35,378 nt of DNA. Origin: an uncultured Eubacteriales bacterium. GTDB taxonomy: Bacteria > Bacillota > Clostridia > Christensenellales > CAG-138. The position numbers were made by a program, and so were the translations under genes. The notes below the pieces were generated by a model that saw nothing but the letters and a program-made list of their open reading frames with translations, was not told the DNA's origin and made no database searches. The stretch covers positions 1 to 35,378 of the forward strand of contig ONNZ01000023.1 in assembly GCA_900319345.1 (NCBI GenBank), read 5' to 3'. Numbering within the stretch: position 1 is the stretch's first letter; each line of letters starts with the position of its first letter. Below are positions 1-35,378 of this stretch, piece after piece.

Positions 1-683
1 CGTTGGAGATGGTGGTCCTCAACGGGGACGTGGACGCCGCAGGCAACATCACCGTCACAAGGGAGACCCTGGAACAGTGCATCTCCAAGAAGTCGCTGCT
101 GTACGACAAGAACGGCGAGGAACACTATAACCTGATCTCCGCCCTCCACAAGTCCATGCGCAACTCCGATCCCGACGCGGCTGTCTACTGGCTGGCCCGC
201 ATGCTGGAAGCCGGCGAGGACCCGCTGTACATCGCCCGGCGGGTGACCCGCTTCGCCAGCGAGGACGTGGGCCTGGCGGATCCCCACGCCATCGAGATCG
301 CCGTGGCCGCCTACCAGGCCTGTCATTTCATCGGCATGCCGGAATGCAGCGTGCATCTGACGGAGGCGGTGGTGTATATGTCCATGGCTCCCAAGTCCAA
401 CGCCATGGACGTGGCATACCTGGAAGCGAAGCAGGATGCGCTCAAACAGCTGGACGAGCCGGTGCCTTTGAACATCCGCAATGCGCCTACGGGGCTCATG
501 AAGGACCTGGGGTACGGCAAGGGGTATCAGTATGCCCACGATTATGAATCCAAGCTCACCAGTATGCAGTGTCTTCCCGACTCACTTTTAGGGCGAGAAT
601 ATTTCCGGCCTACGGAGCAGGGGTTGGAGGCAAAGTATAAGAAGCGTCTCGAAGAGATCAAGGCCTGGAAGAAGGAGCACTGA
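1..683 (+). CDS. rarA: Replication-associated recombination protein A (RarA/MgsA), C-terminal part
   Basis: This is the last ~226 residues of a gene that begins before the window; the AAA+ ATPase half with its Walker motifs is missing. What is visible is the family's C-terminal helical and tetramerisation region. It includes the diagnostic block 'RNSDPDAAVYWLARMLEAG' followed by 'ASEDVGLADP' and, later, 'PVPLNIRNAPTGLMKDLGYGKGYQYAHD'-type sequence. RarA is a clamp-loader-like ATPase that acts at stalled replication forks and single-strand/duplex junctions in the cytoplasm. Full-length members have about 430-440 residues, so roughly half is present. The reading frame is open to the left edge, so any start codon inside the window is internal. 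The gene converges with the hydrogenase operon and shares a bidirectional terminator with it. Confidence 0.93.
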   Translation, partial: LEMVVLNGDVDAAGNITVTRETLEQCISKKSLLYDKNGEEHYNLISALHKSMRNSDPDAAVYWLARMLEAGEDPLYIARRVTRFASEDVGLADPHAIEIAVAAYQACHFIGMPECSVHLTEAVVYMSMAPKSNAMDVAYLEAKQDALKQLDEPVPLNIRNAPTGLMKDLGYGKGYQYAHDYESKLTSMQCLPDSLLGREYFRPTEQGLEAKYKKRLEEIKAWKKEH

Positions 684-703
684 TCTTCTCCCCATCCATA
701 CAG

Positions 704-735
704 AAAAGCAGGAAGCCTTTCGACTTCCTGCTTTT
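704..735. terminator. Bidirectional intrinsic terminator between rarA and hydA
   Basis: A perfect 12-bp inverted repeat, AAAAGCAGGAAG (704-715) and CTTCCTGCTTTT (724-735), encloses an 8-nt loop. It has a T-run on the plus strand and A-run/T-run symmetry on the minus strand. It sits between the convergent stop codons of rarA (683) and hydA (752), so it can end both the rarA transcript and the ten-gene hydrogenase operon. Confidence 0.9.
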
Positions 736-751
736 TGATTGTGCCTGTGGC

Positions 752-2497
752 TTACTTGTAGAGGCCGCGGTTGGTGTAGGTGGTGTGCAGCAGCTCGTGG
801 GCCTTATGGCTGCAGGGCTCGCCCAGGTAGTCCTTGTACAGCTTCTGGACTTCCGGATTCTCGTGGGACTTACGCAGCGGCATGTTGGCGTCCTCGCCAT
901 AGAGGCCGGCCGCGCGGATGGCCCGCACGTCGTGGAAGTTCTTGAAGTTGCTGGGCACGATGGGCTGACCGCCGCCGTTGACGCAGCCGCCGGGGCAGGC
1001 CATGACTTCGATGAAGTGATAGTCCTTCTCGCCCCGCTTGACCATGTCGAGGAGCTTGCTGGCGTTCTCCAGGCCGGAGGTGACCGCCACCCGGACCTTG
1101 AGGCCGTTCAGGTCGTACTCGGCTTCCTTGATGGCTTCGACGCCGCGGACGGCTTCGAACTCCACCTTCTCCAGGGTCTTGCCGGTGACCACTTCGTACA
1201 CGGTACGGAGGGCCGCTTCCATGACGCCGCCGGTGGCGCCGAAGATGTGGCCGGCGCCGGAGGCTTCGCCCAGCAGATCGTCCGCAACTTCGTCGGGCAG
1301 CTTGTCGAAGATGATGCCGGCCTTCTTGATCATGCGGGCCAGCTCACGGGTGGTCAGGGACACGTCCACATCGGGCAGGCCGTTGTGGCCCAGCTCAGGA
1401 CGGTTGCACTCGAACTTCTTGGCCGTGCAGGGCATGACGGACACGCAGAAGATGTCCTTGGGATCGATGCCCGCATGCTCGGCATAGTAGCTCTTCACCA
1501 GCGCGCCATACATGCCCTGGGGGGACTTGCAGGTGGACAGGTTGGGGATGAACTCGGGATAGTAGTGCTCGCAGAACTTGATCCAGCCGGGGCTGCAGGA
1601 AGTGATCTGGGGCAGGGGCCCGCCGTTCTGGATGCGCTGGATGAGCTCGGTGCCTTCCTCCATGATGGTCACGTCGGCGGCGTTGTCCACATCGAACACC
1701 TTGTCGAAGCCCAGACGGCGGCAGGCCGCGATGAGCTTGCCTTCCACGTTGGTGCCCATGGGGATGCCGAAGCACTCGCCGATCTGGACACGGACGGAGG
1801 GCGCGGGGGCGATGACCACATGCTTGGTGGGATCGGACAGAGCCTTCCAGACCTTGTCGGTGTCGTCCCGCTCGGTGAGGGCGCCGGTGGGGCACACCTG
1901 GATGCACTGACCGCAGTTCACGCAGCTGGTATCCGCCAGAGGCATCTCGAAGGGGCTGGACACGTGGGTCTTGTAGCCGCGCATGCTGGCGCCGATGACG
2001 TGGGCGTGCTGGACGTTTTTGCAGACCGCGATGCAGCGACGGCACAGGATGCACTTGCTGTTGTCGCGAATGAGGTGGATGGCGGACTCATCGAGATCCG
2101 GCTGCATGGGCTCGGCGGGACGGAACTTGTCGGGGTCGGCGCCGTATTCCTGGGCCAGGGTCTGCAGTTCGCAGTTGGTGGAACGGACGCAGCCAAGGCA
2201 GTCCATCCGGTGATTGGAGAGCATTAGCTCCAAGGTCATCTTGCGGGAAGCGCGCAGGGCGGGGGTGTTGGTCTGGACCTCCATCCCCTCGGCCACCTGC
2301 TGGAGGCAGGCCACGGGGTTGGAGCGGGCGCCCTTCACCTCGACCACGCACATACGGCAAGCGCCGATGGCGTTGATGTCCTTCAGGTAGCAGAGGGTGG
2401 GGATATGGACGCCAGCCTTCTCCGCCGCCATCAGTACAGTGTAATCAGAAGGGACCTCGACTTCGATCCCGTTGATCTTGACATGAACAGTATTCAT
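752..2497 (-). CDS. hydA: NADH-dependent [FeFe] hydrogenase catalytic subunit HydA (group A, trimeric type)
   Basis: This 581-aa catalytic subunit of a HydABC-type hydrogenase reversibly reduces protons using electrons from NADH/ferredoxin in the cytosol. Domains in order: plant-type [2Fe-2S] (C36, C47, C50, C64); His-ligated [4Fe-4S] (H96, C100, C103, C109); two [4Fe-4S] clusters (C149/152/155/159 and C192/195/198/202); the H-cluster domain with L1 TSCSPGW (299-305), L2 MPCTAKKFE (355-363) and L3 MACPGGCVNGGGQP (499-512); and a C-terminal small-subunit domain with RKSHENP. The start at 2497 has an ideal AAGGAGG at 2504-2510; the frame stays open further upstream into hydB but that extension is spurious. 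In L1 the second residue of the usual CC pair is Ser. This is the last gene of the operon, 11 bases after hydB. Confidence 0.96.
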   Translation of the reverse strand: MNTVHVKINGIEVEVPSDYTVLMAAEKAGVHIPTLCYLKDINAIGACRMCVVEVKGARSNPVACLQQVAEGMEVQTNTPALRASRKMTLELMLSNHRMDCLGCVRSTNCELQTLAQEYGADPDKFRPAEPMQPDLDESAIHLIRDNSKCILCRRCIAVCKNVQHAHVIGASMRGYKTHVSSPFEMPLADTSCVNCGQCIQVCPTGALTERDDTDKVWKALSDPTKHVVIAPAPSVRVQIGECFGIPMGTNVEGKLIAACRRLGFDKVFDVDNAADVTIMEEGTELIQRIQNGGPLPQITSCSPGWIKFCEHYYPEFIPNLSTCKSPQGMYGALVKSYYAEHAGIDPKDIFCVSVMPCTAKKFECNRPELGHNGLPDVDVSLTTRELARMIKKAGIIFDKLPDEVADDLLGEASGAGHIFGATGGVMEAALRTVYEVVTGKTLEKVEFEAVRGVEAIKEAEYDLNGLKVRVAVTSGLENASKLLDMVKRGEKDYHFIEVMACPGGCVNGGGQPIVPSNFKNFHDVRAIRAAGLYGEDANMPLRKSHENPEVQKLYKDYLGEPCSHKAHELLHTTYTNRGLYK

Positions 2498-2508
2498 TGG
2501 GTTCCTCC

Positions 2509-4302
2509 TTATTTCTTGCTGATGGCACCGAAGCGGCAGGTATCCATACAGGTACCGCACTTGATGCACTTGGCCTGATCGATGACGTGGGGCTGCTTCA
2601 CGGTGCCGGTGATGGCGTTGACGGGGCACTTGCGGGCGCAAGCCGTGCAGCCGCGGCACTTATCGGGATCGATCTCGTAGCGCAGGAGCTTCTTGCACAC
2701 GCCGGCGGGGCAGCGCTTGTCGACCACGTGGGCCACATACTCGTCGCGGAAGAACTTCAGCGTGGAGAGCACGGGGTTGGGCGCGGTCTGACCCAGGGCG
2801 CAGAGGGCGTTGGCCTGGATGTACTTGCAGAGCTCCTCCATCTTGTCCAGGTCCTCCAGCGTGCCGTTGCCGCTGGTGATCTTGTCCAGCATCTCCAGCA
2901 AGCGGCGGGTGCCGATACGGCAGGGGACGCACTTGCCGCAGCTCTCGTCCACGGTGAAGTCCAGATAGAACCGGGCCACGTCCACCATGCAGGTGGAGTC
3001 GTCGAGGACGATCATACCGCCGGAACCCATCATGGCGCCGATGCTCTTGAGGTTCTCGTAGTCGATGGGCAGATCCAGGAACTTGGCCGGGATGCAGCCG
3101 CCGGAAGGACCGCCGGTCTGAACGGCCTTGAACTCTCTCCCGTTGGGGATGCCGCCGCCGATATCGTAGATGATCTGGCGGAGGGTGGTGCCCAGAGGAA
3201 CTTCCACAAGACCGGTGTTGTTGATCTTGCCGCCCAGCGCGAACACCTTGGTGCCCTTGCTGCCCTCGGTGCCCATGGAAGCGAACCACTCGGCGCCCTT
3301 GAGGATGATCTGGGGGATGTTGGCCAGGGTCTCCACGTTGTTGATGATGGTGGGCTGACCAAAGAGGCCCTTGTTGGCGGGGAACGGCGGCTTGGTCTTG
3401 GGCTCGCCGCGGTTGCCCTCGATGGAGGTCAACAGAGCGGTCTCTTCGCCGCACACGAAGGCGCCGGCGCCCAGACGCACGTCGATGTCGAAATCAAAGC
3501 CAGTGCCGAAGATGTCCTTGCCCAGCAGGCCGTACTCACGGGCCTGACGGATGGCGATCTGCAGACGATGCACGGCGATGGGGTACTCGGCACGGACGTA
3601 GATGTAGCCCTGATTGGCGTTGATGGCATAGCCCGCGATGCACATGGCTTCCAGGATGGCGTGGGGATCACCTTCCAACACGGAACGATCCATGAACGCG
3701 CCGGGGTCGCCCTCGTCGGCGTTGCAGACCACGTACTTGTTGGGGGTCTGGTTGACCGCCGCGAACTTCCACTTGAGGCCGGTGGGGAAGCCGGCGCCGC
3801 CACGGCCGCGGAGGCCGGACTTGGTGACTACGTCGATGACCTGCTCACGGGTCATCTCGGTGAGGACCTTGCCCAGAGCGGAATAGCCGTCCATGGCGAT
3901 GTACTCTTCGATGTCCTCCGGGTTGATGACGCCGCAGTTGCGCAGCGCCACACGGAGCTGAGGCTTATAGAACTCGATATCCTTCAGCGTGGGGACCTCG
4001 ACCTTCTCGCCGCCTTCGGTGTCACGGTGCACCAGGCGCTCCACGATACGGCCCTTCAAAAGGTGCTCGGAAGCGATCTCAGGCACATCGGAGACCTTCA
4101 CGCGGGAGTAGAAGGTGCCATCGGGGTAGACGATCATGACGGGGCCCATCTCGCAAAGGCCGAAGCAGCCGGTGCGCACGACCTTGACTTCATCCTGAAG
4201 GCCCAGCTTGACGATCTCCTGCTCCATGGCTTCGGCGATCTTGGGGCTGTCAGAAGAGGTACAGCCCGTACCGCCACAGATCATTACATGCGTACGAATC
4301 AT
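2509..4302 (-). CDS. hydB: Hydrogenase NADH-binding flavoprotein subunit HydB (NuoF-like)
   Basis: This is the 597-aa diaphorase subunit of the HydABC hydrogenase. It exchanges electrons between NAD(H), FMN and iron-sulfur clusters. The N-terminal thioredoxin-like [2Fe-2S] domain has C9, C14, C46 and C50. The NuoF core follows, with the NADH/FMN loop GLRGRGGAGFPTGLKW, then CNADEGDPGAF and GAGAFVCGEETAL. A NuoF-type [4Fe-4S] site (SCGKCVPCR) comes next, and then a C-terminal 2x[4Fe-4S] ferredoxin (C549/552/555/559 and C579/582/585/589). The ATG at 4302 is preferred over the TTG at 4308 because the GGAGG at 4312-4316 is 9 nt from the ATG but only about 3 nt from the TTG. It lies between the ferredoxin-like gene and hydA. 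Confidence 0.95.
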   Translation of the reverse strand: MIRTHVMICGGTGCTSSDSPKIAEAMEQEIVKLGLQDEVKVVRTGCFGLCEMGPVMIVYPDGTFYSRVKVSDVPEIASEHLLKGRIVERLVHRDTEGGEKVEVPTLKDIEFYKPQLRVALRNCGVINPEDIEEYIAMDGYSALGKVLTEMTREQVIDVVTKSGLRGRGGAGFPTGLKWKFAAVNQTPNKYVVCNADEGDPGAFMDRSVLEGDPHAILEAMCIAGYAINANQGYIYVRAEYPIAVHRLQIAIRQAREYGLLGKDIFGTGFDFDIDVRLGAGAFVCGEETALLTSIEGNRGEPKTKPPFPANKGLFGQPTIINNVETLANIPQIILKGAEWFASMGTEGSKGTKVFALGGKINNTGLVEVPLGTTLRQIIYDIGGGIPNGREFKAVQTGGPSGGCIPAKFLDLPIDYENLKSIGAMMGSGGMIVLDDSTCMVDVARFYLDFTVDESCGKCVPCRIGTRRLLEMLDKITSGNGTLEDLDKMEELCKYIQANALCALGQTAPNPVLSTLKFFRDEYVAHVVDKRCPAGVCKKLLRYEIDPDKCRGCTACARKCPVNAITGTVKQPHVIDQAKCIKCGTCMDTCRFGAISKK

Positions 4303-4320
4303 TCTCAATATCCTCCGTTT

Positions 4321-4686
4321 TTATTCTGCGGCACCGATGGTGTATTCCGTGATGGGTTTCCCGCCAAGGATGTGCTCCTTGACGATCCGGGGGACCATGG
4401 CCGGCTTGACCTTCACATAGGTGACCCGCTCCTTGCCGCCCTCGAAGACCTCCACGATGGGCTCGAGCCGGCACATGCCGATGCAGCCGGTCTGGGTCAC
4501 GGTGGCGTTGTCGGCATGCTGCTTGCGGACTTCCTCCACAAAGGCGTTGAGTACGGGCCGGGCGCCGGCGGCGATGCCGCAGGTGGCCATGCCAACGACG
4601 ATCCGGATATCGCCGTTGTTCTCGCGGATAGCGACCCTATCCTTCATTTTGTTCCGAATCGCTGCAAGTTCCTCAAGACTTTTCAT
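4321..4686 (-). CDS. (2Fe-2S) ferredoxin domain protein, thioredoxin-like fold
   Basis: This 121-aa protein of the small thioredoxin-like [2Fe-2S] ferredoxin family is typically found beside clostridial hydB. It contains VGMATCGIAAGARPVL (C36) and TQTGCIGMCRLEP (C68, C72), followed by a beta-rich VEVFEGGKERVTYVKV and KPAMVPRIVKEHI tail. Only three cysteines lie at the expected cluster positions, so a complete four-Cys ligand set is not obvious; from memory this single-Cys first half is usual in the family. A likely role is an extra electron carrier or assembly/regulatory subunit of the hydrogenase; this is inferred from position. It has its own ribosome binding site (AGGAAAGG) after a 46-base gap from the ATPase gene. 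Confidence 0.85.
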   Translation of the reverse strand: MKSLEELAAIRNKMKDRVAIRENNGDIRIVVGMATCGIAAGARPVLNAFVEEVRKQHADNATVTQTGCIGMCRLEPIVEVFEGGKERVTYVKVKPAMVPRIVKEHILGGKPITEYTIGAAE

Positions 4687-4732
4687 AGTTGTTTTCCTTT
4701 CCTAAGTTTTTGGTTATGTAGTAAGCTTTCGC

Positions 4733-5284
4733 CTAAAAACCGTATTGTTCGTTCAAGCTTTCTCTGGCCCATTCCAGGACCTCGAAGCTGTTCAAGGGTA
4801 TCTCGTCTCCCAGGGCTTCCCTCATCTCCCGGGTGTCCAAGTGGACCATTTCCCCGTTAGGCAGCTCGTGCTCAAAGAGGAAATCCACGTCAGGACAGCC
4901 CTGTATGAGACTGATCAAAGTGGATACCACGTCCCCCAGGGGGGTGAAATCCATGTGATTCTTGTAGAAGAAAGCGGAAATGACCGTGCCATGGTCCTCC
5001 GGGCTCATGTCCCTGGTCCGGGACGTGATGGTCAGCTCTCCGCCGGTCTGCTCCGCCGCCAGCTTGAACAGGGGGATGCCCATGCCCACCTTCCGGGTCT
5101 TGCGGGTGGTGGAAAAGGGGTCCATCACCGTGGCCAGGAATTCCGGCGACATGCCTCTGCCGTCATCCTTGATGGTGATGCGCAGCGTCTCGTCCGTTTC
5201 CGTCAGCAAGATCTCGATGAGAGACGCTTCGGCGGAGATGGAATTCTGCACGATATCCAGAATGTTCAGCGACAGTTCCTTCAT
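4733..5284 (-). CDS. GHKL-type ATP-binding protein (histidine-kinase-like ATPase domain, no DHp domain)
   Basis: This 183-aa protein has a histidine-kinase-like ATPase fold at its N terminus. The N-box helix is LNILDIVQNSISA, the G1 box is KDDGRGMSP, a phosphate-binding segment is TTRKTRKVGMGIPLFKLAAEQTGG (G2-like) and a G3-like strand is GTVISAFF. No phosphoacceptor-histidine (DHp), sensor or receiver domain is present. The ~70-residue C-terminal part is unassigned. It may act as a protein kinase, anti-sigma-like switch or ATP-dependent conformational partner of the sensory hydrogenase; this is inference. Its ATG overlaps the stop of the PHP gene by 4 bases (ATGA), indicating translational coupling. 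Confidence 0.85.
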   Translation of the reverse strand: MKELSLNILDIVQNSISAEASLIEILLTETDETLRITIKDDGRGMSPEFLATVMDPFSTTRKTRKVGMGIPLFKLAAEQTGGELTITSRTRDMSPEDHGTVISAFFYKNHMDFTPLGDVVSTLISLIQGCPDVDFLFEHELPNGEMVHLDTREMREALGDEIPLNSFEVLEWARESLNEQYGF

Positions 5285-6000
5285 GCTTTCTTCTCCAGCA
5301 TGGCAAAGAGAGCTTCCCGAACGGCCTCCTCCCCCGCCTCCGGACTTACGTCCAGATGCACGCAGAAGCTGCCATCGCTGATCTCCCAGAGCCGATGGGC
5401 GTCTGAGGAGACCAGGATCTTCCGTCCTCCCGCCAAATCGCGCTTGTCCTCGTCATGGACTTCGGCCAGGGTGAACACCGGTTCCTCCGGGAAGAAGCCC
5501 AGCACCGCCAGGAGCCCGTTGGCCTCCCGGTCGATATGGGCCGGGTAGCAGACCCCGCCCATGGATCGGACCAGCTTCGCCCCCTCCTCGATGGTCAGAG
5601 AGGTGGCTGCCGGCAGGAACCAGGGATCGTTGCCGATGGGCACGTCCTGCTCGCCCATGATGATCTGCTCGCCGAATATCGCCGGTTTGTTCTTCACCTT
5701 CATGCGCTTCTCTTCCACCAGCTTGTCGAAGGCCAGGGCTGTGTCCAGCTTGGGGAACAGACAGACCATGTGGACGTCCTCCGCCGTGGTCAGCTCTATA
5801 CCCGGCACGGGCACGATGCCGTATTCCCGACAGGCGGCGAAGAAGGCGGGACAGTTCTTTGCCGTGTTGTGATCCGTCAGCGCCATGATCCTGAGCCCAT
5901 TGAGATATCCCATCCCCGCGATGTTGCAGGGGGTCATATCGTCCTCCGCGCAGGGAGACAGGCAGGAGTGGATGTGCAGATCGACGGCAAAAGCGTTCAT
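5281..6000 (-). CDS. PHP-domain metal-dependent phosphoesterase
   Basis: This 239-aa PHP-superfamily phosphoesterase has DLHIHSCLSPCAEDD at residues 7-21 (first metal-binding HxH), ALTDHN, the glutamate of GIELTTAEDVH, CYPAHIDR and the C-terminal SSDAH. All canonical metal-ligand motifs are therefore intact. Such enzymes hydrolyse phosphoesters or nucleotides with a trinuclear metal site; the substrate here cannot be read. The chosen ATG at 6000 overlaps the upstream DRTGG gene's stop by 4 bases; an in-frame start 27 bases earlier would extend into that gene. PHP proteins are recurrent neighbours of group D sensory hydrogenase genes, which suggests a signalling phosphatase or nucleotide-cleaving role (inference). 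Confidence 0.87.
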   Translation of the reverse strand: MNAFAVDLHIHSCLSPCAEDDMTPCNIAGMGYLNGLRIMALTDHNTAKNCPAFFAACREYGIVPVPGIELTTAEDVHMVCLFPKLDTALAFDKLVEEKRMKVKNKPAIFGEQIIMGEQDVPIGNDPWFLPAATSLTIEEGAKLVRSMGGVCYPAHIDREANGLLAVLGFFPEEPVFTLAEVHDEDKRDLAGGRKILVSSDAHRLWEISDGSFCVHLDVSPEAGEEAVREALFAMLEKKA

Positions 6001-6323
6001 GAGAGCAGGGAGGCTACCTTGGCGCACAGCTCGAAGACGGACAAGGGGGAACGGTAGAAGTTGAGATCGTTGTCCACCGCCGCCTCCAGGGCCGCATCGT
6101 CCGGGGTCACGTCCTCCGCGAAGATGACCATGGCCGCGTCCGTGAGGGAGCAGACTGCCGGTACGTTGCGGTTGGACATGATGGTGATCCAGCAGTCCCC
6201 GCTCTGCGCCCGACCCATGACCCAGCTCAGCAGATCGCCGGCATAGCCGCCGGTGACCGGCCGATCCTCGGCCTCGTGCAGGGGAACGAGCCCCAGCGTA
6301 TCCCTGATCTCAAATACGGTCAT
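5997..6323 (-). CDS. Small DRTGG-like / HPr-kinase-N-like domain protein
   Basis: This 108-aa stand-alone protein contains PVTGGYAGDLLSWVMGRAQSGDCWITIMSN at residues 22-51, then NVPAVCSLTDAAMVIFAEDVTPDD. The pattern matches the DRTGG family (the domain found between CBS and phosphotransacetylase modules and in HPr-kinase N-domains): a 'V.GG.aGDLLS.vm' segment, a buried 'v..aal.d.a.vi' core and a terminal helix. Such domains are probable small-ligand or protein-interaction modules without known catalysis. The ATG at 6323 overlaps the stop of hydS by 4 bases, so it is translationally coupled to the sensory hydrogenase. A second member of the same family lies at 8066-8404. The partner or ligand is unknown. 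Confidence 0.75.
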   Translation of the reverse strand: MTVFEIRDTLGLVPLHEAEDRPVTGGYAGDLLSWVMGRAQSGDCWITIMSNRNVPAVCSLTDAAMVIFAEDVTPDDAALEAAVDNDLNFYRSPLSVFELCAKVASLLS

Positions 6324-7612
6324 GACTTCTTCTCCATTTCTTCGCTCATGAGTTTCTTCAGCTGTTCCCGCATATGGACGATGCACTCGTCGATGTTCGC
6401 CTCGCCCTTCACCACGTCCTCCGCGAAGGCGCGGCAGGTAGGCGCGCCGCAGGACCCGCAGTCTAAAGCCGGCAGGCTCTCATGGATGTTCTCGATGTCC
6501 GCCATCATGCGGATGGACTCGAACCGGCTCACGTTCAAAGCGGATACGTTGGCGAAGGTGGCCGGCTTCACGGTCAAGATATCCTCCGGCACGTCCACGT
6601 CACCGTTTTGCCGAGGCACATGGTTGAGGCTCACGGGCATATACCGGCGCAGGGTCTGCAAGCGGACCTGGGCGATATAGGGGTTCTCCACCGTCAGCAC
6701 ACCGCCCACGCAGCCGCCGCTGCAGGCGTCCAGCTCAGCAAATTCCACGCTGGGGAAGTTGCCCATCTCGATGCTGTCCAGCACACGGATCACGTTTTCG
6801 ATGCCGTCGGCCGCCAGGTATCTGTCGTTCATCAGCGCGGAACCCTCGCCGCCGGAAGACGCCCAGCCCAAGCCGATCATGCCGGTCTCGCTGGTGATCT
6901 TGGGCGATTCCTTGGGTTTCATGGCGTTGAGGAGCTTGAAATACACCTCGCTGATGGCTACCACGTAGTCCACGCAGGGGGTCTCGTCCTCCTTGTCCCC
7001 GTTCTTGACCCAGCTGAACTTGGCCGGGCAGGGGCTGATGAATACCGTCTTGATATCCTCTTCCTTCAGCTCCGGATGCTTCTTCATGGCCTCTTCCTTG
7101 GCCATCCGGCCGGCGAGCTCTATGGGTGGCATCAGCGGCACGATATGGTCGATGAGGGACGGGAAGCGAATGGTGATGAGACGCACCACCACCGGGCATG
7201 CGGAGCTGATGGCCGGACGAGGGATGTCCGTGCGCTTCATATAGCGCCGGGTGTACTCCGTGATGATCTCCGCGCAGCGGGAAACCTCGAACACGTCGTT
7301 GAACCCCATATCCAGGAGCCCCTGCAGCACGTAATCCACGTCCGTCACGTTGATGAACTGGCCGAAGAGCGAAGGCGCCGGAAGCGCGATCAGATACTTG
7401 GAACGGTCCAGATCCTCCAGACTGTCGCAGATGGCCCGCTTGGCCTTGTAGGGGCAGACGCGGATACATTCGCCGCAGTCGATACATTGGAGGGCGTTGA
7501 TGGCGGCATGTCCGTCACGGATGCGGATGGCTTCCGTAGGGCAACGCCTCAAACAATGGGTGCAGCCCTTGCATTTATCCAGATCCAGTGAAACGGAGTG
7601 CCTGTAATCCAT
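6320..7612 (-). CDS. hydS: Putative sensory [FeFe] hydrogenase HydS (group D-like)
   Basis: This 430-aa protein has two N-terminal [4Fe-4S] motifs (C14/17/20/24 and C43/46/49/53), an H-cluster domain with atypical motifs, and a C-terminal four-cysteine cluster domain (DCGSCGAPTC: C385, C388, C393, plus C410). L1 is SSACP (136-140) instead of TSCCP: the proton-relay cysteine is Ala138 and the cluster ligand C139 is kept. L2 is SPCPAKFSW (193-201) instead of MPCxxKxxE. L3 is LDACSGGCVGG (294-304) without the following GGGQP. The four cluster ligands (C139, C195, C297, C301) remain. This architecture without a PAS domain matches the group D HydS described from Thermoanaerobacter mathranii. It is likely an H2 sensor rather than a catalyst. 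The ribosome binding site AAAGAGGAAAG precedes the ATG. Confidence 0.87.
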   Translation of the reverse strand: MDYRHSVSLDLDKCKGCTHCLRRCPTEAIRIRDGHAAINALQCIDCGECIRVCPYKAKRAICDSLEDLDRSKYLIALPAPSLFGQFINVTDVDYVLQGLLDMGFNDVFEVSRCAEIITEYTRRYMKRTDIPRPAISSACPVVVRLITIRFPSLIDHIVPLMPPIELAGRMAKEEAMKKHPELKEEDIKTVFISPCPAKFSWVKNGDKEDETPCVDYVVAISEVYFKLLNAMKPKESPKITSETGMIGLGWASSGGEGSALMNDRYLAADGIENVIRVLDSIEMGNFPSVEFAELDACSGGCVGGVLTVENPYIAQVRLQTLRRYMPVSLNHVPRQNGDVDVPEDILTVKPATFANVSALNVSRFESIRMMADIENIHESLPALDCGSCGAPTCRAFAEDVVKGEANIDECIVHMREQLKKLMSEEMEKKS

Positions 7613-7632
7613 GCTTTCCTCTTTCTTAGCGA

Positions 7633-8061
7633 TTACCTGTTTTCAAAGCCAAGTTCGATGGTCGTCCCCTGGCCCACAACGCTGTCGATGCCGAAGGTGT
7701 CGGAGTATCGCTTCATGTTGGGCAAGCCCATGCCGGCGCCGAATCCCAATGCGCGGATGTTGTCCGGCGCGGTGGAATACCCTTCCTGCATGGCCTGCTC
7801 CACGTCCTTGATGCCGGGGCCGGTGTCCTTCAGCACGATCCGAATGGTCTTGTCGTCCACATAGATGTCGGCGTCGCCGCCGTTGGCGTGGATGACCATG
7901 TTGATCTCGCCCTCGTACATGGCGATGGAGACCCGCCGGATGGTTTCGGGAGAGCAGCCCAGCTGCCGAAGAAGGCGCTTCACCTTGACGGAGGCTTCTC
8001 CTGCGGAGGTGAAGTTCCCGCCGTCTACGTCATAATGCACATGCAACGGTTCTGCGCTCAT
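7633..8061 (-). CDS. RsbW/SpoIIAB-like serine kinase-type ATP-binding protein
   Basis: This 142-aa single-domain GHKL ATPase is similar in size and layout to anti-sigma factor/serine kinases of the RsbW-SpoIIAB type. The N-box is AMYEGEINMVIHANGG (E, N and H in register), the G1 box is LKDTGPGIKD and the G2 box is GFGAGMGLPNMKRYSD; the GTTIELGF strand closes the Bergerat fold. In that family the protein phosphorylates an STAS anti-anti-sigma factor or sequesters a sigma factor; neither partner gene is present in this operon. The start at 8061 (AGGTGATCCC upstream) follows the DRTGG gene's stop by 4 bases; a longer in-frame start would overlap that gene. It directly precedes hydS, suggesting it receives or transmits the H2 signal (inference). 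Confidence 0.85.
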   Translation of the reverse strand: MSAEPLHVHYDVDGGNFTSAGEASVKVKRLLRQLGCSPETIRRVSIAMYEGEINMVIHANGGDADIYVDDKTIRIVLKDTGPGIKDVEQAMQEGYSTAPDNIRALGFGAGMGLPNMKRYSDTFGIDSVVGQGTTIELGFENR

Positions 8062-8065
8062 GGGA

Positions 8066-8404
8066 TCACCTGTGCAGGCCAGCCTCGTACAGCCTCCCGC
8101 TGGCCTCATACATGGTGAGGGCGGTGGCCAATACGGCGATATGGCTCAGTTTCGCGAGCGCCACCACTTCCTCCGCAGGCTCCTTGCCCCGGACGAAAAG
8201 GATGCAGCTCATGTCCAGCATCAGCGCGGTACGCACGGCCTGGGGATTGTTGAGCCCCGTGAGAAGAAGCGCCTGATCCTGCGCGTAGGCAAGGACGTCG
8301 CTCATCATGTCGCTGCTGAACGCGGAATCGATATCCTCGTCCAGCATCTCCTCTCCCGTATATACCTTTGCACCGACCAAGCGGGCGACTTCTTCTAATC
8401 TCAT
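8066..8404 (-). CDS. DRTGG-domain protein
   Basis: This 112-aa protein has the DRTGG-type layout: LEEVARLVGAKVYTGEEML at residues 3-21, DIDSAFSSDMMSDVLAYAQ at 24-42, then LLLTGLNNPQAVRTALMLDMSCILFVRGKEP and a C-terminal helix containing 'TALTMYEASGRLYEAGL'. The 'SDMMSDVLA' and 'LTGLxxPQ.vrTA.m.d' elements are typical of stand-alone DRTGG proteins encoded in hydrogenase operons. No catalytic residues are recognisable; a ligand-sensing or scaffold role is inferred. It begins 7 bases after hydC and is followed after 4 bases by the RsbW-like ATPase. It is a distant paralog of the gene at 5997-6323, so the operon encodes two such modules. Confidence 0.82.
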   Translation of the reverse strand: MRLEEVARLVGAKVYTGEEMLDEDIDSAFSSDMMSDVLAYAQDQALLLTGLNNPQAVRTALMLDMSCILFVRGKEPAEEVVALAKLSHIAVLATALTMYEASGRLYEAGLHR

Positions 8405-8411
8405 AGCAGTG

Positions 8412-8912
8412 TTACTCTGCGCGGACCTTATCGATGATACCCTTCACATCGGCGGGGACCAGACGGCCATACACCTGATCGTCGATCATCATGACCGGCG
8501 CGAGGCCGCAGCAGCCCAGGCAGCGAGCCGCTTCCAGGGTGAACATGCCGTCAGGCGTGGTGTGGCCGGCCGTGACGCCCAGGAGCTTCACCAGCTCGTC
8601 CAGGATGTCCTGGGAGCCTTTCACATAGCATGCGGTACCAAGGCATACACGGATAAGATGCTTTCCTTTGGGCTCCAGACTGAACCAGGCGTAGAAGGTG
8701 GAAACACCATAGACCTGTTCGAGGGAGCAGCCCAGCCCCTCTGCGATCATCGTCTGCACCTCTATGGGCAGATACCCATAGATATCCTGCGCTTGCTGCA
8801 TCACGGGCATCAGCGCGCCGGGCTTACCCTTGTGATCCGCAATGACCTTTTCGAGCGCAGCTTTCTGCTCGGCCGTGCCAGTGAATGGGATCGTGGTCTT
8901 CGTACTAGTCAT
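8412..8912 (-). CDS. hydC: Hydrogenase subunit HydC (NuoE-like [2Fe-2S] protein)
   Basis: This 166-aa NuoE/24-kDa-type thioredoxin-like ferredoxin is the third subunit of the HydABC complex and mediates electron transfer to the HydB flavin. The helical N-terminal region (LMPVMQQAQDIYGYLP, GVSTFYAWFSLEPKG) precedes the [2Fe-2S] ligands C90, C95, C131 and C135 in 'VCLGTACYVKG' and 'ARCLGCCGLAP'. The ATG at 8912 is preferred over the one at 8918: AAGGAGG at 8919-8925 directly abuts the earlier ATG, while 6 nt separate it from the later one. It is the first gene of the ten-gene operon, about 80 nt downstream of the predicted transcription start. Confidence 0.95.
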   Translation of the reverse strand: MTSTKTTIPFTGTAEQKAALEKVIADHKGKPGALMPVMQQAQDIYGYLPIEVQTMIAEGLGCSLEQVYGVSTFYAWFSLEPKGKHLIRVCLGTACYVKGSQDILDELVKLLGVTAGHTTPDGMFTLEAARCLGCCGLAPVMMIDDQVYGRLVPADVKGIIDKVRAE

Positions 8913-8932
8913 ACACATCCTCCTTATTCGTA

Positions 8933-8989
8933 TTGTTTCGGACTTTCCTACAACAGAAACAACAGCCTTGTATGAAAAGGCATGCTGTT
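8933..8989 (-). promoter_or_regulatory. Structured 5' leader of the hydrogenase operon
   Basis: Between the predicted start of transcription (~8991) and the hydC ribosome binding site the minus strand contains two inverted repeats. The first pairs AACAG (8989-8985) and CCTT (8980-8977) with AAGG (8969-8966) and CTGTT (8965-8961), leaving a 4-nt bulge. The second pairs TTGTTTC (8962-8956) with GAAACAA (8939-8933), a perfect 7-bp repeat ending 7 bases before AAGGAGG. The arms overlap by two nucleotides, so the outermost base pairs compete. A regulatory role is inference. Confidence 0.5.
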
Positions 8990-8997
8990 ACGTTCGT

Positions 8998-9026
8998 ATT
9001 CTACCACACATAATTTGTCTTGCCAA
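8998..9026 (-). promoter_or_regulatory. Sigma-A-type promoter of the hydrogenase operon
   Basis: On the minus strand, TTGGCA (9026-9021) and TAGAAT (9003-8998) are separated by exactly 17 bases. Each hexamer has one mismatch to TTGACA/TATAAT. This predicts transcription from about 8991 and a leader of about 79 nt before hydC. Confidence 0.8.
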
Positions 9027-9030
9027 TAGA

Positions 9031-9044
9031 TTAGCATTTGCTAA
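9031..9044. promoter_or_regulatory. Palindromic operator candidate upstream of hydC
   Basis: TTAGCATTTGCTAA is a palindrome (arms TTAGCA/TGCTAA around a 2-bp centre). It lies 4 bases upstream of the -35 box of the hydrogenase promoter and is centred near -47. The position suits an activator or repressor site. It does not match the Rex consensus (TTGTTAA-N4-TTAACAA) when aligned on its centre. The regulator is unknown. The site also lies upstream of the divergent gene at 9181. Confidence 0.45.
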
Positions 9045-9113
9045 CTGACGCATTTGAATAGGAAATTCTACATAGATTTCAAAATAAAATATGAAAATGG
9101 GCGGATTTGGGTC

Positions 9114-9142
9114 TTTAAAAATGTCAAAAGGTGGAGTATACT
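9114..9142 (+). promoter_or_regulatory. Probable promoter of the SH3b-protein gene
   Basis: TTTAAA (9114-9119) and TATACT (9137-9142) are spaced by 17 bases. The -10 box is good and the -35 box weak. The predicted start is near 9149, giving a leader of about 30 nt to the start codon. Confidence 0.5.
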
Positions 9143-9180
9143 ATGCTTGTACAAAAATATACAAGGAAGGTTGGATGCAT

Positions 9181-9990
9181 ATGGCCAAACGCAAAAAGCT
9201 CATCATCACCCGAGAGGGCTATCTGTTCTTAGCCGCTATAGGGGTTTTGCTTCTGGCGCTCATCATCATCGCCGTCGCTACAAAAGGGTTCGGCGCATGC
9301 AATACGGAGAAGAAAGTGGAGAGCAACATCCCCTCTGCTTCCGAATACCATCCCGCCCCCACGGCGACGCCCAATCCCACGCCGGAAGAGCAGGAACCCG
9401 CCAATGTGGAGACCCCTGCGCCGGATACGCCTGACCCGAACGCGACCAGTTCGCCTGCCCCCACCGTGCCTCTCTCTGACGATCCCAACGCCCTGACGGA
9501 GCCCACGGCCGAGATGATCGCCGGCGCGGCGGAAGCCAAGCTCACCAAGAGCGGCGTGAACATGCGGCAGGGTCCCAGCACCAACACCACGATCATCGCC
9601 ACCGGGCTCAAGGCCGGCACCAAGCTGACCGTGTATGCGGAGGACGGCGAATTCTATTTCCTGCAGGTGGTGGAGACGAAGAAGTATGGCTATATCGCCA
9701 AGAAGTTTGTGAAGCTCCTCTCCGCCCTGGGCGAGACCTCTACCGGCAACGATCAGCCGGAGGGCACCGTCCGCGGCACCATCTCCTCCAGCAACCTGGC
9801 TCTGCGGGAAGGCCCTGGCGTGACCAACAAATCCCTTGGACAGTATTATGAAGGAAAGCTGGTCTACATTTTCTATCAGGAGGGCGACTACTACTACGTG
9901 CAGGTGGCCGGCACTGACGTGAAGGGTTACATGTTCGCTCAATACGTCAAGGTGGAGGAAGGCAAGACCGTGCCCGCCAAGGATTCCTGA
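9181..9990 (+). CDS. Membrane-anchored protein with two SH3b domains
   Basis: This 269-aa protein has a short basic N terminus (MAKRKK), one hydrophobic segment (about residues 14-35, 'YLFLAAIGVLLLALIIIAV'), then a Pro/Thr-rich linker with repeated TPxP units (about 55-105). Two bacterial SH3 domains follow: SGVNMRQGPSTNTTIIATGL and onward, then SNLALREGPGVTNKSLGQYY and onward. Such proteins are anchored outside the cytoplasmic membrane and bind peptidoglycan or cell-wall ligands; no catalytic domain is visible. The start could also be the ATG at 9175; AAGGAAGG (9163-9170) is 4 nt from that one and 10 nt from 9181. An ORF extension back to 9091 crosses the predicted promoter and is unlikely. 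A terminator follows directly. Confidence 0.85.
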   Translation: MAKRKKLIITREGYLFLAAIGVLLLALIIIAVATKGFGACNTEKKVESNIPSASEYHPAPTATPNPTPEEQEPANVETPAPDTPDPNATSSPAPTVPLSDDPNALTEPTAEMIAGAAEAKLTKSGVNMRQGPSTNTTIIATGLKAGTKLTVYAEDGEFYFLQVVETKKYGYIAKKFVKLLSALGETSTGNDQPEGTVRGTISSSNLALREGPGVTNKSLGQYYEGKLVYIFYQEGDYYYVQVAGTDVKGYMFAQYVKVEEGKTVPAKDS

Positions 9991-10008
9991 TCCATCAGCC
10001 AAAAAAGG

Positions 10009-10044
10009 AACAGACCTCCTTTTCTGCAAGGAGGTCTGTTTTTT
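10009..10044. terminator. Bidirectional terminator between the SH3b gene and ttcA
   Basis: A perfect 13-bp stem, AACAGACCTCCTT (10009-10021) and AAGGAGGTCTGTT (10028-10040), has a 6-nt loop. It is flanked by TTTT on the plus side and by AAAAAA (10001-10006, a T-run in the minus transcript) on the other. The TAA of ttcA (10043-10045) lies directly against the stem. The loop-proximal arm contains AAGGAGG. Confidence 0.93.
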
Positions 10045-10840
10045 ATTCTTCCACTTCGTCTCTGCCCGTCGGAACATTCTTTTCCGTGACGGGCCCCTCA
10101 AACAGGGGATGGTCGTATCGAAGCCGCATCCGGTCCCACAGGCCATATTTCTCCGTGTTGGCGATGGCATGGATCATCTTCTCCTCCACGTCCGGGACGA
10201 GGGTGGACAGGTACCGGATCAGCTCCTTGGCCTCTTCCCGCTTGGTGTGCCCTGCCGCCGGACAGTTGGCCTTCTGCACGGGCAATTCCCGCTGCCGTGC
10301 CACAGAAAGGGCATGCTTTTCCGGCAGGAACACCAGGGGACGAATCACCGTTATGTCAGAACGAGAAAGGTAGGTCACCGGCGCGAAGGTATTCACTCGG
10401 CCTTCATACAGCAAGCTCATGAAGAACGTTTCGATCACGTCCTCCCTGTTGTGGCCGAGAGCCACCTTGTTGCAGCCTCTGTCCCGGGCGGCGTTGTTGA
10501 GGGCGCCACGGCGAAGCTTTGCGCACAGGGCGCAGGGGCTTTTCTCCTGACGGATGTTGAAGACCACGTCCCCGATGTCGGTCTTTATGAGAGAATAGTC
10601 CATGCCGATGCGCTCCGCAAAGGCGACGACGGCGGACCAGTCCTGCTCTACGATGCCCAGATCCAGGCTGACGGCGCACACGTCGAACTGCGTCCGGGAG
10701 AAGCGCTGGTACAGCTTCAACGCCTCCATCAGCAGCAGGGAATCCTTGCCTCCCGAGACGCCGATGCACACCTTGTCGCCGTCTTCGAACAGATGATACC
10801 GCTCGTCCGCCCGCCGTATGCTGCCCAATACCCGTTTCAT
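10043..10840 (-). CDS. ttcA: TtcA-family tRNA 2-thiolation ATPase (PP-loop)
   Basis: This 265-aa cytosolic enzyme belongs to the TtcA/TtuA branch of PP-loop ATP pyrophosphatases, which thiolate tRNA (2-thiocytidine 32 in characterised TtcA) using an iron-sulfur cluster. The PP-loop GVSGGKDSLLLMEAL is at about residues 28-42. The CxxC pair is SPCALCAKLRRG (about 101-112), with a third cysteine in KANCPAAG. LGHNREDVIETFFMSLLYEGR matches the family's tRNA/adenylate-binding segment. Start: ATG with AAAGGCGAT upstream, fed by a TTTACA-17-TATACT promoter. It is a single-gene unit divergent from the 11008 gene. Assignment to TtcA rather than a paralogous thiolase is by motif only. Confidence 0.85.
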   Translation of the reverse strand: MKRVLGSIRRADERYHLFEDGDKVCIGVSGGKDSLLLMEALKLYQRFSRTQFDVCAVSLDLGIVEQDWSAVVAFAERIGMDYSLIKTDIGDVVFNIRQEKSPCALCAKLRRGALNNAARDRGCNKVALGHNREDVIETFFMSLLYEGRVNTFAPVTYLSRSDITVIRPLVFLPEKHALSVARQRELPVQKANCPAAGHTKREEAKELIRYLSTLVPDVEEKMIHAIANTEKYGLWDRMRLRYDHPLFEGPVTEKNVPTGRDEVEE

Positions 10841-10870
10841 CGCAATCGCCTTTCTTTTTTGAATTCATAA

Positions 10871-10899
10871 AGTATACACGTTCCGGGTCCGGCTGTAAA
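10871..10899 (-). promoter_or_regulatory. Promoter of ttcA
   Basis: On the minus strand, TTTACA (10899-10894) and TATACT (10876-10871) are separated by 17 bases, close to the sigma-A consensus. Confidence 0.75.
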
Positions 10900-10964
10900 G
10901 AAAAACCGCAGGATGTTATGAAATTGTCAATTTTTCGCTTATGCCTGCATTTTCTGTCGGAACA

Positions 10965-10973
10965 TGGTATACT
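10965..10973 (+). promoter_or_regulatory. Extended -10 promoter of the first phosphodiester glycosidase gene
   Basis: TGG directly precedes TATACT (10968-10973), giving an extended -10 element. No good -35 hexamer lies at 16-18 bases, which fits the extended -10 class. The start is predicted near 10980, about 28 nt before the ATG. Confidence 0.6.
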
Positions 10974-11007
10974 ATGGAATCGAATGAAGGGGAAAGGAGT
11001 CGAGGGG

Positions 11008-12060
11008 ATGAAAGCTTTTTGGCAAAAGCACGGGCTGATCCTTGCCCTCTGCCTGTTGCTGGCGATCATGGCCCCTTGCGCCGCCTTCCTGCTCCGCTAT
11101 GGCCGCTCGAAAGCGGAAGCTGTGGAGCCCACCCCCGTCCCCGTCCAAGCCATCCAGAGCCGCGCCTACATCTCCAAGTTCCACGAGACGCCGGTCCCCA
11201 CCCTGCCTTCCCCATACCTCTGCACCCCCGTCCCTACCCCCGTGCCCGAAACTGCGCCCACCCCCGCTCCTACGGCCGCCGGCCTCTTGGGCGGGAAATA
11301 CGCCTGGCGGTTCTCCAGCGAAGAGGTTTTGACCGATCACACCTATTCCGATCCTTCCGTTTCCATCTCCTGGGATATGTATCGGGACGAGGTCAACTAC
11401 GACAGGCCCGTGACATTCTATATCGCCGACGTGCTGGTGCAGGACGTGTCCTCCTTCAGGACCGCCTTTGCTAAGAGCAGCTACAGCCTCGGCGGTACCA
11501 AAGCCATGGAGGATATCGCAAAATTCAACAACTGTATCGTGGCCATATCCGGCGATTTCGCCCGCTGGCATGAGAACGGTCTCATCGTTCGCAACGGCGA
11601 GGTGTTCCGGGATCTGAAGTTCACCTCGGACCTGTGCGTGCTGTATGCGGACGGGACCATGGAGACCTACGAGCCCGGGACCATCTCCAACCAGGAGATC
11701 CTGGACAGAGGGGTCTGGCAGAGCTGGCATTTCGGTCCGGAGCTGCTGGATCACCAGGGGCGTCCGAAGACCAAGTTCAACACCGGCGTATGGGGCCGGA
11801 ACCCCCGCTCCGTCATCGGCTACTATGAACCGGGACACTACTGCCTGGTGCTGGTAGACGGGCGGCAGGGCAAGTATTCCGCCGGTCTCAACATGCAGGA
11901 GCTGAGCGAACTTATGTACGCTCTCGGCTGCGTGCGGGCCTACAATCTGGACGGCGGCGCCACCGCGCACATGACCTGGCGCAGCGAAGTCATCAACTCC
12001 CCCAGCAAGGACCGCAAGGTCCACGACGTGATCTGCGTCTGCTTCCCTTCGAAGGCATAG
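11008..12060 (+). CDS. Phosphodiester glycosidase family (NAGPA-domain) exported protein, copy 1
   Basis: This 350-aa protein has an N-terminal membrane anchor/signal ('GLILALCLLLAIMAPCAAFLL', about residues 9-29) and a Pro-rich linker (TPVPV, CTPVPTPVPETAPTPAP). The phosphodiester glycosidase (NAGPA-like) domain follows, with the conserved SVSISWDMY..VNYDRPVTFYIADV entry, NGLIVRNGEVFRD, SVIGYYEPGHYCLVLVDGR and the terminal YNLDGGATAHMTW (the DGG motif). This family acts on phosphodiester-linked sugars outside the cell; the bacterial substrate is usually unknown. AAAGGAG at 10993-10999 is 8 nt from the ATG at 11008; the longer in-frame ORF lacks a ribosome binding site and covers the promoter. 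A paralog with the same layout is at 18715-19785. Confidence 0.88.
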   Translation: MKAFWQKHGLILALCLLLAIMAPCAAFLLRYGRSKAEAVEPTPVPVQAIQSRAYISKFHETPVPTLPSPYLCTPVPTPVPETAPTPAPTAAGLLGGKYAWRFSSEEVLTDHTYSDPSVSISWDMYRDEVNYDRPVTFYIADVLVQDVSSFRTAFAKSSYSLGGTKAMEDIAKFNNCIVAISGDFARWHENGLIVRNGEVFRDLKFTSDLCVLYADGTMETYEPGTISNQEILDRGVWQSWHFGPELLDHQGRPKTKFNTGVWGRNPRSVIGYYEPGHYCLVLVDGRQGKYSAGLNMQELSELMYALGCVRAYNLDGGATAHMTWRSEVINSPSKDRKVHDVICVCFPSKA

Positions 12061-12098
12061 TCGGACGACCCGCAACACTGTAATTTGGAGGCACGTGC

Positions 12099-13338
12099 AT
12101 GGTTTTAGCCATTCTGATCCTATCCGCCCTCTCCCTGATCGCCCTGGTGGTGCTGATCATCCTGGTGCTGCAACAGCGGACGGCTGACCGATACGAGGAC
12201 ATTTTGGACAAGCTGTCCGATCAACGGCGGGAGCTGAACGACGCGGTCCACTCCGCCCTCAGCGGCTTCGGCCAGCTCATGGACAACGGGCAGCGCAGCT
12301 TCGCCCGGCAGCAGAACGACAATCAGCAGAGCTTCCAGCAGAGCGTGGAGCTGCGGCTGGACGCCTTTGAAAAAGCTAACCTGGAACGGCTGGGCTCCTT
12401 TGAGAAGACCAACACGGAACGGCTGGACGGCATCCGCTCCACCATGGAGAAGCGGCTCTCCTCCCTCCAGGAGGACAACAACAAGCGCCTCGATCAGATG
12501 CAGCAGGTAGTGGACGAAAAGCTCCAGTCCACCTTGGAGAACCGGATCAGCAAGAGCTTTGAGATGGTTTCCAAGCAGCTGGAGGCTGTGTACAAAGGGC
12601 TGGGCGAGATGCAGCAGGTGGCGGCCGGCGTCACCGACCTCAAAAAGGTGCTGTCCAACGTGAAGACCCGGGGCATCCTGGGCGAGATACAGCCTGGAGG
12701 AGATCCTCTCCCCCGATCAGTACGACACCAACGTGGCCACCCGGCCCGGCAGCGACGAGCGAGTGGAATACGCGGTGAAGCTCCCCGGCTCCGGCGACGC
12801 GCCCGTGTATCTGCCCATCGACGCCAAGTTCCCCGGCGATACCTACGCATCGCTCATGGACGCCTACGACGCCGGCGACCCCGGCGCCATCGCCGCTGCG
12901 GCCACGGCCCTCACCACCCGGCTCAAACAGGAGGCCAAGGACGTGTCCACCAAGTATATCGCGCCGCCGACCACCACGGACTTCGCCATCCTCTTCCTGC
13001 CCTTCGAAGGGCTCTATGCGGAGGCGGTGAACCGGGGCATGGTGGAGGAATTGCAGAAGCGGTATAAGGTGAACCTGGCCGGGCCCTCCACCATGGCCGC
13101 CCTCCTGAACAGCCTGCAGATGGGATTCCGCACCCTGGCCATCGAAAAACGGTCCAGCGAGGTATGGGAGATCCTTCGCTCCGTCCGCACCGAGTTCGAC
13201 AAGTTCGGCGACGTGCTGGAGGCCTCCCAGAAGCATCTGCAACAGGTGTCCGGGGATCTGGACCAGCTGGTGGGCGTCAGAACGAGGCAGATACAGAACA
13301 AGCTCAAAAACGTGGAAAAACTGGAGGACGGGCAGTGA
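12099..13338 (+). pseudogene. rmuC: RmuC-family DNA recombination protein, disrupted by a frameshift
   Basis: The first frame (12099 to ~12692) encodes an N-terminal membrane segment (MVLAILILSALSLIALVVLII), a long coiled coil with repeated 'LERLGSFEKTNTERLDGI' units, and the start of the RmuC nuclease-like core (LKKVLSNVKTRGILGEIQ). At 12692-12694 the homology jumps to the next frame and continues with LEEILSPDQYDTNV, YLPIDAKFPGDTY, FAILFLPFEGLYAEAV and NLAGPSTMAALLNSLQMGFR, ending at 13338. The canonical family sequence has about four residues (LGxL) between GEIQ and LEEIL; here one nucleotide remains, so an 8- or 11-nt deletion is the simplest event. The unshifted frame runs on as nonsense to 13067. 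Either a real null allele or an assembly error explains this. RmuC suppresses inversions at inverted repeats. Confidence 0.88.
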
Positions 13339-13356
13339 GCCCGTCCTCTTTTCTTT
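13325..13356 (+). terminator. Intrinsic terminator containing the rmuC stop codon
   Basis: A perfect 9-bp stem, AGGACGGGC (13325-13333) and GCCCGTCCT (13339-13347), has a 5-nt loop AGTGA. It is followed by a T-rich tract (CTTTTCTTT). The TGA of rmuC (13336-13338) lies inside the loop. Confidence 0.88.
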
Positions 13357-13368
13357 GCTGTATCGAAT

Positions 13369-14535
13369 TCATGCCCAGGGCATCTTCAGGATAAAGGACT
13401 CGCTCTTTTCATCCATCTCGTAGCGCTTTTCCTTGTGGGTGGGATCGTCCAGCCAGTCGTAATCGTGGAGGTAGGGGGAATAGTTCACGCAGCGGATCTC
13501 CTGGGCCGCCTCGTCGAACTGCATGAGGCGCAGATAGCCGCCGCCGCCCTCCTTCCCTGCGGCCTGATAGTTCATCATGATCTCATAGACCGTGCGTTCC
13601 TTCACCCCGTCTCCGTCGTCGTCGAAGGCGTCCTCCAGGGTATAGAGGCCGTACCGATGGCCGCACAGGACCAGATATACGTTGGGACACTTGGCCACCA
13701 CCTGCTCCCGCAGCTGTTGGCCCGCTTCGGACAGGGTCCCCTCCGTGGTGATGAAGTCGTGGAGGCACAGGACGCCCACCCGATCTGGGTACTTTTGGAA
13801 GCTCTTCACCATGAACTGGATGGCCTTCTTGTCGGGGGCATGGCTCATGTACACAAAGATATAGTTGCGCCCGCAGATGGTGACCAGGTCGTAGTGGCCC
13901 CGGTTGTTCTCGAAGCTCTCCCCATAGCAGGCCTGCTGGCCGTACTGCTTTTCGCCGAAGTATTGGCCGTAGTGCTTATAGCCGCCTTTTGCGGGGTCCA
14001 TATCGTGATTGCCCGCCAGGACGCCGGTGGGTATGCCGTCCAGCAGGTCCATGGCCGCCCGGGCTACCTTCCAGTTCTCCTCACTGTCGTTCCTGTGGAC
14101 CAGGTCGCCCGTATGGACCACATAGATGAGGTGCATCTCCTCCGCCTTGTCCCGCAGAAAGCCGGTCATGGCCGGATATATGTCCGGGGACAGCCCGTTG
14201 GCGGAGTAGTTGGCGTAGTGCTGGGTGTCGGACAGCCAGGCCACGGTCTCCACTCCCTCAGCCACCGCATATCGCTCCGCGGCGGGCGTCAAAGAGGGGA
14301 CATCGATCGGCTCCGGCGTAGGCGCCTCCGTAGCCTGGGGAACAAAAATATCCTCGTCTGACGGATAGGGCCAGGGGGTATCCTGGGGCGCCGGGGCCGG
14401 CGACGGAGTGATGGCGGCGATCTCGACGCGGATGCTTTCCGTAGGCGCAGGCGTGGCCTCCGTATCCTTGGCCTTGCCCCGACAGCCGGACAGGATCATG
14501 AGAAACGATATGAAGATGATCAGGCCTTTTTTCAT
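13369..14535 (-). CDS. Metallophosphoesterase lipoprotein
   Basis: This 388-aa protein has a lipoprotein signal, MKKGLIIFISFLMILSGC (lipobox LSGC, lipidated Cys18), and a Pro/Thr-rich linker with TPAP/APTPEP repeats. A calcineurin-like phosphoesterase domain follows: WLSDTQHYANYS (the first aspartate, with DTQ in place of DxH), VHTGDLVHRND, LAGNHDMD, CLHDF and LCGHRYG (the usual GHxH has Tyr for the second His). A DDDGDGVKE acidic loop follows, resembling an EF-hand/dockerin-type calcium loop. It is likely an extracellular, membrane-tethered phosphodiesterase of unknown substrate. The ATG at 14535 lies only 6 nt after an extended -10 box, so the message is probably leaderless. It converges with rmuC. 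Confidence 0.88.
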   Translation of the reverse strand: MKKGLIIFISFLMILSGCRGKAKDTEATPAPTESIRVEIAAITPSPAPAPQDTPWPYPSDEDIFVPQATEAPTPEPIDVPSLTPAAERYAVAEGVETVAWLSDTQHYANYSANGLSPDIYPAMTGFLRDKAEEMHLIYVVHTGDLVHRNDSEENWKVARAAMDLLDGIPTGVLAGNHDMDPAKGGYKHYGQYFGEKQYGQQACYGESFENNRGHYDLVTICGRNYIFVYMSHAPDKKAIQFMVKSFQKYPDRVGVLCLHDFITTEGTLSEAGQQLREQVVAKCPNVYLVLCGHRYGLYTLEDAFDDDGDGVKERTVYEIMMNYQAAGKEGGGGYLRLMQFDEAAQEIRCVNYSPYLHDYDWLDDPTHKEKRYEMDEKSESFILKMPWA

Positions 14536-14541
14536 GGCACC

Positions 14542-14570
14542 ATGATACCACAACCGCCCGCGTTTTCCAA
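14542..14570 (-). promoter_or_regulatory. Extended -10 promoter giving a leaderless metallophosphoesterase mRNA
   Basis: On the minus strand, TTGGAA (14570-14565), a 17-base spacer ending in TGG, and TATCAT (14547-14542) are followed after six bases (GGTGCC) by the ATG at 14535. The expected start of transcription, about 7 nt past the -10 box, coincides with the A of the ATG, and there is no Shine-Dalgarno sequence. Confidence 0.7.
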
Positions 14571-14658
14571 TCCTCGTTCACGGGATGTTAACATAGAAAA
14601 TGCGTTTGTGTTGCAGTTTGCACATACTCCTGCCCCATTTGTCCCCTATACTGTAGCC

Positions 14659-14870
14659 ATCCCGAGAGGAAAGGAGGAATGCTCACCGCATACACTGAAC
14701 GGCCATGCATGTATCGATTGGGCTCCTGCCTTGCCCCCGGTGTGAGTACGTACTGCCGGAAAACAGGCAGCCTACCAGTTCTCCGCCAGACTCCCAGCCC
14801 ATGAGGAGCAGCAGGCGGCCATAATAGCGAACGCGCCGGTTCCCCCTCCTTGCTTTCCGGCGCGTTCTTT
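14659..14870 (+). ncRNA. Candidate structured small RNA with anti-Shine-Dalgarno terminator loop
   Basis: The ~350-base gap between genes holds a -10-like TATACT (14647-14652; no convincing -35) followed by a run of hairpins. GCTCAC (14681-14686) pairs with GTGAGT (14742-14747). CTGCC (14753-14757) pairs with GGCAG (14766-14770). CCGCC (14783-14787) pairs with GGCGG (14814-14818), enclosing CTCC/GGAG. A perfect 11-bp terminator-like stem, GAACGCGCCGG (14829-14839) and CCGGCGCGTTC (14857-14867), ends in a short T-tract. Its 17-nt loop contains CCCCCTCCTT (14842-14851), identical over seven bases to the 16S anti-Shine-Dalgarno. The 5' end carries complementary AAGGAGG (14671-14677). A 41-codon ORF (14679-14804) exists, but its codon use is unlike its neighbours. 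It does not match 6S, SRP, tmRNA, RNase P or riboswitches I know. Confidence 0.5.
14829..14870 (+). terminator. Terminator-like hairpin of the candidate small RNA
   Basis: Perfect 11-bp arms (14829-14839 and 14857-14867) surround a 17-nt pyrimidine-rich loop, followed by TTT. The T-tract is short, so termination strength is uncertain. The downstream arm and loop overlap the predicted promoter of the phosphopantetheinyl transferase gene. Confidence 0.6.
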
Positions 14871-14878
14871 GGTATTAT
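14850..14878 (+). promoter_or_regulatory. Extended -10 promoter giving a leaderless phosphopantetheinyl transferase mRNA
   Basis: TTGCTT (14850-14855), 17 bases ending in TGG, and TATTAT (14873-14878) are followed by six bases (TCACAC) and the ATG at 14885. The predicted transcription start is the A of the start codon; no ribosome binding site is present. Confidence 0.6.
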
Positions 14879-14884
14879 TCACAC

Positions 14885-15463
14885 ATGAAACTCTATCTGC
14901 TCTCCTGCAAAAACATACAGACCCATGCGGAGCGCATCCTGCCCCTGCTTCCGGAGCAGCGGCGGCTTGCCTATGATCGTTCCCGCTCCGGGCTGACGCT
15001 GGGGGCCGGATTGCTGTTATCCTCCCTTCTCGGCGTACATACGGATGCCGATCTGTCTATGGGAGCCTATGGCAAGCCGTTTTTGACCTGCGGCACGCCG
15101 GAGTTCAGCCTGTCCCACAGCGGGGAGCACGTCCTTTTGGGCGTCAGCGACCGGCCCATCGGCGTGGATATGGAGCGCAGGGACAGGCAGGTGCCCGAAG
15201 CCGTCCGATGCCGGATATGCCTGCCCGGGGAAAGGGAGTTGGACCCTCTGCAGGTCTTCACCCGAAAGGAGTGCGCCATGAAGCTGACCGGGCAGGGGTT
15301 CAGCCTGCCCCTGGGGGATATCGACACGACCAGGGACTACCGCTGGCAAGAAAAAGACCACCGCTTTTTCACGGTGGAAAAGGAAGGATATTTGATCTCG
15401 GTGCTGTCCGCTGAAAAGGCTCTGCCGGAGATTCAGCTGTTGACGCCGGAAGAGCTGCTGTAG
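14885..15463 (+). CDS. 4'-phosphopantetheinyl transferase superfamily protein (Sfp-type)
   Basis: This 192-aa enzyme transfers the 4'-phosphopantetheine arm of coenzyme A to a serine of a carrier protein (ACP/PCP) in the cytosol. Motifs in order: KPFL (about 63-66), FSLSHSGEHVLLGV (about 74-87), IGVDMERRDR with the metal-binding D-x-E (about 92-101) and FTRKECAMKLTGQG (about 124-137, the WxxKEA/S-equivalent). It is shorter than classic Sfp (about 225 aa), as is common in Clostridia. No NRPS or PKS gene is nearby, so the substrate may be a fatty-acid or stand-alone carrier protein. The predicted mRNA is leaderless. Its last 31 bases overlap the convergent aminotransferase gene. Confidence 0.85.
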   Translation: MKLYLLSCKNIQTHAERILPLLPEQRRLAYDRSRSGLTLGAGLLLSSLLGVHTDADLSMGAYGKPFLTCGTPEFSLSHSGEHVLLGVSDRPIGVDMERRDRQVPEAVRCRICLPGERELDPLQVFTRKECAMKLTGQGFSLPLGDIDTTRDYRWQEKDHRFFTVEKEGYLISVLSAEKALPEIQLLTPEELL

Positions 15464-16590
15464 TTTTGTTTCACGAAGCGCTTCATCCGCGCCGCCGCAT
15501 CCAGCAGAGCGAAAACATCTTTCGTATACGCCAACCGCACGTACCCGGGGCAGCAGAAGGCGCTGCCGGGGGTCAGGGCCACGCCCTCCTGGTCCAGCAG
15601 CTTCCGGCAGAACGATATGTCGTCGTCCATTTTGGACACGTCCAGCCACAGATAGAACGCGCCAGCGTTCTTTTTTATTTTCAAGCCTCCGATATCGGCG
15701 AGGGCCTGGCAAAGCCTGTCCCTTCGGTGGCGGAAGACATCCTTCGTGGCGGCTTCGTAACCGTCGTCCATGGTCAGCACCGCCAGGGCCGCCCGCTCCG
15801 ACAGGGAGCATGGGCAGCCAAGGGCATGGCTCAGGTATGCGCCCATGGCCTTTGCCACGGGTGCAAGGGCCACGGCGTACCCCAGGCGCAGGCCCGCCAT
15901 GGCGTAGGTCTTGGAGGCGGCGTTGACCAGGATCAGCCGGTCCCGTATCTCGGGAAACCGATATAGACTGACGAACTGGCCCTCATACACGAAGGAGCTG
16001 TAAACCTCGTCTGCGATGAGATACAGGTCATGGGCCGCGCACACGTCCACGATCTTGCGAAGCGCCTCCGCGTCATATACCGCCCCCGTAGGATTGACCG
16101 GATGGTTCAGCAGCAGCGCCTTGGTCCTGTCCGTGATATGCTCCTCGACGGCCTCCCCGGTGACGATGAAATCATGAGTTGGGTCCCCCGGCACCATAAC
16201 GGGGGTTGCTCCGGCCAGGCGGACCATCTCGGGGTAGCTGGTGTAGCAGGGCGCGGGCAAGATCACCTCGTCCCCCGGCCCGCAGAGGCAGGCCACGGCG
16301 GCGTTCAGCAGGGGTTTCGCGCCGGCTGAGATCAACACCTCCCCCTCGTTCCAGCCCATGCGCCGGCGCACCGCCGCCTTCACGTCGGCTGAACCGGTGG
16401 CGGGGATATAGCCGGTGCGATCCGCCTCCAACGCCGCCACGACAGCCCTCTTCCCCGGGTCCGGCATGGGCAGGTCCACCTGACCGGCGGTCAGGTTGAC
16501 GATGTCCTTTCCGGCTGCGGCCAAGGCCCGTGCCTGCTGATCGAGGCCCATGGTCACGGAGGGCTGCACCTGCCTATACAATGGCTTCAT
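15433..16590 (-). CDS. PLP-dependent aminotransferase, class I/II
   Basis: This 385-aa fold-type I aminotransferase resembles aspartate/aromatic aminotransferases of the AspC-PatA group. Recognisable elements are NLTAGQVDLPMP near the N terminus, CYTSYPEM, LLNHPVNPTGAVYD (the substrate/PLP NPTG motif), LIADEVYSSFVYEG (Asp contacting the pyridine nitrogen), VNAASKTYAMAGLRLGY (Schiff-base Lys in SKT) and the C-terminal GYVRLAYTKD arginine. The substrate is not readable from sequence. The ATG at 16590 overlaps the symporter stop by 4 bases, so it is translationally coupled to the transporter; a shared substrate such as an acidic or small neutral amino acid is plausible. Its 3' end overlaps the phosphopantetheinyl transferase gene on the opposite strand. 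Confidence 0.9.
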   Translation of the reverse strand: MKPLYRQVQPSVTMGLDQQARALAAAGKDIVNLTAGQVDLPMPDPGKRAVVAALEADRTGYIPATGSADVKAAVRRRMGWNEGEVLISAGAKPLLNAAVACLCGPGDEVILPAPCYTSYPEMVRLAGATPVMVPGDPTHDFIVTGEAVEEHITDRTKALLLNHPVNPTGAVYDAEALRKIVDVCAAHDLYLIADEVYSSFVYEGQFVSLYRFPEIRDRLILVNAASKTYAMAGLRLGYAVALAPVAKAMGAYLSHALGCPCSLSERAALAVLTMDDGYEAATKDVFRHRRDRLCQALADIGGLKIKKNAGAFYLWLDVSKMDDDISFCRKLLDQEGVALTPGSAFCCPGYVRLAYTKDVFALLDAAARMKRFVKQNYSSSSGVNS

Positions 16591-17774
16591 CGCTTCTTCT
16601 CCCATCTGTCGATCAATAGATTGGCGGTCACGTCCCCGGCTACGTTCAAAGAGGTGTAGGCCATATCCAAAAGGCGGTATATCCCTGCGTACATGCCCAG
16701 GAACAGCACCGCATTTTCTACGCCCAGCATACCGAGATAGGTGGCTCCCAGCACGATGCCCCCGCCGGGGATGCCCGGTGCAGCCATGTTCAGCAGCAGG
16801 GCAAACAGCAGCATGGTGAACAGGGTCCCCAGGGAAACCGGCTGCCCCGTCATCTGCATGACGAACAAGCCAAGCAAACTGAAGGACACTGCCCCGCCGC
16901 ACATGTGCACGGTGCAGCCCAGGGGCACCACGATGCCGGTGATCTCGTCCGACACGCCAAACCCCTCCCGGCAGGTCCGCATGGTCTCGGGCAGGGTGGC
17001 CGCCGAGGAGCAGGTGGACAGGGCTGTCAGGAACAGGCGGCCGGTCCGGCTGAAATACTGTCCCGGCTTCACGCCGCAGAAAGTCCACAGGGGCAGGATC
17101 ATGACTGCCGCCAGCGCCAGCAGACACCCACCGTAGGCCCAGGCCACGTAGACGCCGGAGGTCCTCAATACCTCGAAACCAAAGGTGCCCGTGCAGGCGG
17201 CCATCAGGGAAAGGACCCCCAGGGGTGTGGTCAACATGACGCAGGACAGCAGTTTCATGAAAAAGCGTTCCAGCTTCGCCGCGCCTTTTTGGAGTCTCTC
17301 CAGCTTGCACCAGCCCACGATCAGCCCTGCTGCAAGGGCAGCAATAAGGCAGGGGAAATACAGGGCATTGACGGTTATTTTACCACCCGGCGAAAAGATG
17401 TTTTGGAGCACGCTCCCCAAGGTGACGGAAGCCTTCTCCCCCGCCCAGGCGGTCTCTCCCATGAACCGGAACCCCTTCCCTGGGGAAAGGACGGTATAGG
17501 GGATGGCGCAGAGCAGGAACGTGGCGGAGAACATCGCCACGAACAGAACGAGGGCCCGCACCAGCACGCCCGCCGCGGTCTTGCCGCCCTTCCCCACCGC
17601 GGAGAAGACGGACAGGATCAGTGCCGGCAGGGCCAGATACTTCAAGGCCGTGACGTATGCGGTGCCGACGAAGGCGATCCTCTGGGCCCAGTCAGGCCGG
17701 ATCAAGCCCAGCGCGGCTCCGGCAACGAAGCAGAGCAGCGTAGCCCATGACACGATCCTATCCCTGACCTTCAT
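16587..17774 (-). CDS. Dicarboxylate/amino acid:cation symporter (DAACS, GltP family)
   Basis: This 395-aa integral membrane transporter has about eight hydrophobic helices and two re-entrant loops. Signature elements are STCSSAATLPETM in hairpin 1 (serine-rich SSAATLP), VPLGCTVHMCGGA (the TM7 motif, here NMDGT-like but altered to HMCGG), PGIPGGGIVLG in hairpin 2, and NVAGDVTANLLIDR in TM8 (the Asp/Asn substrate and cation site). It imports glutamate, aspartate, serine or C4-dicarboxylates with Na+ or H+. The start at 17774 has GAAGGA just upstream; a longer frame to 17795 is less likely. It is the first gene of a two-gene operon with the aminotransferase, driven by TTGAAC-17-TACAAT. Confidence 0.92.
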   Translation of the reverse strand: MKVRDRIVSWATLLCFVAGAALGLIRPDWAQRIAFVGTAYVTALKYLALPALILSVFSAVGKGGKTAAGVLVRALVLFVAMFSATFLLCAIPYTVLSPGKGFRFMGETAWAGEKASVTLGSVLQNIFSPGGKITVNALYFPCLIAALAAGLIVGWCKLERLQKGAAKLERFFMKLLSCVMLTTPLGVLSLMAACTGTFGFEVLRTSGVYVAWAYGGCLLALAAVMILPLWTFCGVKPGQYFSRTGRLFLTALSTCSSAATLPETMRTCREGFGVSDEITGIVVPLGCTVHMCGGAVSFSLLGLFVMQMTGQPVSLGTLFTMLLFALLLNMAAPGIPGGGIVLGATYLGMLGVENAVLFLGMYAGIYRLLDMAYTSLNVAGDVTANLLIDRWEKKR

Positions 17775-17804
17775 TCCTTCGACCCCCGGGAGCAACTTTA
17801 TTGT

Positions 17805-17833
17805 ATTGTACTCCCGAATAAGCTTCGGTTCAA
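17805..17833 (-). promoter_or_regulatory. Promoter of the symporter-aminotransferase operon
   Basis: On the minus strand, TTGAAC (17833-17828) and TACAAT (17810-17805) are 17 bases apart. The -35 box starts 2 bases after the sigG stop codon, so it lies in the tight gap behind sigG. Confidence 0.75.
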
Positions 17834-17834
17834 G

Positions 17835-18602
17835 CTAAATATACTTTTTCAGCCGTTCCAGGGCCCCCTTTTCCAGCCGGGACACCTGGGCCTGGGAGAT
17901 GCCGATCTCCCGGCTCACCTCCATCTGGGTCTTCATCTGAAAATACCGCAGCTTCACGATCCGCTGCTCCCGTTCGTTCAGATGGCGGATGCCCTCCTCC
18001 AGGGCGATGCTGTCCAGCCATCGCCCCTCCCCCGATGCCTCGTCCCGGATCTGGTCGATCACATACAGGGCGTCCCCATCCTCGTGAAATACGGGCTCGA
18101 ACAGGGACACCGGGTCCACCACCGCGTCCAGGGCGTAGACCACCTCCGCCTCGGACATATCCATCTCCTTGGCGATCTCCCCCACCGTAGGCTCCCGGTT
18201 CAGTTCGTCGGTGAGCCGCTTCTTCACCTGCATAGCCTTGCCCGCCACGTCCCGCAGGGACCGGGACACTCTAAGCGCCGTATAGTCCCGCAAAAACCGC
18301 CGGATCTCCCCGACGATCATGGGCACCGCGTAGGTGGAAAAGCGGACGTTTTGGGATATGTCGAAGTTGTCGATGGCCTTCATGAGGCCGATGCAGCCCA
18401 CCTGGAACAGATCGTCTGCCTGCTCCGAACGGTTGGAAAACCGCTGTATCACCGAGAGCACCAGCCGCAGATTCCCCGTCACCAGCTTCTCCCGCGCCGA
18501 TACGTCCCCCGCCTTCGCCTGTTCCAGCAGCCGGCGCATTTCGCTCTGGCTCAACGTGGGCAGCGTGGACGTGTCCACGCCGCAGATCACTACCTTGTTC
18601 AA
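17835..18602 (-). CDS. sigG: RNA polymerase sporulation sigma factor SigG
   Basis: This 255-aa late forespore sigma factor switches on forespore genes after engulfment. The N terminus VICGVDTSTLPTLSQSEM is the SigG signature (compare VEICGVDTSKLP in Bacillus). Region 2 follows, with LVTGNLRLVLSVIQRF, DDLFQVGCIGLMKAIDNFD and VRFSTYAVPMIVGEIRRFLRD. Region 3 has REPTVGEIAKEMDMS, and region 4 has EREQRIVKLRYFQMKTQMEVSREIGISQAQVSRLEK. The start is TTG at 18602: an in-frame TGA sits immediately upstream, and AGAGAGG at 18611-18617 is 8 nt away. It stands alone here; the usual spoIIGA and sigE neighbours are absent. It shows that the organism belongs to a spore-forming lineage. Confidence 0.95.
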   Translation of the reverse strand: MNKVVICGVDTSTLPTLSQSEMRRLLEQAKAGDVSAREKLVTGNLRLVLSVIQRFSNRSEQADDLFQVGCIGLMKAIDNFDISQNVRFSTYAVPMIVGEIRRFLRDYTALRVSRSLRDVAGKAMQVKKRLTDELNREPTVGEIAKEMDMSEAEVVYALDAVVDPVSLFEPVFHEDGDALYVIDQIRDEASGEGRWLDSIALEEGIRHLNEREQRIVKLRYFQMKTQMEVSREIGISQAQVSRLEKGALERLKKYI

Positions 18603-18676
18603 TCACGATTCCTCTCTTCATGCGTATCCCCTCCCCTGCACAGGATGGCCCGAAAGGGGCACCTTCAATCATGCAG

Positions 18677-18706
18677 TTGCACGATGGGAGAAACCTGTGC
18701 TATACT
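18677..18706 (+). promoter_or_regulatory. Promoter of the second phosphodiester glycosidase gene (near-leaderless)
   Basis: TTGCAC (18677-18682) and TATACT (18701-18706) are 18 bases apart, with TGC before the -10 box (extended -10). Only 8 nt separate the -10 box from the ATG at 18715, so the mRNA should start at or within 1-2 nt of the start codon. Confidence 0.65.
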
Positions 18707-18714
18707 CTGTGTCG

Positions 18715-19785
18715 ATGAAGCACGAAAAGAGCGAAATGCGTCGAAAGCGCATCATATTCGAATCCATTCGGACGGCTGTCGCCACGCTGGTGCTGTTAGC
18801 CGTCAGCCTTTTGACCTTCGCCTGGTTCCACCACGCCCGGCCCAAGGAGCGCATGAGCGCCGGTCTCGTCACCGCCACGCCCACCCCTGCCCTCGTGACC
18901 CAGGCGGAGGCAAAGCCGGACCTTCCGGCCATGCCCGATCCGTCCGCCGTTACCGATGCCCCGGTTGCCACGCCGGAGCCTACGCCGGTGTACGTCCCCT
19001 GGATCGAGAAGTTCGCCGATCAGTTCACCGATATGGTCATCTCCGACGAGCAGGGCTACTCCAGCCCGGACCTGGCCATCCATATCACTAAGGTCCAGTA
19101 CGGCAAGGCGAAGACCGCCATGTACTATCTGGCGGATATCTATCTTGTGGACGTGTTTCAGTTCGAATCGGTCCTGGCCAAGGACCGGTTCGGCAGCGGC
19201 CTTCGGGAGAGCGTGAAGGACATGGGCAAGCGCAGCGGCGCCCTTTTAGCCATTACCGGGGACACCTATGGGAACCAGGACGCGGGCATCGTGATCCGAA
19301 ACGGCATCGTCCATCGGCAGGAAAAAAGTACCTTCGACGTCTGCGTCCTCTATTACGACGGGACCATGCGGACCTTCTCCCCGGACGCCTTCTCTTTGGA
19401 GCAGGCCATCGCCGACGGGGCCTACCAAGCCTGGAGCTTCGGGCCCCTACTGCTGGACGAACAGGGCCAGCCTATCCCGGACGCGCAGCTGAACACCAGC
19501 AAGAACATCCGCCGGGCCAACCCCCGGGCCGGCATCGGGTACTATGAGCCGGGCCACTACTGCTTCGTGGTGGTGGACGGCCGGACCGACGACGCCTCCG
19601 GCCTCACGTTGGAGCAGTTCTCCCAGCTGTTCGCCGACCTTGGGTGCAAGGCCGCCTACAACATGGACGGCGGTCGGTCCGCGGAGATGTACTATAACGG
19701 CAGCGTGCTCAACGACCCCTATAAGGGGGGCCGTTCCGTCAGCGACTGTCTGATCATTCGAGAGACCTTTGGAAAGGAGCCGTAA
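18715..19785 (+). CDS. Phosphodiester glycosidase family (NAGPA-domain) exported protein, copy 2
   Basis: This 356-aa paralog of the 11008-12060 gene has the same order: a basic N terminus (MKHEKSEMRRKR), one transmembrane segment (about residues 22-42, 'VATLVLLAVSLLTFAWF'), a TPTPAL/ATPEPTP linker, and the NAGPA-like domain. The domain contains LAIHITKVQYGKAKTAMYYLADIYLVD, NQDAGIVIRNGIVH, AGIGYYEPGHYCFVVVDGR and AAYNMDGGRSAEMYYNG (the DGG motif). It is an external membrane-anchored hydrolase of unknown substrate. The ATG at 18715 lies 8 nt after the -10 box without a ribosome binding site; an internal ATG at 18736 is an alternative. It is followed without a gap by a small membrane protein and a DUF445 gene on the same strand, which probably form its operon. 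Confidence 0.88.
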   Translation: MKHEKSEMRRKRIIFESIRTAVATLVLLAVSLLTFAWFHHARPKERMSAGLVTATPTPALVTQAEAKPDLPAMPDPSAVTDAPVATPEPTPVYVPWIEKFADQFTDMVISDEQGYSSPDLAIHITKVQYGKAKTAMYYLADIYLVDVFQFESVLAKDRFGSGLRESVKDMGKRSGALLAITGDTYGNQDAGIVIRNGIVHRQEKSTFDVCVLYYDGTMRTFSPDAFSLEQAIADGAYQAWSFGPLLLDEQGQPIPDAQLNTSKNIRRANPRAGIGYYEPGHYCFVVVDGRTDDASGLTLEQFSQLFADLGCKAAYNMDGGRSAEMYYNGSVLNDPYKGGRSVSDCLIIRETFGKEP

Positions 19786-20034
19786 ATGCGACTGTTGGTT
19801 AAGGTATTGCAGGCCGTCCTGATCGTCCTGGCCCTAATGATGATGATCTTCCTGGTGCTGGACGGGTTCAATCCCACCATGAACTTCCTCAGAAACCGCA
19901 TCACCAAGGGGCTTTTGTGGGCGTTCTCCCTGCTGGCGCTGGCGGACGGGCTCCTGGTCATGGGATCCGTGATCACCGGCCGTTTCCGTACGGGCAAGAA
20001 GAAGCATAAACACCCCGCCCACGGCGAAGAATAA
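19786..20034 (+). CDS. Small two-helix membrane protein, unknown function
   Basis: This 82-aa protein has two predicted transmembrane helices (about residues 6-26, VLQAVLIVLALMMMIFLVLDG, and about 41-62, GLLWAFSLLALADGLLVMG). The cytoplasmic tail is very basic and His/Lys-rich (RFRTGKKKHKHPAHGEE). I do not recognise a family. AAAGGAG (19773-19779) lies in the end of the preceding glycosidase gene and is 6 nt from the ATG, which directly follows that gene's TAA. The context suggests co-expression with an exported glycosidase-like protein and a DUF445 membrane protein. Confidence 0.75.
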   Translation: MRLLVKVLQAVLIVLALMMMIFLVLDGFNPTMNFLRNRITKGLLWAFSLLALADGLLVMGSVITGRFRTGKKKHKHPAHGEE

Positions 20035-20039
20035 CCCCT

Positions 20040-20930
20040 ATGCTCTCCCTGCTCTTCTCCATCCTCATGGGCGCCGTCATCGGCTACGGGACCAACACCC
20101 TTGCCGTGGCCATGCTCTTTCGCCCGTTCAAGCCCATTTATATAGGCAAATGGAAGCTGCCCTTCACTCCCGGCCTCATCCCCAAGGAGCAGGCCCGCAT
20201 CGCGGACAGCCTGGGGGAGCTCATCGAAAAGGAGCTGTTTTCTCCCGAAGTCGTGTCCGAAGCCCTGGACACCCCCGAAGCGAAGGCGTCTATCAGCGCA
20301 TGGCTCGATCGCCTCTTCGATGCGGCCGCTGCCACGGAGAAGACGCCCCGGGAGCTGCTGATCGAGACATTCAGCGCAGAATCCTACGTACAAAAAAGAG
20401 AAGAGCTTTCCACCCTTCTCTGTACCTATCTGGTCAAAAAAGCCTCCCAGGCGAAGCTGGGGGAATCCTTTGCTCGGCAGCTGTCCCATCGGACCGACGA
20501 AAAGCTCCCCTTCCTGCGGAGCGGGAGCCTGGAGGACGTATATGTGAACACCCTGGGCAAGCTCATCGACCGGGAGCTGGAAAAGAGCCTGCCGGGGATC
20601 GTGGAGCAATACGTGTACAGGGAGGCCGGTTCCTTCCTGGGGACGCCTTTGTCCACCACGGTAAAAAAGCACCAGCAGGAGCTGCCCAAGCTGAAGGAAA
20701 GCCTGCTGGACCTGATCCACGCGGCCATCGTGGGGGCGCTGCCCCAGCTGCTGAGCTCCGGAGAGATCAAGCGGCTGGTGGTCACGCGGATCGACGCCCT
20801 GGAGCCCAGGGAGCTGGACAAGCTCCTGAAGGGGCTCATGAAAAAGGAGCTCGCCGCCATCGAATGGCTGGGCGCGCTCCTGGGCGGCATCCTGGGTACC
20901 GTTACCTATTTTGCCGGAAGGCTGTTCTGA
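20040..20930 (+). CDS. DUF445 family membrane protein (YheB-like)
   Basis: This 296-aa protein begins with the family's hallmark N terminus: a hydrophobic helix, then GAVIGYGTNTLAVAMLFRPFKPIYIGKWKLPFTPGLIPKEQ (about residues 11-51). A long charged helical middle follows, and a final hydrophobic helix LLGGILGTVTYFAG (about 280-293). DUF445 proteins such as YheB are membrane-associated; their molecular function is not established. It starts 5 bases after the small membrane protein's stop, with only a weak ribosome binding site, so translation is probably coupled. Its last 25 bases overlap the convergent SDR gene. Confidence 0.9.
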   Translation: MLSLLFSILMGAVIGYGTNTLAVAMLFRPFKPIYIGKWKLPFTPGLIPKEQARIADSLGELIEKELFSPEVVSEALDTPEAKASISAWLDRLFDAAAATEKTPRELLIETFSAESYVQKREELSTLLCTYLVKKASQAKLGESFARQLSHRTDEKLPFLRSGSLEDVYVNTLGKLIDRELEKSLPGIVEQYVYREAGSFLGTPLSTTVKKHQQELPKLKESLLDLIHAAIVGALPQLLSSGEIKRLVVTRIDALEPRELDKLLKGLMKKELAAIEWLGALLGGILGTVTYFAGRLF

Positions 20931-21694
20931 TCGTCCACATACCGTTTGACGGCGCTGCCCCAAATGTGCATGGTCCATTTTTGCGGCATGAGCTTGCTCC
21001 ACAGGTGCTCATATTTCACGAAGAGCGAGCACACGGACATATCTTTTCCCTTTTTCGCATCCTTCAGCGCTTTCACGGCCACCCTTTCGGGGGATACCAT
21101 GCCTGGGAATCTCATTCGCCTGCCTGCATGCTCCTTTTTGAGCATCTGGGTGTCTATCCAGCCGGGGCAAACCGCCATACAGGTGATCCCCTTCTCCCGC
21201 CACTCATAATTCAGACTCCTCGAATAAGAGCGCAGATATGCTTTCGTAGCGGAGTACAAGGCGATGTAGGGATTGGGCTGGAAGGAGGAAGCGGAGGAAA
21301 TGTTCAGTATCCTGGCTCCTTCCCTCATGTACGGCAAGGCGTATTGGCAGATTAGCGTCGGCGCCTTGCAGTTTATTTCGATCGTGTTTGAAATCTCGTC
21401 GCCGGAAAAGGCCTCTATCCGGCCCATCCTGGCCATGCCTGCATTGTTGATGAGGAACCGAACGTCCGGCCGACGCTCCTCCAAAAGAGGCGCCAGCTTC
21501 TTCACTTCAATCTCATCGCTCAAGTCGCACAGCACGGGAAACACCTTCTTTCCAAAGGTGCTGCAAATCTCCTCCAGCTTTTTCTGATTTCTGGCGACGG
21601 CCCATATCTCGTCGATATCTTCCCGGAGCAATTCGCGCAGGAACGCCTGTCCCAGCCCTCCGGTGGCGCCGGTCAAGATCGCTATGCGATTCAT
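20906..21694 (-). CDS. SDR-family NAD(P)-dependent oxidoreductase
   Basis: This 262-aa classical short-chain dehydrogenase/reductase has the cofactor motif TGATGGLG (about residues 8-15), CDLSDE, LINNAGMARMG (NNAG, about 85-95), ILNISSASS with the catalytic Ser, YSATK with the catalytic Tyr and Lys, and CPGWIDTQ after the active site. An extended C-terminal tail (FVKYEHLWSKLMPQKWTMHIW) resembles SDRs of lipid or ketone reduction; the substrate is unknown. The ATG at 21694 shares one base with the preceding stop (TGATG), so it is translationally coupled to the FolD-like gene. It is the last gene of the ddh operon and ends inside the DUF445 gene. Confidence 0.88.
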   Translation of the reverse strand: MNRIAILTGATGGLGQAFLRELLREDIDEIWAVARNQKKLEEICSTFGKKVFPVLCDLSDEIEVKKLAPLLEERRPDVRFLINNAGMARMGRIEAFSGDEISNTIEINCKAPTLICQYALPYMREGARILNISSASSFQPNPYIALYSATKAYLRSYSRSLNYEWREKGITCMAVCPGWIDTQMLKKEHAGRRMRFPGMVSPERVAVKALKDAKKGKDMSVCSLFVKYEHLWSKLMPQKWTMHIWGSAVKRYVDDQNSLPAK

Positions 21695-22440
21695 CAATTT
21701 GTTTCCGTCACATGCTGCAGAAGGACCGCCGTGGTCAAGGCGCCTACGCCGCCCTTGAAGGGGCACAGGTTCTCCACGATGGGAGCGATCTCCTCCTCTA
21801 CGGCATCGCCGCCCACGTTGATGAGCGTCTGGCCGGGACGAACGCAGTCCTTGCCCACCAGCCCCTCCCGGCCGGTGGCGCAGACAAGGATGTCCGCCTG
21901 GCGGCAGAGGCCGGGCAGATCCTCCGTCTTGCTATGGCAGATGGCCACCGTGGCGTTCCGGTCGAGCAGGAGCATGGCGAGGGGCCGCCCCACCGTCAGG
22001 GACCTGCCCAGGATCACCACATGCTTGCCCGAAACGGGCACTTCATAAAAGTCCAGCAGCCGCACGCAGGCCTCCGCCGTGCAAGGGGTGGTGCGGGGGT
22101 ACGCCTTAAGTCCGCCCTTATACAGGGTGGAAAAGCTGCTTGGGCCGGTCCCGTCCACGTCCAGCTCAGGGAGGATCGGGATGGGTGTCTTGGTCTTGCT
22201 GAGCACGATCATGCCGCCCAGGGGCTGTGTCGGCAATGCCGTCCCCTCAGACAGGGGACGAGCGTAGACCGGGATGCCGTGGGCCTCCCCCGCCCGCTGG
22301 ATGCTCCTCAAATACCAGCCCGCAGGCTTGTCCTCGGGATCGTATAGGGCGAACAGACCGGGGACTTCGGCCATAGACCGGACCCGCTCGTCGATCTTCG
22401 AATACAGCTGTTCCGCAGGCTGTTTTCCGGTGAGCAGCAT
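21694..22440 (-). CDS. FolD-like protein (methylenetetrahydrofolate dehydrogenase/cyclohydrolase homolog, divergent catalytic half)
   Basis: This 248-aa protein has a well-conserved FolD NADP-binding half: TPCTAEACVRLLDFYEVPVSGKHVVILGRSLTVGRPLAMLLLDRNATVAICHSKTEDLPGLCRQADILVCATG-type sequence, and the terminal KGGVGALTTAVLLQHV (compare PGGVGPMT). The N-terminal catalytic half is degenerate. The usual YVxxKxKA motif reads YLRSIQRA, with isoleucine in place of the catalytic lysine. The VQLPLP segment is missing (GGMIVLSKTKTPIPI). It is also shorter than typical FolD (about 280 aa). It may bind folate or NADP with altered activity. The start at 22440 has GGAGGAGG upstream and a TGATG overlap with the ThyX-like gene. 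Confidence 0.8.
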   Translation of the reverse strand: MLLTGKQPAEQLYSKIDERVRSMAEVPGLFALYDPEDKPAGWYLRSIQRAGEAHGIPVYARPLSEGTALPTQPLGGMIVLSKTKTPIPILPELDVDGTGPSSFSTLYKGGLKAYPRTTPCTAEACVRLLDFYEVPVSGKHVVILGRSLTVGRPLAMLLLDRNATVAICHSKTEDLPGLCRQADILVCATGREGLVGKDCVRPGQTLINVGGDAVEEEIAPIVENLCPFKGGVGALTTAVLLQHVTETN

Positions 22441-23081
22441 CAGTTTCCCTCCTCCAGGAGGCAGACCTCCTTGAAGTAGGGCAGCTCCTCGATCATGTGG
22501 CAGAAGTCGTGCCATTCGGTAAGCTTATGGTCCTTCCTGGACCAGTACATATGGAGCAGCACCTCGTAGTTAAGCTGGACCGTGGCCCGCATGCAGTAGC
22601 CCTCGGGCAGCAGCTCGATGAGCGCCCGCCAATACTTCTTCTCCTTGGTGGCGTTGAAGTCAAGCCGCAGCTGCTCGCAGACCCCGATGACGGCGTTCAG
22701 GGCCTCCTGGGCATAGGGGACCTCGTCGATGCCGTCATGGGCGAAATCCGCCGTGGTGAAGGTCTTGGAATGGATCTTGTGCATCTTGGAGCAGGAGTTG
22801 CGAACCGTGCCCACCTTGTAGGTGTCGAACTCGAACCACCAGGGCTGCATGGCCGTGATGTCCATGCTGACGTTGATCATCCTGAGATACTTCCTATGGT
22901 CGCTGCCGGCCTTCCTGAGCCGCTTCATGAGGTCGAGGTCGTTGGGCCCGATCTTAGCGATCTCCTCCCCGTTTTCATAGGTGATGGTGCTGTCGCTCTT
23001 CTTCCAGCTGTTCAAGGGATTGCGCATGCCCCTGAGGGCGGCGGCGAAGCCCGAAACGCAAATGTTTTCGATCTGGATCAT
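22440..23081 (-). CDS. Uncharacterised conserved protein, possibly distantly ThyX-like
   Basis: This 213-aa protein has a pattern I associate with an uncharacterised Firmicutes/phage family: MRNPLNSWKKSDS (about residues 19-31), KAGSDHRKYLRMINVSMDI (about 57-75), PWWFEFDTYKVGTVRNSCSKMHKIH, ARATVQLNYEVLLHMYWSRK-type sequence near the C terminus, and a final LTEWHDFCHMIEELPYFKE. Predicted all-helical, with many conserved aromatic and charged residues. The HR..(x)..S spacing and the closing motif recall flavin-dependent thymidylate synthase, but the RHRxxSxxxxSxR signature is not intact. Its coupling to a FolD-like gene makes a folate or one-carbon link attractive (inference). GGAGGGG precedes the ATG at 23081. 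Confidence 0.6.
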   Translation of the reverse strand: MIQIENICVSGFAAALRGMRNPLNSWKKSDSTITYENGEEIAKIGPNDLDLMKRLRKAGSDHRKYLRMINVSMDITAMQPWWFEFDTYKVGTVRNSCSKMHKIHSKTFTTADFAHDGIDEVPYAQEALNAVIGVCEQLRLDFNATKEKKYWRALIELLPEGYCMRATVQLNYEVLLHMYWSRKDHKLTEWHDFCHMIEELPYFKEVCLLEEGN

Positions 23082-23110
23082 GTTTGTTCCCCTCCTGTAT
23101 GATAAACGTA

Positions 23111-24091
23111 TTAAACCAGTTTCTTTCGAAGCTCCTGGGCTGACAGGGGCGAAAGCAGCCCCAGCGGCACGTCCAGCACGGTGAAGCAGCCGGTCTGTCC
23201 CTGCTCATGAAGCCGGCAGCAGGCCCGGCCGAAGGCGGCCATGATGGCGCCGGTGAACATGGGGTTGGAGTCCAGCTCCAGCTTGAACTCCATCAAGGAG
23301 GCATACTGCCGCGCCTCCCCCAGCTTACCGCTGCGGATCACGAAGCCGCCGTGGGGCATGGCCGCATGCTCCGCCGCCATCTCCTCCGCGGAGATGAAGT
23401 GGACCGTGGTGTCGTACTCGTCGAAATAGTTGGGCATGGTGATGATCTCTCGGGCCACCCGCTGGGGATCGGCCCCCTCCTTCAGCACCACGTACACCTC
23501 CCGGGTGTGCTTCTCCCGGGCGGTGAAGCCGCTCTCCCCCTTGCGGACGGCGCTCATGGTCTTTTGCACGGGGATGGTATACTGCCGGGCGTCGGCCACC
23601 CCCTCCACGCGCCGGACCGCGTCGGAATGGCCCTGGCTCACGCCGGGGCCCCAGAAGGTGTCCCCCGTGCCGTCCGGCAGGATGGAGGTGCCCAAAAGGC
23701 GCATCAGGGAGAACAGGCCCGGGTCCCAGCCGGTGCTGATGACGGCCGCGGTCTTCCCCGCCTTGGCCGCCGCGTCCACGTTGGCGAAGTGCTCCGGGAT
23801 GCGGGCGTGGGTGTCGAAGGTGTCCACCACGCAGTACCGCTGGGCCAGCTCCGGGGTCTGGACGGGCAGGTCCGTGGCGCTGCCGCCGCACAGCAGCAAC
23901 ACGTCCACGTCCGCCTCCTGTTCCATAAGAAAAGAAACGGGAAACACCGGCGTTTCCGCCCGCAGCGGATGAACGGATGCGGGATCTCGCCTGGTGAATA
24001 TGCCCGTCAAAACCATATCCTCGCTCTGTAGGACGGCGGATTCAGCGCCCCGTCCCACATTGCCGTAGCCAACGATGCCAACTCGGATCAT
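23111..24091 (-). CDS. ddh: meso-Diaminopimelate dehydrogenase
   Basis: This 326-aa NADPH-dependent enzyme makes meso-diaminopimelate in one step from tetrahydrodipicolinate and ammonia, for lysine and peptidoglycan synthesis in the cytosol. The Rossmann motif VGIVGYGNVGRGAE (about residues 4-17) is followed by GIFTRRDP, LLLCGGSATDLP, VVDTFDTH, STGWDPGLFSLMRLL, FWGPGVSQGHSDAVRRV, VQKTMSAVRKGE and LEFKLELDSNPMFT-like sequence (MEFKLELDSNPMFTG), all characteristic of the family. Length is normal. GAGGT precedes the ATG at 24091. It is the first gene of an unusual operon with ThyX-like, FolD-like and SDR genes, driven by a near-consensus promoter that overlaps the end of the upstream gene. Confidence 0.95.
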   Translation of the reverse strand: MIRVGIVGYGNVGRGAESAVLQSEDMVLTGIFTRRDPASVHPLRAETPVFPVSFLMEQEADVDVLLLCGGSATDLPVQTPELAQRYCVVDTFDTHARIPEHFANVDAAAKAGKTAAVISTGWDPGLFSLMRLLGTSILPDGTGDTFWGPGVSQGHSDAVRRVEGVADARQYTIPVQKTMSAVRKGESGFTAREKHTREVYVVLKEGADPQRVAREIITMPNYFDEYDTTVHFISAEEMAAEHAAMPHGGFVIRSGKLGEARQYASLMEFKLELDSNPMFTGAIMAAFGRACCRLHEQGQTGCFTVLDVPLGLLSPLSAQELRKKLV

Positions 24092-24123
24092 GCCTGTACC
24101 TCATATTACCTTGGTATAGGAAC

Positions 24124-24152
24124 AGTATATTATCCTTTCGCGGCAAAGTCAA
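24124..24152 (-). promoter_or_regulatory. Sigma-A promoter of the ddh operon
   Basis: On the minus strand, TTGACT (24152-24147) and TATACT (24129-24124) are 17 bases apart. The -35 box overlaps the stop codon of the DUF218 gene. An imperfect palindrome (ATTACC-TT-GGTATA) around 24105-24118 lies just downstream of the expected start and could be an operator. Confidence 0.75.
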
Positions 24153-24856
24153 TCGTTAGTCCCCCATCCCTCCGCCAGGATCGGCATGACGAAGGGGGCC
24201 TGGGCCGTGACGCGGCCGTCCCCATCCAGGGAGATGGGCGCGCCCAGATAGGTGGGCTCCGGCCGAACGGCGGCGAAGATCACGTCCTTCACCCGAGCCA
24301 GGGCTTCCCTGGCCTCGAAATACCGTATCCGCTGATAGGGTTCCCTATCCGCCTCCACCCCGTAGGTCTCCATATCCATGGTGTCAGCTAAATACACCGC
24401 CCGGGACAGATGGTACCGCTGGGTGACCACCACACAGCTCTGGGCCCCGAAGATGGTCGCCGCCCGGTACATGGTCTCATAGGTGGAGAAGCCCGCGTGA
24501 TCCAAAAAGATATCCTTCTCCGGCACGCCCTGCTCCATGGCGTAAGCCTTCATGGCGGTGACCTCGTCGTAGTCCACCTTGCCGTGATCCCCGGAGAGCA
24601 GGAGCCGGTCGGAAACGCCCGCCCGATAGAGATCGATCCCCGTGTCCAGCCGATCCCTCAGCACGGTGCAGGGGGTCCCGTCCTCGTAGACCCTGGCGCC
24701 GAGGACGATGATGCAGTCCACCTTCTTATCGGACAGCGCGTTGGGCCAAACGATCTTCGACGATGCCGTGTTGATCACCCTTACATTGGCAAGGACGCAG
24801 AAAGCGACTACCACCAGGCATATACAGCCGCAGATCCGTATCATCCGTTTCATCAT
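24149..24856 (-). CDS. YdcF/SanA-like DUF218 membrane protein
   Basis: This 235-aa protein has one N-terminal transmembrane helix (about residues 4-23, 'ICGCICLVVVAFCVLANV') and an external DUF218 domain: DCIIVLGARVYEDGTPCTVLRDRLDTGIDLY, RLLLSGDHG, DEVTAMKAYAMEQGVP, FSTYETMYRA and VVVTQRYHLSRAVYLAD. This is the SanA/YdcF family, linked to envelope integrity and vancomycin tolerance in enterobacteria; its biochemical role is not settled. The ATG at 24856 is chosen because AAGGAGT (24864-24870) is 7 nt upstream; another ATG is the next codon. The longer ORF from 25018 overlaps the rluA terminator and is spurious. Confidence 0.88.
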   Translation of the reverse strand: MMKRMIRICGCICLVVVAFCVLANVRVINTASSKIVWPNALSDKKVDCIIVLGARVYEDGTPCTVLRDRLDTGIDLYRAGVSDRLLLSGDHGKVDYDEVTAMKAYAMEQGVPEKDIFLDHAGFSTYETMYRAATIFGAQSCVVVTQRYHLSRAVYLADTMDMETYGVEADREPYQRIRYFEAREALARVKDVIFAAVRPEPTYLGAPISLDGDGRVTAQAPFVMPILAEGWGTND

Positions 24857-24949
24857 TTCCCTCACTCCTTTCGATGACGAAAGCGTACCATCCATATGCG
24901 GACAAATTGCGTCATAGATTCGTACAAGTCGCGGAATGAGTATGAACAA

Positions 24950-24973
24950 AAAGAAAACCGCCCGGCGGCGGTT
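24950..24973 (-). terminator. Terminator of the add-rluA operon
   Basis: On the minus strand, a 7-bp stem AACCGCC (24973-24967) and GGCGGTT (24962-24956) with a 4-nt loop is followed by TTCTTTTTG. The first paired base is the last base of the rluA stop codon, so the transcript ends immediately after the gene. Confidence 0.8.
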
Positions 24974-25848
24974 CAGGGTATGAGGCGTTGCATGTCGGGG
25001 GGTAAAGGCGAAAGGCATTCGATCCTCTTCCCCGTCAGCGGATGGAGAAACACCAGGCGATGGGAATGGAGGGCCGGTCGGTCGATGGCCTCCGACCGGG
25101 TCCCGTAGAGCCAGTCCCCCATCAGAGGATAGCCCAGATGGGCCATATGGACCCGCAGCTGATGGGTGCGCCCGGTCTTGGGCAAGAGGTGCAGAAGGGT
25201 CCGGCCACTGGTCGTAGAGAGGGTCTCATACTGCGTCAGGCTTCTCGCCCCGTCCGGTCGGACTTCGTGCCGATAGGAGGAGCCGTCCACGAGGCCGATG
25301 GGCGCGTCTATGACGCCGGAGGGCGGTGCCACGATCCCCTCCGCCACCGCCAGATACTCTCGGCAGAAGGCGTCCGTATGGAGGCGGCGCTTCATGAGCT
25401 CGTGCACGTAGCCGCTTTTGGCCACCAGCATCAGCCCCGTGGTGCCCTTGTCCAGCCGGCTCACGAAATGGGGATAGTCCCCCACCGAAAGATAGGCAAG
25501 CAGCCCCTGTTCCAGGCTGGGCTCCGCCGGGTCCTTGGTGGGGTGCACCGGCAGGTTGGCGGGTTTATCCACCACCAGCAGGTCCTCGTCCTCATAGACG
25601 ATGGAGAGCGCCATGGGAACGGGTTCCAAGTGCCTGGGCGGCTCCCGATCCCCCACGTCCGCCGATACCATATCGCCCGCCTTGAGCACATAGGTAGAAT
25701 AGACCCTCTGCCCGTTGACGCAGATGCCGTCCTCCCGGCGCTTCAACCGGGAAAGGAGCCCGCGGGAGACCTGCAGGCGGCCCATCAGGACCGTCTCCAC
25801 CCGCTTGCCCGCGTCCTGTTCCGTTGCTCGATAGGTCAGGCTCCGCAT
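24973..25848 (-). CDS. RluA-family pseudouridine synthase
   Basis: This 291-aa enzyme isomerises specific uridines in rRNA or tRNA. An N-terminal S4-like RNA-binding region (KRVETVLMGRLQVSRGLLSRLKRREDGICVNGQRV, about residues 15-49) precedes the catalytic domain with VVDKPANLPVHPT, VSRLDKGTTGLMLVAKS (the catalytic Asp in RLDxxTTG), REYLAVAEG and LLPKTGRTHQLRVHMAHLGYPLMGDWLYG. It is RluD/RluC-like, but the exact target position cannot be assigned. The ATG at 25848 lies inside the end of add (13-base overlap), so it is the second gene of an add-rluA operon that ends in a terminator right after the stop. Confidence 0.92.
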   Translation of the reverse strand: MRSLTYRATEQDAGKRVETVLMGRLQVSRGLLSRLKRREDGICVNGQRVYSTYVLKAGDMVSADVGDREPPRHLEPVPMALSIVYEDEDLLVVDKPANLPVHPTKDPAEPSLEQGLLAYLSVGDYPHFVSRLDKGTTGLMLVAKSGYVHELMKRRLHTDAFCREYLAVAEGIVAPPSGVIDAPIGLVDGSSYRHEVRPDGARSLTQYETLSTTSGRTLLHLLPKTGRTHQLRVHMAHLGYPLMGDWLYGTRSEAIDRPALHSHRLVFLHPLTGKRIECLSPLPPDMQRLIP

Positions 25849-26867
25849 GCGTCCAGGGCCGCCAACAGCTCCTCGATCAGGGGCAGCTTCTTTTCCTCCG
25901 CCATGAAGGACGCCCGGACGCTGTTGATGTTGCAGCGGATGACGTCCTGCAACGAGAGGCCCATATGTTCTATACAGCGGTCGTACTCCTTGTCGAGGTC
26001 GATGTCGGAGAGGATCATGTTGTCCGTGTTGATGGTGCAGTTCAGCCCCATGTCCAGGAGTTTCTTCAAAGGATGGGCCTCATAGGAGGGACGGGTGCTG
26101 CACTGGATGTTGCTGGTGGGGCATACCTCCAGCGTGACCCCGTCCCGGATGGCGCGGGCGCAGAGGCGCCTGTCCTCGAAGATGTGGTGGCCGTGACCGA
26201 TGCGCTTCGCGCCGAAATCGAGCGCCGCCTCCACGGTTTCCGGGCCCTGGCTGTCCCCGGCATGACAGGTGAAGGGGACGCCCAGCTCCCAGGCGAGCTC
26301 GAACACCGGCGCGAAACCGGACAGGGGCGTCAATCCCTCGGCGCCGGCCAAATCTATGGCCACCACGCCCTCCTGCAGTGCCCGAGCCGCCTCCTGGACC
26401 GTCTGCAGATTCTGCTCCATGTTGACGCGATAGTCGCCGATGCACATGGCGCACAGGATCACGCCGATATCGATGGCGGGGTACTCCACCACGCCCCGCT
26501 TCACGCCTGCGAGGACCGCTTCCACGGCGTCCCGCTGAGTCAGCTCCTTTCTAAGATGCAGCTGGGGGGCAAAGCGTATCTCCGCGTACCGAAGCCCCTG
26601 CCCGGCCAATAGCCGCACCAGCTCGTAGGCCGTGCGCTCCAACGCCGCCTTGTCCTGCAAAATCTGCAGCGGCATCTCAAACCGCTTCAGGTACTCGTTC
26701 ACGCTCCGGCAATCCGCCGTCACCACGATGAACTCCCGGAACGCCTCCAGGGTGTCCGCCGGCAGGGCGATGCCCCTTTCCGCCGCCATCTCCCATGCGC
26801 TTTCAGGCAGCATAGACCCGTCCAGATGCAGGTGCAGATCGACTTTGGGAAACCTGTATTTGCTCAT
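25836..26867 (-). CDS. add: Adenosine deaminase
   Basis: This 343-aa zinc enzyme hydrolytically deaminates adenosine or deoxyadenosine to (deoxy)inosine in purine salvage. The metal and active-site motifs are intact: VDLHLHLDGSM (HxH, about residues 9-19), RYAEIRFAPQLH, FTCHAGDSQGPE (zinc His), RIGHGHHIFED, EVCPTSNIQC and INTDNMILSD (catalytic Asp pair). Length matches the family. It starts at 26867 with GAGGAG upstream; an extended -10 element (TGGTAAAAT) at 26898-26906 precedes it. It is divergent from the zinc-ribbon membrane protein gene at 27021 and co-transcribed with rluA. Confidence 0.95.
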   Translation of the reverse strand: MSKYRFPKVDLHLHLDGSMLPESAWEMAAERGIALPADTLEAFREFIVVTADCRSVNEYLKRFEMPLQILQDKAALERTAYELVRLLAGQGLRYAEIRFAPQLHLRKELTQRDAVEAVLAGVKRGVVEYPAIDIGVILCAMCIGDYRVNMEQNLQTVQEAARALQEGVVAIDLAGAEGLTPLSGFAPVFELAWELGVPFTCHAGDSQGPETVEAALDFGAKRIGHGHHIFEDRRLCARAIRDGVTLEVCPTSNIQCSTRPSYEAHPLKKLLDMGLNCTINTDNMILSDIDLDKEYDRCIEHMGLSLQDVIRCNINSVRASFMAEEKKLPLIEELLAALDACGA

Positions 26868-26897
26868 TGGCTTTTCTCCTCACCTTGTATTTTTTAT

Positions 26898-26906
26898 ATT
26901 TTACCA
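26898..26906 (-). promoter_or_regulatory. Extended -10 promoter of add-rluA
   Basis: On the minus strand, TGG then TAAAAT (26903-26898) form an extended -10 box; the -35 region (TGGCAA at 17 bases) is weak. A leader of about 23 nt with GAGGAG leads to the add ATG. Confidence 0.5.
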
Positions 26907-26941
26907 TATCCCGTTCCATCTTGCCACGGCTTTTTCCCGCC

Positions 26942-26969
26942 TTGACACAGAAAGGCGAATAGGTATAGT
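26942..26969 (+). promoter_or_regulatory. Promoter of the zinc-ribbon membrane protein gene
   Basis: A perfect TTGACA (26942-26947) is followed after 16 bases by TATAGT (26964-26969). A second TATACT overlaps at 26969-26974 but its spacing (21) is poor. Confidence 0.7.
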
Positions 26970-27020
26970 ATACTGTTGAAAGAGATCACTTTCTCCATAC
27001 TTACAGAAAGGACGAACACC

Positions 27021-27593
27021 ATGCATTGCATCCATTGCGGCGCGCTTCTCCCGGAAGGCGCCAAGTTCTGCACCTCCTGCGGACTTCCCGTACAGGCCGC
27101 TCCCGCAGCGCCCGAACAGCCTGTGGTCGAAGAGCCGGTGGAAACGCCCGTTCAGGAGACCGTGGAGGCACCTCAAGCGCCTGTGAACGCTTCCGAAGGG
27201 TACAAGGCCGCCAACGCGCAGCTGCCTCCCTCCTACTCCAATCCCAACTATTCCTCTCAGGCTAAGCCCAGCGCTGCCCCCGCGCCGTCCACCACCAACG
27301 GTCTGGCCATCGCCGGGTTCATCTGCTCGCTGATCTTCATACCCGTGGGCATCGGCGTCCTGGCGGCCATCGCCGGCCTCATCCTGAGCATCATGGGCAT
27401 GAGCAGCGCCAAGAAGCTGCCGGAGAACAAGGGCCACGGTTTGGCCTTGGCCGGCACCATCATCAGCGGTATCCGTATCGCGCTCATCCTCATCGGCATC
27501 ATCGCCCTTTTGGCGCTGATGGTCCGCGGCGTCGGACACGTGGGCCACGAGCTTATCTCCAACTGGTCGGAGTACGTGCCCTACAGCTATTGA
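27021..27593 (+). CDS. Zinc-ribbon plus DUF4190-like membrane protein
   Basis: This 190-aa protein has an N-terminal zinc ribbon with two CxxC pairs (MHCIHCGALLPEGAKFCTSCG, Cys 3, 6, 17, 20). A Pro/Glu-rich linker follows (about 25-90, with VEEPVETPVQETVEAPQAP). Two transmembrane helices make up a DUF4190-like unit: LAIAGFICSLIFIPVGIGVLAAIAGLILSIMGM and GHGLALAGTIISGIRIALILIGIIALLALM, with the typical GHGLALAGTIIS turn. Function is unknown; such proteins are common membrane adaptors in Clostridia. AGAAAGGA is 8 nt from the ATG at 27021. A terminator shared with the HD gene follows. Confidence 0.82.
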   Translation: MHCIHCGALLPEGAKFCTSCGLPVQAAPAAPEQPVVEEPVETPVQETVEAPQAPVNASEGYKAANAQLPPSYSNPNYSSQAKPSAAPAPSTTNGLAIAGFICSLIFIPVGIGVLAAIAGLILSIMGMSSAKKLPENKGHGLALAGTIISGIRIALILIGIIALLALMVRGVGHVGHELISNWSEYVPYSY

Positions 27594-27607
27594 AAAACCT
27601 GCGTATC

Positions 27608-27632
27608 AAAAAAGCCCTTATGGGGCTTTTTT
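27608..27632. terminator. Bidirectional terminator overlapping the 3' end of the HD gene
   Basis: A perfect 10-bp stem, AAAAAAGCCC (27608-27617) and GGGCTTTTTT (27623-27632), has a 5-nt loop. The minus-strand HD gene reads through one arm (codons for Ser-Lys-Lys-Ala-Pro) and its TAA stop (27618-27620) lies in the loop. Confidence 0.92.
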
Positions 27633-28190
27633 GCTTTCTTCGATCTTATTTTCTGTATCCGACAGCATCTGTTCTCTGAGCGCCGTCAGGTAGGGCGAAA
27701 AGGCCGCCTGCTCGAAGCCGTAGGACTTGTTCAGATCATACTCAAGGGGTATCCAGGTGGAGATAGGCGCCTCGTTGTGCTGCAGGATCGCCTCCATCTT
27801 ATCCAAAGCCTTGTAGATCTTGGCTTCCTGGGTCTCCAAGGCCTCCATCTCCCCATAGAGATCCAGCATGCGGCTCGAATACGGTTCCGGCAGGGAGCGC
27901 ACCCAGTCCTCCAAAAGCTGCCCCTCTTTCTTCTCGTCCGTATTGGTTTTCATGAACGTGGGGATATCCCCCGTGAAGCATTCCCCCAGGTCGTGGATCA
28001 GGCACATCTCCATGACCTTGTTCATGTCCGCCTCCGGGAACTCGTCCCGCAGGAAGAACGCCATCAGGGTGATGCGCCAGCTGTGCTCCGCCACGCTCTC
28101 CCGCCGTCCGCCGGAGGAATAGCTGTGCCGCACGGCGTCCTTCAGCCGTTCGGCCAGGTGCATCACATCTAAAAACGTCTGGACCTCCAT
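27618..28190 (-). CDS. HD-domain hydrolase (YfbR/HDDC2-like)
   Basis: This 190-aa metal-dependent phosphohydrolase of the HD superfamily has RESVAEHSWRITLMAFFL (first His, about residues 30-47), CLIHDLGECFTGDIPTF (the HD pair, about 63-79) and KIYKALDKMEAILQH (the last metal-binding Asp). This order matches the 5'-deoxynucleotidase YfbR/HDDC2 group, which removes phosphate from deoxynucleoside monophosphates; the precise substrate is inferred. AAGGAGAAGGAG precedes the ATG at 28190. It is the last gene of the recX-nnr-ROK-HD operon; its final codons form part of the operon's terminator. Confidence 0.85.
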   Translation of the reverse strand: MEVQTFLDVMHLAERLKDAVRHSYSSGGRRESVAEHSWRITLMAFFLRDEFPEADMNKVMEMCLIHDLGECFTGDIPTFMKTNTDEKKEGQLLEDWVRSLPEPYSSRMLDLYGEMEALETQEAKIYKALDKMEAILQHNEAPISTWIPLEYDLNKSYGFEQAAFSPYLTALREQMLSDTENKIEESKKAP

Positions 28191-28201
28191 CTCCTTCTCC
28201 T

Positions 28202-29152
28202 TTACACCCTATCCAGGAACGCGGCGCCGATGGTACCCGCGTCGTTCCCCAACGTGGCCCGCCGGATGGGCGGTACACCGATCAGGTCCGACGCGAACAC
28301 GTACCGCGGCAGCAGCGCGTTCAGCTTATCCATCAGATACTCCCGCTGATTGGAGAGCCCACCGCCGATCAGCACCACGTCCGGGCGGAACGCGGTGACC
28401 AGGGAACCGATGGCGTTGGCGAGATACCGGCAGTAGTGCTCCACCACTTCCACCGCAGCCCTGTCCCCCATCTTGGAGCACTCGAAGGCGGTGCGGCCGT
28501 CCACCAGCCCCGCCTCCTTAGCGTATCCGTGCATGGCGGAGGACGGGTCAGCTTCCATGGCCCGTAGGGTCTGCTTCACCAGGGAGGTGACGGAGCAGTA
28601 GGCCTCGATGCAGCCTTTCATGCCGCACCCACAGACGGCGCCGTCCATCTGCAGGGCCATGTGCCCCAGCTCAGCGCCCAGGCCCTGGCCGCCCACGAAG
28701 AGCTTTCCGTCGGCCACGATGCCGCCGCCCACGCCGGTGCCCAGCGTCAGCATGACCACGTTGTCGTAGCCCTTGGCCGCGCCGGCCAGGGTCTCGCCCA
28801 CCACGGCGCAGTTGGCGTCGTTGCCCACGTACACGGGCACGGGCAGGAGCTTTTGTATGGCGTCCCGGAAAGGCACATTTTGCCAGCCGCTGAGATTCGG
28901 GGCCGACACCACCACGCCGGTCTTGGGATTCAGCAACCCGGGGATGCCGATGCCCACCGAGGCAAGGTCATTTACCTGGAGCCCGGCCTCCTGGGCCGCT
29001 AGTTCAGCCGCATGGGCGATATGCTGCACCGACGTGTCGAATCCGGCGTCCCCGCCTGTGGGCACGCTCACCTTATGCACTATGGTGCAGGATTCGTCCA
29101 CCACGCCGGCCTTGATAAAAGTTCCTCCCACATCCACGCCTAAACGAAGCAT
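28202..29152 (-). CDS. ROK-family sugar kinase (glucokinase-like)
   Basis: This 316-aa cytosolic kinase phosphorylates glucose or another hexose with ATP. The N-terminal phosphate loop is LGVDVGGTFIKAGVVD (about residues 4-19). GIGIPGLLNPKTG, VPVYVGNDANCAVVGE (catalytic Asp), MLTLGTGVGGGIV, LGHMALQMDGAVCGCGMKGCIEAYCS (His and CxCGxxGCxE zinc motif of ROK proteins) and PDVVLIGGGLS follow. The layout is that of Firmicutes ROK glucokinase. No transcription-factor domain is present, so it is an enzyme rather than a NagC/XylR-type repressor. AAGGAGG precedes the ATG 13 bases after nnr, within the recX operon. Confidence 0.92.
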   Translation of the reverse strand: MLRLGVDVGGTFIKAGVVDESCTIVHKVSVPTGGDAGFDTSVQHIAHAAELAAQEAGLQVNDLASVGIGIPGLLNPKTGVVVSAPNLSGWQNVPFRDAIQKLLPVPVYVGNDANCAVVGETLAGAAKGYDNVVMLTLGTGVGGGIVADGKLFVGGQGLGAELGHMALQMDGAVCGCGMKGCIEAYCSVTSLVKQTLRAMEADPSSAMHGYAKEAGLVDGRTAFECSKMGDRAAVEVVEHYCRYLANAIGSLVTAFRPDVVLIGGGLSNQREYLMDKLNALLPRYVFASDLIGVPPIRRATLGNDAGTIGAAFLDRV

Positions 29153-29165
29153 CTTGTTTCCTCCT

Positions 29166-30542
29166 TCATGGTTCCCTATCTTCCAAAGCTTCGATCACGT
29201 TCGTGGCTCGAAGCATCCGTTCCCGCAACAGATCAAAAGCTTTGTCTGCTGAAGTCCCCAGCAGGTAGCTGCCCAGGCACGCCCCGTGATACGGCTCCAC
29301 GCCCTGGCTCAAGAGGCCCGTGATGATCCCGGTCAGCACGTCCCCGCTGCCGCCCTTGCCCAGGCCGGCGTTCCCTTCCGCCACGATGCAGGTGCGCTTG
29401 CCGTCAGAGACCACCGTGGCGGCCCCTTTCAGCAGCACCGTGCACCCCCATATGCCCGCATAACGCCGGGCGAGGCTGACGGGATCGTCCAGCACTTCCT
29501 CCGCGGAGAGGCCCGTCAAACGACTCATCTCCCCCGGGTGGGGAGTCAGGACGACCCCTTCATGCAGCAGGGGATACAGCTCAGGGTGCCTGGAAAGGCA
29601 GTTCAGCCCGTCCGCATCCACCACGGCGGGCAATCCCGAGCGCAAGACCGCCTCCAATAGGGGCGATACGTCTCCCCGCCCGACGCCGCAGCCAAGGCCC
29701 ACAGCCTGCTTGCCCGCCAGGGCTTGGATAGCAACGGGGCAGCGTGCCCCGTCCCAATCCGTCCCCACGGGGATGCCGATGGCTTCCGGAAGGCGGACCA
29801 GCGCCGTCCTCACCACATCGGGACAGGCCACGAACAGGATGCCGCACCCCGCCGCAAGGCAGGCTCGAGCGCTCAACAGGGCGGCCCCCACGTATTGAGG
29901 AGAGCCCACGCACAGCAGCGCCTTGCCCGAGTCCCCCTTGTGGGCGGTCCGTTTCCGCGGCGGCAGAAGGCGCTTGGCGTCGGCCACCTCAAAGCGGTAC
30001 AGGTCGTCGACGGTCTCCGTCTCCCCGCCAACAGGCCGTATCCCGCCGCAATGATCGAGGCCGTCATGGAGGAAAAGGCCCGGCAGGTACCCCGCTGGCG
30101 ATACGGTGATCCTGGCTTGGACGGCCAGAGCATCAGCCCTGCCCGTATCCGGGTCCAGCCCCGCCGGAACGGCTGCGCTGAGCACGGGGCAGCCGGATAT
30201 GGCTATGGCTTCGATCCATGCCCTCCGCTTCGCCGGCAGCGTTCCGCTACCGGTCGGCTCGAACAAACAATCGCAGATCAGGGAGCCAGTCAGGTCCGGC
30301 AGCTCGTCCTTCACGATCTCGCACACGTCCGCCCGCTTCCCTGACGATCCGAGACGTTCGGCTGCCTGCTTAGCCAGCGGTCCAAAAGGCCCCGCGCACA
30401 GGAACAAAGTTCGATCGAGGCCGTGCTGCCCCATCATCTCCCCGGCGGCCTTAGCGAACGCAATAGCAGCCTGCCGGAGCTCGTCGTAGGAAAGGGACAG
30501 CAGGGCGCTCTCATATTCTCTTGCGGACAGTATCCGCCTCAA
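29166..30542 (-). CDS. nnr: Bifunctional NAD(P)H-hydrate repair enzyme Nnr with intact dehydratase and degenerate epimerase half
   Basis: This 458-aa protein repairs hydrated NAD(P)H. The C-terminal ADP-dependent dehydratase half (from about residue 210) is complete: TAHKGDSGKALLCVG, AVGLGCGVG, AVVDADGLNCL, VLTPHPGEMSRLTG, VLLKGAATVVSDG and the catalytic/ADP motif NAGLGKGGSGDVLTGII. The N-terminal half keeps the NnrE fold outline, but the NNGGDG loop reads CAGPFGPLA, VDAIFGTGL reads CDCLFEPTGSG and the catalytic VDxPSG reads AAVPAGL. Epimerase activity is therefore doubtful. The start is TTG at 30542, overlapping the recX stop (TTGA) with a strong GGAGGAAGAGG upstream; no ATG or GTG suits. 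Stop at 29166. Confidence 0.85.
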   Translation of the reverse strand: MRRILSAREYESALLSLSYDELRQAAIAFAKAAGEMMGQHGLDRTLFLCAGPFGPLAKQAAERLGSSGKRADVCEIVKDELPDLTGSLICDCLFEPTGSGTLPAKRRAWIEAIAISGCPVLSAAVPAGLDPDTGRADALAVQARITVSPAGYLPGLFLHDGLDHCGGIRPVGGETETVDDLYRFEVADAKRLLPPRKRTAHKGDSGKALLCVGSPQYVGAALLSARACLAAGCGILFVACPDVVRTALVRLPEAIGIPVGTDWDGARCPVAIQALAGKQAVGLGCGVGRGDVSPLLEAVLRSGLPAVVDADGLNCLSRHPELYPLLHEGVVLTPHPGEMSRLTGLSAEEVLDDPVSLARRYAGIWGCTVLLKGAATVVSDGKRTCIVAEGNAGLGKGGSGDVLTGIITGLLSQGVEPYHGACLGSYLLGTSADKAFDLLRERMLRATNVIEALEDREP

Positions 30543-31030
30543 TCCTCTTCCTCCGCCGCCTCCCGAATGGCGGCCAGGCTGGCCTCCGCAGAGAACCCGC
30601 GGCTCGTCAGACGGCGCAGCACCCTTTCCCGGCGGACCGGCTCCTCCAGAGCGCTCATCTGCCGCCAAAACTTCTTCGCCACCTCCAAGGCGTTGTCCGC
30701 CTCCGTCTCCTTCGGCAGCTCGTCCAGGACGGTCCGGACGGTCTCCTCCGGCAGCTTGTGGGCCCTCAAATCCAGATACAGCTTTTGCCGACTCACGGGC
30801 TTGGTCGCCAGGCGAGAACGGACGAACTCTCTTGCGTACGCCTCGTCGTCCAGCAGGTTCAGCTCCTTGAGCCTCGCCACCGTGGCCAGGATATCGCCTT
30901 CCCCATACTGCAGCTCGTCCAGCTTGTCCTCCACCTCCCGCACGGTGCGCATGCGAGCCGTAAGGAAGGACAGGGCTGCGTCCATGGGGCTCCTGTCGGC
31001 AGGTTTTGAAGGTGTGCTTTTCCGTTTCAT
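30539..31030 (-). CDS. recX: RecX-family regulatory protein
   Basis: This 163-aa all-helical protein of the RecX family modulates RecA filaments. It shows the tandem three-helix repeats: PMDAALSFLTARMRTVREVEDKLDELQYGEGDILATVARLKELNLLDDEAYAREFVRSRLATKPVS-type sequence, then KLYLDLRAHKLPEETVRTVLDEL and RRERVLRRLTSRGFSAEASLAAIREA, each with the 'L...Y....I...v..L.e..l.dD..yA..f' pattern. recA is not in the window. The ATG at 31030 lies 6 nt behind an extended -10 box with no ribosome binding site, so the first gene of this operon is predicted to be leaderless or nearly so. It is divergent from the VanW gene. Confidence 0.88.
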   Translation of the reverse strand: MKRKSTPSKPADRSPMDAALSFLTARMRTVREVEDKLDELQYGEGDILATVARLKELNLLDDEAYAREFVRSRLATKPVSRQKLYLDLRAHKLPEETVRTVLDELPKETEADNALEVAKKFWRQMSALEEPVRRERVLRRLTSRGFSAEASLAAIREAAEEED

Positions 31031-31036
31031 GGCAAT

Positions 31037-31070
31037 AGCATACCATATTCTGAGGCGATTGGATAGTCAA
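31037..31070 (-). promoter_or_regulatory. Promoter of the recX operon (leaderless or very short leader)
   Basis: On the minus strand, TTGACT (31070-31065) is 17 bases from TATGGT (31047-31042). An overlapping extended -10 TGG-TATGCT (31045-31037) lies 6 nt from the recX ATG. Either choice puts the transcript start 0-5 nt before the start codon. Confidence 0.6.
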
Positions 31071-31114
31071 ACGTCACAAATTTGTAACTTTGTTGTAAAG
31101 CATGGGTAAAAAGT

Positions 31115-31143
31115 ATGGCAATCCCTTGGAAAACCGATACAAT
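31115..31143 (+). promoter_or_regulatory. Promoter of the VanW-family gene
   Basis: ATGGCA (31115-31120) and TACAAT (31138-31143) are 17 bases apart. The leader to the ATG at 31169 contains AAAGGAGG. Confidence 0.6.
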
Positions 31144-31168
31144 GATAGCATGTCAAAAGGAGGGCTCT

Positions 31169-32851
31169 ATGAGCAAATTTAGCGGAAAACAGAAGTATTG
31201 GGTTCTCGGTGCCTGTGCCGGCGTATTGGTCTTGGCAGGCGGTCTTTGCGCCATCCTGCTGAACGGGAACGGTGCGCAGCTTGCCGAATCCATACCGAAC
31301 AGCGCCGTGGCGACGCCCTCCGCCGCCGCTTCTCTGCCTGAAGCCAATATCGTCGTAGGTACGCCGGAGGTGGACTTGGTCGCCGAACGACAGAAGCAGG
31401 AGATCGAAGCCATCGTCATTCGCAGCAGCATGCTGCCTGGCACCATCATCTACGGCGTGGACGTAAGCGGCATGTCCCGGGAACAGGCCCAGGCTGCCGT
31501 GCAGGAAAAGCTGGACCGGGAGCCGCTGGTCGTGAATCTGCTGATCTCCGACGGGACCACCGTATACCCCGCTTCGGGGGTAGACATCCAGGCCCCCGCC
31601 ACACCTCCTGTGGAGGAAGAGGACGACGACGCCGTGGATCCCGATATGAAGGCCGCCGAGATCGCCGAGGAACAGGAGGAAGAGGCCCAGCAGGAAGCTG
31701 TGGAAAGCACCCCCGTCGGTATCCGCCTGAAGATAGATGTGGAAGGGGCCGTGGACGCCGCCTTCTCCCTCATGCGGGACAAGACTGTTCCCTACGAGGT
31801 CTTTATGTCCCAGGTAAACCAGATCGCCGCGGGCCAGGAGGTGGGCCCCACCCCTGAATACGATCTGGATTCCGTGACCCAATTCGTGGAGTATCTGGCC
31901 GGTCTGTTGGACAAGCCTGCCGTGAATGCCACCATCGGCATGGACAACAATCAGATCGTGTATCTGGATGAGATCGACGGACAGGGCATCGATCGCGACG
32001 CGCTCATCGAAACCATCCTGAACGCCGATCCGTTCTCCGGGGATACGATCACCATCCCCATGCACAAGCTGGAGCCCACCGTCACCAAGGAGATGCTGCA
32101 GAGCAAATACGTCAAGCGGGGACAGGGCTACACCACCAGCTTCTCCGGCAGCACCAAGAACCGGAAATACAACATCCGCTTCGGCGCCGACAAGATCAAC
32201 GGCACCATCCTGAAGCCCGGCGAGATCTTCTCGGCCAACGAAACGCTGGGCAAGCGCACCCGCGCCAACGGCTGGAAGAACGCAGGGGCCTATGAAGCCG
32301 GCGAAGTTGTCGAACAGCCTGGCGGCGGCGTGTGCCAGCTTTCCTCCACCCTGTACAACGCCGTTTTGTATGCCGATCTGGAGATCGTAGAGCGGCGCAA
32401 TCACAGCATGCCCGTCCACTATGTGGACCGGGGCCGAGACGCCACCATCAACTCCGTGGGCAACATCATCGACTTCAAGTTCAAAAACAATACCTCCAGC
32501 GATATCATCATCATCGCCTATACCGAAGGGAACAATCTTCACATGGAGATCTACGGCGTCCCCTTTGAGACCGACGAATACGACGAGATCAAGATCAGGA
32601 CCAAGCAGGTGAGCAGCCAGTCCATCAAGACGGTCTATGAATATCTCGACAATATGCCCACATCCTATAAAAAGACCATCTCCAAGGGTAGCAAAGGCTA
32701 TACCGTCAAGACGTTCAAGGACTACTATCTCGGCGGCACATTGGTGAAGACGGAGGAACTGCAGCCCATCTCCAAATATACCATGTTCCCCAAGAAGGTC
32801 GAGGTGGGCACCATCGAGGAAAGCTCCTCCGACAGCGAAACGGAAGGCTGA
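31169..32851 (+). CDS. VanW-family cell-wall-associated protein
   Basis: This 560-aa membrane-anchored protein has one N-terminal helix (about residues 10-29, 'YWVLGACAGVLVLAGGLCAIL'). A peptidoglycan-binding-like repeat region follows (GTIIYGVDVSGMSREQAQAAVQEKL), interrupted by an acidic Glu/Asp-rich insert (VEEEDDDAVDPDMKAAEIAEEQEEE). The VanW domain has RKYNIRFGADKINGTILKPGEIFSANETLGKRT, GGGVCQLSSTLYNAVLYADLEIVERRNHSMPVHYV and RDATINSVG. The C terminus continues with a beta-rich tail and ends in Ser/Glu. VanW proteins are named from vancomycin-resistance clusters but have no known enzymatic role; no van genes are nearby. AAAGGAGG (31156-31163) is 5 nt from the ATG at 31169. It is a single-gene unit followed by a terminator. 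Confidence 0.9.
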   Translation: MSKFSGKQKYWVLGACAGVLVLAGGLCAILLNGNGAQLAESIPNSAVATPSAAASLPEANIVVGTPEVDLVAERQKQEIEAIVIRSSMLPGTIIYGVDVSGMSREQAQAAVQEKLDREPLVVNLLISDGTTVYPASGVDIQAPATPPVEEEDDDAVDPDMKAAEIAEEQEEEAQQEAVESTPVGIRLKIDVEGAVDAAFSLMRDKTVPYEVFMSQVNQIAAGQEVGPTPEYDLDSVTQFVEYLAGLLDKPAVNATIGMDNNQIVYLDEIDGQGIDRDALIETILNADPFSGDTITIPMHKLEPTVTKEMLQSKYVKRGQGYTTSFSGSTKNRKYNIRFGADKINGTILKPGEIFSANETLGKRTRANGWKNAGAYEAGEVVEQPGGGVCQLSSTLYNAVLYADLEIVERRNHSMPVHYVDRGRDATINSVGNIIDFKFKNNTSSDIIIIAYTEGNNLHMEIYGVPFETDEYDEIKIRTKQVSSQSIKTVYEYLDNMPTSYKKTISKGSKGYTVKTFKDYYLGGTLVKTEELQPISKYTMFPKKVEVGTIEESSSDSETEG

Positions 32852-32870
32852 CGCCATAGGCACGATCCTG

Positions 32871-32899
32871 CCCCTCTCCCCACCGGAGAGGGGTTTTTT
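32871..32899 (+). terminator. Intrinsic terminator after the VanW gene
   Basis: A perfect 9-bp stem, CCCCTCTCC (32871-32879) and GGAGAGGGG (32885-32893), has a 5-nt loop, followed by TTTTTT. Confidence 0.95.
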
Positions 32900-32963
32900 G
32901 CCAGCAAATCCTTCTCCATTGTGAAAAACCTGCAAAACCATGGCAAAAAGCCCCGGTTTTGAA

Positions 32964-32993
32964 TTGACATGACGGCCCGAAAAAGCGTATGCT
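32964..32993 (+). promoter_or_regulatory. Sigma-A promoter of the 112-aa protein/clpE operon
   Basis: A perfect TTGACA (32964-32969) and TATGCT (32988-32993) are 18 bases apart. The leader is about 55 nt. No CtsR operator (tandem GGTCAAA) is visible around it. Confidence 0.75.
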
Positions 32994-33055
32994 AAGCAAG
33001 TAGATTTATATCTCTCGCCTGGATCGGCAGTATGTATCGAAAGGAGGTCTGTGAA

Positions 33056-33394
33056 ATGGAGCTTGAACAGATGGACAACGCTCTGAAAGCCAGCTGGCAG
33101 AGTGTGGCGCAGAACATGAATATGGTCCGCCTGCTGCTGATCACCCGTCAGCCCAGCGAAAGCACGCAGGCCCTCCTCTCCCGCTCCGAAGCCATGATGA
33201 AGGAGCTCATGCAGGTGAAGGGCCTGACCACGGACACCTATGCCCTGGGGTATCTTCGTCCCGGGAACGACATGACGGTGTGCCGGGTGGAGGTGAAGCC
33301 GGAAGCCATGCCCGAGGTGCTCATGCGGCTCACCGCGTTGAACGGCGTATTGCTCTCCCTCATCGTCCATCAGCTGACGATCGAAGCAGATTAA
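33056..33394 (+). CDS. Conserved-looking 112-aa protein of unknown function upstream of clpE
   Basis: I do not recognise this 112-aa protein. It is soluble and predicted to be alpha/beta: an N-terminal helical part (MELEQMDNALKASWQSVAQNMNMVRLLLITRQ, about residues 1-32) and a helix LLSRSEAMMKELMQVKGL, then a strand-rich segment around MTVCRVEVKPEAMPEVLMRL and a hydrophobic C-terminal helix (LNGVLLSLIVHQLTI). Codon use matches the neighbouring genes. AAGGAGG (33041-33047) is 8 nt from the ATG. It lies 31 bases before the ClpE-like gene behind a strong promoter. By position it could be an adaptor or regulator for the Clp ATPase, as mcsA is in Bacillus ctsR-mcsA-mcsB-clpC; it has no zinc finger itself. 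Confidence 0.75.
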   Translation: MELEQMDNALKASWQSVAQNMNMVRLLLITRQPSESTQALLSRSEAMMKELMQVKGLTTDTYALGYLRPGNDMTVCRVEVKPEAMPEVLMRLTALNGVLLSLIVHQLTIEAD

Positions 33395-33425
33395 CGAATA
33401 GCCATCTTTTATCTGGAGGTGCCAA

Positions 33426-35378
33426 ATGGCGGCGCTTTGTGTGCGATGCAAAAAAAACCAAGCTGTCCTCTTCGTCTCCCGCATGGAAAACGGGGAGATG
33501 AAGAGCGAGGGCTATTGTCTCAAATGCGCGAAGGAGCTGGGCATGAAGCCCATCGACGACGTGCTCAACAACCTTGGTTTGCGGGAGGAAGACCTGGACG
33601 CCATCTGTGAGCAGGCCAACGAGCTGCTGGGCGGCGAGCTCATGAACGTGGACCAGGACAACAGCAATATCGGCGAGACCGGCACGGAGAACATCCTGCG
33701 CCGGCTCTATGGGAACCTGTTCCCCCACAGCTTGCAGCGGAGCGAGAACCAGTCCCAGGAGCAGACGCGGCCCAACGGTCCCAACCGGCAGCCCCGTCAG
33801 AACGGCAAGGAACCGGAAAAGAAGTTTCTGAACGCCTTTTGCATCGATCTTACGTCCAAGGCCAAGGCCGGTCAGCTGGACGGACTCATCGGCCGGGAGA
33901 CGGAGATGCAGCGTACTATGCAGATCCTGAACCGGCGTCTCAAGAACAACCCCTGCCTCATCGGCGAACCGGGCGTGGGCAAGACCGCCATCGTGGAGGG
34001 GCTGGCCCAGCGGATCGCCCGGGGGAACGCCCCCTACAAGCTCCTCAACAAGGAGATATGGCAGCTGGACATGACCGCTCTCGTGGCCGGGACCCAGTAC
34101 CGGGGCCAAATGGAGGGCCGCATGAAGGGCCTTTTGGACGAGATCAAGGGGCTGGGTAACATCATCCTGTTCATCGACGAGGTCCACTCCATCGTGGGCG
34201 CCGGCGATGCGGAGGGCGGTATGAACGCCGCCAACATCCTGAAGCCCGCCCTGAGCCGGGGCGACATCCAGGTCATCGGCGCCACCACCTTCACGGAGTA
34301 TAGAAAGCACATCGAGAAGGATTCCGCCCTGGAGCGCCGCTTCCAGCCCGTGACCGTGGAGGAGCCCTCCATCGAGGATTCCATCGCCATCGCCACCGGC
34401 GTCGCTCACTACTATGAGGCCTACCACTCCGTCATCATCCCCAAGGCCATGGCCCGGCAGGCCGTGCTCCTGTCCGAACGGTACATCACCGATCGGTATC
34501 TCCCCGACAAGGCCATCGACCTTTTGGACGAGGCGGCGGCGGACCTGAATTTGAACAGCCCTGTCTGCCGAGAGATGGAAAGTCTCAACGAACAGCTCAA
34601 CCGGCTCAAGGCGGAAGCGGCCCAGCTCCTGCTGGGAGATCTTTCCCCGGAGACGGAGGAGCGGCTCTCCGCCGTGAAGGAAAGCACGGACATGTTGGAG
34701 GCGAAGCGCAAGGCCCTGATCGACGGAGGGCTTCCGGAGCTCACCGTGGACAACCTGGCCCGGATCATCGAGCTCTGGACCAAGATCCCCGCGGGCAAGA
34801 TCAAGGAGCAGGAGTTCTCCCGGCTCATCCACCTGGCGGACCGGCTCAAGGCCCGCATCGTGGGCCAAGATCAGGCGGTGGACGCCGTCTGTTCCGCCAT
34901 CCGACGCCGCCGGGCAGGCATCTCCGACTCCCGCCGCCCCATCTCCTTCCTGTTCACCGGGCCCACGGGCGTGGGCAAGACGGAGCTGGTGAAGCAGCTC
35001 TCCCGGGAGCTGTTCGACGGGCCGGAGGCCCTGGTGCGGCTCGACATGAGCGAATTCATGGAGAAGCACGCCGTGTCCCGGATCATCGGGTCCCCTCCGG
35101 GGTACGTGGGCTATGACGAGGCCGGGCAGCTCACCGAGACCGTGCGCCGCCGTCCCTACTGCGTGATCCTCTTCGACGAGATCGAAAAGGCCCATCCGGA
35201 TGTGATGAACATCCTGCTGCAGATATTGGACGACGGTCACATCACCGACGCCCACGGCCGGAAGGTGAACTTCGCCAACGCCGTCCTCATCATGACCAGC
35301 AACGCCGGGTCCGACGAGAAGGGCGCCGGGTCCATGGGTTTCGACCGGTCCAGCAACGAGCAGGCCAAGGACAAGGCC
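33426..35378 (+). CDS. clpE: ClpE/ClpC-like AAA+ ATPase with N-terminal zinc finger (3' truncated by window)
   Basis: 651 codons are visible and the frame is open at the right edge. A four-cysteine zinc finger (C5, C8, C31, C34: CVRCKKN..., [10 protein letters not shown]) and a linker of about 100 residues replace the double Clp-N domain, as in ClpE. AAA+ module 1 has [11 protein letters not shown] (about 178-188), [14 protein letters not shown] and ALERRFQPV (arginine finger). A short M-domain/UVR-like coiled coil follows ([16 protein letters not shown]). AAA+ module 2 has [11 protein letters not shown] (about 510-520), [29 protein letters not shown] and [14 protein letters not shown]. It unfolds proteins for ClpP or acts as a disaggregase in stress responses. 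GGAGGT (33415-33420) is 5 nt from the ATG. It is the second gene after the 112-aa protein. Confidence 0.92.

Follow-up and report, generated by a model that had tools for sequence, protein, structure and literature searches.

Gene Organization of the Locus

The window, a stretch of 35,378 nucleotides on contig ONNZ01000023.1 of an uncultured Eubacteriales bacterium, carries an operon of ten genes in the order hydC, DRT1, RsbW-like, hydS, DRT2, PHP, GHKL, fdx, hydB and hydA (Table 1); the original prediction had named all ten in this order. Its "many" 4-base overlaps were overstated, as they occur at three of the nine junctions (HydS/DRT2, DRT2/PHP and PHP/GHKL), and, with the start codons adopted in this analysis, roughly 4 to 46 bases separate the genes at the other six; the gene calls are mechanical open reading frames whose start positions may be off. 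In a Pfam search of the operon products HydC, HydB, DRT1, the RsbW-like ATPase, HydS, PHP and GHKL scored above cut-off, and none of the ten products matched a sigma factor, a STAS protein or a response regulator, just as had been predicted.

Table 1. Features of the operon and of its upstream region in the window.
Feature	Position	Strand	Evidence
Operon, ten genes	8918-752	minus	hydC start at 8918
Putative operator, inverted repeat GTTAGCAAATGCTAAT (pattern RTTAGCNNNNGCTAAY)	9030..9045	-	shortly upstream of the -35 element
Predicted sigma-A-like promoter	8998..9026	-	TTGGCA (9026-9021), 17-base spacer, TAGAAT (9003-8998)
hydC, predicted 2Fe-2S NuoE-like subunit of bifurcating hydrogenase	8412..8918	-	PF01257 1.8e-51
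DRT1, stand-alone DRTGG-domain protein	8066..8404	-	PF07085 2.9e-9, 37.2 bits (cut-off 25.2)
GHKL ATPase of SpoIIAB/RsbW-like type, proposed to receive the HydS signal directly	7633..8061	-	PF13581 2.7e-11
hydS, group D (M2e-like) putative sensory [FeFe] hydrogenase	6320..7612	-	PF02906 4.3e-31, PF04060
DRT2, second DRTGG-fold protein (modelled)	5997..6323	-	AlphaFold model, pLDDT 97.7
PHP-domain phosphoesterase	5281..6000	-	PF02811 6.2e-7
GHKL ATPase	4733..5284	-	PF02518 2.1e-14; AlphaFold 89.8
fdx, 2Fe-2S thioredoxin-like ferredoxin	4321..4686	-	PF01257 3.1e-5; NF041613 3e-9, under cut-off
hydB, NuoF-like flavoprotein subunit	2509..4302	-	PF01512 1.5e-47, PF10589 3.2e-34
hydA, catalytic [FeFe] hydrogenase	752..2497	-	group A6 of NCBIfam, NF040763

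HydA scores 887 bits against NF040763 (cut-off 765), and the class features of HydABC are present, a group A6 HydA together with HydB and HydC. By family match the enzyme is of the electron-bifurcating type (A3 of HydDB, A6 of NCBIfam) known from Thermotoga maritima, with all three subunits at full length; compared with the T. maritima type, the window operon is split by a sensor module and begins with hydC. NADH-only relatives have been described (PMC8924675).

The Putative Sensory Hydrogenase

HydS has the architecture of group D (N-terminal 4Fe-4S clusters, H-domain and C-terminal FeS domain). Its Pfam content is limited to Fer4-type families, PF02906 and PF04060; the PAS domain that marks a group C sensory HydS gave no Pfam match. 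A Cx2Cx4Cx16C motif is matched exactly at residue 385, and its four cysteines are kept in 168-169 of 171 aligned HydS rows. The cysteine ligands of the H-cluster are kept in 169-170 of these rows, the window HydS included. The position of C299 is taken by A138 and in the family by A, S, F, T, N or a gap (170 of 171 rows listed), that of M353 by S193, with Ser or Thr in 166 of 171 rows. According to the sections available of PMC8163306, a residue other than Cys at the first position, Ser or Thr at the second and retained H-cluster ligands characterize group D. At the M497 position, where the family most commonly has Q, L, N or D and Met in three rows, Asp 295 is found, a replacement though not by Leu. 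The predicted assignment to group D, whose H2 sensing is itself termed putative in the sections available (PMC8163306, PMC13104023), thus agrees with every sequence feature tested. A megablast of hydS against phage records gave no match.

TamHydS, the group D (M2e) enzyme of Thermoanaerobacter mathranii, shares with the window HydS, as far as the excerpted accounts go, the missing PAS domain, the non-Cys residue at the C299 position, Ser at the M353 position and the C-terminal Cx2Cx4Cx16C, and its gene, too, lies close to those of a bifurcating group A hydrogenase and of a histidine-kinase-like ATPase (PMC8163306, PMC13104023). Its M497 position is Leu. Group C HydS of T. maritima and Ruminococcus albus is also a putative H2 sensor whose gene accompanies that of a catalytic hydrogenase, but has a PAS domain, and for R. 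albus the passages available name a phosphatase subunit; the window operon contains neither (PMC10055695, PMC6776011).

Two Modules

Neighbours of HydS were counted in 172 loci left after removal of the duplicates L019, L026, L029 and L030, and 168 remained when L080, L164, L182 and L198, which are without a full HydS, were set aside. The loci are not independent, as species may recur between genome sets, and 120 regions were taken from the best-scoring HydS matches listed and therefore lean to close HydS relatives. The complete hydC-first order of the window was found in 13 of the 168 loci (among the matches listed) and its first nine genes in five further ones, including Eisenbacteria and Fermentibacteria. 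Conservation of the gene order beyond this genome, on which the original prediction had set store, is thereby established and uniqueness excluded, the hydC-first order being a minority arrangement. Because it recurs in many families, the ten-gene arrangement is far beyond chance.

Judged from gene neighbourhoods, DRT1-RsbW-HydS-DRT2-PHP is a conserved sensor module and hydC-GHKL-fdx-hydB-hydA a second one. Catalytic and signalling genes are co-located as claimed; a deliberate interleaving of the two is not borne out, the operon being made up of two modules. Among the matches listed, the RsbW-like gene precedes HydS by at most 500 bases in 159 of 165 loci and DRT2 lies downstream of it in 151 of 164, a small lead for RsbW, while DRT1 adjoins in 131 and PHP in 126 of 152 HydS loci. 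HydB is encoded near HydS in 118 of 135 loci; as every locus found with hydB belongs to this set by construction, fractions with this denominator lean upward. Distance-matrix correlations over 54 loci, left from 75 by thinning, singled out no one HydS partner (partial r 0.54 for DRT1, 0.52 for PHP, 0.50 for DRT2, 0.47 for RsbW and 0.38 for GHKL). Genes are fused as DRT1+RsbW (8 loci), RsbW+HydS (2), HydS+DRT2 (2), PHP+GHKL (6) and GHKL+fdx (1), the second, third and fourth of these in one clade each; Pfam confirmed the fusions at L153, L109, L116, L050 and L101.

The RsbW-like ATPase, both DRT proteins and usually PHP are conserved with HydS, and GHKL keeps for the most part to HydABC. In a count of 398 genomes, one per species, with a group D limit of E <= 1e-45 set after seeing the data, for which reason its Fisher p values are descriptive, GHKL was present in 154 of 160 HydS genomes, nearly as often as the RsbW-like ATPase. 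We nevertheless rejected it as chiefly a HydS partner, since it tracks HydABC where the modules separate. At 15 loci these lie on opposite strands, and GHKL is beside HydABC in nine of them (L137, L139, L176, L177, L178, L184, L186, L195 and L197, L176 and L177 belonging to the same species); in the remaining six it is part of a fusion with PHP. GHKL also outlasts HydS at L295, where HydS and PHP are remnants and hydC-GHKL-fdx-hydB-hydA is intact, in a genome without an RsbW match. By these arrangements, GHKL and fdx belong in most cases with HydABC.

The SpoIIAB/RsbW-Like ATPase

Against TIGR01925, the SpoIIAB equivalog family, the RsbW-like ATPase scores 61.5 bits, under the cut-off of 135. 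The canonical SpoIIAB of the same genome, with 197.4 bits, is encoded on another contig, where it adjoins a sigma factor. The nearest solved relatives in a PDB profile search were SpoIIAB (1til/1th8, about 1e-11) and also RsbW. Residues E50, N54, D79, G81, G83, G106, G108, G110 and G112 are invariant in 28 rows; presumably they represent the N-box E..N, the DxGxG motif and the glycine-rich G2 box, and judged by them the ATP site is complete.

The family is present in 158 of the 160 HydS genomes, the HydS copy of the other two lying at a contig end, and in 11 of 238 genomes without HydS, in one of which (G236) the RsbW gene is at a contig end and HydS could be cut off. RsbW and HydS occur together without DRT or PHP at L039, L043, L052, L128 and L146, HydS is without an adjoining RsbW at L082, L085, L087, L090 and L099, all of one clade, and RsbW and DRT are found with no visible sensor at L286-L288. 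Because of the natural fusions, the strong co-occurrence and a swap of sensors (see below), the SpoIIAB-like ATPase becomes the candidate partner of HydS, and comparison across bacteria suggests that this small protein is its direct partner. Adjacency and fusion denote functional linkage; binding does not follow from them with certainty.

The DRTGG Proteins, PHP and GHKL

D32 and S35 of DRT1 are invariant in 24 rows, as are D30 and S33 of DRT2. By sequence DRT2 gave no Pfam match; its AlphaFold model matches the solved DRTGG domains 3l2b, 3l31 and 2ioj (Foldseek). The Asp-x-x-Ser common to both proteins may be structural. In PHP, residues D7, H9, H11, D43, H44, E69, H77, H155, D200 and H202 are invariant in 23 rows; we take them to be the metal site, which would then be intact. 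Those of its PDB relatives that are named by function (exoribonuclease, EndoQ and PolC) act on nucleic acids.

The GHKL ATPase appears MutL-like by fold and histidine-kinase-ATPase-like by sequence profile: its model is closest overall to the N domain of MutL/PMS2 (best Foldseek matches), and its best PDB profile matches are histidine-kinase ATPase domains (2.1e-15), with MutL lower (about 2e-5). Pfam found in it no HisKA/DHp phosphoacceptor domain, as a histidine kinase would have. The fdx product matches PF01257 weakly (24.3 bits, cut-off 24.8).

In the original prediction the two ATPases and the two DRTGG proteins relay the signal by phosphorylation or partner exchange and PHP resets it; in the phosphorylation form of this relay each ATPase would act as a kinase of the DRTGG proteins, and PHP would remove the phosphate. 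The PHP+GHKL fusion would suit such a kinase/phosphatase pair, and the intact metal site, the invariant Asp-x-x-Ser of both DRT proteins and the GHKL profile are in line with it; on the other hand GHKL is without HisKA, has the MutL/PMS2 fold nearest to it and mostly tracks HydABC rather than the DRT proteins, and the PHP relatives named by function have nucleic acids as substrates. We consider this phosphorylation relay very unlikely.

Possible Exchange of Sensors and Redox Enzymes

In six operons (L276-L279, L282 and L292) a CBS pair is attached to RsbW and HydS is absent. The putative sensor, in the window the group D HydS, is thus not the same in all operons. The redox enzymes vary as well: the cassette lies beside Rnf at L113, L129 and L280, with no HydABC within the stretch examined, and beside Nfn-like genes at L287. 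Histidine kinase, response regulator or CheW genes adjoin it in some loci. We interpret the cassette as a signalling unit whose sensors can be exchanged and which serves redox enzymes.

The same data bear on the proposal that HydS, the DRT proteins, PHP and the ATPases have the task of assembling, repairing or protecting HydABC, with no signalling involved. Accessory ferredoxin-like proteins are known from such hydrogenase operons, the linkage to HydABC is tight (hydB counts above), and GHKL and fdx stay with HydABC at L295 despite the decay of HydS. The occurrence beside Rnf without HydABC, the substitution of HydS by a CBS pair and the altered active-site residues that HydS has in common with putative sensory enzymes in the sections available of PMC8163306 all argue against an accessory or maturation role, which we regard as distinctly improbable.

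The Upstream Region and Transcriptional Control

Within the inverted repeat, GTTAGCNNNNGCTAAT is unchanged in 11 of 11 aligned rows (the window and ten relatives) and the flanks have diverged; it was not seen in nine further hydC-first loci shown. Within the genus, each of 12 genomes contains the pattern at one to three sites, the reversed-pattern control giving none. Among the other repeat sites with nameable neighbour genes none precedes a redox enzyme gene; several sites adjoin unnamed genes. A MarR gene lies close to one repeat site, and the genome has three DtxR HTH family matches. Rex was rejected as direct regulator of the window operon: the genome, which is 90% complete, gave no Rex N-domain match, and the palindrome upstream of the operon differs from what we take to be the Rex consensus.

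An output at the level of transcription would have the RsbW-like protein act as anti-sigma factor or anti-activator, so that HydS, once it has bound H2, releases or sequesters an unlinked sigma factor, Rex or response regulator and HydABC expression changes. SpoIIAB and RsbW, its nearest solved relatives, are in keeping with this, as are the 11 sigma-70 region 2 matches in the genome. Rex is encoded within the examined stretch at 30 of 192 loci; at 14 of them it precedes a DRT gene by no more than 400 bases and at eight it shares 4 bases with that gene, and OmpR-type regulators stand upstream of RsbW-HydS at L128 and in one family. Yet the conserved cassette genes (DRT, HydS, DRT and PHP) include neither sigma factor nor STAS protein, the sigma factor found with a SpoIIAB is paired with the canonical one, and both the missing Rex match and the neighbours of the other repeat sites speak against it. 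A transcriptional output is in our opinion unlikely.

Proposed Mechanism

The reading we prefer, to which we give an even chance, is that the cassette informs the bifurcating hydrogenase of the redox state, sensed here as H2 by HydS and relayed by RsbW, DRT and PHP/GHKL; in some other genomes it probably informs Rnf or Nfn-like enzymes. The original prediction is upheld in part. Binding of H2 would change the shape of HydS and thereby affect the attached RsbW-like ATPase, in either its nucleotide state or its kinase activity, and this ATPase would swap partners with, or phosphorylate, DRT1 and DRT2. The two, each with its invariant Asp-x-x-Ser, would play the role of the STAS proteins of SpoIIAB/RsbW systems. 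PHP and GHKL may then pass the result to HydABC or another redox enzyme, which would be tuned after translation, Rex or a response regulator being a further outlet where linked. Least certain in this scheme are the step through the DRT proteins and the eventual output.

Relation to Known Systems and Significance

With the SpoIIAB/RsbW anti-sigma kinases the window ATPase has in common the GHKL fold family and the ATP-site residues, and they are its nearest PDB sequences; it falls under the family cut-off, however, and its cassette is without a STAS or sigma partner and has DRTGG proteins and HydS, sometimes a CBS pair, instead. The DRTGG fold and the association with CBS recur in the DRTGG + CBS region of CBS-pyrophosphatase (3l2b, 3l31), an enzyme that responds to adenine nucleotides according to the excerpts available; in the cassette the DRTGG proteins are two small separate ones, and the CBS pair, if present, is on the ATPase.

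Signalling genes beside such hydrogenases have already been published in general terms, as the accessible sections show (PMC3492117, PMC8163306), and those of a paper of April 2026 still ask for interaction partners through which group D enzymes signal (PMC13104023). For TamHydS the flanking genes named in the sections available are a histidine-kinase-like ATPase and an AraC-type gene, whereas the conserved cassette, the natural fusions and the exchange of sensors speak here for the SpoIIAB-like ATPase (PMC8163306, PMC13104023). New is this lead on how the signal leaves HydS, with the SpoIIAB-like ATPase named as candidate partner. If correct, it would reveal how fermenting anaerobes couple their main electron-bifurcating enzymes to the H2 level and the energy charge, a matter of relevance to rumen methane, to syntrophy and to biofuel strains.

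A broader generalization, possible but doubtful, is that of a widespread, undescribed cassette built on a SpoIIAB-like ATPase, in which two DRTGG proteins replace STAS as switch partners, a group D hydrogenase (H2) or a CBS pair (adenylates) feeds the switch, and PHP and a second GHKL ATPase couple it to the control of HydABC, Rnf or Nfn.

The operon and its ten products

The ten-gene hyd operon of the original prediction holds: nine of its ten products were identified by Pfam and NCBIfam, and the tenth, DRT2, the second of two small DRTGG proteins, had no match in the Pfam search but was accounted for by its AlphaFold2 model (mean pLDDT 97.7), which resembles DRTGG domains from CBS-pyrophosphatase (3l2b, 3l31) and from AF1212 (2ioj) and has a weaker likeness to HPr kinase. 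Overlaps of 4 bases are less frequent than had been implied, being present at 3 of the 9 junctions. As predicted, no sigma factor, STAS or response-regulator family was matched by Pfam among the ten products. A gene for a sigma factor of sporulation type, seen by eye to be sigma-G-like, is located away from the operon, at 17835-18602.

Features of the hyd operon and its upstream region in the window
Feature	Position	Strand	Family match or pattern
hyd operon	8918 (hydC start) to 752 (hydA end)	minus	
HydC			PF01257
DRT1			PF07085
RsbW-like ATPase			PF13581
HydS			PF02906 + PF04060
PHP			PF02811
GHKL			PF02518
fdx, 2Fe-2S ferredoxin-like			PF01257, 24.3 bits, slightly below cut-off 24.8
HydB			PF01512 + PF10589
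HydA			NF040763, 887 bits (cut-off 765)
Inverted repeat GTTAGCNNNNGCTAAT, upstream of hyd promoter	9030-9045	minus	RTTAGCNNNNGCTAAY

Judged by its sequence, the window HydS is a group D enzyme. At the CpI positions C299, M353 and M497 it has Ala, Ser and Asp; the available excerpts of PMC8163306 give as marks of the subclass the loss of C299, a hydroxyl residue at M353 and the loss of M497, the last being Leu in TamHydS rather than Asp. The C-terminal end carries a Cx2Cx4Cx16C motif at residue 385, and Pfam matched no PAS domain in the protein. An alignment of 171 HydS rows keeps the cysteines that ligate the H-cluster in 169 or 170 and has Ser or Thr at the M353 position in 166; Cys is at the C299 position in none of the 170 rows listed. 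The operons of L283 and L284 are complete except that HydS is read as two ORFs, which may reflect a frameshift, a sequencing error or true decay. L050 (11969-14272) and L068 (12143-14479) encode, close to the group D operon, a second, distinct HydS fused to a histidine-kinase-like ATPase, so that two types of hydrogenase sensor can coexist.

In 28 rows of the RsbW-like ATPase, E50, N54, D79-x-G81-x-G83, G106, G108, G110 and G112 are invariant; their roles in the ATP site we take to be those of the SpoIIAB residues. The closest solved relatives are SpoIIAB and RsbW. The protein scores well under the SpoIIAB family cut-off; a separate SpoIIAB of the genome (197 bits) is encoded on another contig, adjoining a sigma factor. 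PHP retains the expected metal residues and has among its PDB relatives exoribonuclease, EndoQ and PolC. GHKL, in which Pfam found no HisKA domain, has by sequence profile histidine-kinase ATPase domains as best solved relatives (best 2.1e-15; MutL about 2e-5). Its model (pLDDT 89.8), by contrast, is nearest in fold to MutL/PMS2, followed by topoisomerase VI-B, which would suggest an ATP-driven clamp; GHKL may be either histidine-kinase-like or MutL-like. An Asp-x-x-Ser is invariant in both DRTs (D32/S35 in DRT1, D30/S33 in DRT2); our guess, by analogy, is that its serine could stand in for the STAS serine.

Two modules in varying order

A HydS search at E <= 1e-20 had hits in 216 of the 398 genomes from the phylum, other hydrogenase groups included. 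Neighbourhoods were read in 172 loci from the searched genomes, 44 named records and the window, 168 of them with a full HydS; adjacency was counted only over loci with enough flank. RsbW lies within 500 bases upstream of HydS in 159 of 165 loci, and DRT1 is on that side in 131 of 152; on the downstream side are DRT2 (151 of 164) and PHP (126 of 152). Over the 135 loci where flanks were long or hydB was present, the nearby genes included GHKL in 122, HydC and HydB in 118 each and fdx in 112. The predicted hydC-first order is complete in 13 loci, the window counted; a further 5, among them L192 (Candidatus Eisenbacteria) and L193 (Candidatus Fermentibacteria), show it as far as hydB. The cassette DRT1-RsbW-HydS-DRT2-PHP is also found in L190 (Sumerlaeota) and L194 (Marinilabiliales). 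Being so widespread, the organisation is no one-off. The interleaved operon is real and recurrent. The most frequent complete order (41 loci) is DRT1-RsbW-HydS-DRT2-PHP-hydC-GHKL-fdx-hydB-hydA, so interleaving is one way in which two modules are arranged.

At 15 loci the HydS module is encoded on one strand and HydABC on the other, with GHKL beside HydABC in 9 and fused to PHP inside the HydS operon in 6. In L295 (genome G037) the cassette has decayed to HydS remnants of 80 and 69 residues and a PHP remnant of 89, next to an intact hydC-GHKL-fdx-hydB-hydA, and the RsbW-like family is absent from the whole genome at E <= 1e-20. The strand-split loci and L295 argue that GHKL and fdx are mainly companions of HydABC. 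In genome G126 the cassette is spread over two contigs, RsbW-HydS (L052) and DRT1-DRT2-PHP-GHKL (L294). HydA is divided between two ORFs, of roughly 312 and 355-359 aa, in L101, L104, L106, L127, L133 and L134, which belong to the clade with the PHP-GHKL fusion.

The RsbW-like ATPase as candidate receiver

The original prediction had a relay from HydS through both ATPases and the DRTGG proteins, reset by PHP. We propose that HydS would pass its signal to the RsbW-like ATPase; the steps past this one we infer. With group D HydS counted at E <= 1e-45 (our own choice), 160 of the 398 genomes have it; the RsbW-like family is present in 158 of these and in 11 of the 238 without HydS, the figures for GHKL being 154 and 15. 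In the two exceptions, G166 and G319, one HydS copy has its upstream side no more than about 120 bases from a contig end. RsbW and HydS are paired, with DRT and PHP absent from the locus, in L039, L043, L052, L128 and L146. Natural fusions, of which five examples were checked and confirmed by Pfam, join DRT1 to RsbW (8 loci, which, at weak support, make up no clade in the HydS tree), RsbW to HydS (2 loci, one clade), HydS to DRT2 (2 loci, one clade), PHP to GHKL (6 loci, one clade) and GHKL to fdx (1 locus). Against RsbW as receiver stand the 6 of 165 loci without it within 500 bases of HydS: L137, where it is about 800 bases away, and L082, L085, L087, L090 and L099, which form one clade; four of the five genomes of this clade have the family elsewhere and the fifth is G166.

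In six HydS-free operons DRT1-RsbW-DRT2-PHP-GHKL (L276, L277, L278, L279, L282, L292) RsbW has two CBS domains at its N terminus, a candidate exchange of sensor; CBS-RsbW occurs together with HydS in L280, L281 and L032. CBS-pyrophosphatase likewise combines CBS and DRTGG domains and, according to the excerpts available, responds to adenine nucleotides. Some cassettes have no visible sensor, since L286, L287 and L288 have RsbW and one or two DRTs with neither HydS nor CBS (the latter judged by RsbW length).

Neighbouring enzymes and regulators

HydABC is near the cassette in most loci. Rnf genes follow it in L113 (rnfC, D, A), L129 (rnfC) and L280 (rnfC, A), all confirmed, and by reading only in L281; L287 has Nfn-like neighbours. 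Because the cassette is constant while the adjoining redox enzymes change, a regulator fits better than an enzyme subunit. Partial HydB-like matches of RnfC size are present behind hydA in L045, L062, L069, L096 and L110, so Rnf may come after HydABC at additional loci.

One family (L039, L043, L052, L146) has a histidine kinase and an OmpR-type regulator upstream, confirmed for L146, and an OmpR-type regulator immediately precedes RsbW-HydS in L128 (6155-6856); the receiver of the latter seems, by eye, to be without the usual phospho-acceptor Asp. CheW genes are neighbours in L052, L145 and L148. Of 192 loci, 30 include a Rex gene; it precedes a DRT gene by no more than 400 bases in 14, and in 8 (L036, L038, L045, L051, L055, L064, L153, L295) the two genes share a 4-base overlap. 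Rex was confirmed for L051 and L279, and Rex domains for L288. The window's own genome (90% complete) gave no match to the Rex N-domain.

The repeat GTTAGCNNNNGCTAAT ends 3 bases short of the hydC -35 box, a position that suggests a putative role in activation of the hyd operon. Every one of the 11 rows aligned, from the window and ten relatives, retains it between flanks that have diverged; it was not found in nine additional hydC-first loci compared. The pattern RTTAGCNNNNGCTAAY occurs in 12 of 12 genus genomes, at 1-3 sites each (reversed-pattern control, 0). Besides hydC it precedes DUF3793 genes (L201, L206, L212, L225; Pfam-confirmed for L201 and L212 only), is beside an HMA-domain gene (L223) and close to FeoA (L220); further sites are in L207, L208, L218, L222, L224 and L226. 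Any such activation of the hyd operon would perhaps come from a metal-linked regulator.

Relation to earlier work

In the excerpts available, PMC8163306 places the TamHydS gene, with genes for a histidine-kinase-like ATPase and AraC as its flanks, upstream of a bifurcating hydrogenase and leaves its signal transmission open; PMC13104023 (2026) reports that H2 does not reduce the C-terminal cluster and that the partner is unknown; and PMC3492117 describes bifurcating hydrogenases of Clostridium thermocellum with kinases, phosphatases or PAS sensors upstream. In the single paper found to mention DRTGG together with hydrogenase, DRTGG is in a lactate-growth gene, and neither RsbW nor SpoIIAB was found in the hydrogenase literature among the matches listed. 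Open-licence excerpts on DRTGG, RsbW/SpoIIAB, HydABC signalling, group D HydS and bifurcation contain no description of the DRT-RsbW-HydS cassette, nor do those of PMC10055695, PMC11837493, PMC6776011, PMC5886521, PMC4676874, PMC4324140, PMC7471329, PMC8924675, PMC10102598 and PMC11803613. What is new is the module analysis, which puts the question of the HydS output within direct experimental reach.
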